Shown piece by piece: positions 1 to 64,000 of a stretch of DNA of 64,000 nt. The notes below the pieces were generated by a model. It saw only the letters and a list, made by a program, of their open reading frames with translations, was not told the DNA's origin and made no database searches. Within the stretch, counting starts at the first letter, position 1, and each line of letters starts with the position of its first letter. The position numbers were made by a program, and so were the translations under genes. This stretch comes from Modestobacter sp. VKM Ac-2984 (lineage in GTDB: Bacteria > Actinomycetota > Actinomycetes > Mycobacteriales > Geodermatophilaceae), in the NCBI RefSeq assembly GCF_026967985.1, contig NZ_JAPVBJ010000008.1, positions 186,001 to 250,000 of the forward strand, in the 5' to 3' direction.

Positions 1-1
1 G

Positions 2-685
2 GAGCGCATCCGCGGTGTGTCCGGCGAGCGCACCGTCGTGGACACCACGCGGGCGCAGCTGCTGCACGAGACCGGGCTGCTGCCGCGGTGGTACCTGCCG
101 GAGGCCGACGTGGCGGCCGGGGTCCTGCAGCCCAGTGACACCCGCACCACCTGCCCGTTCAAGGGCGAGGCCCGGTACTGGCACCTGGAGGTCGACGGAC
201 GCCGGGTGGAGGACGCGGCGTGGTCCTACCCGGAGCCCATCGACGGCTGCCCGCCGCTGGCCGGGCTCCTCTCCTTCGACCTGGAGAGCCTGGACTCCTG
301 GTCGATCGAGGACGAGCAGCTGCTCGGGCACCCGCGCGACCCGTTCCACCGGGTGGACGCCCGGCGCTCGTCCCGGCACGTCGTGGTCCGGGTCGGTGAC
401 CAGGTGGTCGCCGACACCTCTGCGCCGATCGCGGTGTTCGAGACCGGGCTGCCGGTGCGCTGGTACGTGCCCGAGGCCGACGTCCGGGCCGAGTTCCTGG
501 AGCCGAGCGACACCACGTCGGAGTGCCCGTACAAGGGCGTGGCGAGCTACGAGCACCTGACCGTCGCCGGCCGGCGGTACGAGGACGCGGTGTGGTGCTA
601 CCGGGAGCCGCTGCTGGAGGCGCTGCCGGCCGCAGGACACCGGTCGTTCGACGGGGACGACATCGAGGTCGAGGTCACCGGCTGA
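2..685 (+). CDS. Tandem DUF427 domain protein, 5' end outside the window
   Basis: The frame is open from base 2, so the true start probably lies upstream; the GTG at 17 would cut into the first domain. Two copies of the DUF427 fold are visible, each with its hallmark of PSDT followed by a Cys-Pro motif: CPFKGEARYW near residue 51 and CPYKGVASY near residue 175. DUF427 proteins are small cytosolic beta-rich proteins with no established reaction. The gene converges with mtgA about 40 bp downstream. Family assignment is firm, function is unknown. Confidence 0.85.
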   Translation, partial: ERIRGVSGERTVVDTTRAQLLHETGLLPRWYLPEADVAAGVLQPSDTRTTCPFKGEARYWHLEVDGRRVEDAAWSYPEPIDGCPPLAGLLSFDLESLDSWSIEDEQLLGHPRDPFHRVDARRSSRHVVVRVGDQVVADTSAPIAVFETGLPVRWYVPEADVRAEFLEPSDTTSECPYKGVASYEHLTVAGRRYEDAVWCYREPLLEALPAAGHRSFDGDDIEVEVTG

Positions 686-724
686 ACCGGGATCGGCCCG
701 GCCGGCGGCCGGGCGTCGCCGTCC

Positions 725-1798
725 TCAGGCGGTGCCCTCCGCGGCGATCAGCTCGGCGACCGCCGCGGGCCGCTGGCTGCAGTCGTCACCGGAGTCCGGC
801 TCGTCGGCGGCCAGCCCCGTGATGCCGACGTCCTCGACGGGCCGGAACCCGAGCCGGTCGAGGTGGCCCGGCAGCCGGTTCTGGGCGTTGACCACGTGCG
901 AACGGGAGAACCAGCCGAGGCCGTCCTCGACGTCGAAGTCGAGCCCACCGCCGGGGGCGCGACGGACGTGCCCGGGGGAGGGCAGCAGCCCGGCGAGCTG
1001 GACCGCCTGGTCCGGGTACAGCGTGTCCGGCGGGGTGTCGAAGTAGTACCAGCTGGCCGCGCAGACGCCGTAGAGCGTGGGGCCGAACTGGGCGTGGTTC
1101 ACGTAGAGCTCGAGCATCCGCCGGTCGTCGACGATCAGCGCCAGCTCTGCGGCCAGGCCGGCCTCCACCGCCTTGCGCCAGGCGCTGAGCTCCTGGTTGA
1201 GGAAGAGGTTCTTGGCCACCTGCTGCGGGATGGTCGACCCGGAGGGGTCGTCCTCGCCGCGCAGGTGCGCCTCCGCGCGGGCCATCAGCCCGTCCCACTC
1301 GAACGCGCCCGAGCGGTAGGGGAGCTGGGCGTCCTCGTGGGCGATGACGGCGGCGAGGAAGTTCCGCGAGACGTGCTCGACCGGCACGGACTGCTGGACG
1401 GCGCCACCGGGGTTGGCCGCCATGAACGCCGTCGTCGGCGGGTCGACCCAGCGCAGCGACACCAGCACCAGCGCCTGGAGGACGAAGACGACGGCGACCA
1501 GCCGGCCGAGTGCCCGGAGGGCGCCGCGACGGCGTCCGCGCCAGGGTCGCCCGGGGCGCGGCTCCGGGGCCGGCGGCGGTGACCCGTCGGCGCGGCCCCC
1601 GCGCCGCCAGCGCCGCTGCGGACGGGGCTGCTCCTCGGCCGGCGGGGGTGGGTACCAGCCGGCGTCCGGCGGCGCGCCGTACCGGTCGTCGCCGTACGGC
1701 GGGAGCCGATCGGACGGGTACGCGGTGCCCACAGATGGCCCGTCGGCCGGGCGGCGGAACCGCGCGGTCGGCCGGCGATCCGGCGGTACGTGGGCCAT
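725..1798 (-). CDS. mtgA: Monofunctional biosynthetic peptidoglycan transglycosylase (GT51)
   Basis: This 357-residue protein should polymerise lipid II into glycan strands on the outer face of the membrane. A cytosolic Pro/Arg-rich tail (residues 1-90) precedes one membrane segment (about 97-117) and a GT51 domain. Motif one is IAHEDAQL, with the presumed catalytic Glu at 155, and motif two is [14 protein letters not shown] (187-200), followed by the conserved [10 protein letters not shown] segment. No transpeptidase domain follows, which separates it from bifunctional PBPs. The ATG at 1798 is chosen because longer readings enter low-complexity sequence antisense to the next gene. It is divergent from the DUF255 gene, with 120 bp between starts. 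Confidence 0.9.
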
Positions 1799-1918
1799 GC
1801 GGTGGAGCTCCCGGGGGTCGGCGCGAGCTGCGATCGTACGGGCGCCGGCCCCGCACGTGGCGCCGCTCGGGGTCCGTGGCGCCGTTCGGGCGGGACCGGG
1901 GACGGGAAGGAGAGGGCC

Positions 1919-3925
1919 ATGCCGAACCGTCTCGCCACCGCGACGAGCCCCTACCTGCTGCAGCACGCCGACAACCCGGTCGACTGGCGGGAGTGGGGCC
2001 CCGATGCCTTCGAGGAGGCCCGCCGGCGTGACGTGCCCGTGCTGGTCTCCGTCGGCTACGCGGCGTGCCACTGGTGCCACGTGATGGCGCACGAGTCGTT
2101 CGAGGACCCGGAGACGGCCGCGCAGCTGAACGCCGGCTTCGTCTGCGTGAAGGTCGACCGTGAGGAACGCCCGGACGTCGACAGCGTCTACATGACCGCC
2201 ACCCAGGCGCTGACCGGCCAGGGTGGCTGGCCGATGACGGTCTTCACCACCCCGGACGGCGCTCCGTTCTACTGCGGCACCTACTTCCCGCCCCGCCCGC
2301 ACCCGCAGCTCCCGGCGTTCCGGCAGGTGTTGAGCGCGGTGAGCGAGGCCTGGGCAGGCCGGCGCGGCGAGCTGGAGCAGGCGGGGGAGAGCATCGTCGC
2401 CGGCATCTCCCGCCGCCTGGACCTGGGTGACCCCAGCCCGCTGTCGACCGAGTTCCTGGACCGGGCCGTCGACGCGCTCGCGGACAGCCACGACCGTCGC
2501 GCCGGTGGCTTCGGCGGCGCCCCGAAGTTCCCGCCGTCCATGGTGCTGGAGTTCCTGCTCCGCGCCCACGCCCGCCGGGGTGACGCGACGTCCCTGGGCC
2601 TGGCCGTGCAGACCGCCGAGGCGATGGCCCGCGGCGGCGTGTACGACCAGCTGGCCGGTGGCTTCGCCCGGTACTCCGTCGACGAGGACTGGGTGGTGCC
2701 GCACTTCGAGAAGATGCTCTACGACAACGCCCTGCTGCTGCGGGTCTGTTCACACCTGTGGCGCACCACCGGCGCCGCCTGGGCCCGGCGGGTCGCCGAC
2801 GACACGGCCGGGTTCCTCGTGCGGGACCTCGGCACCGCCGAGGGCGGGTTCGCCTCCGCGCTGGACGCCGACACCGAGGGTGTCGAGGGGCTCACCTACG
2901 TCTGGACCCCGGCTCAGCTGGTCGAGGTGCTCGGGGCCGACGACGGCGCCTGGGCCGCCGAGGTCCTCGGCGTGACGGCCGAGGGCACGTTCGAGCACGG
3001 CAGCTCCACGCTCCAGCTGCGGCGCGACCCGGACGACGCGCCGCGGCTGGCCCGGGTGCGGGCCGCGCTGTCCGTGGCGCGGGCGCAGCGGCCCCAGCCG
3101 GCCCGTGACGACAAGGTGGTCGCCGCCTGGAACGGGCTGGCGATCGCGGCGCTGGCCGACCACGGGGCGCTCGTCGGCGACCAGGACCTGGTCGGGGCCG
3201 CGGTCCGGGCAGCCGAGCTGCTGCACCGGGTCCACTGGGTGGACGGTCGGTTGCGCCGGGTCTCCCGGTACGGCCAGGTCGGCGCCCACGCCGGCGTGCT
3301 CGAAGACCACGGCGACCTCGCCGAGGGGCTGCTGGCGCTGCACGCGGCCACCGCCGACGGGCGGTGGCTGACCTGGGCCGGGGAGCTGCTCGACGTCGTC
3401 GGCGCGCAGTTCGTCGACGGCGAGGGCCGGTGGCACGACACCGCGGCGGACGGCGAGGCCCTCGTCCACCGCCCGTTCGACCCCACCGACGGCCCCACCC
3501 CGGCGGGCATCGCCGCCGCTGCGGGTGCGCTGGTCGGCTATGCGGCGCTGGCCGGCTCGCCGGACCACCGGGCCCGCGGGGAGGCGGCGGTCGCCTCGCT
3601 GGCCCGGCTGGTCGCGCAGGCACCCCGGGCGGCGGGCTGGGCGGCCGCGGTCGGTGAGGCGCTGCTCGCCGGGCCGTTGGAGGTGGCGGTGTCCGGGCCG
3701 GCCGGCCCGGAGCGGGACGCGCTGGCGGCCGCGGCGCGCGCCTCGGTCAGCCCCGGTGCGGTCGTGGTGGCCGGCGAGCCGGACGCGCCGGGGGTGCCGC
3801 TGCTGGCCGGGCGGCCGTTGCAGGACGGCCGCCCGGCCGCCTACGTCTGCCGCGGGTTCGTCTGCTCGGCGCCGGTCACCGAGGTGTCCGCTCTCAGCGC
3901 AGCGATGAGCCCACGCAGCGTCTAA
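1919..3925 (+). CDS. Thioredoxin-fold DUF255 protein (YyaL / SSP411 family)
   Basis: A 668-residue cytosolic protein. The N-terminal thioredoxin-like domain has a CxxC pair (C50-C53 within [16 protein letters not shown]) and the family sequence [10 protein letters not shown]. The remainder is an alpha/alpha-barrel region typical of the YyaL/SSP411 family, with [10 protein letters not shown] and [17 protein letters not shown] motifs. The biochemical role of the family is not settled. The ATG at 1919 has the purine-rich site GGAAGGAGAGGG just upstream. From memory, M. tuberculosis Rv1084 is the equivalent gene and also lies near haemolysin III and cis-prenyltransferase genes. Confidence 0.9.
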
Positions 3926-3940
3926 TTACATGATTACAGT
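3925..3940 (+). promoter_or_regulatory. Tandem 8-bp AT-rich repeats, candidate operator and promoter
   Basis: ATTACATG is followed directly by ATTACAGT. The stretch is strikingly AT-rich for this genome and lies between the stop of the DUF255 gene and the start of a ribbon-helix-helix gene. Ribbon-helix-helix repressors commonly bind short tandem repeats, and TACAGT also fits a TAnnnT -10 element. The operator role is an inference. Confidence 0.4.
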
Positions 3941-3971
3941 GCATGGTGTCCGAACCGAACGAGGAGGAACC

Positions 3972-4550
3972 GTGCACGCACACCACCGCTTCCCACCCGA
4001 GGGCTTCCCCGGCCGCGGGCGTGCCCGTGGCCGCGCGGCGGACACCCCACCGCCGGTCGAGCGTGCCGAGGTCGCCGGCTGGTTCGCCGGCCGGCTGCCC
4101 GACGAGTGGTTCACCGGCCCGGTCGACCTGGCCGTCGACCGCGACGAGATCACCGTCGTGGGGTCGGTCCCCGAGCCCGACGTGGGCGACGGCGACCCCG
4201 CGGCCGCCCGGGCCGGCCGGGTCGCCCGCTTCCGCGAGGAGACCCGTGGCCAGCGGATGGCGATCGCCGACGCCGCCCAGGAGCGCTACGGCCGGTCGGT
4301 GGCCTGGGGGGCGTCCTGCGGCGACGTCCGGGAGCTGTTCACCACGCTGTCGGTGCCGGTGATGACCCGGCTGCGCCAGCCCGAGCGCCTGGTCCTCGAC
4401 ACCCTGGTCGACGCCGGCGTGGCCCGGTCCCGGTCCGAGGCCCTGGTCTGGGCCGTGCGCCTGGTCGGCGAGCACGCCGAGGACTGGCTGGCCGAGCTGC
4501 GGCAGGCGATGGCCGCCGTGGAGGAGGTGCGTGCCCGGGGTCCCCAGTAG
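3972..4550 (+). CDS. Uncharacterised protein with C-terminal ribbon-helix-helix segment
   Basis: A 192-residue protein. The GTG at 3972 is chosen because GAGGAGG (3961-3967) sits at good spacing; the upstream ATG at 3930 has no ribosome site. The first 30 residues are His/Arg/Gly-rich. A middle segment with WFAGRLPDEWFTGPVDLAVDRDEI resembles no family I can name. Residues about 130-180 read as a ribbon-helix-helix fold: a strand (VPVMTRL), a helix (RLVLDTLVDAGV) and RSRSEALVWAVRLV. It may be a small DNA-binding regulator, possibly autoregulatory through the repeats just upstream. No toxin partner is visible next to it. Confidence 0.7.
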   Translation: MHAHHRFPPEGFPGRGRARGRAADTPPPVERAEVAGWFAGRLPDEWFTGPVDLAVDRDEITVVGSVPEPDVGDGDPAAARAGRVARFREETRGQRMAIADAAQERYGRSVAWGASCGDVRELFTTLSVPVMTRLRQPERLVLDTLVDAGVARSRSEALVWAVRLVGEHAEDWLAELRQAMAAVEEVRARGPQ

Positions 4551-4592
4551 GACGCCCGTGGGCCTGTGCGCGGATCGGGGACACTGGGCCTC

Positions 4593-5843
4593 GTGCCCCA
4601 CACCGCAGAGCCCACCGACACCGACGTGCTCGTGGTGGGGGCCGGTCCGGCCGGTGCGGCTGCCGCTGCGTGGGCCGCACGCGGTGGCGCCGACGTCGTG
4701 CTCGCAGACGCCGCCGTCTTCCCCCGGGACAAGACCTGCGGTGACGGGCTGACCCCTCGGGCCATCGCCGAGCTCGACCGGCTCGGGCTCGGCGACTGGG
4801 TGCGCTCGCACGGCCGTAACCGGGGGCTGCGGGCGGCCGGCTTCGGGCAGGAGCTGCTGCTGCCCTGGCCCGGTGGCGCGCTGCCCGACCACGGCGGCGC
4901 GGTCCCGCGCACGGAGCTGGACGACCGGATCCGGTCGGTCGCGCTGGACGCCGGGGCCACCCCGCTGGAGGGTGCCCGGGCGGTGGACGTCGAGCGGGAC
5001 GGCGACCGGGTGGGCGCGGTGGCGTTCCGCCGTCCCGACGGGTCGACGACGACCGTCCGCTGCCGCCGGCTCGTCGTGGCCGACGGCGTCCGCTCCCCGC
5101 TGGGCCGGGTGCTCGGCCGGGAGTGGCACCGCGACACCGTCTACGGCGTGGCCGCGCGCGGCTACGTGCGCTCGGGGCGCAGCGACGACGAGTGGATCAG
5201 CTCGCACCTGGAGCTCCGCGGCGCCGAGGGGGAGCTGCTGTCGGGCTACGGCTGGGTGTTCCCGCTGGGGGCCGAGCGCGGTGAGGTGAACGTCGGCGTC
5301 GGCACCCTGGCCACCGAGCGCCGCCCGGCCGAGGTGGGGCTGCGCAGCCTGCTGGAGCTCTACACCGACCAGCGGCGCGCGGAGTGGCAGATCGAGGGCG
5401 CCGTCCAGGCCCCCGCCAGCGCGCTGCTGCCGATGGGCGGGGCGGTCTCCGGTGTGGCCGGGCGCAACTGGGCGCTGGTCGGCGACGCCGCGGGGTGCGT
5501 GAACCCGCTCAACGGCGAGGGCATCGACTACGGGCTGGAGACCGGCCGCAGCGTGGTGGAGCTGTTCGACGAGGACGACTGGTCGCAGGCCTGGCCCACG
5601 ACGCTGCGGCGGCACTACGGCGAGGCGTTCTCCATCGCCCGCCGGCTGGCCGGGCTGCTCACCGTGCCGCGTTTCCTGCCGGCCGCCGGGCCCGTGGGGA
5701 TGCGCTCCCGGGTACTGATGACCGTCGCGCTGCGGGTCATGGGCAACCTGGTGACGGACGCCGACCGGGACCTCACCGCACGGCTGTGGCGCCGGGCCGG
5801 CCGGCTGTCGGTGCGCCTGGACGACCGCCCGCCCTTCAGCTGA
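4593..5843 (+). CDS. Geranylgeranyl reductase family FAD-dependent oxidoreductase
   Basis: A 416-residue flavoprotein of the geranylgeranyl reductase / FixC-like family, which reduces polyprenyl chains or oxidises related lipophilic substrates. The FAD-binding dinucleotide motif VVGAGPAG is at residues 14-21, followed by the family sequence RDKTCGDGLTPRA. The second FAD motif, LVGDAAGCVNPLNGEGIDYGLETG, lies near residue 300. In actinobacteria such proteins are often associated with menaquinone or polyprenol saturation, but the substrate cannot be read here. GACACT at 4580-4585 ends 7 nt before the GTG at 4593, which suggests leaderless transcription. Confidence 0.85.
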   Translation: MPHTAEPTDTDVLVVGAGPAGAAAAAWAARGGADVVLADAAVFPRDKTCGDGLTPRAIAELDRLGLGDWVRSHGRNRGLRAAGFGQELLLPWPGGALPDHGGAVPRTELDDRIRSVALDAGATPLEGARAVDVERDGDRVGAVAFRRPDGSTTTVRCRRLVVADGVRSPLGRVLGREWHRDTVYGVAARGYVRSGRSDDEWISSHLELRGAEGELLSGYGWVFPLGAERGEVNVGVGTLATERRPAEVGLRSLLELYTDQRRAEWQIEGAVQAPASALLPMGGAVSGVAGRNWALVGDAAGCVNPLNGEGIDYGLETGRSVVELFDEDDWSQAWPTTLRRHYGEAFSIARRLAGLLTVPRFLPAAGPVGMRSRVLMTVALRVMGNLVTDADRDLTARLWRRAGRLSVRLDDRPPFS

Positions 5844-5896
5844 GCGGCTCGCCCGGCGGGCCGGGCGTGCGGCGCGCCGGACGGCTGCTGGGCCGC

Positions 5897-5915
5897 TACT
5901 GCGTTCTGCGCAGTA
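5897..5915. promoter_or_regulatory. Perfect inverted repeat upstream of padR, candidate operator
   Basis: TACTGCG, a 5-bp spacer (TTCTG) and CGCAGTA form a perfect 7-bp inverted repeat 34 bp before the padR start. PadR proteins usually repress their own promoters through such dyads. Binding by this PadR is an inference. Confidence 0.5.
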
Positions 5916-5949
5916 CTGTGCGGTGCACCGACCAACCCGGAGGACGTCG

Positions 5950-6285
5950 ATGGACACCACGCAACTGCTCAAAGGGGTGCTGGACCTCGCCGTCCTCGCG
6001 GTGCTGGACGGCGAGGACGGCTACGGCTACGACGTCGTCCGGCGGCTGCGGGCGGCCGGGCTGGAGGAGGTCGGCGACGCCTCGGTCTACGGCACCCTGC
6101 GGCGGCTGTACGCCGCCGGGCACCTGACCAGCTACGTCGTCCCCTCGGCCGAGGGGCCGCACCGCAAGTACTACGGCCTCAACGTCTCCGGGCGGGCACA
6201 GCTGGAGATGGCGACCAAGACCTGGCACGGCTTCGCCGACACGATGGCGGCCCTGCTGCAGACCGATCCGGAGGTGGCGGCATGA
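5950..6285 (+). CDS. PadR family transcriptional regulator
   Basis: A 111-residue winged-helix regulator. The PadR layout is complete: TTQLLKGVLDLAVLAVL, then DGYGYDVVRRL, the recognition region SVYGTLRRLYAAGHL and the wing SAEGPHRKYYGL. The short C-terminal helix fits the small PadR subgroup (PadR-s2). CGGAGGA lies just before the ATG. Its stop overlaps the next start by 4 bp (ATGA), so it is co-transcribed with a HAAS-type membrane protein, a common pairing in Gram-positive bacteria. An inverted repeat just upstream suggests autoregulation. Confidence 0.9.
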   Translation: MDTTQLLKGVLDLAVLAVLDGEDGYGYDVVRRLRAAGLEEVGDASVYGTLRRLYAAGHLTSYVVPSAEGPHRKYYGLNVSGRAQLEMATKTWHGFADTMAALLQTDPEVAA

Positions 6286-7271
6286 CCGGTGCGACGAGTG
6301 TGGGCCGGCAGGCCGAGGTGCGGGAGTACGCGGCGGCGGTGCGCGCGGCGCTGACCGACGTCCCGGCCGACCGGTGCGAGGAGCTGCTCGAGGACCTCGA
6401 GGACCACCTGGCGGAGGTGGCGGCGGACGGCGACGCGCCGCTCGAGTTCCGGCTGGGCTCGCCTCGTCACTACGCCGACGAGCTGCGGGCCGCCGCTGCC
6501 CTGCCCGCCGCGCCGGCGCCCGAGCACGAGCAGGTCGGGCTGACCGAGCTGGCCGAGCGGGTCCGGGCGTGGGAGCCGGTGCGGCAGGTCGAGGCGTTCC
6601 TCCCCGAGCTGCGCCCGGCGTGGTGGGTGGTGCGCGCCTGGGCCGCCGTGACCGCGGTCGACGTGGTCTTCGTGGGGGGCACGTCCTTCCCGGTGCCCAC
6701 CCTCGGGCTCGGCCCGGTCGGCCTGCTCGTCACCGGCGCGGCGATCGCCTGGTCGGTGCGGCTGGGCCTGCGCGCCCGGGCGGAGCAGCGCGAGCCGGGG
6801 CACCGTGCCGCGCTGGTCAACGCCGGGCTGGGGGTGCTGACGCTGGTCGCGCTGGTCGGCCTGGCCGACGGGCCCGGCGTCGCCACTGCCGAGACGGTGT
6901 ACGTCGACGACCCGCAGCCCGACCACCTGGTGCACGAGGACGGCACGCCGATCACGAACATCCTGCCGTTCTCCTCGACCGGTGAACCGCTGCGCGGAGT
7001 GCTGCTCTACGACCAGGACGGGCGGCCGATCGACGGCCTCGCCGACGTGACGATCGACGGCGACCAGGTCGAGACGGTGCCGAACGCGCCGTTGCAGCCG
7101 GGCAACGCCTATCCGCAGCAGCGCCAGGTGCGGGACTGGGACGAGTACGGCCAGGAGACCGTCGTCCCGATGCCCCTGCCGAGCACCGCACCCACGAGCG
7201 GGGCGGAACCGGCGCCGTCCGTGCCGGGGGAGACCCCGGCGACCGACCCGGGGGCGCCGCCGACGCCGTGA
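6282..7271 (+). CDS. HAAS / DUF1700-like membrane protein paired with PadR
   Basis: A 329-residue protein translationally coupled to padR. The N-terminal helical segment (about residues 8-70, with LTDVPADRCEELLEDLEDHLAEV and a FRLGSPRHYADELRAA stretch) matches the HAAS/DUF1700 pattern found beside PadR regulators. Three hydrophobic segments follow between about residues 112 and 205. The C-terminal third is an extracytoplasmic Pro/Asp-rich domain ending in a PTSG...PGAPPTP tail. It may transmit envelope stress to PadR, but the ligand and direction of control are unknown. Confidence 0.65.
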   Translation: MTGATSVGRQAEVREYAAAVRAALTDVPADRCEELLEDLEDHLAEVAADGDAPLEFRLGSPRHYADELRAAAALPAAPAPEHEQVGLTELAERVRAWEPVRQVEAFLPELRPAWWVVRAWAAVTAVDVVFVGGTSFPVPTLGLGPVGLLVTGAAIAWSVRLGLRARAEQREPGHRAALVNAGLGVLTLVALVGLADGPGVATAETVYVDDPQPDHLVHEDGTPITNILPFSSTGEPLRGVLLYDQDGRPIDGLADVTIDGDQVETVPNAPLQPGNAYPQQRQVRDWDEYGQETVVPMPLPSTAPTSGAEPAPSVPGETPATDPGAPPTP

Positions 7272-7284
7272 GCGGCCGGGCGGC

Positions 7285-8118
7285 TCAGGCGAGCGGGGAG
7301 TTGTAGAGCGCGAACCAGACGGCGATGTAGTGGCAGATGGCGGCCACGATCGTCATCGCGTGGAACACCTCGTGGTAGCCGAAGGTCCCCGGCCAGGGGT
7401 TGGGCCGCTTGCTCGCGTAGGCGATCGCGCCGACGCTGTAGAGCAGTCCGCCGACGGCCAGCAGCACCATCGCGGTGACGCCGACCAGCTGCAGGATGTC
7501 GACCATCACGAACACCGCCGCCCAGCCCAGCGCCAGGTAGATGGGCACCCCCAACCAGCGGGGCGCGTGCGGCCAGACCACCTTCAGGGCCACGCCCAGC
7601 GCGGCGCCGGCCCAGACCAGGCCCAGCAGCCACCAGCCGGTCGGCTCAGGGACGGCGAGCAGTGCGAACGGTGTGTAGGTGCCGGCGATGAACACGAAGA
7701 TCATCGAGTGGTCGGCGCGCTTCATCAGCTTCCAGCCGCGCGGTGACCAGCGACGGCGGTGGTACAGCGCGCTGACCCCGAAGAGCCCGAGGATGGTGAC
7801 GCAGTACAGCGCCACCGACCAGCCGGCCCGGGCGCCCTGCACGGCGGCGATCGGGATGAGCACCGCGCCGGCGACGATCGAGCCGAAGAACGCGAACAGG
7901 TGCAGCCAGCCCCGCATCCGCGGGCGGGTGTCGGGGTGGTCGGGGTCGCCGTGCTCGGCCAGTGTCCACGGGCCCTGGCCGTGGGCCTGGCGCTCGACGG
8001 ACTCGACCCGTTCGCCCTCTTCGCGGACGGTGGAGATCGCCTCGTCGGCCGGTGCCTGGAGCTCGGCGCCGTCGGCGGTGATCCGGACGTGGTCCTCGCG
8101 GTCTGAGGAGACGCTCAT
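7285..8118 (-). CDS. Haemolysin III family (PAQR-like) membrane protein
   Basis: A 277-residue integral membrane protein with about seven hydrophobic segments after a charged N-terminal tail of about 65 residues. The metal-binding PAQR residues are present: SALYH followed by KRADHSMIFVFIAGTYTP, and GYHEVFHAMTIVAAICHY near the C-terminus. Members include Bacillus haemolysin III and E. coli YqfA; haemolytic activity is not general, and a hydrolase-like zinc site is proposed for the superfamily. It is divergent from the cis-prenyltransferase gene, the order I recall for M. tuberculosis Rv1085c-Rv1086. Confidence 0.9.
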   Translation of the reverse strand: MSVSSDREDHVRITADGAELQAPADEAISTVREEGERVESVERQAHGQGPWTLAEHGDPDHPDTRPRMRGWLHLFAFFGSIVAGAVLIPIAAVQGARAGWSVALYCVTILGLFGVSALYHRRRWSPRGWKLMKRADHSMIFVFIAGTYTPFALLAVPEPTGWWLLGLVWAGAALGVALKVVWPHAPRWLGVPIYLALGWAAVFVMVDILQLVGVTAMVLLAVGGLLYSVGAIAYASKRPNPWPGTFGYHEVFHAMTIVAAICHYIAVWFALYNSPLA

Positions 8119-8232
8119 GAGCCGAGGTTACGGAGCGGTGGGTACCGCGTCATCCCGGACGGCTTGTGACCTTGCTGGGAGACGCGCAGGTCGGCCTCGG
8201 CGCGCGGTCCGACCACAGCAGGGGACGGCACC

Positions 8233-8238
8233 TAGGGT
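8233..8238 (+). promoter_or_regulatory. TAGGGT -10 element of a probable leaderless transcript
   Basis: TAGGGT matches the actinobacterial -10 pattern TAnnnT and ends 6 nt before the GTG at 8245, so transcription should begin at the start codon itself. No Shine-Dalgarno sequence precedes the GTG, which agrees with leaderless translation. Confidence 0.6.
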
Positions 8239-8244
8239 GAGGGC

Positions 8245-9024
8245 GTGGGGGTGCGCGCGAAGGTCCGGGACGCACTCACCCTCGTCTACGAGCAGCGGCT
8301 GGCGCGCCAGCTGCTCGGCGCCGACACCCCGCGGCACGTCGGCGTCATCATCGACGGGAACCGACGCTGGGCCCGGGCCATCGGCCTGGAGGACGTCAGC
8401 GAGGGGCACCGCCGCGGCGCGGACAAGATCGCCGACCTGCTCTCCTGGTGCGACGAGGCCGGGGTGGAGGTCGTCACCCTCTTCCTGCTCTCCACCGACA
8501 ACCTGACCCGCCCGGCTCCCGAGCTCACCCCGTTGCTGCGGATCATCGAGGGCGTCGCCTGTGACCTGGCCGGCCCGGACCGGCGGTGGCACCTGCGGGC
8601 GGTCGGCGCACTGGAGCTCCTGCCCCCGGAGACCGTCGGCGTCCTCACCCGGGCCGAGCGCGACACCCGGGACCGGCCGGGGGCGACGGTGAACCTCGCG
8701 GTCGGCTACGGCGGCCGCCGGGAGATCGCCGACGCCGTGCGCTCGCTGCTGGCCGAGCACGTCCGGCGGGGGACGACGCTGCCGGAGCTGATCGAGGTGC
8801 TCGACGCCGACCAGATCGCCGAGCACCTGTACACCCGCGGGCAGCCCGACCCGGACCTGGTGATCCGCACCAGCGGTGAGCAGCGGCTCTCCGGCTTCCT
8901 CACCTGGCAGACCGCCCACTCGGAGTTCTACTTCACCGATGTCTACTGGCCGGAGTTCCGCCGGGTCGACTTCCTGCGGGCGCTGCGTGCCTACGCCGCC
9001 CGGCACCGCCGCTTCGGCGGCTGA
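8245..9024 (+). CDS. uppS: Isoprenyl transferase (short-chain cis-prenyl diphosphate synthase)
   Basis: A 259-residue cis-prenyltransferase that condenses isopentenyl diphosphate with an allylic diphosphate. The catalytic motif HVGVIIDGNRRWAR is at residues 31-44, with the key Asp at 38. The downstream signature PDLVIRTSGEQRLSGFL...SEFYFTDVYWPEF carries the conserved Arg, Ser and Glu residues. The order next to haemolysin III matches what I recall for M. tuberculosis Rv1086, which makes short Z,E-farnesyl diphosphate, so a short-chain product is more likely than undecaprenyl diphosphate. Chain length cannot be read with certainty from sequence. Confidence 0.9.
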   Translation: MGVRAKVRDALTLVYEQRLARQLLGADTPRHVGVIIDGNRRWARAIGLEDVSEGHRRGADKIADLLSWCDEAGVEVVTLFLLSTDNLTRPAPELTPLLRIIEGVACDLAGPDRRWHLRAVGALELLPPETVGVLTRAERDTRDRPGATVNLAVGYGGRREIADAVRSLLAEHVRRGTTLPELIEVLDADQIAEHLYTRGQPDPDLVIRTSGEQRLSGFLTWQTAHSEFYFTDVYWPEFRRVDFLRALRAYAARHRRFGG

Positions 9025-9071
9025 CCCGGGGCTGTCCGGGAGGTCGGTCCGCGGGCTGAGAGACTCGGGGC

Positions 9072-10289
9072 ATGGCAGCCGGCGCGGTCGACGTCCCCCT
9101 GGAGTACGTGCGGCTGGGGCTGCGCTTCGACCGGCTGGAGCCCGGCTTCGTCGACGCCTACACCGGTGACCAGCGGCTGCGGGCGCAGGTCGCCGACGAG
9201 CCGGCGCCCCAGCCGCACCAGCTGCGCGACCAGGCCCGGGCGCTGCTGGCCGAGCTCGACTCCGCCGCCCTGCCCGCCGCCCGGACCGCCTACCTGCGCG
9301 GTCAGCTCACCGGCCTGGAGTGCACGGCCCGCAAGCTGGGCGGTGAGCCGGTCGGCTTCATCGCCGAGGTCGAGGCCTATTTCCAGGTGTCGGTCGCCCT
9401 CGGGGACCCGGCCGAGTACGCCGCCGCGCACGCCCAGCTCGAGCAGCTGCTGCCCGGCAGCGGGACGCTGGCGGAGCGGTACGCGGTGCACCGGCGGCGG
9501 GAGGAGTGCCCGCCCCAGCGGCTGGAGGAGGCGGTGCACGCGCTCTCCTCCGCGCTCCGCGACCGGGTCCGCGGCCAGTACGGCCTGCCCGAGGCCGAGA
9601 CGGTGCGCTACGAGGTGGTCACCGACAAGCCGTGGTCGGGGTTCAACTACTACGAGGGCGACTATCGCTCCCGGGTGGCGATCAACGCCGACCTGCCGCA
9701 CCGGCTCGCGCAGCTGCCGCACCTGGTCGCGCACGAGTCCTACCCCGGGCACCACACCGAGCACTGCCGCAAAGAGCGCGGGCTGGTCGAGCGCGACCAG
9801 CACCTGGAGCACACGGTCTTCCTGGTCAACACCCCCGAGTGCCTGATGGCCGAGGGGCTGGCCGACCTCGGCGTCGAGGCGGCGATCGGCGCCGGCTGGG
9901 GGCCCTGGTCGGCCGACGTCCTCGGTGACCTGGGGCTGCGCTTCGACGGGCACCTGGCCGAGCGGGTCGCCGCCGCGGCTGCGCCGCTGAACCGGGTGCG
10001 CCAGGACGCCGCGATCCTGCTGCACGACCGCGGCGCCGACCCCGACGTGGTGATCGCGCACCTGCAGCGTTGGGGGCTGGTCAGCCACGACCGCGCCGTC
10101 CAGCAGCTGCGGTTCCTCACCGACCCGCTGTGGCGGGCCTACATCTCCACCTACGTCGAGGGCTACGACCTGCTCTCGACGTGGCTGGCTGCCCGGCCGG
10201 CCGGGCAGCCGGTCGCCGACCGCTTCCTGCGGCTGCTGGACGAGCCGCTGACCCCGGCGGTCGTCGCCGCCGAGCTGGCCGGCGCCTGA
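9072..10289 (+). CDS. DUF885 family protein, putative zinc metallopeptidase
   Basis: A 405-residue cytosolic protein of the DUF885 family. The hallmark HESYPGHHTEH is at residues 221-231, with H221, E222 and H228 as likely zinc or catalytic residues, and NTPECLMAEGLADLGVEA supplies a later conserved Glu. At about 400 residues it is shorter than the usual 550-600, lacking much of the N-terminal helical part. GAGACT ends 6 nt before the ATG, compatible with leaderless transcription. Substrate unknown. Confidence 0.8.
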   Translation: MAAGAVDVPLEYVRLGLRFDRLEPGFVDAYTGDQRLRAQVADEPAPQPHQLRDQARALLAELDSAALPAARTAYLRGQLTGLECTARKLGGEPVGFIAEVEAYFQVSVALGDPAEYAAAHAQLEQLLPGSGTLAERYAVHRRREECPPQRLEEAVHALSSALRDRVRGQYGLPEAETVRYEVVTDKPWSGFNYYEGDYRSRVAINADLPHRLAQLPHLVAHESYPGHHTEHCRKERGLVERDQHLEHTVFLVNTPECLMAEGLADLGVEAAIGAGWGPWSADVLGDLGLRFDGHLAERVAAAAAPLNRVRQDAAILLHDRGADPDVVIAHLQRWGLVSHDRAVQQLRFLTDPLWRAYISTYVEGYDLLSTWLAARPAGQPVADRFLRLLDEPLTPAVVAAELAGA

Positions 10290-10294
10290 CCGTC

Positions 10295-10486
10295 GTGGCC
10301 GGCGGGACGACGGAGGAGCGGCAGGCCCTGGGGCTCTGGACGGCGGGCTGGATCGCCCTCTTCCTGCTGGCCGGGCTGCTGTGGCTGGGCGACGTGGCGC
10401 TGCAGTGGCCGGTGCTGCTGGTGCCGGCGGCCTGGGCGCTGGTCGTGTTGCGGCCGCGCCGCGAGGGCCGCGGCGTCCGTCGCTGA
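10295..10486 (+). CDS. Small two-segment membrane protein
   Basis: A 63-residue reading frame starting with GTG 5 bp after the DUF885 stop. It has a charged start, two hydrophobic stretches (roughly residues 15-31 and 33-48) and an Arg-rich end, the usual look of a small actinobacterial membrane protein. No family is recognised. Support is position, membrane pattern and matching base composition only. Confidence 0.55.
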   Translation: MAGGTTEERQALGLWTAGWIALFLLAGLLWLGDVALQWPVLLVPAAWALVVLRPRREGRGVRR

Positions 10487-10547
10487 TCGTCCGCCGGGAG
10501 CGGAACACGGTCGACTCCTGTCGGTGGACCGGTGGAGGATCCCCGGC

Positions 10548-11543
10548 GTGATCCACGCTCGCGGGCTCGCCCGCACCTTCCGGAAGAAGAAGCAGGAGGT
10601 GCACGCCGTCGCCGGGGTGGACCTCGACGTCGAGGCCGGCGAGATCGTCGGCTTCCTCGGCCCCAACGGTGCCGGCAAGACCACCACGCTGCGGATGCTC
10701 ACCACCCTGTTGACCCCGACCGCGGGCACCGCCACGGTGGCCGGCTGCGACCTGGTCGCCGATCCGGTCGGGGTGCGCCGCCGGATCGGCTACGTCTCGC
10801 AGAGCGGCTCGACCGCGCCCGAGGCCCGCGCCGGGGAGGAGGTCGTCGACCACGCCCGGCTCTACGGGATCAGCACCGAGGAGGCGACCGCCCGCGGCAA
10901 GCAACTGTTCCGCGAGCTCGACCTCGACGGGCTCTGGGAGCGCCAGCCCAAGGCGATGTCCGGGGGCCAGCGCCGCCGGCTGGACATCGCGCTGGGCCTG
11001 GTGCACGTCCCGGGCCTGGTGTTCCTCGACGAGCCGACCACCGGGCTGGACCCGCAGGCCCGGGCCAACCTGTGGCAGCACATCCGCGGCCTGCGCGCCG
11101 AGCGCGGGACGACGGTGTTCCTGACGACGCACTACCTCGACGAGGCCGACGCGCTCTGCGACCGGATCCTGGTCATCGACTCCGGCCGGATCGTCGCCTC
11201 CGGCACGCCCGACCAGCTCAAGTCCGACGTCGGCGGCGACGTCCTGACCGTCACCGCCGAGCACGCGGACGCGGCCGGGCAGGTCGCCGGTCTGATGGCC
11301 GCCCTGCCCGGGGCCGAGGCACCGCAGGTCGACGGGACCCGGGTGGTCGGTCGCGCCCCGAACGGCGGCGCCGCCCTGGTCGCCCTGGTCCGTGAGCTGG
11401 ACGCCGCCGGCATCGCCGTGGCCGGCATCGAGAGCCGCCGGCCGAGTCTGGACGACGTGTTCCTCGGCCTCACCGGCCGGTCGCTGCGCGAGACCGGGGC
11501 ACCGGCCGCCGTCCTCGCCGAACCGCTGGAGGCAGCCCGATGA
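10548..11543 (+). CDS. ABC transporter ATP-binding protein, DrrA-like
   Basis: A 331-residue ATPase for a drug or lipid exporter. Walker A GPNGAGKTT is at residues 38-46, the signature MSGGQRRRLDIAL is near 136-148, Walker B is LVFLDEPTTGLDPQ, and the switch His follows in FLTTHYLDEAD. The C-terminal extension with SLDDVFLGLTGRSLRE is typical of the DrrA (daunorubicin resistance) group. The GTG at 10548 is preferred because GGAGG lies 9 nt upstream; the GTG at 10524 lacks a site. It overlaps the permease gene by 4 bp. Confidence 0.9.
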   Translation: MIHARGLARTFRKKKQEVHAVAGVDLDVEAGEIVGFLGPNGAGKTTTLRMLTTLLTPTAGTATVAGCDLVADPVGVRRRIGYVSQSGSTAPEARAGEEVVDHARLYGISTEEATARGKQLFRELDLDGLWERQPKAMSGGQRRRLDIALGLVHVPGLVFLDEPTTGLDPQARANLWQHIRGLRAERGTTVFLTTHYLDEADALCDRILVIDSGRIVASGTPDQLKSDVGGDVLTVTAEHADAAGQVAGLMAALPGAEAPQVDGTRVVGRAPNGGAALVALVRELDAAGIAVAGIESRRPSLDDVFLGLTGRSLRETGAPAAVLAEPLEAAR

Positions 11544-12364
11544 GCACCGTCGCGACCCCACCGGAGGCCACGCCACCCACGACCAGCACGACCAGCGCCA
11601 CCGCGACCAGCAGCCTGGTCCGGGACACCTACACCGTCTTCGCCCGGGCGATGCGGATGTCGCTGCGCAACCCCGCCTGGCTGGTGATCAGCCTGATGCA
11701 GCCGATCCTGTACATCACGCTGTTCGGCCCGCTGCTGACCTCCGACGCCGTCCAGCTCGGCGCGGGCAACTCCTACCAGGTGTTCGTGCCGGGGATCCTG
11801 GTCCAGCTCGGCATCTTCGGGGCGCTGTTCGTCGGGTTCGGGCTGATCGCCGAGTACCGGGCCGGGGTCATCGAGAGCCAGCGGGTCACCCCGGCCAGCC
11901 GCACCGCGCTGCTGCTGGGTCGGGTGCTGCGCGACGTCGTCGTCCTGCTGGTGCAGGGCACGGTGCTGGTGCTGGTCGCCATCCCGCTGGGGCTGCGCGC
12001 CCCGCTGGCCGGCGTGCTGCTCACCCTGGTGGTCATCGCGCTGCTGGGCGCGGCGTTCGCCTCGGTCTCCTACGCCCTCGCCCTGACGCTGAAGAGCGAG
12101 GACGCCTTCGCACCGCTGCTCAACGCCGTCGTCCTGCCGGTGCTGCTGCTCTCGGGCATCCTGCTGCCGATGTCGCTGGCGCCCGGCTGGCTGCAGGCGA
12201 TCAGCGACGTCAACCCGCTCAAGCACGTCGTCGAGGGCACCCGCGCGTTCTTCGACGGCGACTACGGCAGCAGCACCGCCCTGTGGGGTGCCGCGCTCAC
12301 CGTCGCGCTGGCCGTCGCGGGCTGGTGGTTCGGCGTCCGACGTTTCCGGCAGGAGTCCAGCTGA
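11540..12364 (+). CDS. ABC-2 type transporter permease, DrrB-like
   Basis: A 274-residue permease coupled to the preceding ATPase (ATGA overlap). After a Thr-rich N-terminal tail of about 28 residues it shows six hydrophobic segments and the ABC-2 signature region with SGILLPMSLAPGWLQAISDVNPLKHVVEGTRAFF near the C-terminal end, as in DrrB. Together the pair should form a homodimeric exporter. The exported compound cannot be inferred; no biosynthetic cluster adjoins it. Confidence 0.9.
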   Translation: MSTVATPPEATPPTTSTTSATATSSLVRDTYTVFARAMRMSLRNPAWLVISLMQPILYITLFGPLLTSDAVQLGAGNSYQVFVPGILVQLGIFGALFVGFGLIAEYRAGVIESQRVTPASRTALLLGRVLRDVVVLLVQGTVLVLVAIPLGLRAPLAGVLLTLVVIALLGAAFASVSYALALTLKSEDAFAPLLNAVVLPVLLLSGILLPMSLAPGWLQAISDVNPLKHVVEGTRAFFDGDYGSSTALWGAALTVALAVAGWWFGVRRFRQESS

Positions 12365-12428
12365 CGAACGACAGGTCTCGTCTCACCCCTGTGCGTGTCA
12401 GGGGGGTGTTCCTGTCGGGGTGAGGGCA

Positions 12429-12471
12429 TAGCGTCCCCCGTGGAGGACGAGCTCACCTCGCCCTCCACGGG
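12429..12471 (+). promoter_or_regulatory. Promoter and 5' hairpin in the phoH2 leader
   Basis: TAGCGT (12429-12434) fits a TAnnnT -10 element. Right after it, a perfect 10-bp inverted repeat (CCCGTGGAGG at 12437-12446 and CCTCCACGGG at 12462-12471) encloses an inner CGAG/CTCG pairing, so the transcript would begin with a long hairpin. No T-tract follows, so a terminator for the ABC operon is less likely than a structured leader. Confidence 0.4.
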
Positions 12472-12598
12472 AGGCCCGGTTGGTGCGACGCAGTTCGTTC
12501 ACCAGGGGGGCCGTGTCCCGGCCCCAGCGCCGGGACCCGGTCACCTTCGAGCCGGGGCGCGCCTTGACACCAGGGTGGCGTCCCACGGGAGCCGATTC

Positions 12599-13894
12599 GT
12601 GAGCACTCGCCGCACCTACGTCCTCGACACCTCCGTGCTCCTCTCCGACCCGGGCGCGCTGCTGCGCTTCGACGAGCACGACGTCGTCGTCCCGCTCGTC
12701 GTGATCGGTGAGCTCGAGGACAAGCGTGACCACCCCGAGCTCGGCTGGTTCGCCCGGCAGACCCTGCGGATGCTCGACGACCTGCGGGTGCAGCACGGCC
12801 GGCTGGACGCGCCGCTGCCGGTCGGCGTGCAGGGCGGTTCCCTGCACGTGGAGCTGAACCACAGCGATCCGTCGGTGCTCCCGCCCGGCTTCCGGAACGA
12901 CAGCAACGACAGCCGGATCATGGTCGTCGCGCTGAACCTGCGCAGCGAGGGCCGGGACGTCTGCCTGGTCACCAAGGACGTGCCGCTGCGGGTGAAGGCC
13001 GCCGCGGTGGGGCTGGACACCGAGGAGTACCGCGGCCTCGGTGCGGTCGACACCGGCTGGACCGGGATGGCCGAGCTCGCGGTCGAGGAGTCCGACGTCC
13101 AGGCGCTGTACGACACCGGCACGGTGTTCCTGCCGGCCGCCGCGGAGCTGCCCACGCACACCGGGCTGGTGCTGCTCTCCAGCCGGGGCTCCGCGCTGGG
13201 CCGGGTGACCCCGGACAAGCAGGTGCGGCTGGTCCGCGGCGACCGGGACGCCTTCGGCCTGCACGGGCGCTCCGCCGAGCAGCGGGTGGCCCTCGACCTG
13301 CTGCTCGACCCCGAGATCGGGATCGTCTCGATGGGCGGCCGGGCCGGCACCGGCAAGTCGGCGCTGGCGCTGTGCGCCGGGCTGGAGTCGGTGATGGAGC
13401 GGCGGGCGCACAAGAAGGTCGTGATCTTCCGGCCGCTCTACGCCGTCGGAGGGCAGGAGCTCGGCTACCTGCCGGGCAGCGAGGGCGAGAAGATGGCGCC
13501 CTGGGCCCAGGCGGTGTTCGACACCCTGGGCGCCCTGGTCTCCGGTGACGTCGTCGAGGAGATCGTGGCCCGCGGGCTCATCGAGGTGCTGCCGCTGACG
13601 CACATCCGCGGCCGCTCGCTGCACGACTCGTTCGTGATCGTCGACGAGGCGCAGTCGCTGGAGCGCGGGGTGCTGCTCACCGTGCTCTCCCGGCTGGGCA
13701 CCAACTCCCGCGTCGTCCTCACCCACGACGTCGCGCAGCGGGACAACCTCCGGGTGGGCCGGCACGACGGCGTGACTGCGGTGATCGACCGCCTGAAGGG
13801 CCACCCGCTGTTCGCCCACGTGACCCTGACCCGTTCCGAGCGCTCCCCGATCGCGGCGCTGGTGACCGAGATGCTGGAAGACCTCCCCCTCTGA
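12599..13894 (+). CDS. phoH2: PhoH2: PIN domain fused to PhoH ATPase
   Basis: A 431-residue protein, the two-domain PhoH2 type. The N-terminal PIN ribonuclease domain begins at [12 protein letters not shown], with acidic metal-binding residues in that motif, in [10 protein letters not shown] and in NDSRI; CLVTKD closes the domain. The C-terminal PhoH domain has Walker [10 protein letters not shown] (about 245-253) and Walker [10 protein letters not shown] (about 344). Mycobacterial PhoH2 is an RNA helicase/ribonuclease. The GTG at 12599 places the PIN domain at the N-terminus; the longer frame adds about 68 low-complexity residues over the structured leader. No PhoAT antitoxin frame was recognised upstream. 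Confidence 0.9.
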
Positions 13895-13935
13895 CACCCG
13901 CGGCCCGGCCGGCCGGGCCGGGGCCGGCCCCGCCT

Positions 13936-14007
13936 CGCATTGCACGCCGTTCGTCTGGAACACACGCGCTGCAGCACGTGCACTGTGACCAGAATGCGTG
14001 CAATGCG
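13936..14007. repeat. 72-bp interrupted palindrome between convergent genes
   Basis: Perfect 12-bp arms, CGCATTGCACGC (13936-13947) and GCGTGCAATGCG (13996-14007), are centred exactly on CTGCAG at 13969-13974, with further partial symmetry between. It lies in the gap between the stops of phoH2 and the DUF559-type gene, so it may act as a bidirectional terminator. A related palindrome lies at the other end of the DUF559-type gene. Confidence 0.7.
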
Positions 14008-14011
14008 GGGC

Positions 14012-14962
14012 TCAGCGGGTGCCGCGGGTGCCGCGGGTGCTGCGGGTCAGCGCGCGGAGCCACCTGGCCACGAGGGCGTCGGGCGTGGCCAGGTCGTCCC
14101 ACACCCAGCGGACGACGGTCCAACCCTCATCGCGGAGGGCGTCCTCCCGTCGCTTCTCCTCGAACACGGCCTCCCCGGCGTCCTGTCCGGGCCGGAGCAG
14201 TCGTCCGTACTTCACCCGCCCGTCGAACTCACCGAGCAGTCGCTCGTGTTGCCAGCCGAAGTCGCTGCGACCGACGAACCGGCCGTCGGGTCGTCGCACG
14301 TCGAGCTGGAGGTCGGGGAGGGGCAGGCCGGCGTCGATCATCAGTGCTCGTGAACGGCTCTCGCCCACGCTCTCGGACCGCGCGTCGGCAGCGAGCAGGA
14401 CCCGGCGCGCGGATCGGGTCCCCCGGGTACCGGCACAGGCCTCGAGCGTGGCGGTCAGCTCCGCGGCACTGGTCGCCCGCCGTGCCAGCGCGGCATCGGC
14501 CACCACGAGCGCCGCAGCGAACGGCACGGTGCGGGCCACGTCGACCACCGTCCGCGCGACGCTGGTGACCGCGATCCCGTCGTGCACCACGACGTCGTCC
14601 TCACCGAGGCGGGCGACGTGCGACCTCAGCCGGTTCTCGTCCGCACTGCGGGCCGGGGGCCGGCGGGTGACGTGCACCTGCCGCAGCGGCAGCCCCCACA
14701 GCGGGAGACCGTGCAGCGCGGCGGCGGATCCGTGGCTCACGACGGCCGGCTGTCGCAGGCCGGCCAGGGTGGCGCGGACGGCGAGCAGGTGCCGGGGCTG
14801 CTGGGCGAGCGGGCCGGGGTCGACGAGGTGGGCGCCGCGCTGCAGCGTGGCCCAGTGACCTCGTCGGCGCCGCCGCCTGATCTCGTCGTCGACGAGGCCG
14901 GCGGCGAGCGCCTGTGGTCGCAGGACGAGGCGGGGGAGCGGTTCGGCGGGTTCCACCAGCAC
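14012..14962 (-). CDS. DUF559-type protein (AbiEi-like N-terminus, endonuclease-like C-terminus)
   Basis: A 316-residue protein of a type found in many copies in actinobacteria. The N-terminal part resembles the helix-turn-helix of AbiEi-like antitoxins (LAAGLVDDEIRRRRRRGHWATL). The C-terminal part has a restriction-fold-like core: a Glu/Asp pair in GEFDGRVKYG, the EKRREDALRDEGWTVVRW helix and a WDDL end, as in DUF559/Vsr-like proteins. The ATG at 15061 would place the start inside a palindromic repeat, so the GTG at 14962 is preferred. The C-terminus ends in RSTRGTRGTR, from tandem 9-bp repeats. No toxin gene adjoins it; function unknown. Confidence 0.7.
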   Translation of the reverse strand: MLVEPAEPLPRLVLRPQALAAGLVDDEIRRRRRRGHWATLQRGAHLVDPGPLAQQPRHLLAVRATLAGLRQPAVVSHGSAAALHGLPLWGLPLRQVHVTRRPPARSADENRLRSHVARLGEDDVVVHDGIAVTSVARTVVDVARTVPFAAALVVADAALARRATSAAELTATLEACAGTRGTRSARRVLLAADARSESVGESRSRALMIDAGLPLPDLQLDVRRPDGRFVGRSDFGWQHERLLGEFDGRVKYGRLLRPGQDAGEAVFEEKRREDALRDEGWTVVRWVWDDLATPDALVARWLRALTRSTRGTRGTR

Positions 14963-15041
14963 ACCGTCCTGCGCTGCAGGACCGGGAGGGCCCGGACGAT
15001 GCACCCCTGCGGAAACCGGCCACGCCTGTGGACGGTGCTCG

Positions 15042-15068
15042 GCAGTGCACGCGTTCCGCATGCACTGC
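15042..15068. repeat. 27-bp near-perfect palindrome related to the 13936 repeat
   Basis: Arms GCAGTGCACGCG and CGCATGCACTGC (one mismatch) flank TTC. The left arm resembles that of the repeat at 13936: CATTGCACGCCGTTCG there, CAGTGCACGCGTTCCG here. The two repeats bracket the DUF559-type gene. It could be an operator for that gene or a repetitive extragenic palindrome. Confidence 0.6.
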
Positions 15069-15135
15069 ACCTGCTGCGGCACGGGCGATCTGCACAGAAC
15101 GCGGGCAAGGCCACCGCGAACGGCGCAGGTCGGCG

Positions 15136-15372
15136 TCAGGTGGTGCCGGCGGGCTCGTCCTCGGGGGCCGCAGCGGCTCGGGGCCTGGCCTGCGGGAACG
15201 GGGTGCTGGCCCAGCGGAGCAGCCCGACCGCGACCCAGGCCGCGCCGAGGCACCACAGCAGGCGGGTGGTGACGTCGTCGACGGAGAAGTCGCCGCGCAG
15301 TCCCAGCAGGAACACCGGGATGGCCAGCACGAAGCCGGTCACCACGACGTCCCCGCGGAACGGGCTGATCAC
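15136..15372 (-). CDS. Small membrane protein at the end of the flagellar operon
   Basis: A 78-residue protein with two hydrophobic segments (about residues 9-24 and 37-54) and a short Pro/Ala-rich cytosolic tail. Its ATG overlaps the stop of the flhF-like gene by 4 bp, so it belongs to the same operon. No family is recognised. The overlap suggests a link with export or flagellar placement, but nothing in the sequence shows it. Confidence 0.65.
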   Translation of the reverse strand: MISPFRGDVVVTGFVLAIPVFLLGLRGDFSVDDVTTRLLWCLGAAWVAVGLLRWASTPFPQARPRAAAAPEDEPAGTT

Positions 15373-18161
15373 GCCTCCATCTCCTCCAGCCGCTCACACA
15401 GCAGCGAGGCCCAGCGGTGCGCGGTGGCCCGGGTGCCGTCGACCATGGCCACGGGCACGTGGACGTGGTCCAGCACGGCGGCCGGGTCGGCGGTCGAGTC
15501 GGTGTCCTCGACGACGACGGCGTCCAGGCGGGGCAGGCCGTCCAGCCACGGCACGAGGTCCTCGGGCTTGCGGGTGGCGTCCATGACCGCCCACACCGCC
15601 GTCGGCGACCAGACGGAGAGCATGTGCTCCATCCACGGCCCACCGGACGTGCGCAGCGGGGCGTCCACGGCGACGACCGTGACCGCGCCGGTCGTCGCGC
15701 TCGTCCGGCGGCGTGCCAGGGCGGTCTCCAGCGAGGTGATCCGGCTGGACTCCGGGGCCAGGCCGGCCAGCGCACCGGAGGCGGCCCACAGCACGGCCTC
15801 GGGCTCCAGCCGCAGGGAGGAGGCCAGTGACCGGGCGGCGGCGAACGTCTCGGCCCCGGGGCCGACGAGCATCAGCACGTCGCCGGGCTCCGTCGGTGCC
15901 GGCGGAGCCGCGGGCAGGCGCTCGGACAGGGTGCGGGTCAGCGCGGCGTACACCCCGCGGGCGGCCGCATCGCTGGTGAAGTCCGGTCCCAGCAGGGAGT
16001 CGGGCAGGCCGAGGGTCAGCAGCCGGAGGACCAGCTCCTCGGGGCCGCTCATCGGGTACGGGGCGAGCGCCGTGGACGACGGCGCGGGGACCAGCCGGGT
16101 CACCGTCGCCAGGCGGCCGCCGGGCTCGTCGGCTGCCGGCAGCGCCGGGGCGGCCGGCCGGGGGGCCACGGGGAGAGCCGTCGGGCGGGTCGGCGCCTGC
16201 GGACGGCCGGACAGCGCGGGTCGGGTGCTCGCCGGCACCGGCGGGCGCGACCGGCGGACCGGCGGGACACCGGGACGGGAGGCCAGCAGCGGCTGCGAAC
16301 CACCGAAGTGCTGCGGCGGCATCAGCGACAGTGGCGGCAGGACGGCGGTGGCGTCCAGTGGCAACGGAGCCGGGTCGCTCGCGGTCCGCGCCATCTCCGG
16401 GGCCATCGCGGGGGCCATCGCGGGGGACATGACCGGGGAGAGGGCCATCGGGACGGCGAACCGCTCGCGCTGGTCGATCGACGGTGACTCCATGAAGCGG
16501 ACCTCCTCGGCCGGGGACTCGTCGACGACGACGGCGTCCACGACGAGGCTCTGGGCGGCTGCGAACTGCGCCGCCCGCTGGGCGATCCGGTCGTCACTGG
16601 CGTAGCCGGCGTGGGCGTCGGTCCGGTAGGCGCCGGTGTCGTAGGCGTTGGGCTCGGCGACGGTGGTCTGGTAGGCCCACGGCTGCGGGACGTCGCGCAC
16701 CCGGTCCTCGGCGAGCGCCGGGGCGGGCCACGCGCGCGCAGCCGCGGACTCGATGATCGCCGAGGCAGCCGCGACGGCGGCGTCCCCGTCCTGGTCGGCC
16801 GTCGCGGCGGACCGCTCGGCACCCGCCTCGGGGGACCGGTGCCGGCCGCGGCCGGAGCCGTTGGCGGCCAGGACCTCCTCCAGCAGGTCGGCCAGCTCCT
16901 CGTCCGCGCTCCGGACGGACTCGACCATCGACAGGGCCGGGGCCGCCGTCTCCAGGCGGGCGGCCTCGATCCGTGCGGCCTCGATCCGTGCGGCCTCGGC
17001 GGCCTCGGTCTGGACCCGAGCGGCCTCGATCCGGGCTGCTTCGATGCGGGCGACCTCGGCGGCTGCCTCGATCTCGGCCTGGATGCGGGCAGCCGCGGCG
17101 GCTGCCTCGGCCTGGATGCGAGCTGCCTCGGCGGCTGCCTCGATCTCGGCCTGGATGCGGGCCGCCTCGGCGGCTGCCTCGGCTTGGATGCGAGCTGCTT
17201 CGACGGCTGCCTCGGCCTGGATGCGGGCCGCCTCTGTCTCGGCCTGGATGCGGGCAGCCTCGGCGGCTGCCTCGGCCTCCGCCTGGAGCCGCGCTGCCTC
17301 GATCCGCGCTGCCTCGGCCCGCACTGCCTCGGCCTGCACCCGGGCGGCCTCGGCGGCAGCCGCCTCGATGCGCGCCGTGGCCAGCCGGGCGGCCTCTGCG
17401 GCGGCGGCCTCGACCGCAGCCGTCTGGGCAGCCGCTGCTTCGGCCGCGGCCAGCTCCGCAGCGGCCGCCACGGCGGCGTCCTCGACCGCGGCGTCGGCTG
17501 CCGCCTGCACGGGAGTGGAGGCGACCATCCGGGTCAGCGCCGCGGCGAAGGGGGAGGGCCCCGACGGCTCGTCGGCGACCGGCGCCGGCGCTGGCGTCGG
17601 CACGAGGTCCTCCGCCGAGAGCATCAGGGTGTGCTTGGCGGGGATGAACGGCTTGGCCGCCACCGGGGCGGCCGCAGCCGCGGCTGCCCGCGCCGGCCGC
17701 GCCGTGGACCGGGCGCCGGCAGCGGAGCCGGTCGGGGAGGCGGTCGCTCGCCCGGGGGCGGTACGCCCGGCCGGCGCGGCGGCCGCGGTGGCGCCGGCGG
17801 GGGTCCGCACCGAGCCGGACCGGCCGTAGAGGTCCACGTCCGGGTCGCCCTGCGCGGCCGCACCCAGCAGGTCGGCGAGCTCCTTCATCCGGTCGTCCAT
17901 CGACGGCCCGGCCGCGGCGGCCGGCCGCGCGGGTCCGGCCGGGTCCTTCAGCACGGTCGACGAACCGGTGCTCGGCCCGGCGGTCGCGCCGGCCGTGGGC
18001 ACCTCGACCTCGGCGATGAACCGCTCGTTGGTGAAGAAGCCGAACATGCCGCCGGAGCGGATGCGGCGGACCCCGACCACCCGGGCCGAGGCCCCGAACT
18101 CTGCACGCGCGGCCGCGACGGCCTCCTCGCGCGTGGCTGCCTCAACGGATCGCGACGGCAC
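15369..18161 (-). CDS. flhF: FlhF-like protein with degenerate GTPase domain
   Basis: A 930-residue protein, about twice the usual FlhF length. The N-terminus (SVEAATREEAVAAARAEFGASARVVGVRRI...GGMFGFFTNERFIAEVEV) matches the FlhF B-domain. Residues about 230-420 are Ala/Glu/Arg-rich with repeats of the type EAARIQAEA, probably coiled coil. The C-terminal SRP-GTPase-like part is degraded: the P-loop position reads VGPGAETFAAARSLA (residues 766-780), lacking the Gly-Lys-Thr/Ser, and TKLDE is replaced by VVEDTDSTADP. FlhF normally sets flagellar number and position through GTP-driven dimerisation, so this one probably acts without GTP hydrolysis. The GTG start overlaps flhA by 20 bp. No flhG adjoins it. 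Confidence 0.75.
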   Translation of the reverse strand: MPSRSVEAATREEAVAAARAEFGASARVVGVRRIRSGGMFGFFTNERFIAEVEVPTAGATAGPSTGSSTVLKDPAGPARPAAAAGPSMDDRMKELADLLGAAAQGDPDVDLYGRSGSVRTPAGATAAAAPAGRTAPGRATASPTGSAAGARSTARPARAAAAAAAPVAAKPFIPAKHTLMLSAEDLVPTPAPAPVADEPSGPSPFAAALTRMVASTPVQAAADAAVEDAAVAAAAELAAAEAAAAQTAAVEAAAAEAARLATARIEAAAAEAARVQAEAVRAEAARIEAARLQAEAEAAAEAARIQAETEAARIQAEAAVEAARIQAEAAAEAARIQAEIEAAAEAARIQAEAAAAAARIQAEIEAAAEVARIEAARIEAARVQTEAAEAARIEAARIEAARLETAAPALSMVESVRSADEELADLLEEVLAANGSGRGRHRSPEAGAERSAATADQDGDAAVAAASAIIESAAARAWPAPALAEDRVRDVPQPWAYQTTVAEPNAYDTGAYRTDAHAGYASDDRIAQRAAQFAAAQSLVVDAVVVDESPAEEVRFMESPSIDQRERFAVPMALSPVMSPAMAPAMAPEMARTASDPAPLPLDATAVLPPLSLMPPQHFGGSQPLLASRPGVPPVRRSRPPVPASTRPALSGRPQAPTRPTALPVAPRPAAPALPAADEPGGRLATVTRLVPAPSSTALAPYPMSGPEELVLRLLTLGLPDSLLGPDFTSDAAARGVYAALTRTLSERLPAAPPAPTEPGDVLMLVGPGAETFAAARSLASSLRLEPEAVLWAASGALAGLAPESSRITSLETALARRRTSATTGAVTVVAVDAPLRTSGGPWMEHMLSVWSPTAVWAVMDATRKPEDLVPWLDGLPRLDAVVVEDTDSTADPAAVLDHVHVPVAMVDGTRATAHRWASLLCERLEEMEA

Positions 18162-20187
18162 CGCTCACCACTCCCAGTGACTCGATCTGTGCCGTGCGGG
18201 ACACCTCGTTGTACGAGATGACCGACAGGCGGGGCAGGACCTGACGGATCAGGCGGGACAGGGCGGCTCGGACCTGCGGCGAGCAGACGAGCACGGGGGA
18301 GAGGTTCATCCGCTCCGCCTCGTCGAGGAGCTCGGTGCAGCCTCGGACCAGGACGTCGACGGTGTGCCCGTCCAGGGCGAGCACCTGGCCGCCCTCGGTG
18401 GGACGCACGGCCTCCAGGAGACGCTGCTCGAACGACGGCTCGAGGGTGATGACGTGCAGTCGCTCCTCCTCGGTCACGTACGGGTGGCTGATCGCCGCGC
18501 CGAGGGCGGTCCGGGCCGCCTCGACGAGGCCGTCGAGGTCGGTGGAGACCTTGGCCCGCAGGGAGAGGGCCTCGAAGATCCGCACCAGGTCCCGGATCGA
18601 CACGCCCTCGTCCAGCAGGGCCTGCAGCACGCGCTGCACCTCGCCGAGGCTGAGCAGCGCCGGGGTGAGCTCGTCGGCGACGGCCGGGTGCGAACGGCGG
18701 ATCATCTCGACCAGCACCTTGACGTCCTCCCGACCCAGCAGCGCCGAGGCGTTCTGCCGGACGACCTCGGCCAGGTGGGTGGTGATGACCGAGGAGCGGT
18801 CGACGACCGTGGCGCCGGCCATCTCGGCCTGCCGCTGCAGCTCGGCGGGCACCCACTTGGCGGCCAGCCCGAAGACCGGCTCGCGGGTCGCCTTGCCGGG
18901 CAGCCCGTCGAGGTGGTCACCGATGGCGAGCACCGTGCCGGCCGGGGACGTGCCCTTGGCCGCGGGGACGCCGTTGAGCCAGATGACGTACTGCGAGGCA
19001 GGCAGGTCCAGGTTGTCCCGGGTGCGGACCAGCGGGATGACCAAGCCGGTCTCCATGGCGACCTTGCGGCGCAGCGCCTTGACGCGGTCGAGGAGGTCGC
19101 CGCCGCGGGCGGTGTCCACCAGTTCGACCAGGTCGAAGGCGACCTCCAGTTCCAGGGGGTCCACCCGCATCCGGTCGGCGATCGCCTCGGGGGAGTCCGG
19201 CTGCGGCTCCGCGGCGACGGCGGCCCCGGGGGTGTCCTCCTCGTCGTCCTCCTCGACCTGGTCGGTGAGCCGGGTGGAGATGAAGAGCACCAGGCCACCG
19301 ATGAGCAGGAACGGCAGCTTGGGCAGGCCGGGGATCAGGCAGAGGGCCAGGGCGGCGAGGCCGGCGATGCGCATCGGCTGCCTGTTGCGGCTGAGCTGGC
19401 TGATCAGGTCCGAGCCCATGTCGCCCTGGGAGGCCGAGCGGGTGACGATCAGGCCGGTCGCGGTGGAGATCAGCAGGGCCGGGATCTGGGAGACCAGGCC
19501 GTCGCCGACGGACAGCAGCGAGTAGGTGGCGACCGCCTCGCCCGGGGGCATGCCGCGCTGTAGCACGCCGATGGCGAAGCCACCGATCAGATTGATCAGC
19601 GTGACGATGATGGCGGCGATGGCGTCGCCCTTGACGAACTTGCTGGCGCCGTCCATCGAGCCGTAGAAGTCGGCCTCGGAGGTGACCTCGCTGCGTCGCT
19701 TGCGGGCCTGCTTCTCGTTGATCAGGCCGGCGTTCAGGTCGGCGTCGATGGCCATCTGCTTGCCGGGCATGGCGTCGAGGGTGAAGCGGGCGCCGACCTC
19801 GGCGACGCGGCCGGCACCGTTGGTGATGACGACGAACTGGATGATCGTCAGGATCACGAAGATCACCAGGCCGACGATCAGCGAGCCGCCGATCACGAAG
19901 TGCCCGAAGGCCTCGATGACCTTGCCGGCGTAGCCGTCGGTGAGCACCAGCCGGGTCGAGGAGACGTTGAGTGCCAGGCGCATCAGCGTCGCGATCAGCA
20001 CCAGCGACGGGAAGATCGCGAAGTCCAGCGGGCGCCGGATGTTCATCGACACCAGCAGGATCAGCAGCGACCCGACGATGTTCAGCGCCAGCAGCACGTC
20101 CAGCACGGGCGCCGGCAGCGGCACGACGAGCATCAGGACGATGGAGACGACCCCGATGGGGACGGCGGCCTTCGTCAGCTTTCCCAC
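18142..20187 (-). CDS. flhA: Flagellar biosynthesis protein FlhA
   Basis: A 681-residue integral membrane component of the flagellar type III export gate. About eight hydrophobic segments occupy residues 8-320, with the FHIPEP-family signature region RFTLDAMPGKQMAIDADLNAG between them. The cytoplasmic domain from about 340 onward, with NASALLGREDVKVLVE and VRPTEGGQVLALDG, forms the substrate-docking ring. The GTG at 20187 is chosen to give LVGKLTKAAVPIGVV, the normal N-terminus; upstream codons are low-complexity. A 181-bp gap separates it from flhB. Confidence 0.97.
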   Translation of the reverse strand: MGKLTKAAVPIGVVSIVLMLVVPLPAPVLDVLLALNIVGSLLILLVSMNIRRPLDFAIFPSLVLIATLMRLALNVSSTRLVLTDGYAGKVIEAFGHFVIGGSLIVGLVIFVILTIIQFVVITNGAGRVAEVGARFTLDAMPGKQMAIDADLNAGLINEKQARKRRSEVTSEADFYGSMDGASKFVKGDAIAAIIVTLINLIGGFAIGVLQRGMPPGEAVATYSLLSVGDGLVSQIPALLISTATGLIVTRSASQGDMGSDLISQLSRNRQPMRIAGLAALALCLIPGLPKLPFLLIGGLVLFISTRLTDQVEEDDEEDTPGAAVAAEPQPDSPEAIADRMRVDPLELEVAFDLVELVDTARGGDLLDRVKALRRKVAMETGLVIPLVRTRDNLDLPASQYVIWLNGVPAAKGTSPAGTVLAIGDHLDGLPGKATREPVFGLAAKWVPAELQRQAEMAGATVVDRSSVITTHLAEVVRQNASALLGREDVKVLVEMIRRSHPAVADELTPALLSLGEVQRVLQALLDEGVSIRDLVRIFEALSLRAKVSTDLDGLVEAARTALGAAISHPYVTEEERLHVITLEPSFEQRLLEAVRPTEGGQVLALDGHTVDVLVRGCTELLDEAERMNLSPVLVCSPQVRAALSRLIRQVLPRLSVISYNEVSRTAQIESLGVVSGAVAIR

Positions 20188-20368
20188 GAGACCTCGATCC
20201 TGTGCGGTGCCGCTCCGACAGCGGAGGAGTGCGCCGGTGCGCCCTCCACCGCCCTTCTCGGCAGTCCGGGGAGGGCTCCGTACCGCGCCGCCGGTCGCCC
20301 GCACCGTGCGTCACAACCGCGCCGCGGACCTCAGTGCGGCGGCGTCCCGATGAGGGCGGGGGCCTCGG

Positions 20369-21502
20369 TCAGCGGCGCCGGCCGGCGCGCGGGAGGCCCT
20401 CGGTGACCGGTGCCTCGAAGCCGGGCCGGTGCACCCCGCCACGCACGCCGCGCGCGGACAGGTGCATGACGAAGGCGAGCACCCGGGCGACGGCGGTGAA
20501 CAGCTGGGCCGGCACCTCCTGGCCCAGGTCGCAGGAGGCGTGCAGTGCCCGGGCCAGCGGGATGTCCTGGACCATCGGCACCTTGCACTCCTCGGCCCGG
20601 GCGCGCAGCCGGGTGGCCATCTCGTCGGCGCCCTTGGCCACCACCCGGGGGGCGCCCTTCAGCGGGTCGTACTTGAGCGCGACGGCGACGTGGGTGGGGT
20701 TGACCAGCAGGACGTCGGCGTCGGCGACCTCGGCCATCATCCGGTTGCGGGACATCGACAGCTGGGTGGAGCGGCGCTGGGCCTTCATCTGCGGGTCGCC
20801 CTCGGCCTGTTTGTGCTCCTGCTTGATCTCGTAGACGCTCATCTTGAGCTGCTTCATCATCTTGTGCCGCACCACCACGTAGTCCGCGACCGCGATGACC
20901 AGGCCGGTGATGCCCACGACGCGGAACATCAGCACCGCGGAGTCGGTGAAGGTGTGCACGACCTCCGACAGCGGCAGCGCGCCGGAGGCGGAGACCAGCT
21001 GCATGGCGTTGTCGGACGTCACGCCGATGACGGTCGCCAGCGCGACGGTCTTGATGATCGCCTTGGTCGCCTCCCAGAGGCCCTGGGTGCCGAACATCCG
21101 CTTGATCCCCGGGAACGGGTTCAGCTTCTTCAGTGTCGGCTTCATCGCCTTCGTGGCGATCGTGACCCCGCCCTGGGACGCCGAGGCGATGGTGCCGATC
21201 ACCATCATCGCCAGCGCCATCGGCAGCAGCGCGGTCATGAAGACGGCCAGCGCGGTGCCGAAGAGCGCCTGCATCGTGGCCTGCTCGGGGTCCTTGGCGA
21301 TCACGCCGACCTGCACGAACAGCTCCTGGATGGAGCTGAAGGCACCGCCCACGAGCATGGGCAGCAGCACGCTCGCCGCGGCCGCGCCCAGCCAGGTGCC
21401 CAGTTCCTGGGTGCGCGGGATCTGCCCGTCCTTGCGGGCCTTCTTCAGCTTCTGCGGTGTCGGCTTCTCTGTCTTCTCACCGCCGGGACCGTCCTTGGCC
21501 AT
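20369..21502 (-). CDS. flhB: Flagellar biosynthesis protein FlhB (export switch)
   Basis: A 377-residue export-gate protein that switches substrate specificity from rod/hook to filament proteins. The N-terminus GGEKTEKPTPQKLKKARKDGQIPRTQEL is typical, four hydrophobic segments follow, and the cytoplasmic domain has the self-cleavage motif NPTH in VLLVNPTHVAVALKYDP (about residue 265). The C-terminus ends in a basic tail. It starts 17 bp after fliR. The gap to flhA (20188-20368) contains a small CTCCG/CGGAG hairpin but no clear promoter. Confidence 0.97.
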   Translation of the reverse strand: MAKDGPGGEKTEKPTPQKLKKARKDGQIPRTQELGTWLGAAAASVLLPMLVGGAFSSIQELFVQVGVIAKDPEQATMQALFGTALAVFMTALLPMALAMMVIGTIASASQGGVTIATKAMKPTLKKLNPFPGIKRMFGTQGLWEATKAIIKTVALATVIGVTSDNAMQLVSASGALPLSEVVHTFTDSAVLMFRVVGITGLVIAVADYVVVRHKMMKQLKMSVYEIKQEHKQAEGDPQMKAQRRSTQLSMSRNRMMAEVADADVLLVNPTHVAVALKYDPLKGAPRVVAKGADEMATRLRARAEECKVPMVQDIPLARALHASCDLGQEVPAQLFTAVARVLAFVMHLSARGVRGGVHRPGFEAPVTEGLPRAGRRR

Positions 21503-21519
21503 CAGTCACCTCCTCCGGG

Positions 21520-22284
21520 TCAGCCGCTGCGCAGCGAGGTCATCGCGTCGAGCGCGGAGTCCAGGAGCCCGTCCAGCGCCGGCGGCAGCAGCGGGAAGGT
21601 CAGCCCCAGCAGGGTCAGGGTGATCATGATCTTGAGTGGGAACCCGAAGGCGAAGATGTTCAGCGCCGGCGCGGCCTTGGACAGCAGGGCGAGCGCGACG
21701 TCGGCCAGCAGCAGCACCGCCACCAGCGGCCCGGCGATCTGCAGCGCGGCCAGGAACATCATCGAGAAGGCGGTGATCAGGACCGAGCCCAGCTGGTCGG
21801 TGGGCAGCGAGCCGCCCACCGGCAGCCCTTCGTAGGAGGTGACGAAACCCCGCACCAGCAGCAGGTGGCCGTTGCTGGTGAACAGCAGGGTGATGGCGAG
21901 CAGGTAGTGCAGCCGGCCGATCACCCCCTGCGTGGTCAGCGACATCGGGTCGTAGGCCGGCTGCAGGGAGAACCCGCCGGTCACGTCGATCAGGTCACCG
22001 GCCAGCTGGACGGCGCTGAACAGCAGCTGGACGACGAAGCCCAGTGCGGCGCCGATGACCGCCTCGGTGACCGCAGTCCCGATGAGGAAGCCGGCGGTGA
22101 CCTCCGGGATGGTGCCGGAGATGTGCGGGAACGTGACCAGGGCGATGCAGAGGGCGAGTGCGCCCTTGACCACCCGCGGGATGCCGTTGGAGTTGAACGG
22201 CGGGGCGAGGGCGATGAACCCGGCAGCCCGCGTGCTGGCCAGCAGCAGCGCCGCGAGGGTCGCGGAGGGGACCTCGAGGTCCAC
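21520..22284 (-). CDS. fliR: Flagellar export gate protein FliR
   Basis: A 254-residue membrane protein with about six hydrophobic segments and the FliR pattern R(A)AGFIALAPPFNSNGIPRVVKGALA near the N-terminus, GDLIDVTGGFSLQPAYDPMS in the middle, and IFAFGFPLKIMITLTLLGLTFPLL towards the end. FliR joins FliP5-FliQ4 in the export pore. It starts with GTG 7 bp after fliQ and precedes flhB, the standard order. Confidence 0.96.
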   Translation of the reverse strand: MDLEVPSATLAALLLASTRAAGFIALAPPFNSNGIPRVVKGALALCIALVTFPHISGTIPEVTAGFLIGTAVTEAVIGAALGFVVQLLFSAVQLAGDLIDVTGGFSLQPAYDPMSLTTQGVIGRLHYLLAITLLFTSNGHLLLVRGFVTSYEGLPVGGSLPTDQLGSVLITAFSMMFLAALQIAGPLVAVLLLADVALALLSKAAPALNIFAFGFPLKIMITLTLLGLTFPLLPPALDGLLDSALDAMTSLRSG

Positions 22285-22291
22285 TGCGGCC

Positions 22292-22567
22292 TCAGGTCCT
22301 GCCGAGCAGCCGCGGCAGCGACTCGAACAGCTGATCGGTGAAGGAGACCAGCTCCGAGAGCACCCAGTTGCCGGTCACCAGCAGCGCGATCGCCACCGCG
22401 ATCATCTTCGGCACGAAGGACAGCGTCGGTTCCTGGATCTGGGTGGCCGCCTGGAACAGCGAGATCATGAAGCCGACCAGCAGGGCGGTCAGCAGGATCG
22501 GGGCGGACACCTTCGCCGCCACGATCATCGTCTGGGTGGCGATCTCGGTGACGTCGGCGTCGCTCAT
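22292..22567 (-). CDS. fliQ: Flagellar export gate protein FliQ
   Basis: A 91-residue protein of normal family length with two hydrophobic hairpin segments (about residues 17-38 and 52-75) and the conserved LTALLVGFMISLFQAATQIQEPTLSFVPK sequence. It overlaps fliP by 4 bp, indicating translational coupling. FliQ subunits pack around the FliP-FliR core of the export gate. Confidence 0.96.
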   Translation of the reverse strand: MSDADVTEIATQTMIVAAKVSAPILLTALLVGFMISLFQAATQIQEPTLSFVPKMIAVAIALLVTGNWVLSELVSFTDQLFESLPRLLGRT

Positions 22568-23442
22568 CCGTAGGACCCCACCAGCGCCGTGGTGACCAGC
22601 GCCCAGCCGTCGACGATCACGAAGAGCATCAGCTTGAACGGCAGCGACACGATCGTCGGCGGCACCATCATCATGCCCATCGCCATCAGCGCGGCGCTGA
22701 CCAGCATGTCCAGCACCAGGAACGGGATGAACACGACCAGGCCGATGATGAAGGCGCTCTTCAGCTCCGAGAGCACGAACGCCGGGACGAGGGTCAGCAT
22801 GCTCACCGACGCCGCGTCCGCCGGCGCCTCCTCACCGGAGAGCCCGACCATCAGCTTGAGCTCGTCGTCCCGGGTGTTGGCCAGCAGGAAGTCCTTCAGC
22901 GGCTCGACCCCGGTGTCGTAGGCGGCCGAGGCGTTCATGGTGCCGTCCAGGTAGGGCTGGACGGCGAGCTCGTTGATCTCGCTGAACACCGGGCCCATCA
23001 CGAAGATGGTCAGGAACAGCGCGATGCCGGTGAGCACCTGGTTCGGCGGTGAGGTGGGCAGGCCCAGTGCGTTGCGGGTCAGCGCCAGCACCACGAGGAT
23101 CTTGGTGAACGAGGTCACCAGCAGCAGGGCCGACGGCGCGATCGACAGCACGGTGATCGCCAGGATCAGCGTCACCGCGGTGCTCGGGCTGTCCCCGCCG
23201 ATGGAGATGTCCAGGCCGCCGTCGTCCACGACCGGGGCGACCGGCTCGGACGGCGGGGTGGGCGCGGTGGGGGCGGCCGAGGCCGGGCCGGCCAGCAGGA
23301 GCATCAGGACGACCGTGCCCAGCAGCAGCAGCAGCAGCAGCAGCAACGGCAGCGGCCAGGCGGCACGCCGGCGGGAGGGCCCGGGGGCACTGCGCTCCGT
23401 CGACGGCGCGCGCACCGGCAGCCGGACGGGGACGGCGGCCAT
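22564..23442 (-). CDS. fliP: Flagellar export gate protein FliP
   Basis: A 292-residue protein. A basic start and a leucine-rich stretch ending in GPASAAP look like a cleavable signal peptide, as known for FliP. The mature part has the family sequences SFTKILVVLALTRNALGLPTSPPNQVL, VFSEIN and FKLMLFVIVDGWALV, with four membrane segments. The ATG at 23442 overlaps the fliO stop by one base (TGATG). It forms the pentameric core of the export pore. Confidence 0.96.
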   Translation of the reverse strand: MAAVPVRLPVRAPSTERSAPGPSRRRAAWPLPLLLLLLLLLGTVVLMLLLAGPASAAPTAPTPPSEPVAPVVDDGGLDISIGGDSPSTAVTLILAITVLSIAPSALLLVTSFTKILVVLALTRNALGLPTSPPNQVLTGIALFLTIFVMGPVFSEINELAVQPYLDGTMNASAAYDTGVEPLKDFLLANTRDDELKLMVGLSGEEAPADAASVSMLTLVPAFVLSELKSAFIIGLVVFIPFLVLDMLVSAALMAMGMMMVPPTIVSLPFKLMLFVIVDGWALVTTALVGSYG

Positions 23443-23873
23443 CAGCGGCGCACCGTGCGCTCGCGCAGCTCGTGCACGACCGACGTCCACGTGCCGCGGT
23501 CGAGCACCGAGCCGGCCAGGGCGCCGCTGCTCGCGCGGGGCACCGGCACCCGGGCGGCGGGCAGCTCGGTGGTCGCGCCGTTCGCCCCGGTGACCCCGGG
23601 ATGGGCCTGGGTGGCCAGCGCGGCCTGCAGCTCGTCGTCCTCCATCTCGGCCAGCAGGGTGACCTGCTCCTCGGTCGAGCCCACCACCAGCACCCGGCCG
23701 GCGACCCGCAGCACCGAGACGCTGCTGGCCCGGCCCATCCGCTGGCGGGCGACGACCTCGATGACGCCGGTGGCGCCGCCGAGCCCGCGCTTCTTCGCGA
23801 CCTTGCTGGCGAAGAACAGGACCGCGGCGATGAACGCCAGCGAGAACACCAGGCGGACGATCATCCAGCTCAT
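23442..23873 (-). CDS. fliO: Flagellar biosynthesis protein FliO
   Basis: A 143-residue protein with one N-terminal membrane segment (about residues 4-22) and a short cytoplasmic domain with VIEVVARQRMGRASSVSVLRVAGRVLVVGSTEEQVTLLAEM, the usual FliO pattern. FliO helps assemble the FliP ring. It is coupled on both sides, overlapping fliN by 4 bp and fliP by 1 bp. The final 45 residues are poorly conserved. Confidence 0.9.
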   Translation of the reverse strand: MSWMIVRLVFSLAFIAAVLFFASKVAKKRGLGGATGVIEVVARQRMGRASSVSVLRVAGRVLVVGSTEEQVTLLAEMEDDELQAALATQAHPGVTGANGATTELPAARVPVPRASSGALAGSVLDRGTWTSVVHELRERTVRR

Positions 23874-24616
23874 GCGGGCGGAGCCCCGTACTCGCCGGTC
23901 TCGGTCACGATCTCGCTGATCCGCAGGCCGAAGTCCTCGTCGACGACGACGATCTCGCCGCGGGCGATCAGGGTGCCGTTGACCAGCAGGTCGGCCGGGG
24001 CGCCCGCGGCGCGGTCGAGCTCGATGACCTCGCCGGGGTGGAGGGAGAGCAGCTCGGACACGGTCATCCGGGTCCGGCCGATCTCGACGGTGACCTCCAT
24101 GGCCACGTTGCGCAGCAGGTCCAGGCTGCCGCGCCGCTCCCGCGGGCGGGGCAGGGTGACCTGCAGGGCCAGGGTGGCGGCGATCTCGGTCCCGTTGATC
24201 AGCGGCACGGCGAGGAAGACGCCCTTGTCCCGCAGCCCGTCCAGCGCCGCGACGACGTCCTCGACCCGCTCGGCGGCGACCCGGACCCGGCCGAGGGCGC
24301 CGGCGGCGGCCTCGAGCGCGGGGCGCAGCGCGGTGGCGACGTCCATCGGGCCGACCGGGGAGTTGGTCAGCGCGCTGACGATCTCCTCGGAGAGCACCAG
24401 CACGATGTCGCCGCTGACCTCGCCGCCCAGTGCGGCGGTGACGGCCGCGCCGGGGGTCGGGGGGAGCGGGACCGACTCGGGGTCGGACACCGTCTCCCCG
24501 GCCCGGAGGATGAGCTCGGCGGGCATGGCGGCTGCTGCGGCCTGGGCAGCGGCAGCGACGGCTGCGGCGATGGTGTCGGAGTCCGACGAACGGTCGGTGC
24601 CGAAGGCGGTGGTCAT
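23870..24616 (-). CDS. fliN: Flagellar switch protein FliN/FliY type
   Basis: A 248-residue C-ring protein, longer than the roughly 130-residue enterobacterial FliN. Residues about 32-140 form a FliY/CheC-like domain (MPAELILRAGETV...GDIVLVLSEEIVSAL...MDVATALRPALEAAAGAL). Residues about 165-240 are the SpoA domain with NVAMEVTVEIGRTRMTVSELLSL and GEVIELDR. The CheC-type Glu...Asn phosphatase pair is not obvious, so CheY-P phosphatase activity is doubtful. It overlaps fliM by 4 bp. Confidence 0.92.
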   Translation of the reverse strand: MTTAFGTDRSSDSDTIAAAVAAAAQAAAAAMPAELILRAGETVSDPESVPLPPTPGAAVTAALGGEVSGDIVLVLSEEIVSALTNSPVGPMDVATALRPALEAAAGALGRVRVAAERVEDVVAALDGLRDKGVFLAVPLINGTEIAATLALQVTLPRPRERRGSLDLLRNVAMEVTVEIGRTRMTVSELLSLHPGEVIELDRAAGAPADLLVNGTLIARGEIVVVDEDFGLRISEIVTETGEYGAPPA

Positions 24617-25584
24617 GCGGGGTCCTTTCCGGCGGACGCGGTGTCGGGGACGATCTCGGCCGCCAGGCGGCGCCGGTGGTTGCTGGGGAGGGCGTGGGCG
24701 AACGTGACGTCGTTCGTGGTGACCTGCAGCGGGCTGTCCTGCGCGTGGCGCAGCAGCAGCACGTCGCCGACGGCCAGGCTCAGCAAGTCACCGGAGGGCA
24801 CCTCCAGCGGGTTGAACCGCACGCTCACGTCGACGGGGACGTCGTTGAGCCGCTCGGTGATCGCCTCGAGTGCCCGCTGCCGCTTGTGCTTCGCGGTGTC
24901 CGACAGCTGCGGGGACGCCGCGTTGTTCAGCGGGCCGGCGAAGGAGGAGAACGGCAGCACGAGCGTGACCTCGGGCTCCCGGGCGCCGATCCGCATGCTG
25001 TAGGTCGCCACCATGACCGTCTCGGAACCGGAGGCGGCCTGGGCGAGCTGCGGGTTGTACTCGACGCTGTTCAGGGCCGGCGTCAGCGCGGTGACCGGGG
25101 CGAAGGCCTGGCCGAGCTCGTCGAGCAGCCGGGCCAGCAGGTGGCCGGTGATGGCGCTCTCCATGCCGGTCATCGGCCGGTTGGGCTGGTCGCCGGCGCC
25201 GGACCCGCCGAGCATGTGGTCGACCATCGCCATCGCGGTGTCCAGCGGCCAGGCGATCACGCCCTTGCCGGCCAGCGGCTCCAGGGTGAACGTCGCCGTG
25301 AAGTACGACGGCGGCAGGGTGGCGATGTAGTCGTCGTAGGAGAACTGCTCGATGCCGATCAGCTCGACCCGGACGCCGGTGCGGAGCAGGGACGTCAGGG
25401 TCGTCGTCGCCTGGCGGGCGAAGGACTCCTGGGTGATCTGCAAGATCCGGACGTGCTCGCGGGACAGCTTCGTCGGACGACGGAAGTCGTAGGTGCGCGG
25501 TTCCCGGCGCCGGGCGCGCCCCTGCCCCTCAGGGTGCCGGGGGGCGGCGCTCGGGGCGTCGGCCACGGTGTCGGACAGGCTCAC
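24613..25584 (-). CDS. fliM: Flagellar motor switch protein FliM
   Basis: A 323-residue C-ring protein. The middle CheC-like domain runs from about residue 30 (YDFRRPTKLSREHVRILQITQESFARQ) with the GGSGAG motif near 130, and the C-terminal SpoA domain ends the protein. The GTG at 25584 is preferred because GAGGA lies 6 nt upstream; the ATG at 25596 has no site. The N-terminal LSQxEIDxL peptide that binds CheY-P in other FliM proteins is not present; the start reads VSLSDTVADAPSAAPRHPEG. No chemotaxis genes lie in the window. Two hairpins separate it from fliL upstream. Confidence 0.93.
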   Translation of the reverse strand: MSLSDTVADAPSAAPRHPEGQGRARRREPRTYDFRRPTKLSREHVRILQITQESFARQATTTLTSLLRTGVRVELIGIEQFSYDDYIATLPPSYFTATFTLEPLAGKGVIAWPLDTAMAMVDHMLGGSGAGDQPNRPMTGMESAITGHLLARLLDELGQAFAPVTALTPALNSVEYNPQLAQAASGSETVMVATYSMRIGAREPEVTLVLPFSSFAGPLNNAASPQLSDTAKHKRQRALEAITERLNDVPVDVSVRFNPLEVPSGDLLSLAVGDVLLLRHAQDSPLQVTTNDVTFAHALPSNHRRRLAAEIVPDTASAGKDPA

Positions 25585-25628
25585 GCATGTCCTCATCGGC
25601 GGGGAGTGCGGTGACCCTGACCGCCGGA

Positions 25629-25665
25629 CACCAGCCGGCGCCGATGTGCTCGGCGCCGGCTGGTG
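25629..25665 (-). terminator. 16-bp stem-loop in the fliL-fliM gap
   Basis: CACCAGCCGGCGCCGA (25629-25644) and TCGGCGCCGGCTGGTG (25650-25665) are a perfect 16-bp inverted repeat around a 5-nt loop. No T-tract follows on the minus strand. It may attenuate transcription within the operon, or act as a true terminator if fliM has its own promoter. Confidence 0.55.
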
Positions 25666-25693
25666 CAGGTGTGCCCCGGTGGGGGCGATGGGG

Positions 25694-25721
25694 GAGGAGC
25701 GTCCCGCGTGGGACGCCCTCC
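25694..25721 (-). terminator. Stem-loop directly after the fliL stop
   Basis: GGAGG-A-GCGTCCC (25694-25706) pairs with GGGACGCCCTCC, with one bulged base and the tetraloop GCGT, 4 bp after the fliL stop codon. Together with the next hairpin it makes a double stem-loop between fliL and fliM. Confidence 0.5.
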
Positions 25722-25725
25722 GGCG

Positions 25726-26205
25726 TCACTGGGTGACGTACTCCGTGTACCAGAGCTCGTAGACGTCGCCGTGGTAGGCCTCGACGACCGCTGCCTCGAA
25801 GGCGGCCTTCATCGCCTCCCGGTTGCTCGTCACGTCGGACAGGGCAGCCCCGGAGAACTGGGAGATGGCGATGTCGAGGGCCTTGGAGCCGTCCGGGGTG
25901 GCACCGCCGCCATGCCCGCCGCCGCCGGCGTGCTCGTCGTAGGCGAGGGAGAACTGCAGCGTGAAGCCGAGCTTCAGGTAGCTCCCGCCGGCCAGGTTGA
26001 TGGCCACCGGTTCCACCGCCAGCACGACGCTGCCGGCCTCCGGCGCGGGCTCCGCCTCGGCCTCGCCGCTGCCGCTGAAGACGAAGAAGTACGCGGCTGC
26101 GCCGAGCGCCAGCACGGCGACCAGCCCCATGATCAGCAGCTTCTTCTTGCCGCCGCCCTTGGTGCCGTCGGAGTCCTCGGGCTCTTCCTTCTTCTTCTTG
26201 CTCAT
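25726..26205 (-). CDS. fliL: Flagellar basal body-associated protein FliL
   Basis: A 159-residue protein with a Lys/Glu-rich cytosolic start (SKKKKEEPEDSDG), one membrane segment (about residues 22-42) and an extracytoplasmic domain with the FliL pattern (INLAGGSYLKLGFTLQFS, ISQFSGAALSDVTSN). It carries a Gly/His stretch (HAGGGGHGGG). FliL surrounds the stator and supports torque. The ATG at 26205 overlaps the motB stop. Confidence 0.9.
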   Translation of the reverse strand: MSKKKKEEPEDSDGTKGGGKKKLLIMGLVAVLALGAAAYFFVFSGSGEAEAEPAPEAGSVVLAVEPVAINLAGGSYLKLGFTLQFSLAYDEHAGGGGHGGGATPDGSKALDIAISQFSGAALSDVTSNREAMKAAFEAAVVEAYHGDVYELWYTEYVTQ

Positions 26206-27167
26206 TCCTGGCTCCCCTCGGAGGTCGTGCCGTCGGCCTGGGTGGCCTGCGTGGCCTGGGTGGCTGCCTCGATGCCGGGCAGCAGTGCGTTGGCCTCCGG
26301 GGAGGCGGTGGACTGGAGGACGACGTCGACCCGCCGGTTCACGGTCACGTAGCTGGGGTCGGTGTCCGGCACGAGCGGCCGGGTGTCGCTGTAGCCCACT
26401 GCCGACATCCGGTTCTGCCCGACGCCGTTGGCGTCCACCAGGTGCCGCAGCACGGTGGTGGCCCGGACGGCGGACAGCTCCCAGTTCGACGGCCACGGGC
26501 CGCCGCGGGTGACCGGGAGGGAGTTGGCGTGGCCCTCGACCCGGACCAGGTTGGGCAGGTCGTCGATCGCCGGCCCCATGGCGTTCAGCACGGTGACGCC
26601 CTGCGGCATGAGGGCCGCGGACTCCGGCGCGAAGAGCACCGGGTCGGAGACGACGCGCACGACCAGGCCCCGCTCGTCGATGACGAACTGGGCGGCCCCG
26701 GACTGGCCGGCGGCAGCCAGCGCCGCGGCGATCGCCGCTCGCGCGGCCGCGAGCTGGTCGTAGGCCGACTGCGCCTCGGCGGCGACGGCCCGGGCCTTCG
26801 CCTCGGCGGCGGCCACCGCCGCCGCCTGTTCCGCCTCGGTCTGGGCGGTGCCGTCGATGGCCGCCTCCTGGGCGACCTGGACGGGCAGGAGCGGGCTGTC
26901 GTTCTCGGTCGGTGCGTCGATGGCGGCGCCGTCGTTGAGGATGGTGATCGGGGCGCCGCCGCCCTCCCGCGCGCCGGCGGCGAAGGCGGTGAACTTGGCG
27001 ACGTCGATCGAGCTCATCGCGTAGAGCACCACGAAGAGCACGAACAGCAGCGTCATCATGTCGAAGCCGGACACCAGCCACCGTTCGTGGTTCTCGTGCT
27101 CCTCGTGCTCCTCGTGCTTCTTGCGGCGGCCCCCACCGTGGCCGCCGTGCCCGCCGCCCTTGCTCAT
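26202..27167 (-). CDS. motB: Flagellar motor stator protein MotB
   Basis: A 321-residue stator subunit. A His/Glu-rich cytosolic tail (KKHEEHEEHENHERW) precedes the single membrane segment with the proton-carrying Asp in GFDMMTLLFVLFVVLYAM (Asp near residue 36). A long Ala/Glu linker (about 105-160) leads to the OmpA-like peptidoglycan-binding domain, with VEGHANSLP, ELSAVRATTVLRHLV and NRRVDVVL. The C-terminus has an ATQATQATQ repeat. It overlaps both motA and fliL by 4 bp. Confidence 0.96.
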   Translation of the reverse strand: MSKGGGHGGHGGGRRKKHEEHEEHENHERWLVSGFDMMTLLFVLFVVLYAMSSIDVAKFTAFAAGAREGGGAPITILNDGAAIDAPTENDSPLLPVQVAQEAAIDGTAQTEAEQAAAVAAAEAKARAVAAEAQSAYDQLAAARAAIAAALAAAGQSGAAQFVIDERGLVVRVVSDPVLFAPESAALMPQGVTVLNAMGPAIDDLPNLVRVEGHANSLPVTRGGPWPSNWELSAVRATTVLRHLVDANGVGQNRMSAVGYSDTRPLVPDTDPSYVTVNRRVDVVLQSTASPEANALLPGIEAATQATQATQADGTTSEGSQE

Positions 27168-27934
27168 GCCGCCTCGCGCTGCTGCTCACTGGGCGGCACC
27201 AGGGAGCTCAGCTTGGCCCGCACGGTCCGCGGGCTGGTGCCGGCCTGGATCTCCGCGATGCCCTCGACGAGCAGCTCCATCTGCGCGGCCTGCAGCGCGC
27301 TGACCCTCAGGATCTTCGCGCCCATCGGCAGGAACCAGAAGTTGGCCGCCATGACGCCCCACAGCGTGGCGATGAACGCCGCGGAGACCATCGGGCCCAG
27401 CGCCTCGGGGTTGCTGAGGCTGCCCATCACGTTCATGAGGCCGACGATGCAGCCGAGGATGCCGATGGTCGGCGCGTAGCCGCCCATGTTGTTCATGAAC
27501 TTGGCGGCGACCTTGTCCTCGGTCTTCTTGGCCGAGATCTCGCCCTCCAGGATGCTGCGCAGGTCCTCGGGGTCGGTGCCGTCGATGCTCATCTGCAGCC
27601 CGCGCTTCAGGAACGGGTCGTCGATGTCCTTGACCTGCGCCTCCAGCGCGAGCAGCCCCTCCTTGCGGGCCTTCTCGGCCAGGCTGACCAGGGTCTGGAT
27701 CTGCTCGGTGGCCGGCGGCACCTTGGCCGGCAGCACGGCCATCTTGAACCAGGTGGGCATCTTCTTCAGGTCGTCCATCGTCTGGCTGGCCATGGCCGCG
27801 CCGAAGGTCGCGACGACGACCAGGACGATCGCCGGGAGGAAGATCAGCGACGTCGGGTCGGCGCCCTCCAGGATCATGAAGACGACCAGGGCGATGATGG
27901 AGACGACGAACCCGATCAGGGTGGCGGGGTCCAT
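27164..27934 (-). CDS. motA: Flagellar motor stator protein MotA
   Basis: A 256-residue stator subunit with four hydrophobic segments and the MotA/TolQ/ExbB domain. The cytoplasmic loop (about residues 60-140) carries the charged residues that contact FliG, and the last two helices contain GGYAPTIGILGCIVGLMNVMGSLSNPEALGPMVSAAFIATLWGVMAANFWFLPMGAK in three blocks, as expected for the ion path. Motor type (proton or sodium) is not decided by sequence alone. It starts 3 bp after flbD. Confidence 0.96.
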   Translation of the reverse strand: MDPATLIGFVVSIIALVVFMILEGADPTSLIFLPAIVLVVVATFGAAMASQTMDDLKKMPTWFKMAVLPAKVPPATEQIQTLVSLAEKARKEGLLALEAQVKDIDDPFLKRGLQMSIDGTDPEDLRSILEGEISAKKTEDKVAAKFMNNMGGYAPTIGILGCIVGLMNVMGSLSNPEALGPMVSAAFIATLWGVMAANFWFLPMGAKILRVSALQAAQMELLVEGIAEIQAGTSPRTVRAKLSSLVPPSEQQREAA

Positions 27935-27937
27935 GGC

Positions 27938-28225
27938 TCAGCGCTCTTCTCGGCTCGGGAACGGCACGACCGAGGAGTCCTCGGTGCCCTTCACGGTGTG
28001 TGCGGTCGGCATCCGGTACTCGCCGCGGTCCATCTGGAAGGCGACCGCCTGGATGCTGGCCCGGTAGTCGCGGACCGCGCGGACCACCTCGTCGACGGTC
28101 TCGGTGACGACGTACTTGGTGTCGTCGCGGAGCGTGACGACGGTGTCGGGGTGGCCCTCCACGCGCTGGATCAGCTCGACGTTGAGCACGAAGTGCTCGC
28201 CGTTGAGGCGCGTCAGACGGATCAC
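27938..28225 (-). CDS. flbD: FlbD family flagellar protein
   Basis: A 95-residue protein starting with GTG; the N-terminus VIRLTRLNGEHFVLNVELIQRVEGHPDTVVTL in two blocks is the FlbD signature. FlbD is a small protein of unclear action encoded beside motAB in Gram-positive bacteria and spirochaetes; it is unrelated to the Caulobacter regulator of the same name. The C-terminal extension of about 30 residues is not conserved. It is the first gene of the motA-to-flhF operon, with a sigma-28-like promoter 65 bp upstream. Confidence 0.88.
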   Translation of the reverse strand: MIRLTRLNGEHFVLNVELIQRVEGHPDTVVTLRDDTKYVVTETVDEVVRAVRDYRASIQAVAFQMDRGEYRMPTAHTVKGTEDSSVVPFPSREER

Positions 28226-28289
28226 GGGACTGCTCCAGGGGTTCGGGGTGGCGACGTGCCACGACGGGCCTCGTCGCGCCGCAGTGGTG

Positions 28290-28317
28290 GCATCGGCGCG
28301 GTGAGGGCGGTGCTTGA
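28290..28317 (-). promoter_or_regulatory. Sigma-28-like promoter of the flbD-motAB-fli-flh operon
   Basis: On the minus strand TCAA (28317-28314), 16 bp, then GCCGATGC (28297-28290) matches the sigma-28/FliA/WhiG pattern TAAA-N15/16-GCCGATAA. It lies downstream of two terminator-like hairpins and 65 bp before flbD. Confidence 0.65.
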
Positions 28318-28324
28318 GCCGAAC

Positions 28325-28355
28325 GGCCCGGTCCCCCCATCGGGGTGACCGGGCC
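28325..28355 (-). terminator. Second stem-loop between flgE and flbD
   Basis: GGCCCGGTC (28325-28333) and GACCGGGCC (28347-28355) enclose an inner CCCC/GGGG pairing, giving an almost fully paired stem. It follows the first terminator and lies just before the flbD promoter. Confidence 0.55.
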
Positions 28356-28377
28356 ATCCGTGCAGGTGAACGCCTCA

Positions 28378-28409
28378 CTCCCCACCGAGATGGCCACCTC
28401 GGTGGGGAG
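28378..28409 (-). terminator. Terminator after flgE
   Basis: CTCCCCACCGAG (28378-28389) and CTCGGTGGGGAG (28398-28409) form a perfect 12-bp stem with an 8-nt loop, 6 bp beyond the flgE stop. It should end the flgB-to-flgE operon. Confidence 0.7.
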
Positions 28410-28414
28410 GGGGC

Positions 28415-29713
28415 TCAGCGCTTGAGCTGGACCAGGTCCTGCAGGATCTCGTCGGAGGTGCTGATCACGCGGCTGTTGGCCTGGAAGCCACGCTGGGCGA
28501 CGATCAGCCCGGTGAACTCCTCGGCCAGGTCGACGTTGGACATCTCCAGCGCCCCGGCCGACAGGCTGCCCCGGCCGCCGGTGCCGGCCTGCCCGACCAG
28601 CGGGTTGCCGGAGTTGTCGCCGGCCCGGAACGAGCTGTTGCCGGCCTTCTCCAGGCCACCGGGGTTGGTGAAGGTGGCCAGTGCCAGCTGCCCGATGTTC
28701 TGCCGGAGCCCGTTGGAGTAGATGCCGACGATCGTGCCGTCGTTGGCCAGCGAGTAGCCCTCCAGGACGCCCATCGCCGAGCCGCTCTGGGCGGTGGTCT
28801 TGGCCGCGGCGTCGCTCTTGCCGCCGAACTGGGTGAGCGAGGACAGGTCGACGACCACGGGCTTGGTCCAGGCCGCGATGGCCCCGGTGGGAGCCGCGAT
28901 GGTGAAGGTGGGGGGCGCCGGGGCGGCGAGCGTGCCGGCGGGGAGGTTCTGCCCGGGGTTGGCCGGGTCGGGGTAGGTGGCGCTGCCGTCGGCGAACTGC
29001 AGTTCCACCGGCGTCGGGGTCAACGTCGTCCCGGTGGTGGTGTCGACCAGGTTCACCGACCATCGGTTGCTGGCCGGGGCGGCCATCTTGGACATGGTGA
29101 CGCTGACCGCGTGGGCGTTGCCGAGGTCGTCGTACATCTGGATCTGCGAGCTGACGGCCGTGTCCGTGCTCAGGGCCCCGGCGGAGAGGTTGCCGCTGAT
29201 CGCCGAACCGGTGGTGGCGACCGGGGCGAGCACCTGGCCGGTCGGGATGCGGAGGTCCTCGATCGGGCCGTTGGGGTCGACGACGCCCAGTGCGTTGGCC
29301 ATCCAGCCCTGCAGCTTCGCCCCGTCCGGGGTGACCAGGTTGCCGACGCCGTCGGTGTCGAACGAGCCGGCCCGGGTGTAGAGCTGCTCGTTGCCGACCT
29401 TGGTCATGAAGAAGCCGTCGCCGCTGATCATGAAGTCGCTGGCCCGGCCGGTGTTCTGGGTGGAGCCCTGGCCGAAGTTCGTGGTGATGCCGGCGACCTT
29501 GACGCCGAGCCCGACCTGCGCCGGGTTGGTACCGGCGACGTCGCCGTTGGGCGCGGAGCCGTTGCGCAGCACCTGGCTGAGGGTGTCCTCGAAGACGGTC
29601 TGGCTGGCCTTGAAGCCGACGGTGTTGACGTTGGCGATGTTGTTGCCGGCGACGTCGAGCTTGGTCTGGTGGGCGCGCAGGCCGGAGATGGCCGAGAACA
29701 TGGAACGAAGCAC
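28415..29713 (-). CDS. flgE: Flagellar hook protein FlgE
   Basis: A 432-residue hook subunit. The N-terminal rod/hook motif SMFSAISGLRAHQTKLDVAGNNIANVNT is followed by VGFKASQTVFEDTL, the FlgE/FlgG core MISGDGFFMTK, a variable middle region and the C-terminal motif SNVDLAEEFTGLIVAQRGFQANSRVIST. The GTG at 29713 has GAGGAG about 8 nt upstream; the ATG at 29701 is an alternative. It follows fliK and flgD as expected. No separate FlgF or FlgG gene is present in the window. Confidence 0.95.
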   Translation of the reverse strand: MLRSMFSAISGLRAHQTKLDVAGNNIANVNTVGFKASQTVFEDTLSQVLRNGSAPNGDVAGTNPAQVGLGVKVAGITTNFGQGSTQNTGRASDFMISGDGFFMTKVGNEQLYTRAGSFDTDGVGNLVTPDGAKLQGWMANALGVVDPNGPIEDLRIPTGQVLAPVATTGSAISGNLSAGALSTDTAVSSQIQMYDDLGNAHAVSVTMSKMAAPASNRWSVNLVDTTTGTTLTPTPVELQFADGSATYPDPANPGQNLPAGTLAAPAPPTFTIAAPTGAIAAWTKPVVVDLSSLTQFGGKSDAAAKTTAQSGSAMGVLEGYSLANDGTIVGIYSNGLRQNIGQLALATFTNPGGLEKAGNSSFRAGDNSGNPLVGQAGTGGRGSLSAGALEMSNVDLAEEFTGLIVAQRGFQANSRVISTSDEILQDLVQLKR

Positions 29714-29767
29714 GGTGGAGCTCCTCGCGATCGGTGATCGGTGTGGGGGAGGGCGGGGACGCCGGGA

Positions 29768-30223
29768 TCAGCCGGCGGTGCCGGCCGGGGCAACGGGGGT
29801 GCGGACCTCGGGGACGGTGATCTCGGTGATCCGGCCCAGCGGCACGGTCTTGTCGCCGACCACCGCCCGGGGCTCGCTCCCGCCGGTCACGATCACCGAG
29901 GAGACCGCGCCGGTGACGGTGGTGCCGTCGTCGGCGGTGTAGGCCACGTGCTTGCCGACGAGCGCGCCGGCGCTCAGCGAGCGCTGCAGGGTGAGCAGCT
30001 CGGCGTTCTGCTTCGCGATCTCCTCGAGCTTCTCCACCTGGGTGAAGGTCGCGGTCTGCGCCATGAACTCGCTGCTGCTGGTCGGGTTGCTCGGGTCCTG
30101 GAAGCGCATCTGCGCGACCAGCAGCTTGAGGAAGGTGTCCTTGCCCATCTGGTCCGAGCGGTCGGTCGCGGTGGTCGCGGTGGTGGTCGGCGTACCGACG
30201 GTCCCGGTGATCGGGGTGGTCAT
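29768..30223 (-). CDS. flgD: Hook cap/assembly protein FlgD
   Basis: A 151-residue hook scaffolding protein. The conserved N-terminal region MGKDTFLKLLVAQMRFQDPSNPTSSSEFMAQTATFTQVEKLEEI (residues 26-69, in consecutive blocks) is the FlgD signature; the FlgD/Vpr Ig-like tail is shortened to about 60 residues. The protein is shorter than the roughly 230-residue enterobacterial form. It lies between fliK and flgE, where hook-assembly genes usually cluster. Confidence 0.92.
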   Translation of the reverse strand: MTTPITGTVGTPTTTATTATDRSDQMGKDTFLKLLVAQMRFQDPSNPTSSSEFMAQTATFTQVEKLEEIAKQNAELLTLQRSLSAGALVGKHVAYTADDGTTVTGAVSSVIVTGGSEPRAVVGDKTVPLGRITEITVPEVRTPVAPAGTAG

Positions 30224-30238
30224 CGCACGGTCTCCAGA

Positions 30239-31675
30239 TCAGACGCGGACGTCCACGCCGGCTGACGTGGACTGGTCGGCGGCCGGGGCGGTACTGCCGC
30301 GGCCGAGGGGGTCGGCGGTCTGCCCGTCGCTGGGGGAGCCGCCCTGCTGCTCCGGCCGGCCGGATCGGCCGTGCTGACCGGTCTGGGCGTCGAACAGCTG
30401 CTGCGCGGTGCGCGCGCCGGTGCCGGCGTCGCCGCCGTCCGCGCCGACCTCGACGCGGCCGGCGGTCAGCCCGGCGCTGTCGAGCTCGCGGCGCAGGTCG
30501 GGCAGGGCGTCCAGCAGCGCCTGCCGGCCGGCCTCGTGCGCGCCGTGCAGGGTCACGTCGAGCACGCCGCGGGTGATCGTGACCTGGACCGACACCGGGC
30601 CCAGGTCGTCCGGCGTGAGCACCACGGTCATCGTCTGGCTGCCGTCCAGGGCGTTGTGCAGCACGGCGAGCTGGCGGCCGAGCTGGGCGGCGACAGGGGG
30701 CTCCGCCGGGGCCGGCACCGCAGCCCCGGTCGCCGCTGCGGGCGCGACGGTCGGGGTCGGGCCGGGGAGCCCGAACACGCCATCGGCCTCGCCGGTCGAT
30801 GCCGCCGACCCGGGAGCCGCCGGGGCGGGATCGTCCCCTGCGCTCCCCGACCCGGTGCCCGCCGTGTCCGCGGCGTCGCCGGAGGGCGGCAGCAGCAGCG
30901 GCGTTCCCACGGTGTCGGTGGTGGCCGCCGGGTCGGCGCCGGGAGCGCCTGCGGGGACCGGACCGGTCGCCGGGAGCGTCGCCGGGGCACCGGCCGGGTC
31001 GACGACGAGGGTGAGCCCGGCGGCCTCGGCCAGCGCTGCGGTCGCGTCGACAGCGGCCGGCACGGCCGCGGCAGGGACGGCCGGGGCGGGCAGGAGCGGG
31101 GCGGCCGGCGGCGGGGCCGGAACCGGGGTGGCGGGCGCGGTGGCCGACGCCGGCACCGCAGCCGCGGGCACGCCCGGCAGGGTGGCCGAGCCGTCGGCGG
31201 ACTGCCCGGCACCGGTGACGGCGCCGATCAGACCGGCCGCGGCGGCCGTCGTCCCGAGGCCCGCGGTGCTCTCCGCGGTCAGCGGCGCTGCCGCGGCCAG
31301 CAGCGCCCACAGCCCGGGCTGCAGCGGTACCGGGGGCGCAGCGGCCTCGGTGCCGCCGTCGGTGGCCTTCGCCGCGGGGTCGGCCGTCGGCGGGTCGACC
31401 CGGTCGGCGGGGGCGTCGGCGGGGCGGTCGGGCCGGCCGGCGGGGGAGCGGTCCGGGGACCGGACGGCGGAGCGGTCCGCCGCGCGTTCGGTCGCGCGGT
31501 CGGCGGCCCGCTGGGACGCGCGCGAGGGGGCGCGCTCGCTGCCGAGCGCGTCGTCGAGGGCGCTGGCGAACGCGGGTGCGCGGTCGCCGGCGGCGGACCG
31601 GCCGGTCGCGCCGTGGGCGGCGGCGCCGGAGCGGGCCGGGGCCGAGGTCACCGGCAGGGTGGTCGGGCTGCTCAT
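30239..31675 (-). CDS. fliK: Flagellar hook-length control protein FliK
   Basis: A 478-residue secreted ruler protein. The first 370 residues are low-complexity Ala/Pro/Arg/Asp-rich, as in many FliK proteins. The C-terminal domain carries the conserved FliK core: MTVVLTPDDLGPVSVQVTITRGVLDVTLHGAHEAGRQALLDALPDLRRELDSAGL in consecutive blocks (about 330-385). That domain contacts FlhB to switch export specificity. It overlaps the hydrolase gene by 4 bp and precedes flgD by 15 bp. Confidence 0.92.
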   Translation of the reverse strand: MSSPTTLPVTSAPARSGAAAHGATGRSAAGDRAPAFASALDDALGSERAPSRASQRAADRATERAADRSAVRSPDRSPAGRPDRPADAPADRVDPPTADPAAKATDGGTEAAAPPVPLQPGLWALLAAAAPLTAESTAGLGTTAAAAGLIGAVTGAGQSADGSATLPGVPAAAVPASATAPATPVPAPPPAAPLLPAPAVPAAAVPAAVDATAALAEAAGLTLVVDPAGAPATLPATGPVPAGAPGADPAATTDTVGTPLLLPPSGDAADTAGTGSGSAGDDPAPAAPGSAASTGEADGVFGLPGPTPTVAPAAATGAAVPAPAEPPVAAQLGRQLAVLHNALDGSQTMTVVLTPDDLGPVSVQVTITRGVLDVTLHGAHEAGRQALLDALPDLRRELDSAGLTAGRVEVGADGGDAGTGARTAQQLFDAQTGQHGRSGRPEQQGGSPSDGQTADPLGRGSTAPAADQSTSAGVDVRV

Positions 31676-32622
31676 GCGTAGGCCTCCGCGGCTCTGGTGA
31701 CCTTCTGGACGTAGGACTGGGTCTCGGGGTAGGGCGGGATGCCGCCGTGGCGCTGCACCGTGCCCGGGCCGGCGTTGTACGCGGCGAGCGCCAGCTCGGT
31801 GGAGCCGAACTGCTTCGTCAGGCTGCTCAGGTAGCGGGCGGCCCCGTCGATCGAGGACGCGGGGTCGGTGGCGTCCACCCCGAGGCCCTTGGCGGTGGCG
31901 GGCATGAACTGCATCAGCCCGGTGGCGCCCGCGGAGGACCTGGCCGAGGTGTTGAACCCGGACTCGGTCTTGGCGACCGCGGCCAGGAGTGCGGGGGAGA
32001 CCCCGTGCCGGGCGCCGGCCTGGGTGAAGAGGTCGGCGTAGGGCACCCCGGCGAGGCTGCCGCCGGCTGCGGGGGCCGTGGGGGTGGTGCCGGCGCCCTC
32101 GGGCAGCACCCGGCGGATCAGGGTCGGGTCGCCGACGTCCTGCACCTTGACCACCTCACCGGCCTGCGGGGCGGCGATCATCTTGCCGCCGCCGATGTAG
32201 AGCCCGACGTGGTCGATGCCGGGCCGGGAGGACGTGTTGTCGAAGAACACGAGGTCGCCGGGGAGGGCCTCGGCCAGGGAGGCGACCGGCCGGCCGGCGG
32301 TGGCCTGCTGGGCGGAGGTGCGCGGGATGGCGATCCCGAGGTCGGCGTAGACCCGCTGGGTGAAGCCGGAGCAGTCCAGGCCGGTCGCCGGGTCGGTGCC
32401 GCCCCACTTGTAGGGGACGCCGAGGTACTTGGTCGCCGCCCCGACGACCTCGGCGCCGGTGCCGGTCGCTGCGGGGGGCGCCGCGGTCGCGCTCGCCGCG
32501 CTGCTGGCGGTGAGGCCGGCGGCGGAGGCCGCGCTGGCCCAGGCGGCCTGCTGGGTGACCGGCGGGGTGAAGCGCGCCTGGATCTGCCCGATCCGGCTGT
32601 GCACCGCGATCAGTCCGTCCAC
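31672..32622 (-). CDS. NlpC/P60 - SLT dual peptidoglycan hydrolase in the hook operon
   Basis: A 316-residue protein with two wall-cutting domains. Residues about 62-160 are NlpC/P60 with the catalytic Cys in GLDCSGFTQRVY and His in IDHVGLYIGGGKMI. Residues about 205-310 are a soluble lytic transglycosylase-type domain with the Glu in AKTESGFN, plus GATGLMQFMPATAKGLGV and LALAAYNAGPGTV. No signal peptide is seen, so it is probably exported by the flagellar route, in the place of FlgJ, to open the wall for the rod. The GTG start lies inside the fliJ stop region and the stop overlaps fliK. Confidence 0.88.
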   Translation of the reverse strand: MDGLIAVHSRIGQIQARFTPPVTQQAAWASAASAAGLTASSAASATAAPPAATGTGAEVVGAATKYLGVPYKWGGTDPATGLDCSGFTQRVYADLGIAIPRTSAQQATAGRPVASLAEALPGDLVFFDNTSSRPGIDHVGLYIGGGKMIAAPQAGEVVKVQDVGDPTLIRRVLPEGAGTTPTAPAAGGSLAGVPYADLFTQAGARHGVSPALLAAVAKTESGFNTSARSSAGATGLMQFMPATAKGLGVDATDPASSIDGAARYLSSLTKQFGSTELALAAYNAGPGTVQRHGGIPPYPETQSYVQKVTRAAEAYA

Positions 32623-33080
32623 GTCGTCTCCTCCCTGCTCGTCTCGTCCTCGTTGGCTCTGCTGGTGCTGTGCTGGCGGGTGACCAGGTCGTCGACCACG
32701 CGTTCCTCGGCGGCGTCGGCCGCCGCCTGCAGGGCCGCCACGTGCCGCTCGCGCAGGCGCTCGAGGCCCTTGGTGCGCTGGGCCGCGGCGGTCCACCGGG
32801 CGCGGACCAGTTCGGCCTGCTCGGCGTGTGCGACGGCCAGTGACCGTGCAGCAGACACATCGGCAGCCGCGGCGGCCGATGCCACCATCGCGGCGATGAA
32901 CGCCGAGCCGGTGGGGTGTCCGGGCAGCGCGCGCTCGGTCAGCGCGGCGGCGTCCCGCTCGGCGCGCTCGGCGGCCTCGGTCGCCTCGCGGGCGGCCTGG
33001 GCCGACGCGAGGGCGGCGGCCCGCTCCTCGGTCCGGCGCAGCTTCAGCACCGGCTCCAGCCGGAAGGCCGGCTGCTTCAC
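32610..33080 (-). CDS. fliJ: Flagellar export protein FliJ
   Basis: A 156-residue predicted coiled-coil protein, rich in Ala, Glu and Arg with heptad-like spacing throughout ([42 protein letters not shown] in consecutive blocks). FliJ is the central stalk that links the FliI ATPase to FlhA. It begins 10 bp after fliI with GTG. Sequence conservation in this family is low, so the call rests on size, coiled coil and position between fliI and fliK. Confidence 0.85.
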   Translation of the reverse strand: MKQPAFRLEPVLKLRRTEERAAALASAQAAREATEAAERAERDAAALTERALPGHPTGSAFIAAMVASAAAAADVSAARSLAVAHAEQAELVRARWTAAAQRTKGLERLRERHVAALQAAADAAEERVVDDLVTRQHSTSRANEDETSREETTWTD

Positions 33081-33090
33081 CGCAGCTCGC

Positions 33091-34419
33091 TCACGCCGTG
33101 GTGGCGATCGCGTGCAGTCGGGCGAACGCCTCGGGCGTCGAGGTCGGGTCGTCCACGGTCTGCCGCAGGAAGGCGTCGATCTGCGGCACCAGTCGGCGGG
33201 CCCGGTCCACGAGCGGGTCCGAGCCGGTCTGGTAGGCGCCGATCTCGATCAGCTCCCGCACGTCGCGCAGCGCGGCCATCATCCGGCGGACCTCCCGGGC
33301 GTCGGTCATCTGCGGCGACGGGACGATGGTGGTGGCGACCCGGGAGATCGACTCCAGCACGTCGATCGCCGGGAAGTGCCCGGCGGTGGCGAGCTTGCGG
33401 GTGAGGACCACGTGGCCGTCCAGGATCGACCGGGCGGTGTCGGCGATCGGCTCGTTGTGGTCGTCGCCCTCCACCAGCACGGTGTAGAGGCCGGTGATCG
33501 AGCCGGTGGTGGAGGTGCCCGCCTTCTCCAGCAGCTTGGGCATCATCGCGAAGACGCTGGGCGGGTAGCCCCGGGTGGCCGGCGGTTCGCCGGCGGAGAG
33601 GCCCACCTCGCGCTGGGCCATCGCCGTGCGGGTGATCGAGTCCATCATCAGCAGCACGTCGCGGCCCTGGTCGCGGAACCCCTCGGCGATCCGGGTGGCG
33701 ACGAAGGCGGCCTTCAGCCGCACCAGCGGCGGCTCGTCGGAGGTGGCGACGACGACGACGGTGTTCGCCATCCCCTCGGGGCCGAGGTCCTCCTCCAGGA
33801 ACTCGCGGACCTCCCGGCCACGCTCGCCGATCAGCCCGATGACGCGCACGTCGGCGTCGGTGCCCCGGGTGATCTGGCTCATCAGCGTCGACTTGCCGAC
33901 GCCGGAGCCGGCGAAGATGCCCAGCCGCTGGCCCCTGCCGACCGGGACGAGGGTGTCCAGGGCCCGGACGCCGGTGGTGAGCTGCCGGTTGACCCGGGCC
34001 CGGGTGAGCGCGTTGGGGGTCTGGCTGGTGAGGTCGACGTACCGGGTCGAGCCGCCCAGCGGGGGGCCGCCGTCCATCGGCCGGCCGAGCCCGTCGAGCA
34101 CCCGGCCGAGCAACGCCTCGCCGACCGGCACCTGCAGGGGCATGCCGGTGGCCCGCACCCGCGCGCCGGAGCGGACGCCGGAGAGGTCGCCCAACGGCAT
34201 GCAGGTCAGCCGGTCCCGCTGGACGGCGACCACCTCGGCCAGCAGCGGCTGGGGGCCGGTGCGGACCTCGACCAGGTCGCCGACGGCCGCCGAGACGCCC
34301 TCGACGGAGAGGGTGAGGCCCATCGCGCCGGTGACGATGCCGGTGAGCTGGGGGCGGGCGGCAGCCCGGGCTCGATCGATCAAGTCGCTGCTGTCCAGCG
34401 CGTCGACGGCGGCCCTCAC
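33091..34419 (-). CDS. fliI: Flagellum-specific ATPase FliI
   Basis: A 442-residue ATPase related to F1-beta. Walker A is AGSGVGKSTLMSQI (about residue 168), then GLIGERGREVREFLEE, Walker B LLMMDSITRTAMAQREVGL, and the DCCD-region-like GSITGLYTVLVEGDDHNEPIADTARSILDGHVVL in two blocks. The GTG at 34419 overlaps the fliH stop. It powers early export steps with FliH and FliJ. Confidence 0.97.
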   Translation of the reverse strand: MRAAVDALDSSDLIDRARAAARPQLTGIVTGAMGLTLSVEGVSAAVGDLVEVRTGPQPLLAEVVAVQRDRLTCMPLGDLSGVRSGARVRATGMPLQVPVGEALLGRVLDGLGRPMDGGPPLGGSTRYVDLTSQTPNALTRARVNRQLTTGVRALDTLVPVGRGQRLGIFAGSGVGKSTLMSQITRGTDADVRVIGLIGERGREVREFLEEDLGPEGMANTVVVVATSDEPPLVRLKAAFVATRIAEGFRDQGRDVLLMMDSITRTAMAQREVGLSAGEPPATRGYPPSVFAMMPKLLEKAGTSTTGSITGLYTVLVEGDDHNEPIADTARSILDGHVVLTRKLATAGHFPAIDVLESISRVATTIVPSPQMTDAREVRRMMAALRDVRELIEIGAYQTGSDPLVDRARRLVPQIDAFLRQTVDDPTSTPEAFARLHAIATTA

Positions 34420-35273
34420 GAGCGGAGCACCTCGCGGACGCGGTCCAGCGCCGCGCTCAGCTGGGCGTCGACCCGCTGGGTGCCGGCCTCGGCCACCGCG
34501 CCGGCCCGCTCGACGTCGGCGTCGCCGCGGACGGTGACCGACGCCGGCAGCTGGGCCAGCGCCTCGGCCGGCACCTCGGCGAGGTCGTCGGGGTGCAGCC
34601 GGACGACGACCGGCACGTCGTCGGGGCACAGGGTCAGGGCCCGGCGCAATGCGTCCAGGCCGGGCTCCGCCGCCATGGCCAGCTCCCGGCCGAACAGGTC
34701 GCCGACCAGGATGACGACGGCGTCCAGGATGCTGTCCCGCAGCTCGTCGACCACCGGCGCGGCGGTCCCGTCCAGCCGCTCGACGGCGGCGCCCATGGCC
34801 GCGGTGGCCGAGGCGAGCCGGCGCTCCCAGCGGGCCTGCACCTCCAGGAGACGCTCCTCGGCGGCCTGCTCGGCGGCGCGGACGACCTGCTCGGCGGCGA
34901 CGAGGCCCTCGGCGTGGCCGGCGGTCCAGCCCTCCCGGCGGGCCTCCTCCCGCAGTCGGGCCAGCTGCTCGGCGTAGACCTCGCCCAGCCGGAGCCCGAC
35001 CCGGGCGGTGGCGGCCTGGTCGCTGTGCGCCGCCGTGGGGTGCTCGGCGACCGGGGGGACGACGGAGGGCGCCCGGGGTGCCCGCGGCGGGGGGACCGGC
35101 GCGGCCGGGGCCGGTGCGACGGCGTCCTGCGCGGCCGGGCGCACCGCCGACGGCCGGCCCCACACCGGCGCACCCTGCGGTGCACGCTGGTAGGGGACGG
35201 CGCCGGCCGCCGGTGCCCCGCGCAGCAGCAGGGTCTCGCGTCCGCTGCCGTCAGGCGACGAAGTCATCCTCAC
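34416..35273 (-). CDS. fliH: Flagellar assembly protein FliH
   Basis: A 285-residue regulator of FliI. The first 90 residues are Pro/Ala-rich; from about 100 the protein is helical with GWTAGHAEGLVAAEQVVRAAEQAAEERLLEV, then the C-terminal FliH/V-ATPase E-subunit-like domain (AVVILVGDLFGRELA, VRLHPDDLAEV). It overlaps fliG by 23 bp; an ATG at 35267 is an alternative start and neither start has a well-spaced ribosome site, which suggests coupling. Confidence 0.9.
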   Translation of the reverse strand: MRMTSSPDGSGRETLLLRGAPAAGAVPYQRAPQGAPVWGRPSAVRPAAQDAVAPAPAAPVPPPRAPRAPSVVPPVAEHPTAAHSDQAATARVGLRLGEVYAEQLARLREEARREGWTAGHAEGLVAAEQVVRAAEQAAEERLLEVQARWERRLASATAAMGAAVERLDGTAAPVVDELRDSILDAVVILVGDLFGRELAMAAEPGLDALRRALTLCPDDVPVVVRLHPDDLAEVPAEALAQLPASVTVRGDADVERAGAVAEAGTQRVDAQLSAALDRVREVLRS

Positions 35274-36327
35274 CGCCCCGCGAGATGGTCAGCGCACCCT
35301 GCTCCTCGAGGGTGCGGATGACCGCGACGATCTTGGCCTGGGCCTCCTCGACGGTCCGGGTGCGGACCGGGCCGAGCAGCTCGATCTCCTCGAGCAGGTT
35401 CTCCCCGGCGCGCTCGGAGAGGTTGCGGACCACCTTGTCCCGGACGTCGGGCTTGACGCCCTTGAGTGCGGTGGCCAGGTCGTTGGCCTCGACGTCGCGC
35501 AGCACCAGCTGCAGCGACCGGTCGTCGATGGTGACGATGTCCTCGAAGACGAACATCTGCGAGCGGATCCGCTCGGCCAGCTCCGGGTCGCTGTTCTCCA
35601 GCCACTCCAGGATCGAGCGCTCGGTGGGCCGGGAGGAGCGGTTGATGATCTCCACCAGCGTCTCGACGCCACCGACGGTCGCCATGTCCTGGTAGGCCAG
35701 CAGCGAGCCCATCCGGCGGCCGAGCTCCTCTTCGACCATCCGGACCATCTCCGGGGCGGTGCGGTCCATCATCGCGATCCGGTAGGCGACGTCGGCCTGC
35801 TGGTCCGGCGGGAACCCCGACAGCACCTCGGCCGACTGCGGTGCCGGCAGGTGCGCCAGCACCAGCGCGACGACCTGCGGGTGCTCGTCCTTGAGGAAGG
35901 TGACCAGCTGCCGGACGTCGCTGTTGCGCAGCGAGGCGAAGGGCAGCTCGGTGTAGACGACGTTGAGCCGGGAGAGGATGCCGTCGGCCTTCTCCTCGCC
36001 CAGCCCGGCGGCGAGCACCTCGCGGGCGAACTCGATGCCACCGGTGCCGACGAAGCGACGGGCCTGCATGAGCGAGTGGAACTCGCCGAGCACCTCGTCG
36101 ACGTCCCTGCCGTCGACCCGCTGCAGCGCCATGAGCTCGCTGGTCAGCTGTTCGACCTCCGAGGGGCGCAGCTGGGCGAGGACGGCGCCGGCCTCCTCCT
36201 TGGTCAGCTGGGCCAGGAACACCGCTGCCTTGCGCAGGCCCGGCAGCTCCTTGCGGGGCTTGGCGAGCTGCGCGGACGGCGCCGTCGCCGGCACCCCGAC
36301 GAGCTGTTCGACGCTGGCGATGCTCAC
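35251..36327 (-). CDS. fliG: Flagellar motor switch protein FliG
   Basis: A 358-residue rotor protein. N-terminal, middle and C-terminal armadillo-like domains are all present: LRKAAVFLAQLTKEEAGAVLAQL, then the EHPQ motif in LKDEHPQVVALVLAHL, and the torque-generating C-terminal region SQMFVFEDIVTIDDRSLQLVLRDVEANDLATALKG, with its charged residues, in consecutive blocks. Length is normal. A hairpin lies in the 136-bp gap between fliF and fliG. Confidence 0.97.
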   Translation of the reverse strand: MSIASVEQLVGVPATAPSAQLAKPRKELPGLRKAAVFLAQLTKEEAGAVLAQLRPSEVEQLTSELMALQRVDGRDVDEVLGEFHSLMQARRFVGTGGIEFAREVLAAGLGEEKADGILSRLNVVYTELPFASLRNSDVRQLVTFLKDEHPQVVALVLAHLPAPQSAEVLSGFPPDQQADVAYRIAMMDRTAPEMVRMVEEELGRRMGSLLAYQDMATVGGVETLVEIINRSSRPTERSILEWLENSDPELAERIRSQMFVFEDIVTIDDRSLQLVLRDVEANDLATALKGVKPDVRDKVVRNLSERAGENLLEEIELLGPVRTRTVEEAQAKIVAVIRTLEEQGALTISRGGEDDFVA

Positions 36328-36405
36328 TGCTCAACTCCCTTCGCGATGCTCACGGCAGTCCTCTTGTCCTGGGACGCCACCGGCGCCCACCTCCTGCATC
36401 GGCAG

Positions 36406-36455
36406 TCCGGGGCCCCACCCGGCAGGGCGGCTGCCCCACCGGGGGAGGCCCCGGA
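36406..36455 (-). terminator. Stem-loop in the fliF-fliG gap
   Basis: TCCGGGGCC (36406-36414) and GGCCCCGGA (36447-36455) pair around a loop that itself contains CCCACC/GGTGGG-like complementarity. It starts 9 bp after the fliF stop. No T-tract is present, so partial attenuation is as likely as full termination. Confidence 0.5.
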
Positions 36456-36463
36456 CCGTGCGC

Positions 36464-38017
36464 TCACTTGGCGTCGGCGAACCAGCCGCGCAGCATCGTG
36501 GCGACCTCGTCGGGACGGTCGCTGACCATCTCCGAGATCTCGCCGCGCACCCGCTCGCGCTGCTGGGCCTCCAGCAGCGCCGTCCGGTCGTCGAGGGCCG
36601 GGTCCCGGACGCTCTCGACCTGGATGCGCTCCTCGGTCTCCTCGTCCTCGTACTCCTCGTACTCCTCGCGGTTGCGCCGCGAGCGCAGCCACACGATGAG
36701 CACCAGCAGGGCGATGCCGAGGGCGATGCCGCCGGTCTTGATCATCGACCACATCTGGGCGGTCTTCTCCGCCTCCTCGGCGGCCGCCAGGTCGGCGGCA
36801 GCGCGGTCGGCGGCGGTCTGGTCGAAGGCCATCGCGGCGACCGTGATGGCGTCCCCGCGGGCGACGTCCAGGCCGACCGCGTTGCCGATCAGGTCCTGGA
36901 CCTGGGCCTGGTTCAGCGCACCGGCCGCGGCCTGGTCCATCACCACCGAGACGGTCAGCCGCTCGACGGCACCGGGTGCCCCGGCGACGGTCTCCACGGT
37001 CTTGTCGACGGCGTTGTTGCGGGTGGCCGTCTCCTTGTCGTAGGCGGACTCGCCGTTGCCGTTGACCCCGAGGTCCTCCGCGCCCAGCACCCCGCCGACG
37101 GCCGCGCCGGTGCCGGTGAAGCTCTCGACGGTCGTGCTCTCCGACAGCGCCGGGGTGTCGGCGTTGTAGTCGTAGCTCTCGATCGTGGTGTCGCGCTTGG
37201 AGAAGTCCAGGTCGGCGCGGACGGAGACGACGGAGTTGCCCGGGCCGGTGACCCGGTCGAGGATCTGTTGGGCGTTGGCCGCCAGCCGGCCCTCGAACGC
37301 CTGCTCCATCTGCGACTGCGCGTCACCCGCGGCGGAGGAGGCGCCCTCCCCGGCGGCGGAGAGGACCGCGCCGGTGGAGTCGGCGACCGTGACGTCGGCC
37401 GGGTCCATCTTCTGGATGCTCGAGGAGACCAGGTGGGTGACCGCCTGTACCTGCTCACCGGAGAGGCTGGTGCCGGGAGCGAGGTCGAGCAGGACCGACG
37501 CGGTCGGCTTGCCCTCCTCGGTGGCGAAGACGTCGTCCTTGGGCAGCGCGACGTGCACCACGGCCGACCGGACACCGTCCAGCGCCTTGAGCGTGGTGGC
37601 GAGCTCGCCCTCCAGCGCACGCTGGTAGGAGACCTGCTGCTGGAACTCGCTGGTGGTGATGCCCTGCTCGTCCAGCAGGGAGTAGCCGGTCTCGTCGCCG
37701 GCGGGCAGGCCCTGGCCGCTCATCGCCAGGCGCAGGTCGTAGACCTTCTCCTTGGCCACCATGATCGTCTGGCCGCCGTCGGTGAGCTCGTAGGCGGCTC
37801 CCTGGGCGTTGAGCTCCTCCACGATCGCCGAGGCGTCGGTGGAGGCCAGGTTGCTGAACAGCGGCGACAGCGTGGGCGCGGTGACCCACCGGGTGAAGAA
37901 GAAGCCGCCGAGGAGCAGCCCGGCCAGCAGCAGACCGATGACGATCTTCTGGCCGGCGCTGATCGTCGCCAGCAGCGTGCGGACCCGGTCCATCGGTCCG
38001 GCGAGCGCGGCGGGCAT
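36464..38017 (-). CDS. fliF: Flagellar MS-ring protein FliF
   Basis: A 517-residue MS-ring subunit with membrane segments at about residues 23-45 and 425-445 flanking the periplasmic-type ring-building motifs: LYSPLF-like PLFSNLASTDASAIVEELNAQGAAYEL, SVVVHVALPKDDVFATEE and VTGPGNSVVSVRADLDFS. The cytoplasmic tail (RIQVESVRDPALDDRTALLE...EVATMLRGWFAD) is the FliG-binding end. The ATG is adjacent to the fliE stop. Confidence 0.97.
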   Translation of the reverse strand: MPAALAGPMDRVRTLLATISAGQKIVIGLLLAGLLLGGFFFTRWVTAPTLSPLFSNLASTDASAIVEELNAQGAAYELTDGGQTIMVAKEKVYDLRLAMSGQGLPAGDETGYSLLDEQGITTSEFQQQVSYQRALEGELATTLKALDGVRSAVVHVALPKDDVFATEEGKPTASVLLDLAPGTSLSGEQVQAVTHLVSSSIQKMDPADVTVADSTGAVLSAAGEGASSAAGDAQSQMEQAFEGRLAANAQQILDRVTGPGNSVVSVRADLDFSKRDTTIESYDYNADTPALSESTTVESFTGTGAAVGGVLGAEDLGVNGNGESAYDKETATRNNAVDKTVETVAGAPGAVERLTVSVVMDQAAAGALNQAQVQDLIGNAVGLDVARGDAITVAAMAFDQTAADRAAADLAAAEEAEKTAQMWSMIKTGGIALGIALLVLIVWLRSRRNREEYEEYEDEETEERIQVESVRDPALDDRTALLEAQQRERVRGEISEMVSDRPDEVATMLRGWFADAK

Positions 38018-38343
38018 CAGATCTGCATCCGCATGATCTCGGTGAAGGCAGCGACCGCCGAGTTCTTCAGCGTCACCACGGTGTCGGTGGCGAGCCGGGC
38101 CTCAGTGCTGGCGATCATGTAGTCGTGGGCGTCCTGCAGGTCGCCGGTCGCGGCCTGCAGCGCGAGTGCGTCCGCGTTGCCCTGCACGGCGTTCAGCGAG
38201 TCGATCGAGCCGGTGAGGACGGCGGCGAAGCCACCGTCCCCGGACACGGAGCGCGGAGCAGCGGCGTTGGCCGCCCCGGCGACCCCGGTGACGTCGGTGA
38301 TGCCGGGCATGCCGATGGAGATGCCTGCGATGGGCGAGGTCAT
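38017..38343 (-). CDS. fliE: Hook-basal body complex protein FliE
   Basis: A 108-residue rod-adapter protein. The conserved C-terminal helix is present: QGNADALALQAATGDLQDAHDYMIASTEARLATDTVVTLKNSAVAAFTEIMRMQI, ending at the usual last residues. FliE connects the MS ring to the rod. It starts with ATG 2 bp after flgC and shares a base with the fliF start. Confidence 0.95.
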   Translation of the reverse strand: MTSPIAGISIGMPGITDVTGVAGAANAAAPRSVSGDGGFAAVLTGSIDSLNAVQGNADALALQAATGDLQDAHDYMIASTEARLATDTVVTLKNSAVAAFTEIMRMQI

Positions 38344-38345
38344 GG

Positions 38346-38750
38346 TCAGCCCTTCCCGAGCTGGAGAGCCTGCTGGTAGGCCTCGGTGGCGCTCCTGATG
38401 GTGGCCAGGTTGGCCTGGTAGCCACGCTGGGCCATCAGCAGCTGGGTCATCTGGTCGCCGAGGTCGATGTCCGGGTAGCGGACGTAGCCCTCGTCGTCGG
38501 CCAGGGGGTTGCTCGGCTCGTAGACCATCCGGCCCTCGGCGCTGCCGAGCTCGGTGCCGGCGACGCGCACGCCGCCCTGCCCGGAGCCGTACTGGACCGC
38601 CTCGGCGACGACCATCCGCTCCTGGAAGGCGGCCTCGCCCGGTGCGTTGACCGTGTTGATGTTGGCCATGTTGTCCGCGACGGCGTCCATCCACTTGCGG
38701 TGGACGAACAACGACGAGCCGCCGATCCGCAGCGTGTCGAAGACCGCCAT
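38346..38750 (-). CDS. flgC: Flagellar basal-body rod protein FlgC
   Basis: A 134-residue proximal rod protein with the N-terminal motif FVHRKWMDAVADNMANINT and the C-terminal motif LLMAQRGYQANLATIRSATEAYQQAL. The conserved NPLADDEGYVRYPDIDLGDQM segment identifies FlgC. The ATG at 38750 overlaps the flgB stop (TGATG); a GTG one codon earlier is possible. Confidence 0.95.
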   Translation of the reverse strand: MAVFDTLRIGGSSLFVHRKWMDAVADNMANINTVNAPGEAAFQERMVVAEAVQYGSGQGGVRVAGTELGSAEGRMVYEPSNPLADDEGYVRYPDIDLGDQMTQLLMAQRGYQANLATIRSATEAYQQALQLGKG

Positions 38751-39097
38751 CACTGCGTCCGCAGGGCGGAGCGCAGCAGGGCGTACTTGCCGTCCAGGGC
38801 GCTGATCGACAGCTGGTAGCGCAAGCCGGTCTCGGTGGCGATGACCGTCTCGGTGTCCAGGTTGACGTTGTTCCCGTCGGTCCGGGTCGGGTCGAGGGAG
38901 CGGGTCACCGAGCTGCGGCCGACCGCGGGCGTCTCGCCGCCGGCGAGCGCGCTCTGCAGCGTCGACTCGAAGTCGACGCGGCCGGCCAGGAAGCCCGGCG
39001 TCTGGACGTTGGCGATGTTGTCGGCGGTCACCCGCTGGCGCTGCTGCAGTCCGGTGAGGGACGCGTGCAGCGCCGTCATGGTCGAGTCGGTGATCAC
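38750..39097 (-). CDS. flgB: Flagellar basal-body rod protein FlgB
   Basis: A 115-residue rod protein; the motif TGLQQRQRVTADNIANVQTPGF is the FlgB signature. The GTG at 39097 (VITDSTMTALHASL) gives the usual N-terminal length; the frame continues further upstream but into unlike sequence. It is the first gene of a long operon running to flgE. A sigma-28-like promoter lies at 39225-39252, which leaves a leader of about 120 nt that contains two ACGGA motifs. Confidence 0.92.
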   Translation of the reverse strand: MITDSTMTALHASLTGLQQRQRVTADNIANVQTPGFLAGRVDFESTLQSALAGGETPAVGRSSVTRSLDPTRTDGNNVNLDTETVIATETGLRYQLSISALDGKYALLRSALRTQ

Positions 39098-39224
39098 CGG
39101 ACGCCCAGCAGGGAGCGACGGAGCACGAGGTACCTCCGGGTACGGCGGGAGGCGCTCACAGGGGAACCTGGGAGCGAGGGGGCCGCCGATCCGTGGCGAA
39201 GTTGGTGCGTTCCGTGCCCTTGAG

Positions 39225-39252
39225 TCATCGGCAGCGGCAGCAGCTGTCATGA
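39225..39252 (-). promoter_or_regulatory. Sigma-28-like promoter of the flgB operon
   Basis: On the minus strand TCAT (39252-39249), 16 bp, then GCCGATGA (39232-39225). The -10 element matches GCCGATAA at seven of eight bases and the spacer equals that of five other sites in this cluster. It lies in the 265-bp gap between the fliT-like gene and flgB, downstream of the terminator. Confidence 0.6.
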
Positions 39253-39295
39253 CCCCTTGCACCCGATCGGGCACGTGCAGTCACACAACGCACAC

Positions 39296-39335
39296 GTCCC
39301 CCGGGGCCAAAGTCGCGCTTTTGGCCCCGGGGGAC
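39296..39335 (-). terminator. Terminator after the fliD-fliS-fliT-like operon
   Basis: GTCCCCCGGGGCCAAA (39296-39311) and TTTGGCCCCGGGGGAC (39320-39335) form a perfect 16-bp stem around an 8-nt loop. It begins 27 bp after the stop of the fliT-like gene and upstream of the flgB promoter, so it separates two operons. Confidence 0.8.
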
Positions 39336-39362
39336 GGGGGAGTGCAGGGGTGGCGCGTGGGG

Positions 39363-39740
39363 TCAGAGCACCCGGTCGATGAAGGAGGCGACCGGGCGGG
39401 TGGGTGCGTAGGACATCCGGGCGGCGACGTCCCGCTGCTTCTGCGACTGGGTGATCCGTTCGACCAGCGCCTCGGCGACCGCCAGCTGGTGCTGCAGCAG
39501 TCGGGCGGCGCGCTCCCGCAGGTCGTCGGGCAGCGGGCCCAGGTTGCTCGGCGGGATCCAGTCGGTGGACCGGCGGCCCCAGGCCGCGATCTCCTCGGCC
39601 CGGCCACGGGCCAGGGTCTCCTCGGCCTCGTACACGTCGCCCTCGAGGGCGTCGAGCACCGCCGGCCAGTTCCGCGCCCCGCCGCCCAGGGCGGGGACGT
39701 CCCCGACCCGGTTGCGCCCGGCGGGTGGGCCGCCTGTCAT
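39363..39740 (-). CDS. Putative flagellar chaperone in the FliT position
   Basis: A 125-residue, mostly helical protein with LRERAARLLQHQLAVAEALVERITQSQKQRDVAARM as its core in consecutive blocks and no membrane segment. It overlaps fliS by 4 bp and is the last gene before a strong terminator. In other bacteria the gene after fliS is often fliT, a FliD chaperone with similar size and helix content. Sequence identity to FliT is not obvious, so the function is inferred from place and form. Confidence 0.6.
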   Translation of the reverse strand: MTGGPPAGRNRVGDVPALGGGARNWPAVLDALEGDVYEAEETLARGRAEEIAAWGRRSTDWIPPSNLGPLPDDLRERAARLLQHQLAVAEALVERITQSQKQRDVAARMSYAPTRPVASFIDRVL

Positions 39741-40123
39741 GCGGGAGCCGCTGCGAGGGAGGCCGCGGCCTCCCGCCAGGCGTCGCGCAGCGGCTCTACG
39801 ATCTTGCGGCAGTCGGCGACCCGGCGCAGGTCACCCTTGACGATCGCGGAGCCGAGCTCGGTGATCAGCCAGTTGTAGAGGGCGGCCAGCCGGGGAGCGC
39901 CGTCCCAGGCGTCGATCTGGAGGCTCTCCAGCAGGCCGAAGACGACGTCCTGGGCGTGCTGCAGCTGCTCGGTCGCCGTCTCGCGGTCGCCCGCGGTCAG
40001 GGCGGCGTGGCCGCGCTCGAGGTCCAGCGCGAGGCGGTCGTAGAGCATGACCAGCAGTCGCTGCGGGGAGGCGGTCGTGACCGTGTCACCAAGGTAACGG
40101 GCGCGGAGGGAAGCGGTGCTCAT
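39737..40123 (-). CDS. fliS: Flagellin-specific chaperone FliS
   Basis: A 128-residue helical chaperone that keeps flagellin unpolymerised in the cytosol. The FliS signature is clear: MSTASLRARYLGDTVTTASPQRLLVMLYDRLALDLERG in blocks, followed by LQHAQDVVFGLLESLQ and a C-terminal helix. It follows fliD by 41 bp and is coupled to the next gene by a 4-bp overlap. Confidence 0.95.
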   Translation of the reverse strand: MSTASLRARYLGDTVTTASPQRLLVMLYDRLALDLERGHAALTAGDRETATEQLQHAQDVVFGLLESLQIDAWDGAPRLAALYNWLITELGSAIVKGDLRRVADCRKIVEPLRDAWREAAASLAAAPA

Positions 40124-40164
40124 CGGTTCGGGGCTCCAGGGGAAGACGCGGCAGCGGGTCAGGA

Positions 40165-41532
40165 CTACTTGGAGGAGGACCAGGAGGGCAGCCCGGCGAT
40201 CTGGGAACTGAGCCAGGCCGCCTGGTTCTGCATCGAGCTCAGCGCGGTCTCCATCGCGGTGAACTGCCGGGTGAGCGTGGTCTTGCGCATCTCGAGCCGG
40301 ATGTCCCAGGCGGCGATCCGGTCCTCGATGTCCTTGGCCAGGGAGTCCCCGCTCTTGGCGAGCAGCACGAGCGAGCCGTTCGTGCTGTCGCTGGCGCCCT
40401 TGGCCAGCACCTCCAGCTGTGCGGCGAAGCCGACCGGGGAGGTGACGTCGTCGGCGTTGCCGCTGATCCCGTCGGTGCCGGCGCTGACGATCTTCTTGTC
40501 GGTGAGCAGCGCCTGCGCTGCGGCCGGGTCGCTGCTCAGTGCCTTGGTGAAGACCGCCTTGTCGAAGGTGAGCTGGCCGTCGCGGGTGAGCTCGATGCCG
40601 ACCGTGGAGGCCGACTTCCCGCCGACGGCCCGGGACATGACGTCGAGGATCTGGGTCGACAGGCCGCGCAGCGTGCTGTCGCCCTTGAGGACCGCCGAGG
40701 TGCTCTTCGCGTCGGTGTAGGAGGAGACCGCCGAGAGCAGCGAGTTGGCCGCGTCGACGAAGCTCTGCACCTTGGCGGCAGTCGCGTCCGGGTCCTTGGT
40801 CACCGTCACCGTCGCTGCGGCGTCCTTCTTGCTGACCGTGAACGTGGTCCCGGGGAGCACGTCGGTGAAGGTGTTCGTCGAGGAGGTCACGTCGTAGCCC
40901 TGGGCGGCGGTCCCGACTCGGAGCGTCGCGTTCGCGCCGGTGGTCAGCTCCGTGACGGCGACGTCCCCGGTCACGGTGAAGGTCCCGGCCGCACCCGAGG
41001 TCTTGGAGGTGAGCTGGAGCCGGACGCCGGCGCCGGTGTCGACCGCCACGGCGGTCACCCCGGCGGCGGAGGCGTTGATCGCCTTGACGGCGTCGTTGAC
41101 CGTCTGGCCGGCGGTCAGCGTGACGCCGACCCCGCCGATGGTGAGGGTCGTCGGGCCGGCCGGGTCCAACGCGGTGTCGGCCGTGGGCCAGCTGTCGCTG
41201 CTGTAGACGGAGTGGGTCGCCGCCAGGCTCGTGACGGTGAAGCTCAGCGACCCGGTGGCCGCGCCGGTGGCGGCCGTGGCGGTCACGGAGGTGTCCGAGC
41301 TGCTCGCCTTGGTCGTGGTCCAGGCGGTGGCGTCGGTGAGCGCGGCTGCGGCGGTGCGCAGGGCCTCGAACCGGGTGTTCACCGCGCGGTAGGCAGCGGC
41401 GTCGGACCTGGTGGCGTTCAGCTGCTGCTTGAGCAGCGTCTGCGGGTTCGCCTCCACCTTCATCAGCTCGCTGATCATCGTCTTGTAGTCGATGCCCGAG
41501 ATGAGGCCCGTGCTCACGCTCATGCCTGCCAT
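40165..41532 (-). CDS. fliD: Flagellar cap protein FliD (HAP2)
   Basis: A 455-residue filament cap protein. The N-terminus VSTGLISGIDYKTMISELMKVE and the C-terminal domain with DRIAAWDIRLEMRKTTLTRQFTAMETALSSMQNQAAWLSSQI in blocks are typical FliD regions; the middle is a Thr/Ala-rich hypervariable part. The ATG at 41532 is chosen because CGGAGG sits 7 nt upstream; the ATG at 41523 is inside. No sigma-28 motif lies in the 100-bp gap before it, so it may depend on read-through of the terminator after the first flagellin. Confidence 0.94.
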   Translation of the reverse strand: MAGMSVSTGLISGIDYKTMISELMKVEANPQTLLKQQLNATRSDAAAYRAVNTRFEALRTAAAALTDATAWTTTKASSSDTSVTATAATGAATGSLSFTVTSLAATHSVYSSDSWPTADTALDPAGPTTLTIGGVGVTLTAGQTVNDAVKAINASAAGVTAVAVDTGAGVRLQLTSKTSGAAGTFTVTGDVAVTELTTGANATLRVGTAAQGYDVTSSTNTFTDVLPGTTFTVSKKDAAATVTVTKDPDATAAKVQSFVDAANSLLSAVSSYTDAKSTSAVLKGDSTLRGLSTQILDVMSRAVGGKSASTVGIELTRDGQLTFDKAVFTKALSSDPAAAQALLTDKKIVSAGTDGISGNADDVTSPVGFAAQLEVLAKGASDSTNGSLVLLAKSGDSLAKDIEDRIAAWDIRLEMRKTTLTRQFTAMETALSSMQNQAAWLSSQIAGLPSWSSSK

Positions 41533-41572
41533 GCCGGTGCCTCCGTGGTTCGGGGATCAGGGGTGGAACGCC

Positions 41573-41608
41573 GGTGAGGGGGGAGGCCCGAGGGCCTCCC
41601 CCCTCACC
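41573..41608 (-). terminator. Terminator between flagellin 1 and fliD
   Basis: GGTGAGGGGGGAGGCC (41573-41588) and GGCCTCCCCCCTCACC (41593-41608) form a perfect 16-bp stem with a 4-nt loop, 25 bp after the flagellin stop. Because fliD has no visible promoter, partial read-through would set the low FliD level needed relative to flagellin. Confidence 0.75.
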
Positions 41609-41632
41609 GGGTGTTCAGGTGGTGCGGGTGGA

Positions 41633-42799
41633 TCAGCCCAGCAGCTTCAGGATCCCCTGGGGGGCCTGGTTGGCCTGGGCCAGCATCGCGGTGCCGGCCT
41701 GGGTCAGGATCTGCGTGCGGGTGAAGTTGGTCATCTCCTGAGCCATGTCCGTGTCGCGGATCCGGCTCTCCGACGCCGACAGGTTCTCGACGGCGACGTT
41801 GAGGTTGTTGACCGTGTGCTCGAACCGGTTCTGGATGGCACCCAGGTCGGCGCGAGTGGTGGAGACCGACTTGATGGCCTCGTCGATCTTGCCGATCGCC
41901 TCGGAGGCGCCCGAGGCGGCGGTGAAGGACACCGTCGCGTCGGCCAGCTCCTGAGCGGTCGCCGGGTTCGGCGCAACGGCGCCGGTGAACGTCAGCCCCG
42001 TGGCGGTGTTGGCCACGGTGACCCCACCGGTGCCGAAGGCAGCGGTGAGCGCGGTCTGGATCTTGGTCGTCTTATCCCCGGCGGTGTCCGTCTCGGCGAA
42101 CTTGACCGAGGACAGGTCCACGCTCTTGCCGTTGTAGGAGATCGACCCGTTGAGGGTGTCGAACGCCGCTGCGGTGGTGTAGTCGTTCGCCGCACCGACG
42201 GTGGCCACCGACGACCCGCCGGCGGTGGCGGCGGTGTTCGTCCCGGTGGTGGCGGTGCCGGCCGCCGAGACGTCGACCCCCTCGACGCCCAGACCCTGGG
42301 CGCCCATGGACGTACCGATGCTGACGCCGATGGTCTCGCCGGCGTTGGCACCGACCTGGAAGGTGGTGTTGTAGTTGCCGTCCAGCAGCTGCTTGCCGTT
42401 GAAGTTCGTCGTGGTCGCGATCCGGTCCAGCTCGGACTTGAGCTGGCCGATCTCGGACTGGATGTTCTTCTTGGCGTCGCCGTTCAGCGAGCCCTCGTTG
42501 GAGGCCTGGACGGACAGGTCACGCATGCGCTGCAGGATCTTGTGCGTCTCGGTGAGCGCACCTTCAGCGGTCTGCACGACCGAGATGCCGTCCTGGGTGT
42601 TGCGGACGGCCATCTTGAGGCCACCGATCTGCGAGCGGAGGCCCTCGGAGATGGCCAGGCCCGCTGCGTCGTCGGCGGCGCGGTTGATGCGGAAGCCGGA
42701 GGAGAGCTTCTCCAGCGACTTGCTCATCTGACTGTCGGTGACCGACAGGTTGCGGTACGAGTTCATCGCCGCGATGTTGTTGTTGACGCTCAGACCCAT
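41633..42799 (-). CDS. fliC: Flagellin 1
   Basis: A 388-residue flagellin. The D0/D1 N-terminal half (VNNNIAAMNSYRNLSVTDSQ, then SGFRINRAADDAAGLAISEGLRSQIGGLK) and C-terminal half (VENLSASESRIRDTDMAQEM, then TQILTQAGTAMLAQANQAPQGILKLLG) are canonical; the middle (about 150-290) is Thr/Ala/Gly-rich and variable. It is nearly identical to flagellin 2 outside the centre, evidence of tandem duplication. Its leader carries a sigma-28-like promoter, a stem-loop with CGGA in the loop and CGGAGGA as ribosome site. Confidence 0.97.
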   Translation of the reverse strand: MGLSVNNNIAAMNSYRNLSVTDSQMSKSLEKLSSGFRINRAADDAAGLAISEGLRSQIGGLKMAVRNTQDGISVVQTAEGALTETHKILQRMRDLSVQASNEGSLNGDAKKNIQSEIGQLKSELDRIATTTNFNGKQLLDGNYNTTFQVGANAGETIGVSIGTSMGAQGLGVEGVDVSAAGTATTGTNTAATAGGSSVATVGAANDYTTAAAFDTLNGSISYNGKSVDLSSVKFAETDTAGDKTTKIQTALTAAFGTGGVTVANTATGLTFTGAVAPNPATAQELADATVSFTAASGASEAIGKIDEAIKSVSTTRADLGAIQNRFEHTVNNLNVAVENLSASESRIRDTDMAQEMTNFTRTQILTQAGTAMLAQANQAPQGILKLLG

Positions 42800-42832
42800 G
42801 GTGTTCCTCCGTGGAAGTGGGTTTCAGGGAAT

Positions 42833-42852
42833 CCGCTGCATCCGTGCTGCGG
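42833..42852 (-). promoter_or_regulatory. Candidate CsrA-binding stem-loop in the flagellin 1 leader
   Basis: Read on the minus strand: CCGCAGCA, loop CGGA, TGCAGCGG, with one A-A mismatch. CACGGATG closely matches the CsrA site core (ACANGGANGU). It lies 33 nt before the ATG and about 8 nt after the predicted transcription start; a second GGA is in the ribosome site CACGGAGGA. Confidence 0.65.
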
Positions 42853-42867
42853 GGTGTTGCAGTGCCA

Positions 42868-42895
42868 GGATCGGCGGGTGCGGGGTTGGTCTTGA
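42868..42895 (-). promoter_or_regulatory. Sigma-28-like promoter of flagellin 1
   Basis: On the minus strand TCAA (42895-42892), 16 bp, then GCCGATCC (42875-42868). It places the transcript start at about 42860, just before the leader stem-loop. Confidence 0.65.
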
Positions 42896-42975
42896 CCTGA
42901 AACCAGGACGAACTTCCGGAGGGCCCGGGGGCGGGTCCGTGGCGCTGCCGAGCGGCCCGAGCGGCCCGAGCGGCA

Positions 42976-43008
42976 GTGAGGGGGGGAGGCCGGGGCCTCC
43001 CCCCTCAC
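42976..43008 (-). terminator. Terminator after flagellin 2
   Basis: GTGAGGGGGGGAGGCC (42976-42991) pairs with GGCCTCCCCCCTCAC (42994-43008) with one extra G on one side. It is nearly the same sequence as the terminator after flagellin 1, so the duplication included the terminator. Confidence 0.7.
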
Positions 43009-43036
43009 CGGGTGGCGCTCAGGTGGTACGGGTCGA

Positions 43037-44209
43037 TCAGCCCAGCAGGCGCAGGATGCCCTGGGGTGCCTGGTTCGCCTGGGCCAGCATCGCGGTGCCG
43101 GCCTGGGTCAGGATCTGCGTGCGGGTGAAGTTGGTCATCTCCGACGCCATGTCCGTGTCGCGGATCCGGCTCTCCGACGCGGTCAGGTTCTCGACGGCGA
43201 CGTTGAGGTTGTTGACCGTGTGCTCGAACCGGTTCTGGATGGCACCCAGGTCGGCGCGCGTGGTGGAGACCGACTTGATGGCGTCGTCGATCTTGCCGAT
43301 CGCCAGGGAGGCACCCGAGGCGGCGGTGAAGGACACCGTCGCGTCGGCCAGCTGCTGGGCGGTTGCCGGGCTCGGCGCGACAGCACCGGTGAAGGTGAGG
43401 CCGGTCCCGCTGTCGGCCACGGTCACCCCGCCGGTACCGAAGGCGGCGTCGGCGGCGGCCTGCAGCTTGGTAAGTGCCTGGGCGGCGGTGTCGGTGGTGG
43501 CGTACTTGACCGAGGCCAGGTCCAGGCTCTTGCCGTTGTAGGAGATCGAGCCGTTGAGGGCGTCGAAGTCCGCGGTGGTGAGTGCGGCGCCGGCGGTGAC
43601 GGTGGCCACCGAGCGACCGCCGGCAGTTGCGGCGGTCGTGGTCGAGCCGACGCTGCCACCGGCGCCGTCGGCCAGCGAGACGTCGACGCCGTCGACGCCC
43701 AGGCCCTGGGCGCCCATCGCGGTGCCGATCCCGACGGCGATGGTCTCCCCGGCGTTGGCACCGACCTGGAAGGTGGTGTTGTACTTGCCGTCCAGCAGCT
43801 GCTTGCCGTTGAAGTTCGTCGTGTTCGCGATCCGGTCGAGCTCGGACTTGAGCTGACCGACCTCGGACTGGATGTTCTTCTTGGCGTCGGCGTTCAGCGA
43901 GCCCTCGTTGGAGGCCTGGACGGACAGGTCACGCATGCGCTGCAGGATCTTGTGCGTCTCGGTGAGCGCACCTTCAGCGGTCTGCACGACCGAGACGCCG
44001 TCCTGGGTGTTGCGGACGGCGACCTTGAGGCCACCGATCTGCGAGCGGAGGCCCTCGGAGATGGCCAGACCGGCGGCGTCGTCGGCGGCGCGGTTGATGC
44101 GGAAGCCGGAGGAGAGCTTCTCCAGCGACTTGCTCATCTGACTGTCGGTGATCGACAGGTTGCGGTACGAGTTCATCGCCGCGATGTTGTTGTTCACGGT
44201 CAGACCCAT
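43037..44209 (-). CDS. fliC: Flagellin 2
   Basis: A 390-residue flagellin and the close paralogue of flagellin 1; the first 150 and last 80 residues are almost the same (VNNNIAAMNSYRNLSITDSQ; SESRIRDTDMASEM; QAPQGILRLLG) while the centre differs. Ribosome site AAGGAGGA lies 8 nt before the ATG. It has its own sigma-28-like promoter, leader stem-loop and terminator, so the two genes can be expressed independently. Confidence 0.97.
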   Translation of the reverse strand: MGLTVNNNIAAMNSYRNLSITDSQMSKSLEKLSSGFRINRAADDAAGLAISEGLRSQIGGLKVAVRNTQDGVSVVQTAEGALTETHKILQRMRDLSVQASNEGSLNADAKKNIQSEVGQLKSELDRIANTTNFNGKQLLDGKYNTTFQVGANAGETIAVGIGTAMGAQGLGVDGVDVSLADGAGGSVGSTTTAATAGGRSVATVTAGAALTTADFDALNGSISYNGKSLDLASVKYATTDTAAQALTKLQAAADAAFGTGGVTVADSGTGLTFTGAVAPSPATAQQLADATVSFTAASGASLAIGKIDDAIKSVSTTRADLGAIQNRFEHTVNNLNVAVENLTASESRIRDTDMASEMTNFTRTQILTQAGTAMLAQANQAPQGILRLLG

Positions 44210-44235
44210 GAGGGGTTCCTCCTTGGACGGGGTGG

Positions 44236-44255
44236 CCGCGGCATCCGTGCCGCGG
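44236..44255 (-). promoter_or_regulatory. Candidate CsrA-binding stem-loop in the flagellin 2 leader
   Basis: Read on the minus strand: CCGCGGCA, loop CGGA, TGCCGCGG, a perfect 8-bp stem, 26 nt before the ATG and about 7 nt after the predicted transcript start. The ribosome site AAGGAGGA supplies a second GGA. Confidence 0.65.
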
Positions 44256-44269
44256 TCGTCGTACCCCTG

Positions 44270-44297
44270 TCAACGGAGCGGGTCGGCGGGTGCTTGA
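44270..44297 (-). promoter_or_regulatory. Sigma-28-like promoter of flagellin 2
   Basis: On the minus strand TCAA (44297-44294), 16 bp, then TCCGTTGA (44277-44270). The -10 box departs from GCCGATAA at three of eight positions, but spacing and distance to the leader stem-loop match flagellin 1. Confidence 0.5.
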
Positions 44298-44319
44298 GGG
44301 CCTCCCGGCGATGTCCCCC

Positions 44320-44340
44320 GAACGGGTGGGTCACCCGTTC
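44320..44340 (-). terminator. Short stem-loop at the flagellin 3 stop
   Basis: GAACGGGTG (44320-44328) and CACCCGTTC (44332-44340) form a 9-bp stem with a 3-nt loop that overlaps the flagellin 3 stop codon. It is weaker than the other two flagellin terminators. Confidence 0.5.
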
Positions 44341-45160
44341 AGCGCAGCAGTTGCAGCACCCCACGCGGCGACTGGTTCGCCTGGGCGGCCATCGCCGTGC
44401 CGGCCTGGGTGAGGATCGACGTCCGGCTCATCGTGGTCGTCTCGGCCGCGATGTCGGCGTCCCGGATCCGGCTCTCCGAGGCAGCGGTGTTGTCCACTGC
44501 CACGCCCAGCTTGGCGATGTTGTGCTCGAACCGGTTCTGCACGGCACCGAGGTCGGCGCGGGCGGTGGACACCTGCCCGATCGCCGCGTCGATCGCCGCC
44601 AGCGCCGTGGACGGTCCGGTCGGAGAGGTGACGTCCACGCCGGCGACGCCCAGGCCGGCGGCGTCCATCGCCGGCCCGAAGCCGACGGTGATCGTGTGCC
44701 CGGCGTCCGCGCCCACCTGGAAGGTCCCGCGGTAGCTGCCGTCCAGGAGCTTCCGGCCGTTGAAGGACGTCGTGTCCGCGATCCGGTCGAGCTCGGCCCG
44801 CAGCTGCCCGATCTCGGTCTGCACGTTCGCCCGGGCGGCGTCGTCCAGCCCGCCGGTGTTCGCCGCCTGGACGGCGAGGTCCCGCATCCGGTGCAGCAGG
44901 GAGTGGGTCTCGGTGAGCGCACCCTCGGCGGTCTGCAGCACCGAGATGCCGTCCTGGCTGTTGCGCAGCGCGACCTTGAGCCCGCCGATCTGGGTGCGCA
45001 GGCCCTCGGCGATCCCCAGACTGGCGGCGTCGTCGGCGGCGCGGTTGATCCGCAGGCCGGAGGACAGCCGCTCGATCGACGTGCTCTGTTGCCGATCGGC
45101 GATGCCGAGGACCCGGGCTGAGTTCAGCCCGGTGATGTTGCTGTTGACGACCAGGCTCAT
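44339..45160 (-). CDS. fliC: Flagellin 3 (short, 273 residues)
   Basis: A short flagellin consisting almost only of the D0/D1 halves: VNSNITGLNSARVLGIADRQ, SGLRINRAADDAASLGIAEGLRTQIGGLK, then VDNTAASESRIRDADIAAET and TSILTQAGTAMAAQANQSPRGVLQLLR. The central outer domain is almost absent. It is divergent from flagellins 1 and 2, so it is an older paralogue and not part of the recent duplication. Its leader stem-loop has lost the GGA in the loop. It is the first flagellin after fliA. Confidence 0.95.
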   Translation of the reverse strand: MSLVVNSNITGLNSARVLGIADRQQSTSIERLSSGLRINRAADDAASLGIAEGLRTQIGGLKVALRNSQDGISVLQTAEGALTETHSLLHRMRDLAVQAANTGGLDDAARANVQTEIGQLRAELDRIADTTSFNGRKLLDGSYRGTFQVGADAGHTITVGFGPAMDAAGLGVAGVDVTSPTGPSTALAAIDAAIGQVSTARADLGAVQNRFEHNIAKLGVAVDNTAASESRIRDADIAAETTTMSRTSILTQAGTAMAAQANQSPRGVLQLLR

Positions 45161-45193
45161 GCGGGCCCTCCGTGGACCGGGAACGAGAAGGAA

Positions 45194-45213
45194 CCGCCGC
45201 AGCCGTGCGGCGG
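45194..45213 (-). promoter_or_regulatory. Leader stem-loop of flagellin 3, loop CGGC
   Basis: Read on the minus strand: CCGCCGCA, loop CGGC, TGCGGCGG, a perfect 8-bp stem at the same place as in the other two leaders (33 nt before the ATG). Stem bases differ from flagellin 2 but pairing is kept. The CsrA core GGA is GGC here; the ribosome site CACGGAGGG still has GGA. Confidence 0.6.
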
Positions 45214-45224
45214 GATCGATCTCT

Positions 45225-45251
45225 TCTACGGTCGGGAGGGCCCGGTCTCAA
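45225..45251 (-). promoter_or_regulatory. Possible sigma-28-like promoter of flagellin 3
   Basis: On the minus strand TTGA (45251-45248), 15 bp, then ACCGTAGA (45232-45225). It is the weakest match of the set and its spacer is one base shorter, but it lies the same distance from the leader stem-loop. Confidence 0.4.
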
Positions 45252-45302
45252 CCCGAACGGGTGAGGTCCGTGGTGCGGATGTGACTGGAGTCGGGCGGCG
45301 GC

Positions 45303-46226
45303 TCAGGCGGGTTGGGCGGCCGCGCCGCGCTCGGGGACCACCCAGCCACGCCGAGCCCGGCCACGCGGCTGGGGCAGCGGGAACGGGGGAGGGGCCGCTG
45401 CGGGCCGGCCCGCGGACTGGCGGGCGGCGACCCGATCGACGTAGGCGCGCTGCTGGTTGCGGGCGCGCACGCCACCGTCGGCGGGGACGGCGGTGCCGTC
45501 CCAGACCTCGCTCATCGCGGCGTGCAGCAGGGTGAGTGCACGGGCCCGCATCTGCGAGACGCGGGAGAGGGTGACGCCGAGGGAGTCGGCGATGTCGGTG
45601 AGCGACTCGTCGCCGAAGAAGTTGCGCTCCACGACCTCGTCCAGCTTGTCCGGGAGGGCACGGATCGCCTCGTGCAGGTGCCGGGCCCGCTCCCCGCGCA
45701 GCAGTGCGCGCTCCGGGGAGTCGCCGGTGTCGGGCAGGTCGAGCGAGCCGCCGTCGGTGCCGGTCTCGGCGTCCATGCTCACCATCACGGCCCGGTGCAC
45801 GTCGATCTGCAGCGAGTCCAGCTCCGAGCGTTGGACGCCGAGGCTGGCGGCCAGCTCCTCCTTCGTCGGCGGCCGGCCCAGGCTGATGGTCAGCGCATCG
45901 GTCGCCGCGTCCGTGCGCCGCGCCGCGGCCCGGACCGAGCGGCTGGCCCAGTCGCCGGAGCGCAGCTCGTCCAGGACGGCTCCCTGCAGGCGCGGCAGGG
46001 CGTAGGTGGCGAACGTCGCCCCGGCGGTCGGGTCGAAGCGGCGGGCCACCTCGACCAGCGCGACGCTGGCGCAGGAGAGGAGGTCGTCCCGGCTGACGTG
46101 GCTGGGCAACGAGATGCGCGAGGCCACCGCGTTCACCGCGAACTGGGCGAGCGCGAGATGGGTGGTCACCAGCGCGTCGACGTCGGCGGGTCGGCGCTCA
46201 CTCACTGCGGGGCGGGCTGCGGTCAC
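45303..46226 (-). CDS. fliA: Sigma-28 family RNA polymerase sigma factor (FliA/WhiG type)
   Basis: A 307-residue sigma factor. Region 2 is LPSHVSRDDLLSCASVALVEVARRFDPTAGATFATYALPRLQGAVLDELRSGDW in blocks, region 3 is ALTISLGRPPTKEELAASLGV, and region 4 is ALPDKLDEVVERNFFGDESLTDIADSLGVTLSRVSQMRARAL in blocks. The ATG at 46268 overlaps a strong promoter -10 box, so the start is placed at the GTG at 46226, which follows AAGGAGG (spacing is short). About 60 Pro/Arg-rich residues extend past region 4. No flgM anti-sigma gene is visible in the window. Confidence 0.93.
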   Translation of the reverse strand: MTAARPAVSERRPADVDALVTTHLALAQFAVNAVASRISLPSHVSRDDLLSCASVALVEVARRFDPTAGATFATYALPRLQGAVLDELRSGDWASRSVRAAARRTDAATDALTISLGRPPTKEELAASLGVQRSELDSLQIDVHRAVMVSMDAETGTDGGSLDLPDTGDSPERALLRGERARHLHEAIRALPDKLDEVVERNFFGDESLTDIADSLGVTLSRVSQMRARALTLLHAAMSEVWDGTAVPADGGVRARNQQRAYVDRVAARQSAGRPAAAPPPFPLPQPRGRARRGWVVPERGAAAQPA

Positions 46227-46264
46227 GCCCTCCTTCTCGGCTGACCGGCGACCACGTGGCACCG

Positions 46265-46292
46265 CCATCGGCACATTTCCGTGCGGCCTTGA
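46265..46292 (-). promoter_or_regulatory. Sigma-28-like promoter of fliA
   Basis: On the minus strand TCAA (46292-46289), 16 bp, then GCCGATGG (46272-46265). It suggests that fliA controls itself and it rules out the ATG at 46268 as the start when this promoter is used. Confidence 0.6.
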
Positions 46293-46303
46293 GCCATCTC
46301 GGC

Positions 46304-46331
46304 TTGACCGGGCGCCGCCGGGTGCCGAAGT
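46304..46331 (+). promoter_or_regulatory. Sigma-28-like promoter of flgN-flgK-flgL
   Basis: TTGA (46304-46307), 16 bp, then GCCGAAGT (46324-46331) on the plus strand, 80 bp before flgN. It is divergent from the fliA promoter, with the two -35 regions 11 bp apart. Confidence 0.55.
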
Positions 46332-46411
46332 GGAGATCGACAGCGCCCGCCGGACCCGGTGGACGCAGGCCTGCACCGCGGGCTGCACACGACGACGGAA
46401 AGGCGGCCGGC

Positions 46412-46900
46412 ATGGACCACCAGCACCTGTCGACGTTGCTCTGGCGAGAGCAGGAACTGCTGGACCTCCTGCTCTTCAAGGCCGAGGAGAAGCAGTACCT
46501 CATCGTCACCGGCAAGAGCCGGTGGCTCGCCCGGATCGCCCACGAGATCGAGGTGGTCCTGGAGCAGCTGCGGACCCTCGAGCTCGAGCGGGCCGCGGCC
46601 ACCGAGCAGATCGCCGGCCGGCTGGGGCTGGAGGCCAATCCGTCGCTGCGCCAGCTCGCCGACTCGGCCCCGACCCCGTGGGACGACCTCTACGCCAAGC
46701 ACCACGAGGCCCTCCTGCTGCTCGTCTCGGAGCTGCGCGGGCTCTCCGACACCAACAAGGAGCTGATCGAGAGCGGCCTGGCGGTCATCAACGACGCCTT
46801 GAACTCCACCCAGCCCAACACCGCGGCCGGCACGTACACCCAGTCCGGCCGTGCGGCCGGCAACGCCTACCGCTCGGTCACCCTGGACGGTGCGCTGTGA
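46412..46900 (+). CDS. flgN: Flagellar chaperone FlgN
   Basis: A 162-residue helical protein of the FlgN family, chaperone for the hook-filament junction proteins encoded next. The pattern LSTLLWREQELLDLLLFKAEEKQYLIVTGKSRWLARIAHEIEVVLEQL in blocks fits FlgN. GGAAAGG lies before the ATG. Its stop overlaps the flgK GTG, and it heads the plus-strand operon. Confidence 0.88.
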   Translation: MDHQHLSTLLWREQELLDLLLFKAEEKQYLIVTGKSRWLARIAHEIEVVLEQLRTLELERAAATEQIAGRLGLEANPSLRQLADSAPTPWDDLYAKHHEALLLLVSELRGLSDTNKELIESGLAVINDALNSTQPNTAAGTYTQSGRAAGNAYRSVTLDGAL

Positions 46901-48345
46901 GTTCGTTCTCCGGCCTGAACACGGCGACGACGGCGCTGTGGGCGCAGCAGCGGGGGCTCGACGTCACCGGGCAGAACATCGCCAACGTCAACACCCCGGG
47001 CTACACCCGCCAGCGGGCGGAGCTGCAGTCGATCGGTGGCAACGCCGTCCCGGCGATGTACGCGGTCAGCAACCAGGTCGGCCAGGGTGTCGACGCGGAC
47101 AAGGTGATCCGCATCCGGGACGGCTTCCTGGAGAGTCGGGCGCAGGTCGAGTCCGCCTCGACCGCCCGGATGACCGCTCAGGACGCCACCCTCGCGCAGA
47201 TCGAGCAGGCCTTCCGCGAGCCCGGCGAGACCGGCATCCAGGCGAAGCTCACCGGCGTCTTCACCGCCTGGGGCGACGTCGCCAACCACCCCACCGAGGA
47301 CGGCGCCCGGACGGCCGTGCTGCAGAAGACCGCCACGCTGGTCGCCGAGCTGCAGACCACGAGCGCCAACCTGGACAAGCAGTGGACGCAGACCCGCGAC
47401 AGCCTGGACACCCTGGCGCAGGACGTGAACGCGAAGACCCAGTCGATCGCCGACCTGAACCGGGCGATCAAGCGGGCGACCCAGGCCGGCCTGCCGGTCA
47501 ACGAGCTGGCCGACAAGCGGGACGGCCTGGTGATGGACCTGGCCAACTCCATCGGCGCCACCTCCAGCCCCGGGGACGACGGGCAGGTCAACGTCTCCGT
47601 CGCCGGCGCGATGCTGGTCTCCGGCGTGTCGGCGATCGGCATCCGGGTCATCGGTACCGAGGTGCCCGCCGAGGCCACGGCCACGGACCCCTCGTTCGTC
47701 ACCGACCCGGGCGGCACCCGGCTCGCCCTCGGCGGCACGGCGGGCGGTGCGCTGACGGCGCTGAGCCAGACGATCCCGCGGTACCAGCAGAAGCTGGACG
47801 CGGTCGCCCAGCAGCTGGCCGACCAGGTCAACGCCGTGCACGCCGGTCCGGACGCCTACGACAAGAACGGTGCTCCCGGCGGCCCGATGTTCGGTTCGGG
47901 CGCCGTGCCGACCGGTCCGGTCACCGCCGCGAACATCACCCTGCTGATCACCGACCCGGCGAAGCTCGCGGCTGCCTCGGTCGCGCCGATGCCGGCGACC
48001 GCGGGACCGCCGGCGGTCCCCGCCAGGCCGTCGGCCGACGCCGGCAACGCCGCGAAGCTGGCCGCCATGGCGAAGGCGGGCTCCGGGGCGGCCGTCGCCT
48101 ACCGGCAGCTGATCGTCGACCTCGGCGTCGAGGCGTCGGTGGCGACGAGCAACCTGCAGACGCAGACGGTGGTCGCCGCACAGGTGGACGCGTCCCGCGA
48201 GTCCGTCTCGGGGGTCAACCTCGACGAGGAGATGACGAAGATGCTGCAGTTCCAGCACGCCTACTCCGCCGCCGCGCGGATGATCACCACCATCGACGAG
48301 ACGCTCGACGTGCTGATCAACCGCACCGGCCGAGTGGGGCTGTGA
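46897..48345 (+). CDS. flgK: Flagellar hook-associated protein 1 FlgK
   Basis: A 482-residue hook-filament junction protein. The N-terminus SSFSGLNTATTALWAQQRGLDVTGQNIANVNTPGYTRQRAEL in blocks and the C-terminus SGVNLDEEMTKMLQFQHAYSAAARMITTIDETLDVLINRTGRVGL in blocks are canonical. The GTG at 46897 overlaps the flgN stop. A Pro/Ala-rich insertion (PMPATAGPPAVPARPSADAG) interrupts the C-terminal third. Confidence 0.95.
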   Translation: MSSFSGLNTATTALWAQQRGLDVTGQNIANVNTPGYTRQRAELQSIGGNAVPAMYAVSNQVGQGVDADKVIRIRDGFLESRAQVESASTARMTAQDATLAQIEQAFREPGETGIQAKLTGVFTAWGDVANHPTEDGARTAVLQKTATLVAELQTTSANLDKQWTQTRDSLDTLAQDVNAKTQSIADLNRAIKRATQAGLPVNELADKRDGLVMDLANSIGATSSPGDDGQVNVSVAGAMLVSGVSAIGIRVIGTEVPAEATATDPSFVTDPGGTRLALGGTAGGALTALSQTIPRYQQKLDAVAQQLADQVNAVHAGPDAYDKNGAPGGPMFGSGAVPTGPVTAANITLLITDPAKLAAASVAPMPATAGPPAVPARPSADAGNAAKLAAMAKAGSGAAVAYRQLIVDLGVEASVATSNLQTQTVVAAQVDASRESVSGVNLDEEMTKMLQFQHAYSAAARMITTIDETLDVLINRTGRVGL

Positions 48346-48349
48346 CCTG

Positions 48350-49261
48350 ATGCGGATCACCCAGCGCTCGCTCGCCGTCACCGCACTGCAGGGCCTCAAC
48401 CGCAACCAGGAGGCCATCGCCAAGCTGCAGGCGCAGCTGACCTCGGGCAAGACCATCAACAAGCCCTCCGACGACCCCACCGGCACGAACGCCGCGATGC
48501 AGACCCGCCAGGAGCTCGCCGGTGCTGCGCAGTACGCCCGGAACATCAACGACGGGATCGGCCTGCTCGACGCCACGGACTCCGCCCTGCAGAACATGAT
48601 CAAGCAGGTGCAGAACGTGCGCGCCCTGACCGTCAAGGGACTCAACGCCGGCACCCTGTCCGATGCCTCGGCGATGGCCATCTCGACCGAGGTCTCCGGC
48701 ATCCGAGGGAGCCTCCTGGGGCTGGCCAACACCACGGTGCAGGGGAAGCCCGTCTTCGGCGGGGTCACGAGCGACTCCTCCGCCTACGACGTCGCCACCG
48801 GCGGCTACCAGGGGTTCGGTGGCACCACCGTGCCGCCGGTGCCGGTCATCCCGGTGAACCGGCAGGTCTCCGACGCGGACTCGATCCGGGTCGACCTCAC
48901 CGGGCCCGAGGCGTTCGGCGACCCGGCGACCGGGGACCTGTTCGCGATCGTCCAGGCCATCGCCACCGACGTCGTCGCGGACCCGGCCGCCCTCGCCGGC
49001 CACCTGCAGGAGCTGGATGCCGCGCTCAACCGGATGCTGACCGCGGTGGCCGACATCGGTACGCGCACGAACCGGATCGAGACGGCACAGCAGGTGAACA
49101 AGGACCTGCAGCTGTCGTTGACCAGCAGGTCCTCGGTCATCGAGAACGTCGACCTGCCCAAGACGATCATGAACCTGCAGATGCAGCAGGTCGGCTACGA
49201 GGCCGCGCTGGGGGCCACCGCGAAGGCCATCCAGCCCACTCTGCTGGACTTCCTGCGCTGA
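48350..49261 (+). CDS. flgL: Flagellar hook-associated protein 3 FlgL
   Basis: A 303-residue flagellin-like junction protein. The N-terminus MRITQRSLAVTALQGLNRNQ, then LQAQLTSGKTINKPSDDPTG, is the FlgL signature; the C-terminal helix VIENVDLPKTIMNLQMQQVGYEAALGATAKAIQPTLLDFL in blocks completes it. It begins 4 bp after flgK. A strong hairpin follows 51 bp after its stop. Confidence 0.95.
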   Translation: MRITQRSLAVTALQGLNRNQEAIAKLQAQLTSGKTINKPSDDPTGTNAAMQTRQELAGAAQYARNINDGIGLLDATDSALQNMIKQVQNVRALTVKGLNAGTLSDASAMAISTEVSGIRGSLLGLANTTVQGKPVFGGVTSDSSAYDVATGGYQGFGGTTVPPVPVIPVNRQVSDADSIRVDLTGPEAFGDPATGDLFAIVQAIATDVVADPAALAGHLQELDAALNRMLTAVADIGTRTNRIETAQQVNKDLQLSLTSRSSVIENVDLPKTIMNLQMQQVGYEAALGATAKAIQPTLLDFLR

Positions 49262-49312
49262 TCGTCGGTAGGTGGCCCTTTCCGGGGCCCACCTGCCGAG
49301 AGAACAGGAGCA

Positions 49313-49340
49313 GGGCGCGCTCACCCGGGTGAGCGCGCCC
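49313..49340 (+). terminator. 28-bp perfect palindrome between flgL and csrA
   Basis: GGGCGCGCTCACCC and its exact complement GGGTGAGCGCGCCC meet without a spacer, so the RNA would fold as a long GC stem with a small loop. It may end the flgN-flgK-flgL transcript or serve as an operator for csrA. A smaller hairpin (CCGCCG/CGGCGG) follows. Confidence 0.5.
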
Positions 49341-49402
49341 GGTCCCGCCGACCGGCGGGGCGATGCCACGGACGGCCCACACGAACCCATGGAGGGGTAC
49401 CC

Positions 49403-49651
49403 ATGCTCACTCTCACCCGCAGCGTCGGCGAGAGCATCCGGATCGGCGAGGACATCGAGGTCTACGTCGTCGAGGTCCGCGGCGGGACCGTGCGACTGGG
49501 CTTCAAGGCCCCGCGCGAGGTGACGATCCACCGCGAAGAGGTCTACAAGCAGATCGCCGAGGCGCAGAGCCTGGCCGCTGAAGTGGCCGCCGACGCACTG
49601 GGCGCCTTGGCGGCATTTGCACCAGGACCTGATCAGCCGACTGGCAAGTAA
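49403..49651 (+). CDS. csrA: Carbon storage / flagellin translation regulator CsrA
   Basis: An 82-residue RNA-binding protein. MLTLTRSVGESIRIGEDIEV, then RGGTVRLGFKAPREVTIHREEVYKQI, contains the family RNA-binding residues (N-terminal LTLTR and the APREV Arg near position 44). It extends about 20 residues beyond the usual 60. GGAGGGG precedes the ATG. In Bacillus subtilis CsrA represses hag translation by binding a leader stem-loop and the ribosome site; the flagellin leaders here have both elements. FliW, the usual antagonist, is not encoded in the window. Confidence 0.95.
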   Translation: MLTLTRSVGESIRIGEDIEVYVVEVRGGTVRLGFKAPREVTIHREEVYKQIAEAQSLAAEVAADALGALAAFAPGPDQPTGK

Positions 49652-49793
49652 TGCCATCAGGTCGCCCGATACGGCGCAATAACAGCTCACCCCAGCCGTC
49701 ACAGTAGTCACAGGGCGGCGAGTCTCGCCGTCCGAGGCACCGATCGTGCGCAAGTCTTCCCCCAACGCACCACGGTTACAGGGGGAGACGAAC

Positions 49794-50378
49794 ATGGAAC
49801 TCAGCGCATTCGCATCGGGCCCGGCAGACAGCGTCGAGCTGTCGGTCGACCTGCGCGTCGGGCCGTCCGGCGCCGACGACCTGCGTCTCCGTGAGGCCGT
49901 CGACGGCTCCTTCGATGAGCCGGCCGCCGCGGGCGCGGCCTGGTCGGAGACGGTCGTGGTGCACGTCCAGCTGCGCCCCCGCCGGCCGGCCACCCGCCGG
50001 TGCCTGGCCGCCCTCACCGCGCTGGCTGCCCGGCACGAGTCGGTGGCCTTCGCGCTGACCGGCCTCAGCGGCGACGACCGCGCCGTCCGGATCACCGTCG
50101 GCGTCGAGCTCGGTCCCCGCGAGCTGATCGCGAAGTTCTCCGACCAGGCGCAGGCCGCCTACGCCTTCGTGGACGGGCTCTTCACCGACCTCTACGACTT
50201 CATGCCGGTCTACGTCGCCGAGCCGAGCGAGGTCGAGCGCGCCGCGGCCGCCGGTGTGCTCGAGGCCGTCGAGACGCCCCGGCCCCGCATGCCGGCCCCG
50301 CGCATCCCCTCGCCCCGCCGTCCCTCCGGTGACAGCGTCCACGCCCCCGCCCGCCGCGGGGTGCCCGCCCTCGTCTGA
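49794..50378 (+). CDS. Unknown protein downstream of csrA
   Basis: A 194-residue protein that I do not recognise. GGGGGAG lies before the ATG. It reads as one compact acidic domain to about residue 150 (strands such as SVELSVDLRVG and ETVVVHVQLRPR, then KFSDQAQAAYAFVDGLFTDLYDFMPVYVAEPSEVE) followed by a Pro/Arg-rich tail. No membrane segment or signal peptide is seen. It lies between csrA and the sigma-like gene, and may be co-regulated with them. Its position makes it a candidate partner of CsrA, but no sequence link to FliW was found. Confidence 0.6.
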   Translation: MELSAFASGPADSVELSVDLRVGPSGADDLRLREAVDGSFDEPAAAGAAWSETVVVHVQLRPRRPATRRCLAALTALAARHESVAFALTGLSGDDRAVRITVGVELGPRELIAKFSDQAQAAYAFVDGLFTDLYDFMPVYVAEPSEVERAAAAGVLEAVETPRPRMPAPRIPSPRRPSGDSVHAPARRGVPALV

Positions 50379-50477
50379 GGCCGGACGCAGCAGGCCCACC
50401 GAGGGTCGGCTCCCCGCTCGCTGTCGCCCCAGGCACGCCCCACCCCAGCCCACCTGCACTTCCCCTCAGGAGGACCG

Positions 50478-51575
50478 GTGTCCCAGGACATGTTCACCGC
50501 ACAGCTCGCCACCGACGCCGCCCGCACCCGTGAACCGCTGGTGTTCGGCGAGCTCACCGAGGCCGAGGGCTGGGCGCTGGCCCCGATCACCCCCCGCGAT
50601 CGGGTGCACTTCCGCACCGACCGGGAGCTGCCGCTGGACACCTTCCGGGCGGCCCTGCCGGCCGAGGTCACGGTGACCTACGACGAGGGCGACGGCCTGT
50701 ACCGGGTCGACGGCGAGACCGGGACGGCCGAGGAGCTCGCCGGCCTGATCCGCGCCTGGTGCGCCACCGAGGGCTACGCGACGGTCGGGCTGCGGCCGGA
50801 GACCGGCGTGCGCCGCCGGGCACCCCGCGACCTGCCCGCCGCCTTCCTCGACGGGCTGTGCCGGCACTACTGCCGGGTCAGCCTCAGGCGCCTGCAGCGG
50901 AACATGAGCACCATCCGGCTGCACCTGCCCGACAACGACGACGTCGACCAGCAGGTGGCCGAGTGGGTGCTGAAGGCGGTGAGCCAGTACGACGAGACCA
51001 AGTCCGTCCCCTTCGGCGCCTTCCTGGCGACCCAGCTCTCCAAGTGGGTCCACGACCTGGGGCGCAACGCCTACGGCCGGACCGCGGCCGACACGGAGAA
51101 CAAGCAGCAGAAGGCGGTCGCTGCGTTCACCGCGGAGCACCAGCGCCGGCCCAGCGAGAAGGAGCTGGCTGCCTACATGGGCCAGAGCGTGGCCACGCTG
51201 CGCCGCAACTCCCAGACCGTCGCCACCCTGAACGGCCTGCGCAACCTGCAGTCCCTGGACGGCGGGGCGGACACGGTGGAGTTCGTGGTCCCCGACAGCG
51301 CCGAGGTGCCCGACGAGATCATGGGCGAGGCCGAGCAGAGCCTGCTGTCGCACGCCCTGACCGCCGCGTGCGCACCCGACCCGACCGCCCGCCGGGACCA
51401 GCGGGCGGCCCAGCCGAACGTGCTGGGCTGGGCGACCTGGTACCTGACGACCTGGGGCGGGCAGACCAAGACGCAGCTGTCGGCCGACCTGGGCACGTCG
51501 GTGCGCAACATGAACGTGCACGCCGACCGCGCCGAGAAGGCCCTCAAGGACCGCCTCTCCGAGCTGGGCGGCTGA
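50478..51575 (+). CDS. Divergent sigma-70 family protein with N-terminal extension
   Basis: A 365-residue protein whose C-terminal two thirds resemble a sigma factor. Region 2-like: VDQQVAEWVLKAVSQYDETKSVPFGAFLATQLSKWVHDLGR (about 155-195). Region 3-like: AFTAEHQRRPSEKELAAYMGQSVATLRRNSQ (about 215-245). Region 4-like: a helix-turn-helix around LTTWGGQTKTQLSADLGTSVRNMNVHADRAEKAL near the end. The first 110 residues form an extra domain unknown to me. AGGAGGA lies before the GTG. It may direct a second flagellar or envelope regulon, or be a sigma-derived regulator. Confidence 0.7.
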   Translation: MSQDMFTAQLATDAARTREPLVFGELTEAEGWALAPITPRDRVHFRTDRELPLDTFRAALPAEVTVTYDEGDGLYRVDGETGTAEELAGLIRAWCATEGYATVGLRPETGVRRRAPRDLPAAFLDGLCRHYCRVSLRRLQRNMSTIRLHLPDNDDVDQQVAEWVLKAVSQYDETKSVPFGAFLATQLSKWVHDLGRNAYGRTAADTENKQQKAVAAFTAEHQRRPSEKELAAYMGQSVATLRRNSQTVATLNGLRNLQSLDGGADTVEFVVPDSAEVPDEIMGEAEQSLLSHALTAACAPDPTARRDQRAAQPNVLGWATWYLTTWGGQTKTQLSADLGTSVRNMNVHADRAEKALKDRLSELGG

Positions 51576-51766
51576 GCTCCGCCGGCCCGCCGGCACGTGC
51601 GGCGGCCCGGTGTCCGGGAGCTGGAGACGGCAGGCGAAAAAGGTTGCGATCCGGGTCCATCGGGCCTCTCACCTGCCGATATCCAAGTCGTGAACGCGCC
51701 GGAGCCCCCTCGCCGCACTGCGCGGGCCGGTCGCCCGGCCGGGGCCCAGCGTCCGGTGGTGGGGGA

Positions 51767-52114
51767 GTGAGCGGCCCCCCGGCCGAGGACCCGGCGCAGG
51801 CGGTCCTGGTGCCGCACTGGCTGAGCAGTCCGGACCGGCTCGAGGTCGAGCGGGCCGTGCGAGCCGCGCTCGACGGCGGACCGCTGCACCCGGTCGCCGC
51901 CGTCCACCTGGGCGAGGTGCTCACCGAACTGCACGTGGCCGCCGCCCGCGAGGTCGTCTGGCCGGCGCCCACCGCGCGCGTCCGCCGGGCCACCGGCTGG
52001 TCCGACGACGTGGTCCCGGTGCGGCTGTCCGCCGTCGAGCTGGCGAGCGTGTTGTCCCTGCCCGGTCTGGCGACCGTCGCCCGAGAAGCCCTGACCGGAG
52101 GACGCAGCGCATGA
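51767..52114 (+). CDS. Unknown protein, coupled to the next gene
   Basis: A 115-residue protein with no family I recognise. It is helical and acidic (HWLSSPDRLEVERAVRAAL, then AAVHLGEVLTELHVAAAREVVWPA) and has no signal or membrane segment. A GGTGGTGGGGGA stretch precedes the GTG. The stop overlaps the next ATG by 4 bp. In the 190-bp gap before it, GCCGATAT (51675-51682) would fit a sigma-28 -10 box, but no matching -35 box is seen. Confidence 0.55.
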   Translation: MSGPPAEDPAQAVLVPHWLSSPDRLEVERAVRAALDGGPLHPVAAVHLGEVLTELHVAAAREVVWPAPTARVRRATGWSDDVVPVRLSAVELASVLSLPGLATVAREALTGGRSA

Positions 52115-52872
52115 CCGGAGCGCTCTTCGGTGCCCCCGCCGGGCTCCTCCAGCGACTGAGCCGGGCCGAGGTCCGGGTGCCCGACGTGTGGGCGGCCGTG
52201 GAGCTGCTGGCCGACCGCGGCGTCCACCCGGACCTGGAGCTCGGCGTCACCGACGGGGCGGGCCGAGGCCCGATGCTGGTGCTGGACGACACCGGTCGTC
52301 GTACCCGCGTCCTGCTCGCCGAGGTCGCCGCGGAGATGACCCGGGCCCGGGTGCCGGTGGCGGCCGAGTCGGTCGCCACCGCGCTGGGTGCCTGGCTCGC
52401 CCGCCGCCCGGTGCCCGACCCGGTCGCCCTCGCCACGGGCGTCGCCGTCCTGGACTGGTCCGACGCCCGGCACACCGTCCTGGGCTGGCGGGTGGTGGTC
52501 GCGCGCGAGCAGCTGGTCGTGCCCTGGCGCCCGTCCCGCACCGCGACGCTGCCCCTGGTCCACCAGGCGCGCTCGGCGGCGCTGGGCCGGGCCGCGATCG
52601 TCCGGACCGCGCTCCGGGTCGAGGGCCCGGTGGGCCTGTGGACCTCGACCAGCGTGCCCGGCGTGGACACCGCGGTGCTGGTGCGCCCCGAGGAGCTGCT
52701 CGCCGAGATGGCCGCCACCGGGCTGCGGCTGCACGACATGCACGTCGTCGTCACGCCCCACCGGCCGGTCGCCTGCGCAGACGCCGCCGTGGCCCGCCGG
52801 CTGGTCGCGGAGGCGACCGACGCCTGCGCGATCCTGCCGTGGCAGGAGCTGGCCGACCTCGGCTGGGCCTGA
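52111..52872 (+). CDS. Unknown protein, last gene of the plus-strand block
   Basis: A 253-residue protein that I do not recognise, translationally coupled to the preceding gene. It looks like a soluble mixed alpha/beta protein (RVPDVWAAVELLADRGVHPDLEL; RHTVLGWRVVVAREQLVVPW; RAAIVRTALRVEGPVGLWTS in separate segments) with a hydrophobic core and no export signal. Position at the end of the csrA/sigma-like block suggests co-regulation with motility, but there is no direct evidence of function. Confidence 0.6.
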   Translation: MTGALFGAPAGLLQRLSRAEVRVPDVWAAVELLADRGVHPDLELGVTDGAGRGPMLVLDDTGRRTRVLLAEVAAEMTRARVPVAAESVATALGAWLARRPVPDPVALATGVAVLDWSDARHTVLGWRVVVAREQLVVPWRPSRTATLPLVHQARSAALGRAAIVRTALRVEGPVGLWTSTSVPGVDTAVLVRPEELLAEMAATGLRLHDMHVVVTPHRPVACADAAVARRLVAEATDACAILPWQELADLGWA

Positions 52873-52897
52873 CCCGTCCGACCCGGCCGACCGCCGA

Positions 52898-54844
52898 TCA
52901 GCTCAGCTCGCCGTACTCCCAGTGCCACGGCTCCGGGTTCTGCCCGCCTGCCCGCGCCCAGTCCGGGTGCAGCCAGCCGAAGTGGCCGGCGTTGCGCTGC
53001 ATCCACGCGGTCTGCGCGGTGCCGAACACGTTGATCCCGCCGCAGAGGTCGACCGCCAGGGCCCAGCCGTGGTTGGAGGTCCCCGGCACCGCGGTGATCT
53101 TCGGCTTCCGGTGGTGCGCGTCGACCTGGGCGCCCAGCGACCGGTAGGAGTCGGTGATGCACAGGGGGGCGCCGAAGGCCTGCGCGTAGGCCACGGACAT
53201 CGCCCGGTAGGCAGCCGCCGCGTCACAGCGCAACCTGTGCCCACCCCCGATCGGGCAGAGCTGGTCGGCCGGGATCTGCCCGTTGGCCCAGCCCCCCCAC
53301 GCGCCGGACACGGGCCCGGCACCGCTGCCCGGGGCGGGCAGCGGAGCGCTGCACGTCGCCGTGACGGGGCCGCTGACCGGCACCGGCGTGGGCGTGGCCG
53401 GCGGCACCGAGACCCGGACGGCGGTGCTCAGGTCGGCCAGCTCGCGCACCGCGACCTGGTGGCGGTCGGCCGAGGCGGACAGCACGCTCGTGCCGCCCAC
53501 GTACAGGCCGACGTCGTCCAGGCCGCTGCGCGGGTCGGTGCTGAACACCAGGTCGCCCACCTGGAGCTGTCCGGCCGGGACCGGCGTGCCCTGGGCCCAC
53601 TGGCCGGTCAGGTCGGTGGGCAGCCCGACGCCGCCCTGGGCCCAGGCCGTGGCGGTGAGCCCGCCGCAGTCGTACCCGTCGGCTCCGTGCTGCCCGAGCA
53701 GGTAGGGCTTGCCGAGCTGGGCGAAGGCGGCGCTGACCGCGGCGACGGTCTCGGCCGGGAGCACGGTGAGCGTGCCGCCGGCGGCGTAGGTGGTGGCCAC
53801 GCCGGGCACCGGTGCGCCCGTGGGGTCGCGCAGCGCGGCGAGCCCGGCCGGCAGCGTCCCCGGGTCGGTCAGGGCCGCGGCGGGCGGCGGGGTGATGCCG
53901 GCGGCGGCCAGCCGGCCGAGGTGGTCCTGCCAGGCGACCAGCGCGGCCGTGTTGCGTGCCTGCTGGTCGGGCGCGGCGGCGCTCGTCGACAGCGCAGCCC
54001 ACTGGGCGCTCACGGTCGGGTCGAGGTCGGCGACGATCGCGCGGACCTCGGTGAGCACGTCGGCGGCGCGGCTGCGCGCCTGTGTCGCGGCCGCCTCGGC
54101 CGCGGCGGCGGTGTCGGTGTGCTGCGCCGCCTGGACGGCGGTCAGGGCGGCGCGGGCCACCGAGCTGTCCTGCTGCTCGGCCAGCTGCTCGGTCAGCCCC
54201 TGCGCGTGCAGGACGTCGGAGGTCGACCCGGGCTGGTGCAGGGACAGCTGTGCCAGCGGCCAGCGCTCCTCCGGGCTGCGCCGGTACGCGGTGGCCGCGT
54301 GGGCACCGACGGCAGCCCGGTCGGCGGTGACCACCGCCAGGGCGGCCGCGCCGGCGTCGCGAGCCTGCTGCGCCTGGGCGTCGAGGGCCTCTGCCTCGGC
54401 CAACGCGGCCCGGTGGCGCGCGGCGGCGTCCGCCAGGGTCGCGGCGGTGGCGGCCACCTCACTGGCGGTGGCCGCTGCGGGCACCTGGCCGGCCTCGGTG
54501 GGCGGCTGGGCGCTGACGGCCAGGACGCCGATCAGGGCCAGCGTCGCACCGCTGACGACGGCCAGGCGGTGCCACCAGCGCCGGGGATCACCGGGGGTGC
54601 GGGCGCGGCGGGGTGCGGGTCGGCGGCCAGCCTGGGCCGGACGACGGCCGGCGGGGACGGGCTTCCGCCCCGTGGGCCGGCGGGCCGGTGCCGTGCCGAC
54701 CGCGGGCTTCCTCGCGGCCGCCTTCTGTGCGGGTGCCTTACGTGTGGGTGTTTGCCGTGCGGGTGCCTTCCGTGCGGGCTGGCCGGCGGCGCCGGACCGG
54801 GCACGGGGCCGCGGCGCAGGAGCGTGCGCGCGTGGTGCGGACAC
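52898..54844 (-). CDS. VanY-type carboxypeptidase with degenerate NlpC/P60 domain
   Basis: A 648-residue envelope protein. A basic KAPA-repeat tail (residues 1-88) precedes a membrane segment (about 98-115), an Ala-rich coiled coil (about 120-300), an NlpC/P60-like domain (about 370-460) and an M15B D-alanyl-D-alanine carboxypeptidase domain (about 520-648). M15B ligands are seen in TSNHGWALAVDLCGG and EPWHWEYGE. The NlpC part keeps Cys (YDCGGLTATAW), but the usual His of HVGLY is Asp (LDDVGLYVGG), so its peptidase activity is probably lost. The GTG at 54844 is chosen for GGGGGA upstream. Confidence 0.82.
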   Translation of the reverse strand: MSAPRAHAPAPRPRARSGAAGQPARKAPARQTPTRKAPAQKAAARKPAVGTAPARRPTGRKPVPAGRRPAQAGRRPAPRRARTPGDPRRWWHRLAVVSGATLALIGVLAVSAQPPTEAGQVPAAATASEVAATAATLADAAARHRAALAEAEALDAQAQQARDAGAAALAVVTADRAAVGAHAATAYRRSPEERWPLAQLSLHQPGSTSDVLHAQGLTEQLAEQQDSSVARAALTAVQAAQHTDTAAAAEAAATQARSRAADVLTEVRAIVADLDPTVSAQWAALSTSAAAPDQQARNTAALVAWQDHLGRLAAAGITPPPAAALTDPGTLPAGLAALRDPTGAPVPGVATTYAAGGTLTVLPAETVAAVSAAFAQLGKPYLLGQHGADGYDCGGLTATAWAQGGVGLPTDLTGQWAQGTPVPAGQLQVGDLVFSTDPRSGLDDVGLYVGGTSVLSASADRHQVAVRELADLSTAVRVSVPPATPTPVPVSGPVTATCSAPLPAPGSGAGPVSGAWGGWANGQIPADQLCPIGGGHRLRCDAAAAYRAMSVAYAQAFGAPLCITDSYRSLGAQVDAHHRKPKITAVPGTSNHGWALAVDLCGGINVFGTAQTAWMQRNAGHFGWLHPDWARAGGQNPEPWHWEYGELS

Positions 54845-54982
54845 CGTCGTTCCCCCAGCTGCGTCGGATCGGCCCGGCCGCCAGGTGGCGCCCGTTGTCC
54901 TGATCCCATCGACGTGCCGCCCCGGGCGGTGGAGGTCCCTCACCGGTTCGGGGGGTGCAGCTCACCCCTTCGGGGGAGACGA

Positions 54983-55018
54983 CGAGGCCCCGCCGTCCAA
55001 CGGGACGGCGGGGCCTCG
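54983..55018 (-). terminator. Terminator after gltA
   Basis: CGAGGCCCCGCCGTCC (54983-54998) and GGACGGCGGGGCCTCG (55003-55018) form a perfect 16-bp stem with the tetraloop AACG, 18 bp after the gltA stop on the minus strand. Confidence 0.8.
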
Positions 55019-55036
55019 GGTGGTGCGGTCCGGCGG

Positions 55037-56338
55037 CTACCGGTTGTCGATCTCCACGAAGGAGCGCGCGGCCGGGCCGGTGTAGACCTGCCGCGGGCGG
55101 CCGATCTTCGTGGCCGGGTCCTCGATCATCTCCCGCCACTGGGCGATCCAGCCGGGCAGCCGGCCGATCGCGAACAGCACGGTGAACATCCGGGTCGGGA
55201 AGCCCATCGCCCGGTAGATGAGGCCGGTGTAGAAGTCGACGTTCGGGTAGAGCTTGCGCTCGACGAAGTAGTCGTCGGAGAGCGCGATCTCCTCCAGCTG
55301 CCGGGCCAGGTCCAGCAGCTCGTTGTTGCCGCCCAGCTTGTCCAGCACCGTGTCGGCGGTCGCCTTCACCAGGGCCGCGCGCGGGTCGTAGTTCTTGTAG
55401 ACCCGGTGCCCGAAGCCCATCAGCTTGACGCCGGGCTCCTTGTCCTTCACCCGCGCGACGAAGCGGTTGATGTCGCCGCCGTCGGCCTTGATCGCCTCGA
55501 GCATCTCCAGCACCGACTGGTTCGCCCCGCCGTGCAGCGGGCCGAACAGCGCGTTGATGCCGGCCGAGACCGAGGCGAACATGTTGGCCTGCGAGCTGCC
55601 GACCAGCCGGACCGTGGAGGTGGAGCAGTTCTGCTCGTGGTCGGCGTGCAGCACGAACAGCATGTCCAGCGCCTTGACCAGCTCCGGGTCGGCCTCGTAC
55701 GGCTCGGCGGGGAAGCCGAAGGTCATCCGCAGGAAGTTCTCCACCAGGCCCAGGGAGTTGTCCGGGTAGAGGAACGGCTGCCCGATCGACTTCTTGTAGG
55801 CGTAGGCGGCGATGGTCGGGAGCTTGGCCAGCAGGCGCACGGTCGACAGCTCGACCTGCTGCTGGTTGAAGGGGTCGAGCGAGTCCTGGTAGAAGGTCGA
55901 CAGCGCGCTGACCGCCGAGGACAGCACCGGCATCGGGTGCGCGTCGCGCGGGAAGCCGTTGAAGAACCCCTTGAGGTCCTCGTGCAGCAGGGTGTGCCGG
56001 CGGATCCGCTGGTCGAACTCCGCCAGCTGGTCGGCCGTCGGCAGCTCGCCGTAGATCAGCAGGTAGGAGACCTCGAGGAAGCTCGCCTTCCCGGCCAGCT
56101 GGTCGATCGGGTAACCGCGGTACCGCAGGATGCCCTGGTCACCGTCGATGTAGGTGATCGCCGAGGTGCAGGACGCGGTGTTGACGAACCCGATGTCCAG
56201 GGCGACCTGGCCGGTGGTGGCCAACAGCTTGCTCGTGTCGATTCCCTCGGACCCCTCGGTCGCGGGGACGACCCGGAGCGGCAGTTCGCCGCCGGGCCAG
56301 CGCAGGGCTACGTCTGGGGTGTTCGCTGTCTCGCTCAT
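55037..56338 (-). CDS. gltA: Citrate synthase
   Basis: A 433-residue type II citrate synthase, the TCA-cycle entry enzyme joining acetyl-CoA and oxaloacetate. Catalytic His residues lie in LHGGANQSVLEML and MGFGHRVYKNYDPRA, and the Asp lies in the VDFYTGLIYRAMGFPTRMFTVLFAIGRLPGWIAQW region (in blocks). The N-terminal beta domain with EGIDTSKLLATTGQVALDIGF and DGDQGILRYRGYPIDQLA marks the long, allosteric Gram-negative-like type common in actinobacteria. It ends at a strong terminator. Confidence 0.97.
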   Translation of the reverse strand: MSETANTPDVALRWPGGELPLRVVPATEGSEGIDTSKLLATTGQVALDIGFVNTASCTSAITYIDGDQGILRYRGYPIDQLAGKASFLEVSYLLIYGELPTADQLAEFDQRIRRHTLLHEDLKGFFNGFPRDAHPMPVLSSAVSALSTFYQDSLDPFNQQQVELSTVRLLAKLPTIAAYAYKKSIGQPFLYPDNSLGLVENFLRMTFGFPAEPYEADPELVKALDMLFVLHADHEQNCSTSTVRLVGSSQANMFASVSAGINALFGPLHGGANQSVLEMLEAIKADGGDINRFVARVKDKEPGVKLMGFGHRVYKNYDPRAALVKATADTVLDKLGGNNELLDLARQLEEIALSDDYFVERKLYPNVDFYTGLIYRAMGFPTRMFTVLFAIGRLPGWIAQWREMIEDPATKIGRPRQVYTGPAARSFVEIDNR

Positions 56339-56423
56339 CAGGTCTGGACGCTACTCAGTTCTCGTCGGGATGCGACACGGCCCCGCCGCAGGAACCTGTG
56401 ACGGGGCCATGAACGCCCGTGAC

Positions 56424-56441
56424 GGCCCCTCTGCAGGGGCC
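56424..56441 (-). terminator. Stem-loop between fumC and gltA
   Basis: GGCCCCT (56424-56430) and AGGGGCC (56435-56441) form a 7-bp GC stem with a 4-nt loop, 43 bp beyond the fumC stop. The surrounding 56338-56485 gap holds more GGGGCC/GGCCCC blocks that could give alternative pairings. Confidence 0.5.
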
Positions 56442-56484
56442 CGCCGCGAGCTCGCGAGTGGTGGGGGGGCAGAGGGGTCCTTCT

Positions 56485-57888
56485 TCAGGGATGGGTCATC
56501 GACAGCACGTCCAGAGCGGCGTCCAGCTGCTCCTCGGTGAGCTTCCCCTGCTCCACGTAGCCGCGCTCGACCACGACCTGGCGGATCGTCTTCTGCTCCG
56601 CCAGCGACTGCTTGGCGACCTTGGCCGCCTCCTCGTAGCCGATGTACTTGTTCAGCGGCGTGACGATCGAGGGGGAGGACTCGGCGTAGGTGCGGCACTG
56701 CTCGACGTTGGCGGTCACGCCGTCGACGCAGCGGTCGGCCAGCAGCCGGCTCACGTTGGCCAGCAGCCGGATCGACTCCAGCACGTTCCGGGCCATCAGC
56801 GGCAGCGTCACGTTCAGCTCGAACACGCCGGTGGTGCCGGCGTAGGTGACGGCGGCGTCGTTGCCGATCACCTGCGCGCCGACCTGGATCACCGCCTCGG
56901 GGATCACCGGGTTCACCTTGCCCGGCATGATCGAGCTGCCCGGCTGCAGGTCGGGCAGGGCGATCTCGCCCAGGCCGGTGCGCGGACCGGACCCCATCCA
57001 CCGCAGGTCGTTGGCGATCTTGATCAGCCCGACGGCGATCGTCTTGAGCTGGCCGGAGCCCTCGACCAGGGCGTCCCGGGAGCTCTGCGCCTCGAAGTGG
57101 TCGCGCGCCTCCGACAGCGGCAGGTCCAGCTCGCCGGCCAGCCGCTCGATGATCGCGGCGGCGAAACCGGGCGGGGTGTTGATGCCGGTGCCGACGGCGG
57201 TCCCGCCCAGCGGGAGCTCGCCGATCCGGGGGAGCGAGGCGTGCAGCCGCTCGATGCCGTAGCGGACGGCGGCCGCGTAGCCCCCGAACTCCTGCCCCAG
57301 GGTCACCGGGGTGGCGTCCATCAGGTGCGTGCGGCCGCTCTTGACGACCTGGGCGAACTCGGTGGCCTTGCGCTCCAGCGAGCCGGCCAGGTGCTCCAGC
57401 GCGGGCACCAGGTCGCGCACGATGGCACCGGTCGCCGCGACGTGGATGGCCGAGGGGAAGACGTCGTTGGACGACTGCGAGGCGTTGACGTGGTCGTTCG
57501 GGTGCACCGGCGAGCCGAGGGCCTCGGTGGCCAGGGTGGCGATGACCTCGTTGGTGTTCATGTTGCTCGACGTGCCCGACCCGGTCTGGAAGACGTCGAT
57601 CGGGAAGTGCGCGTCCCAGTCCCCCCGGGCGACGGTCGCCGCCGCCTCGGTGACGGCGTCGGCGACGTCCGGCGGCAGCACGCCGAGGGAGGCGTTCACC
57701 GCGGCGGCCGCCCCCTTGATGGCTGCGAGCGCACCGATCAGCTCGCGCTCGATGGGGGTGCCGGAGATCGGGAAGTTCTCCACGGCCCGCTGGGTCTGCG
57801 CGCGCCACTTCGCCCACGAGGGGACGCGGACCTCCCCCATGGAGTCGTGCTCGATGCGGTACTCCGCGCCCTCGGTGTCGGTGGCCAC
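56485..57888 (-). CDS. fumC: Fumarate hydratase, class II
   Basis: A 467-residue iron-independent fumarase that interconverts fumarate and malate. The catalytic His/Asn regions are [31 protein letters not shown] and [21 protein letters not shown], and the mobile-loop signature is [15 protein letters not shown]. Length is normal. It lies upstream of gltA on the same strand, so two TCA-cycle genes are adjacent. From memory, M. tuberculosis Rv1098c (fum) next to glpX has the same order. Confidence 0.97.
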
Positions 57889-57960
57889 GCTGCGCTCCCG
57901 GTGTGGTGTGGTGGTTGTCCTGCGGGAGCGACCCTAGACACCGCGGGACGGCCCCGCGGC

Positions 57961-57966
57961 TAGGGT
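57961..57966 (+). promoter_or_regulatory. TAGGGT -10 element of a leaderless transcript
   Basis: TAGGGT fits TAnnnT and ends 7 nt before the ATG at 57974, placing the transcript start at or next to the start codon. No Shine-Dalgarno sequence is seen. Confidence 0.6.
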
Positions 57967-57973
57967 CCGCAGC

Positions 57974-58633
57974 ATGAGCGAGCAGCAGGCCGGGGAGCCC
58001 GGTCCCGCCCCCGTGGTCCGGGCGTCCGACGCCGAACGCGACGCGGTCGTCACCCGGTTGCAGACGGCCCTCGGCGAGGGCCGGATCAGCGTCGACGAGT
58101 TCACCCAGCGGGCCGACGTCGCCTACGCCGCGGTGACGACGGCCGACCTCGACGGGTTGCTCGCCGACCTGCCCGCGCCGGCGTCGGCCGTCCCGGCGTT
58201 CGGGGAGGTCGTCGGCGAGCGGACGACGGGCACGATCGCCACGGTCTTCGGCGACGTGAAGCTGACCGCGACCACCAGCGTGCCGGAGCGGGCGAGCACC
58301 GTCTTCGGTGACGTCCGGATCGACCTGCGTGGCCTGCGCACCGCCGAGGAGGTGGTGGCGCTGCAACTGGGCACGGTCTTCGGTGACGTCGAGGTGATCG
58401 TCAGCGAGGGCGTGGCCGCCGAGATCGAGGGCTGGACGGTCTTCGGTGACCGCAAGACGGAGCTGGCGCCGGTCCCTCGCCTGCCGGGGACCCCGCGGGT
58501 CGTCGTCCGGGGCTGGACGGTCTTCGGCGACCTGAAGCTCCGCAGCCTGGCGCCGGGGGAGTCGCCCAGCCGCTGGCGGGCCGTCCTGGACCGGCTGGCC
58601 GAACGCCGGTCGGCCCCGCCGCCCGCCGGCTGA
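57974..58633 (+). CDS. DUF1707 protein with five TVFGD repeats
   Basis: A 219-residue protein. The DUF1707 domain (RASDAERDAVVTRLQTALGEGRISVDEFTQRADVAYAAVTTADLDGLLADLP in blocks, about 16-67) is followed by a repeat region with five copies of TVFGD at roughly 20-residue spacing (TVFGDVKL, TVFGDVRI, TVFGDVEV, TVFGDRKT, TVFGDLKL). Such a repeat would fit a right-handed beta helix of the kind seen in LiaF-like cell-wall stress proteins. No membrane segment is seen. It has its own leaderless promoter, divergent from fumC. Role unknown. Confidence 0.8.
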   Translation: MSEQQAGEPGPAPVVRASDAERDAVVTRLQTALGEGRISVDEFTQRADVAYAAVTTADLDGLLADLPAPASAVPAFGEVVGERTTGTIATVFGDVKLTATTSVPERASTVFGDVRIDLRGLRTAEEVVALQLGTVFGDVEVIVSEGVAAEIEGWTVFGDRKTELAPVPRLPGTPRVVVRGWTVFGDLKLRSLAPGESPSRWRAVLDRLAERRSAPPPAG

Positions 58634-58656
58634 GCCGGGCGGCGCGGGCCGGCGGT

Positions 58657-59712
58657 TCAGGCCTCGTCGTCGCCGAAGGGGACGGCGGAGTACTGGTTGA
58701 GCTTCTCCAGCGAGTGCAGGCTCTCGATCGAGCGGATCGTGCCCGAGCGCGAGCGCATCACCAGCGACTGGGTGGTCGCCCCGCCGGCGCGGTACCGCAC
58801 CCCGCGCAGCAGCTCGCCGTCGGTGATGCCGGTGGCGACGAAGAAGACGTCGCCGCCCACCAGGTCGTCGATCAGGAGCACCCGGTCCAGGTCGTGGCCG
58901 GCGTCCAGGGCGCGCTGCCGTTCCGCGTCGTCCTTCGGCCACAGCCGGCCCTGCAGTGCGCCGCCCATGCACTTCAGGGCGCAGGCGGTGATGATCCCCT
59001 CCGGCGTGCCGCCGATGCCCATCAACAGGTCGACACCGGTGCCCTCCTGGGCGGCGGCGATCGCCCCGGCGACGTCGCCGTCGGTGATGAACTTGATCCG
59101 GGCGCCGGCCTCGCGCACCTCCCGGACCAGGGTCTCGTGCCGCGGCCGGTCCAGGATGCAGACCGTCACGTCGCCCACCGAGCTGCTCTTGGCCTTCGCC
59201 ACCTTGCGGATGTTGTCCGCCACCGGTGCGGTGATGTCGACGACGTCGGCGGCGGCCGGCCCCGTGGCGATCTTGTCCATGTAGAAGACGGCGGACGGGT
59301 CGTACATCGCCCCCCGGTCGGCCACCGCCATCACCGCGATCGCGTTGGGCATGCCCTTGGCCATCAGCGTGGTGCCGTCGATCGGGTCGACCGCGACGTC
59401 GTAGTCGTTGCCCCAGCCGTCGCCGACGTGCTCGCCGTTGTAGAGCATCGGGGCCTCGTCCTTCTCGCCCTCCCCGATGACGACGACGCCGCGCATGTGC
59501 ACCGTGCCGATGAGGGCGCGCATCGCGTCGACCGCGGCGCCGTCCCCGCCGTTCTTGTCACCGCGGCCGACCCACCGGCCGGCGGCCAGGGCGGCGGCCT
59601 CGGTGACCCGGACCAGCTCCAGGGCCAGGTTGCGGTCCGGCGCCGGGCGGTCGGTGCGCAGCGTCGAGGCCGGCCGTGGGTTCAGCGGGCCATCGGGCAG
59701 GGGAAGGGACAC
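58657..59712 (-). CDS. glpX: Fructose-1,6-bisphosphatase, class II
   Basis: A 351-residue GlpX-type phosphatase of gluconeogenesis. The metal and phosphate motifs are [45 protein letters not shown] and [16 protein letters not shown]. The GTG at 59712 is chosen for GGAGGT directly upstream. The class I (Fbp) enzyme is absent from most actinobacteria, in which GlpX is the main enzyme. Neighbouring order (fum, glpX, DUF4245) agrees with mycobacteria, from memory. Confidence 0.95.
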
Positions 59713-59782
59713 GGGACCTCCTGAGGGCCGCCGGGCGGCGCTGCTCGACGGGGTGGTGGAGCGGTGCTGCGATCCTAGGGGC

Positions 59783-60445
59783 ATGCCCGACACCGGCCAG
59801 GACGGCGAGCAGCCCCGGCCCGCCCAGCCCTCCGCCACCGTGACCGACGCCGCGACCGGCGCCTCTCCCGACGCCGGCGGCCCCGCCCCCGCCGCCTCCC
59901 CGGCCAGCGACCGGATGCTGCGCTTCACCCCGGCCAACATGATCCGGTCCCTGCTGCCGCTGGTGGTCATCAGCCTGCTGATCGTGGGCGTCACCGCCCT
60001 GCGGCAGAACCCCGAGGACCCGGTCCGCGACGTCGACCCCACCAGCGCGCAGCGGGCGGTCGCCGCCCTGGCCGGCTACGAGCTGCTGGTGCCGACCGAC
60101 CTGCCCGAGGGGTGGCGGTCGACGAGCGTGCGGACCGATGCCGGGTCGGTTCAGGCCGGTGACCCGGTCACCCTGCAGATCGGCTGGTTCACCCCCGGCG
60201 AGGAGTACGCCGGCTACGTGATCAGCGACGACCCGGGCGCCGCCGCGGTCGCCGACGTCCTCGACGGGGCGTCCGCCGACGGCACCGAGCTGGTCGAGGG
60301 GCAGACCTGGGAGCGGCTGGAGACCCAGCGCGGGGAGACGGTGCTGACCCGGGTCGTCGACGGGGCCACGCTGGTGGTCACCGGGTCGGCGACGGAGGAC
60401 GAGCTGACCACGCTGGCCGGCTCGCTGGAGCCCTACGCCCCCTAG
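59783..60445 (+). CDS. DUF4245 family membrane-anchored protein
   Basis: A 220-residue protein with a Pro/Ala-rich cytosolic tail, one membrane segment (about residues 54-72: [21 protein letters not shown]) and an extracytoplasmic DUF4245 domain with [18 protein letters not shown] and [22 protein letters not shown]. The function of the family is unknown. It is divergent from glpX and convergent with xseB; their TAG stops share the CTAG at 60442-60445. Confidence 0.85.
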
Positions 60446-60666
60446 TTGTCCTGCCCGGGGGGAGCCGCTGCCGCCAGGCGTTCACGGGCCCGGTCGAGCC
60501 AGTGCTGGCACAGCTCGGCCAGCTGCTCGCCGCGCTCCCACAGCGCCAGCGACTCCTCCAGGGTGAGGCCGCCGGACTCCAGCCGGCGCACCACGTCGGC
60601 GAGCTCCTCGCGGGCCTGCTCGTAGGTCTGGGTCGGCTCGACGGCCTGCGCGGGCTGTTCGGTCAC
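60442..60666 (-). CDS. xseB: Exodeoxyribonuclease VII small subunit
   Basis: A 74-residue subunit of normal length. [51 protein letters not shown] in blocks matches XseB. It works with XseA to degrade single-stranded DNA from both ends and may limit toxicity of the large subunit. It overlaps xseA by 4 bp. Confidence 0.95.
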
Positions 60667-61898
60667 GGTTCCCCATCCTCCCCGGCGGGCGTGCGGTCGA
60701 CCCGCACCGGGAGCCGGCCACCGGCCACCCGGACCTGCAGCCGCTCGCCGTCGGCCACCTCGGCCGGGTCGCGGACCAGCTCGCCGTCGGCCCGCTGGAC
60801 CACCGCGTAGCCGCGTTCCAGCGTCGCCGCCGGGGAGAGCGCCGCGACGCGGGCGCGGGCGTGCACGAGGTCGCGTTCGGCGCCCTCCACCCGGTGGCTC
60901 AGCGTGCGGGTGGCCCGGGTGCGCAGGGCGGTGACGTCGTCGGCCCGGCCGGCCAGCAGCCGCTGCGGGTCGGCGAGCACCGGGCGGCTGCGCACCGACT
61001 CCAGCCAGCGTTCCTGCTGCTCCAGCCGGCTGCCCAGCAGGTGCCGGGCGCGAGCGCGCAGCCCCTCGACCAGCCGCGTCTGCTCGCCGATCTCCGGGAC
61101 GACCCGGTGCGCGGCATCGGTGGGGGTGGCGGCCCGGACGTCGGCCACGTGGTCGACCAGCGTGGTGTCGGTCTCGTGCCCGACCGCCGTGACGACGGGG
61201 GTGCGGCTGGCGGCGATCGCCCGGACCAGGCCCTCGTCGGAGAAGGGCAGCAGGTCCTCGACCGACCCGCCGCCGCGGGCGATGACGATCACCTCCACCG
61301 TCGGGTCGGCGTCCAGCCGCTGCAGCCCGGCGATCACCGACTCGGCTGCCGTCGGGCCCTGGACGGCGCAGTTGTGCATCGCGAAGCGCACTGCGGGCCA
61401 GCGCCGCCGGGCGGTCACCAGCACGTCGCGCTCGGCGGCGCTGTCCCGCCCGGTGATGACGCCGACGACGGCGGGGGCGAAGGGCAGCGGGCGCTTGCGG
61501 ACGACGTCGAACAGGCCCTCGGCGGCCAGCAGCCGGCGGATCCGCTCGATCCGGGCCAGCAGCTCACCCAGGCCCACCGCCCGGATCTCGGTGGCGCGCA
61601 GCGAGAAGGACCCGCGGGCGACGTAGTAGTCGGGGCGGGCGCGGACGATCACCCGGGAGCCCTCGGTGAGCTCCAGGCCCGGCCGGTCGGCGACGTCCCG
61701 GTGGCAGGTGACCGGGACCGAGAGGTCCGCGGCCGGGTCGCGCAGGGTGAGGAAGACCGTGGCGGCGTTGCCGCGCCGGGACAGCTGGGCCACCTGGCCC
61801 TCGACCCACACCTCGCCGAGCCGGCCGATCCATTCGGCCACCTTCCGGGCCACGGTGCGCACCGGCCAGGGCGACTCGGGGGACGACGGACTGGTCAC
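60663..61898 (-). CDS. xseA: Exodeoxyribonuclease VII large subunit
   Basis: A 411-residue nuclease subunit. The N-terminal OB-fold ([31 protein letters not shown] in blocks) is followed by the catalytic domain with [48 protein letters not shown] and [28 protein letters not shown], then a helical C-terminal coiled part. It starts with GTG. The gene pair xseA-xseB is coupled by overlap. Confidence 0.96.
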
Positions 61899-61977
61899 CC
61901 GCCCGAGCCTGCCAGACGGACGGCCCTCTCCTCCCCGGCCCTCACGAGCCCGGGCCGGGCCCCGGGCGGGGACCGGC

Positions 61978-62823
61978 TCAGCCGGGGTAGCCGGGGGCAG
62001 CGGGGAGTCCGAAGAACTCCTCCATGGTCGGCACCCCGGCGCGCTGCATCTCGGTGGCCAGCGGGACTCCCACGTACCGGACGTGCCAGGGCTCGTACTT
62101 GAACCCGGTCACGTCCTGCCTGCCCTCGGGGTACCGCACGAGCCAGCCGAACTCGTGGGCGTGCGCGGCCACCCACTGGCCCTCGGCCGTGGTGGCGAAG
62201 CAGCTCTCGATGTCGCAGCCGCCCCCGCCGACGTCGGCCGCCAGCCCGGTCTGGTGCTCGCTGTACCCCGGCCGGGCCACCTGGATCTCGGCCCGCTCCT
62301 CGCCGAAGCGGCTGACCTGCGCGCTGAAGAGCCCCACCTGGTACTCGTACGGCCGGTAGGCGCTCTGCACGCTCAGCCCCAGTCCCTGGGCCGCGGCGGC
62401 GCCGATCATCGCGTCCATCGCCTGCGCCGCCTCCGCCCGCAGCTGGTACCCGTTCCCGATCGGGACCAGGTCGGCCGGGGCCCAGTCGATCGGGCTGAGC
62501 GGGCGGGCCTTGTTGACGACCACCCAGCTGCTGGCCGGGTCGGTGATCGACAGCTGGGCGCGGTCGAAGGCCGGCGGGGTCGTGGGCTCGGGCGTCGGGG
62601 GCAGGGCGGTCGGGGTCGGGGCGGTCGGGGTGGGGGCGGTCGGGGTGGGGGCGAACGTGGCGGGGCCGCCCTCGGCGATCGGGATGCCGTCCTCCCCGCT
62701 GCCCTGCAGCCAGACCGCACCGGCGACGGCGAGCACGGTCACCAGGGCGAGCAGCAGCAGGAGCCGGCGGCGCCGGCGGTGCAGGCGCTGCCGTGCCGGT
62801 CCTGCCGTGCCCTGGTCGTCCAC
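61978..62823 (-). CDS. D,D-carboxypeptidase, VanY/M15B family
   Basis: A 281-residue envelope peptidase. A cytosolic Arg-rich start and one membrane segment (about 20-40) are followed by a Pro/Thr linker with TPTAP repeats, then the M15B domain: [28 protein letters not shown] (His and Asp zinc ligands) and EPWHVRYVG (last His). It should trim D-Ala-D-Ala peptides of peptidoglycan. The start GTG at 62823 is preceded by AGGAGAC. It is the second VanY-like protein in the window and lacks any NlpC part. Confidence 0.9.
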
Positions 62824-62884
62824 CGTCTCCTGCTCGCCTGCCTGCGTCGTCCCGGCTCCCGCCCGCGTCGTCCCTGCTGCCGGC

Positions 62885-63997
62885 TCAGCCGCGGTCGGCG
62901 CTGAGCTTCTCCAGCCGGTTCTGCAGCAGGGTCACATAGGGCGCCCGGGCGCGGGTGGCCCGCTCGTAGTCGAGCAGGTCGGCCACGGTCTCGGTCGGGT
63001 AGGCCCGCAGGTGCCCCCGCAGCGCCGGGATGCTGAAGGACTCGTAGCCCTCGACCGGGCTGACCGGTGCCCCGTCGCCGGCCGGGTCCGTCTCGTCGGA
63101 GGGGACCAGCGGGTCGCTGGCGGCGCTGTCGGTGACGTCGCTGCCGGGGGTGACGCTCTCCGCGGCCTCCGGGCCGCCCAGGTCGACCAGCTCCTCGGCC
63201 GCGTCGTCGAGCGCGGGGACGTCGGGCACCGCGTCGTCGACGATCTGGGTCTGCCCGGGCACCTGCTCGGGAGCGACGTCCTCCAGCGTCGACACGCCCC
63301 CGGCGAGGACCTCCGCCGGCGGGGTGCCGGGCACCGCGGGCTCGGCGACGAGCTCGTCGGCGACCGCCTCCTCGATCTCGACCTCCTCCTCGGCGACGTC
63401 GGCGACGGTGTCGGCGGTGAGGTCCTCGAGCACCTCGGCCGGGACGGCGTCGGGCACCTCGGCCGCGACCTCGTCGGCGACCTCGGCGGCCAGCTCGTCG
63501 ACGACCGCGGTCACCGCGTCGGCGGCCGGGTCGTCGGGCAGCGCGGCGACCTCGGCCGGGGTCAGGTCGGCGACGGTGTCGTCGGAGCTGACCGCCAGCA
63601 CCGCGGCCACCTCCTCGGAGAGGTCCTCGGGGTCGGCCAGCGGCAGGTCGGCGGCGGCGAGGTCGTCGGCCAGCGCGTCGGCGACCTCCTCGGCGGGGGG
63701 CTCGGTGGCGAGGTCGTCACCGAGGTCGTCGTCGAGGTCGACCACCCGGTCGAAGGCCGAGCTGCGCCCGGCCGAGGCAGGCCGGGCCGGGAGCGGGGCC
63801 TCGTCCACGTCGTCGTCGTCGAAGGTCGCCATGCCCGGCTCGGCGTCGCCGCGCAGGCTGGTGAGCACCTCGTCGCCGCGGGCCACGAGCCCGGAGTACT
63901 GCTGCTGCAGGTGCAGCGAGGTCTGCAGGGCCTGCCCGATCAGCCGGACCGGGAGCCCCGGCAACGTCGTGGGGAGCTTGCGTGCCTCATCGAGCAC
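62885..63997 (-). CDS. Acidic lipid-droplet-associated-like protein, possibly 5' incomplete
   Basis: A reading frame of 370 residues that starts at a GTG 3 bp from the window edge, so the true start may lie outside. The N-terminus (ARKLPTTLPGLPVRLIGQALQTSLHLQQQYSGLVARGDEVLTSLRG in blocks) resembles the actinobacterial lipid droplet-associated protein family (M. tuberculosis Rv1109c, also next to xseA, from memory). The middle 230 residues are Ala/Asp/Glu/Val low-complexity. The C-terminus (SFSIPALRGHLRAYPTETVADLLDYERATRARAPYVTLLQNRLEKL in blocks) is an ordered helical domain common in actinobacterial low-complexity proteins. Function is unproven. Confidence 0.7.
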   Translation of the reverse strand: MLDEARKLPTTLPGLPVRLIGQALQTSLHLQQQYSGLVARGDEVLTSLRGDAEPGMATFDDDDVDEAPLPARPASAGRSSAFDRVVDLDDDLGDDLATEPPAEEVADALADDLAAADLPLADPEDLSEEVAAVLAVSSDDTVADLTPAEVAALPDDPAADAVTAVVDELAAEVADEVAAEVPDAVPAEVLEDLTADTVADVAEEEVEIEEAVADELVAEPAVPGTPPAEVLAGGVSTLEDVAPEQVPGQTQIVDDAVPDVPALDDAAEELVDLGGPEAAESVTPGSDVTDSAASDPLVPSDETDPAGDGAPVSPVEGYESFSIPALRGHLRAYPTETVADLLDYERATRARAPYVTLLQNRLEKLSADRG

Positions 63998-64000
63998 GGT

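Follow-up and report, generated by a model that had tools for sequence, protein, structure and literature searches.

A two-site leader of the CsrA kind in front of Modestobacter flagellin genes and its possible release without FliW

FliW is the antagonist that normally takes CsrA off, and in Bacillus subtilis csrA sits in the flagellar cluster. The leader of the B. subtilis flagellin gene hag possesses two CsrA sites, one of them on the Shine-Dalgarno sequence (PMC7652899; PMC6529632). For Campylobacter jejuni flaA, two ANGGA stem-loops with compensatory changes have been described, the second over the ribosome site, with FliW as the main antagonist, while the flagellin mRNA itself can titrate CsrA (PMC4894983); Escherichia coli CsrA, in addition, is described to repress its own translation (PMC7652899). 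The original prediction was not aware of a description of such control for actinobacteria, which has to be qualified, as CsrA control of the Kineococcus radiotolerans flagellin was proposed in 2008, the Krad1626 transcript matching hag BS2 at 9/12 bases, although for one site and one genome only (PMC2587704). An upstream hairpin, covariation, the csrA leader and the FliW question are not part of that proposal in the portion of the paper available (PMC2587704).

The window, the whole 64-kb stretch analysed here, derives from the soil actinobacterium Modestobacter sp. VKM Ac-2984 and, as in B. subtilis, combines a two-site flagellin leader with a csrA gene in the flagellar cluster. Its three flagellin genes and their leader elements are located as follows.

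41633..42799, minus strand: flagellin 1 gene, 388 aa (Pfam Flagellin_N 1.6e-46, Flagellin_C 5.7e-32)
42806..42813, minus strand: putative BS2 of flagellin 1, CACGGAGG overlapping the Shine-Dalgarno sequence (sequence and family comparison)
42833..42852, minus strand: putative BS1 of flagellin 1, hairpin CCGCAGC-ACGGAT-GCAGCGG with one A.A mismatch (covariance model R1, E 2.6e-9, in the training set)
43037..44209, minus strand: flagellin 2 gene, 390 aa (Pfam)
44218..44225, minus strand: putative BS2 of flagellin 2, CAAGGAGG overlapping the Shine-Dalgarno sequence (sequence)
44236..44255, minus strand: putative BS1 of flagellin 2, perfect hairpin CCGCGGC-ACGGAT-GCCGCGG (R1, E 2.5e-11, in the training set)
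44339..45160, minus strand: flagellin 3 gene, 273 aa (Pfam)
45167..45174, minus strand: putative BS2 of flagellin 3, CACGGAGG overlapping the Shine-Dalgarno sequence (sequence)
45194..45213, minus strand: hairpin of flagellin 3, perfect stem, loop ACGGCT with GGA changed to GGC (sequence)

The stem-loop that the original prediction had placed 26-33 nt before the ATG in each of the three leaders was located on the minus strand at distances of 33, 26 and 33 nt for flagellins 1, 2 and 3, with loops reading CGGA, CGGA and CGGC. Equally as described, the stem is perfect in flagellins 2 and 3, bears a single A.A mismatch in flagellin 1, and has a variable pair that changes from G-C in flagellin 2 to C-G in flagellin 3. 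Rather than decay, the A.A mismatch in flagellin 1 represents the usual state of the family, CCCGCAGC-ACGGAT-GCAGCGGG, in the hairpin comparison. The motif is better described as CANGGANG, an ANGGAN hexaloop with a C-G closing pair, which occurs in the first two hairpins as well as on the Shine-Dalgarno sequences of all three window flagellins. The hairpin of flagellin 3 is predicted to be a weak or lost CsrA site, at which upstream binding should be poor; its GGC loop recurs in genomes G090, G101, G102 and G103, the loop reads CGAC in G092, and GGA is intact in G106. The fourth, distant flagellin of the genome has no CsrA-type site, and among eight distant flagellin leaders read, three combine a stem with a GGC or GGT loop, GGA is present in one (G106), and the remaining four show neither. 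The folding energy of the single window leaders is unexceptional (z -0.98, -1.56 and -0.66), so that the evidence for the hairpin is comparative, and Rfam gave no match at gathering score within the window.

Selection on stem pairing had been read from the pair exchange between flagellins 2 and 3; covariation proved strong between genera, but not between these paralogs. Across 69 distinct flagellin hairpins from actinobacteria, covariation extends to all eight stem pairs, with a score of 0.554 versus 0.160 +- 0.018 for shuffled and 0.192 for the best slid alignment; the count was made on 56 hand-picked hairpins and then on all 69, which remain from 71 distinct hairpins after leaving out two from Firmicutes. 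The candidate rule selects the best-pairing A-N-G-G-[A/C] site and thereby favours stems; as it fixes three loop bases, the invariance of loop A, G and G in the alignment is imposed and carries no evidential weight. It gave no site for six entries, four from Firmicutes and both readings of one flagellin 3 leader of G092. With shuffled flanks, at least five of the six inner pairs form in 2.7%, as compared to 74% of 69 rows, a set which drops L087 and L094 and takes in the Firmicute leaders L108 and L109. Each stem pair varies among the 69 aligned hairpins, and the A after GG, for which the rule allowed A or C, is present in 66.

Within the family, one ANGGA rule, which does not admit GGC loops, was applied alike to 75 flagellin leaders (duplicates per locus merged; no flagellin start was obtained for L135 and L157) and to 283 control leaders of fliD, flgL, fliS, flgK and flgN from 61 family loci. 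In 67/75 flagellin leaders versus 0/283 controls, five or more of the six inner pairs form in an ANGGAN hairpin located 27-72 nt upstream of the start, and CANGGANG occurs in the same region in 68/75 versus 3/283; on the Shine-Dalgarno sequence CANGGANG is found in 65/75 flagellin leaders versus 5/283 control starts. Fisher values of 5e-61 and 3e-54 for the family flagellin versus control comparisons are overstated, since the rows share ancestry. The sequence-based part of the check proposed with the original prediction thus came out in its favour, as the relatives' leaders retain a covarying stem-loop that the control genes at the same loci do not have. A sigma-28-like NCCG[AT] element precedes the hairpin by 5-24 nt in 119 of 131 leaders (two Firmicute leaders included) versus 22% upon shuffling, with a poor -35 partner for the element picked by script in window flagellins 2 and 3; a transcript start just upstream of the flagellin hairpins is predicted only.

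The second CsrA-type site is not universal, because the flagellin Shine-Dalgarno sequence is without CANGGANG in 8/8 leaders of genus g9, all eight of which keep the upstream hairpin, and because Nocardioides has CCAGGA at this position in 7/8 leaders and the second motif in 1/8. The CANGGANG on the fliD Shine-Dalgarno sequence of the window recurs in only 1/47 family fliD leaders, so fliD was rejected as a further CsrA target and the match attributed to chance.

Genome-wide, the two-site pattern CACGGANG-N10-40-CANGGANG has eight matches in 4.56 Mb, which include flagellin 1, flagellin 2 and csrA, and three when read backwards; the other five were discarded, as they look intragenic and without leader context. 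The covariance model R1, the training set of which comprises the three window leaders and possibly others among the class matches, ranks these three training sequences best in the genome (2.5e-11, 2.6e-9 and 1.7e-7; next match 0.0155). Searching 296 class genomes with R1 gave 38 matches at E<=1e-5 in 25 genomes, 35 of them directly before a Flagellin_N match, and CsrA is encoded by 24 of these 25 genomes as compared to 37/296 overall. Conversely, of 35 class genomes that encode CsrA and also match Flagellin_N, 11 are without an R1 match at 1e-5, some of which may lack an assembled flagellin, as Flagellin_N also detects FlgL. Cumulatively, the comparison shows that a covarying leader of the CsrA kind, putatively with two sites, occurs in many flagellated Actinomycetes.

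The csrA gene of the window has a leader with elements of the same kind.

48350..49261, plus strand: flgL (Pfam, synteny); fliW is missing here between flgL and csrA
49365..49376, plus strand: putative upstream CsrA-type element of csrA, GCC-ACGGAC-GGC (family csrA leaders)
49385..49398, plus strand: csrA Shine-Dalgarno hairpin, ACCC-ATGGAG-GGGT (family csrA leaders, minimum-energy fold)
49403..49651, plus strand: csrA, 82 aa (Pfam 1.2e-24)

Among the 61 family csrA loci read, the window's included, out of 100 family genomes with csrA, the upstream element forms at least three stem pairs around a loop of five or six in 48 leaders, with 0/9 in g9, and it is absent from the single-sequence minimum-energy fold. 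The Shine-Dalgarno hairpin, which is part of that fold, has at least three pairs in 60/61 leaders and reads exactly ACCC-A[TC]GGAG-GGGT in 59/61. These elements make autoregulation of csrA through the CsrA-type sites of its own leader probable, which would resemble E. coli, with the difference that the Modestobacter Shine-Dalgarno sequence lies inside a C-ANGGAN-G hexaloop and that no CsrB/C-type RNA is known from the 64-kb window. Csr regulation in B. subtilis differs in that csrA is, as described, translationally coupled to fliW, while Modestobacter csrA is preceded by a separate leader that bears two CsrA-type elements. A single csrA copy was found in the genome, and L4 and R44, which we take to be RNA-binding residues, are kept in 61/61 family proteins, the window's included; the FliW-contact residue 55 of the window's CsrA, in turn, is Q instead of N. 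The two genes of unknown function behind csrA (49746-50378 and 50478-51575) were rejected as FliW replacements, being present in 61/61 family loci, those with FliW included.

FliW itself gave no PF02623 match in the genome, the assembly of which is rated 100% complete, and a FliW family profile, run without a positive control, found nothing at E<=10. In a survey of 108 of the 112 family genomes, FliW was detected in 67, all in six genera other than Modestobacter, and 41 were without a match, 20 of which are listed. Modestobacter (g1), g5 and g9 are thus genera in which FliW was not found though CsrA and the hairpins persist, and Modestobacter differs in this from nearly all other swimming relatives sampled. 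FliW-positive relatives carry fliW between flgL and csrA, and the outgroups share both the flgL-fliW-csrA order and N55.

CsrA N55 has been described as required for FliW binding (PMC7829508). Residue 55 is N in 63/63 scored CsrA proteins of FliW-positive genomes versus 14/33 of those without FliW, composed of 30/30 versus 14/31 within the family and 33/33 versus 0/2 (G216 and G352) among the remaining class genomes sampled. One of these 33 class proteins (L230, from G119) has a CsrA resembling that of this family; a 34th, from G225, escaped the script and was left uncounted, although by eye it has N, and G399 encodes a second CsrA that was excluded as a paralog. N55 is still present in 14/21 Modestobacter proteins. 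In the outgroup-rooted tree g9 branches first and g5 next, followed by the remaining genera, and a single FliW-negative clade was rejected (p-AU 0.015 with 2000 replicates, a number which the program flags as too low). The thinned FastTree tree of this clade test splits Modestobacter, with two genomes joining g10 (node 0.97), most others joined at 0.63 and G089 grouping with the FliW-positive clade (0.99), while a midpoint-rooted tree without outgroup recovers the genus as one clade (0.998); as the trees disagree on the unity of Modestobacter, the number of fliW losses is uncertain.

On the basis of sequence comparison, the CsrA reading of the original prediction is supported overall, and we consider two-site CsrA repression of flagellin with FliW-independent release to be the probable explanation. 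CsrA would repress translation of flagellins 1 and 2 via two sites, whereby the dimer would bind the ANGGAN hairpin just behind the sigma-28-type start and bridge to CANGGANG on the Shine-Dalgarno sequence, so that the ribosome would be excluded, a mechanism demonstrated for B. subtilis hag and C. jejuni flaA; via sites of the same kind on its own mRNA, CsrA would probably restrict its own translation. The parallel with hag drawn originally holds for the two sites, the second on the Shine-Dalgarno sequence, but not for FliW, and several flagellin paralogs with graded sites are a further difference to B. subtilis; C. jejuni differs from Modestobacter in its FliW and in that for the latter a covarying stem-loop is demonstrated at the first site only. 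As FliW was not found in the genus, release would be independent of the flagellin-export-sensing protein. Most likely, its own leader would keep the CsrA level down and abundant flagellin mRNAs transcribed with sigma-28 would titrate the protein, so that flagellin mRNA would have to exceed a threshold set by CsrA. We predict that flagellin 3, which has lost GGA in its hairpin and kept the Shine-Dalgarno site, and the fourth flagellin partly or wholly escape this control.

With respect to release, the sequence data are as compatible with an undetected antagonist, be it an RNA sponge or a protein, as with titration. Replacement of FliW in Modestobacter, g5 and g9 by a CsrB-like RNA or an unrelated CsrA-binding protein, which we regard as possible but somewhat short of likely, agrees with the persistence of CsrA and hairpin sites and with the report that 340/346 CsrA genomes possess one of FliW and BarA-UvrY without the other (PMC4682653); the window without Rfam match speaks against it, and the genes behind csrA are not obvious substitutes given their presence in all family loci. 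Concerning history, one fliW loss at the family base with regain in the FliW-positive clade would need two events as compared to two or three losses, and matches the early branching of g9 and g5 and the rejected single clade. A regained gene, however, must have re-entered the ancestral slot between flgL and csrA, and the N55 retained in two thirds of Modestobacter proteins also argues against this scenario, which we hold to be rather improbable.

The role of the hairpin can also be read in other ways. CsrA at the 5'-end might protect flagellin mRNA from decay with Shine-Dalgarno repression secondary or absent, as suggested by the hairpin close behind the predicted transcript start, its conservation in g9 leaders without the Shine-Dalgarno motif, the retention of CsrA where FliW was not found and the stabilization of E. 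coli flhDC by CsrA, a positive control cited in PMC2587704. This is unlikely, as protection requires no CANGGANG on the Shine-Dalgarno sequence, yet the large majority of family leaders have it exactly there, and the csrA leader shows the same arrangement. That the hairpin acts independently of CsrA, as 5' stabilizer or transcription feature with an incidental GGA, is very improbable: the stem is retained around GGC or GGT in flagellin 3 as well as in the distant flagellins from G086, G090 and G103, but the GGC hairpins are nearly one sequence and may merely share descent, upstream CANGGANG separates flagellin from control leaders, the A follows GG almost throughout while stem pairs vary, and R1 matches go with CsrA presence.

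Two-site CsrA repression, our preferred reading, would imply that this is a hag/flaA-type circuit conserved among flagellated Actinomycetes. For Modestobacter and the two other genera, we tentatively suggest a FliW-free CsrA switch with buffering by autoregulation, titration by mRNA and paralog thresholds graded by loop and site changes. These three genera, which keep CsrA and hairpin sites where the known antagonist was not found and in which the FliW contact residue on CsrA is relaxed, represent a natural deletion experiment. It can be asked whether release needs FliW or whether autoregulation and mRNA titration suffice, with the graded leaders of the paralogs as ready-made test constructs. 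Later actinobacterial classes have also been described to be without FlgM (PMC10746217), and, if the FliW-free switch is true, the flagellum of these bacteria could therefore lack both known filament checkpoints.

The window falls within a flagellar cluster; its genome measures 4.56 Mb and has a completeness rating of 100%. The features under discussion are the following:

G000:C20:186001-250000, the window, part of the flagellar cluster
window, minus strand, three flagellin genes
window, plus strand, flgN, flgK, flgL and csrA
G000:C21:79294-80853 (locus L251), outside the window and away from the cluster, a fourth flagellin of 520 aa with a GTG start

The stem-loops first noticed in the leaders of flagellins 1 to 3 are present in the sequence of the window as described. 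The leaders of flagellins 1 and 2 have the motif CANGGANG at two places, one within the hairpin and one at the Shine-Dalgarno sequence, while the flagellin 3 leader carries it on the Shine-Dalgarno only and has a hairpin loop reading CGGC. An ANGGAN hexaloop is the form reviewed for RsmE bound to high-affinity targets (PMC7652899). The two plus-strand genes 3' of csrA (window 49746-50378 and 50478-51575) have no Pfam match and are found in 61/61 loci of the family Geodermatophilaceae.

Among 89 leaders, including the window's three, read from 80 flagellin loci fetched by protein similarity, a hairpin with differing stems (CCGCAGC/GCAGCGG, GGAGCCC/GGGCTCC, CCGGCCC/GGGCCGG and others) is common to Modestobacter, Blastococcus, Nocardioides, Cellulomonas, Sanguibacter, Demequina, Microbacteriaceae and Dactylosporangium; in a few actinobacterial leaders (L067, L068, L083) it is poorly paired or placed elsewhere. 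The covariation first noticed between flagellins 2 and 3 is borne out on this wider scale, with all eight stem pairs changing on both sides across 69 distinct actinobacterial hairpins, 56 of which entered an earlier count, and a covariation score of 0.554 versus 0.160 ± 0.018 upon shuffling and at most 0.192 for a slid alignment; at the two outermost positions, 35 and 23 of the 69 hairpins lack a pair. The A, G and G of the loop are fixed in this set by the site-picking rule and their invariance is no evidence. In the leaders of L067 and L078 (Actinomycetaceae, Ilumatobacteraceae), the loop is closed by A-U, not C-G.

Free of that rule is the within-family comparison of flagellin leaders with leaders of five other flagellar genes (fliD, flgL, fliS, flgK, flgN) of the same loci. 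An ANGGAN hairpin with at least five of six inner pairs, 27-72 nt before the start, is present in 67/75 flagellin versus 0/283 control leaders, CANGGANG in the same interval in 68/75 versus 3/283, and CANGGANG on the Shine-Dalgarno, the second site, in 65/75 versus 5/283. The seven leaders lacking the upstream motif belong to six flagellins 3 and one odd flagellin of L173. In this locus (FliW-positive genome G028), the second flagellin-like gene, at position 5302, has neither site.

Among 296 sampled genomes of the class, 37 encode CsrA, 35 its antagonist FliW and 38 a match over the cut-off to Flagellin_N (a model which also matches FlgL). All three occur together in 34 genomes, and the combination of Flagellin_N and CsrA without FliW is confined to the window's genome. 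Of the remainder, G216 and G352 have CsrA with neither FliW nor Flagellin_N over the cut-off, and CsrA is missing from G134, G143 and G380 despite a Flagellin_N match and from G180 despite FliW. The covariance model R1, built from 44 leaders, yields 38 matches at E<=1e-5 in 25 of the 296 genomes, 35 of them at most 60 nt upstream of a Flagellin_N match. CsrA is encoded in 24 of these 25 genomes, the exception being G134, an 80% complete assembly; at this threshold, R1 has no match in 11 of the 35 class genomes with CsrA and Flagellin_N. In the genome of the window, no matches are prominent beyond those to the leaders of flagellins 1 to 3, all of which were used to train R1.

Judged by the sequence features tested, the window's system belongs to the two-site CsrA flagellin leader kind, as the proposed parallel with hag of Bacillus subtilis implied, but the parallel does not extend to a CsrA-FliW partner switch, which this system is not. 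The Pfam FliW model, which detects FliW in 35 class and 67 of 108 sampled family genomes (66 above the cut-off), has no match in the window's genome, and a profile built on nine FliW proteins from actinobacteria, run without a positive control, gave no match there either. The 67 family genomes with FliW all belong to genera g2, g3, g4, g10, g11 and g12, and none to Modestobacter, g5 or g9; of the 41 without a match, 20 were listed. In the family, csrA is present in 100/112 genomes. In the csrA loci read, fliW adjoins csrA in 30/61 and is absent from the stretch read in 31/61 (21 Modestobacter, 1 g5, 9 g9). As flgL-fliW-csrA is the order in Nocardioides, Dactylosporangium and Acidothermaceae, it is suggested to be ancestral. 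In an outgroup-rooted analysis of five cluster proteins, covering 43 of the 65 aligned taxa, a single FliW-negative clade is rejected (p-AU 0.015), so that at least two fliW losses, or one loss and one regain, have occurred; Modestobacter is not recovered as one clade in this tree but is in another, midpoint-rooted tree without outgroup.

A second, independent trace of FliW loss is the relaxation of CsrA residue 55. N55 is required for FliW binding in Campylobacter jejuni, and N55D blocks it in B. subtilis (PMC7829508). The residue is N in 30/30 FliW-positive and 14/31 FliW-negative family genomes (Fisher 7e-7, uncorrected for ancestry), the latter comprising 14 N, 6 Q and 1 R in Modestobacter, Q in g5 and nine R in g9. 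Elsewhere in the class sample, N55 is found in 33/33 scored FliW-positive proteins and another residue in both FliW-negative ones. As L4 and R44 are invariant in 61/61 family proteins while residue 55 varies without FliW, CsrA seems to keep RNA binding with its FliW contact relaxed. The CsrA proteins without N55 at L214, L215 and L216, those of these two FliW-negative genomes, G216 and G352, and the second CsrA of G399, are possibly non-flagellar lineages.

The sites are graded among flagellin paralogs. The flagellin 3 loop has changed from GGA to GGC in the window's genome, G090, G101, G102 and G103 and to CGAC in G092, and G106 keeps GGA with a changed stem (CCCACCGC/GCGGTGGG). The leader of the fourth flagellin has no hairpin and no ANGGA; similar distant flagellins exist in some Modestobacter genomes. 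Eight distant leaders were read, and the stem with GGC or GGT recurs in G086, in one of the two from G090, and in G103; at L254, L255 and L256 the CCGCCGC/GCGGCG stem is kept with such a loop, as in flagellin 3. As flaA leader mutants have a four- to tenfold raised Kd for CsrA (PMC4894983), flagellins with an altered loop or no site should, by analogy, partly escape CsrA control. In g9, the hairpin is kept in 8/8 leaders and the Shine-Dalgarno reads CCAGGAGG; changes in this genus (L152-L160) are coordinated, with FliW not found, CsrA R55, and the flagellin Shine-Dalgarno motif and upstream csrA element absent.

CsrA control in actinobacteria is not new as such, having been proposed in 2008 for a Kineococcus flagellin from one site (PMC2587704), but a search of the open-access literature turned up no description of the hairpin's conservation, of the csrA leader or of the loss of FliW. 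CsrA would bind and repress the flagellin leaders. As Modestobacter deserti is described as motile with polar flagella (PMC8602919), such repression, if it occurs, would have to be relieved somehow; titration of CsrA may provide the release. FlgM is reported absent from later actinobacterial classes (PMC10746217).

While B. subtilis csrA is translationally coupled to fliW (PMC6529632), family csrA has its own leader with CsrA-type sites. The Shine-Dalgarno lies inside ACCC-A[TC]GGAG-GGGT in 59/61 family loci (stem of at least 3 in 60/61), and further upstream 48/61 loci, but 0/9 of g9, have an element whose stem is at least 3 long; both elements occur with or without FliW, and csrA leaders of another family, f15 (G123, G146), by eye follow the same plan with different sequences. 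In the window, the minimum-energy fold contains the Shine-Dalgarno hairpin and not the upstream one, and the folding of the leader as a whole is not stronger than that of shuffled sequences (z +1.15). The leader sites make autoregulation of csrA likely, which would allow csrA to outlive the loss of fliW.
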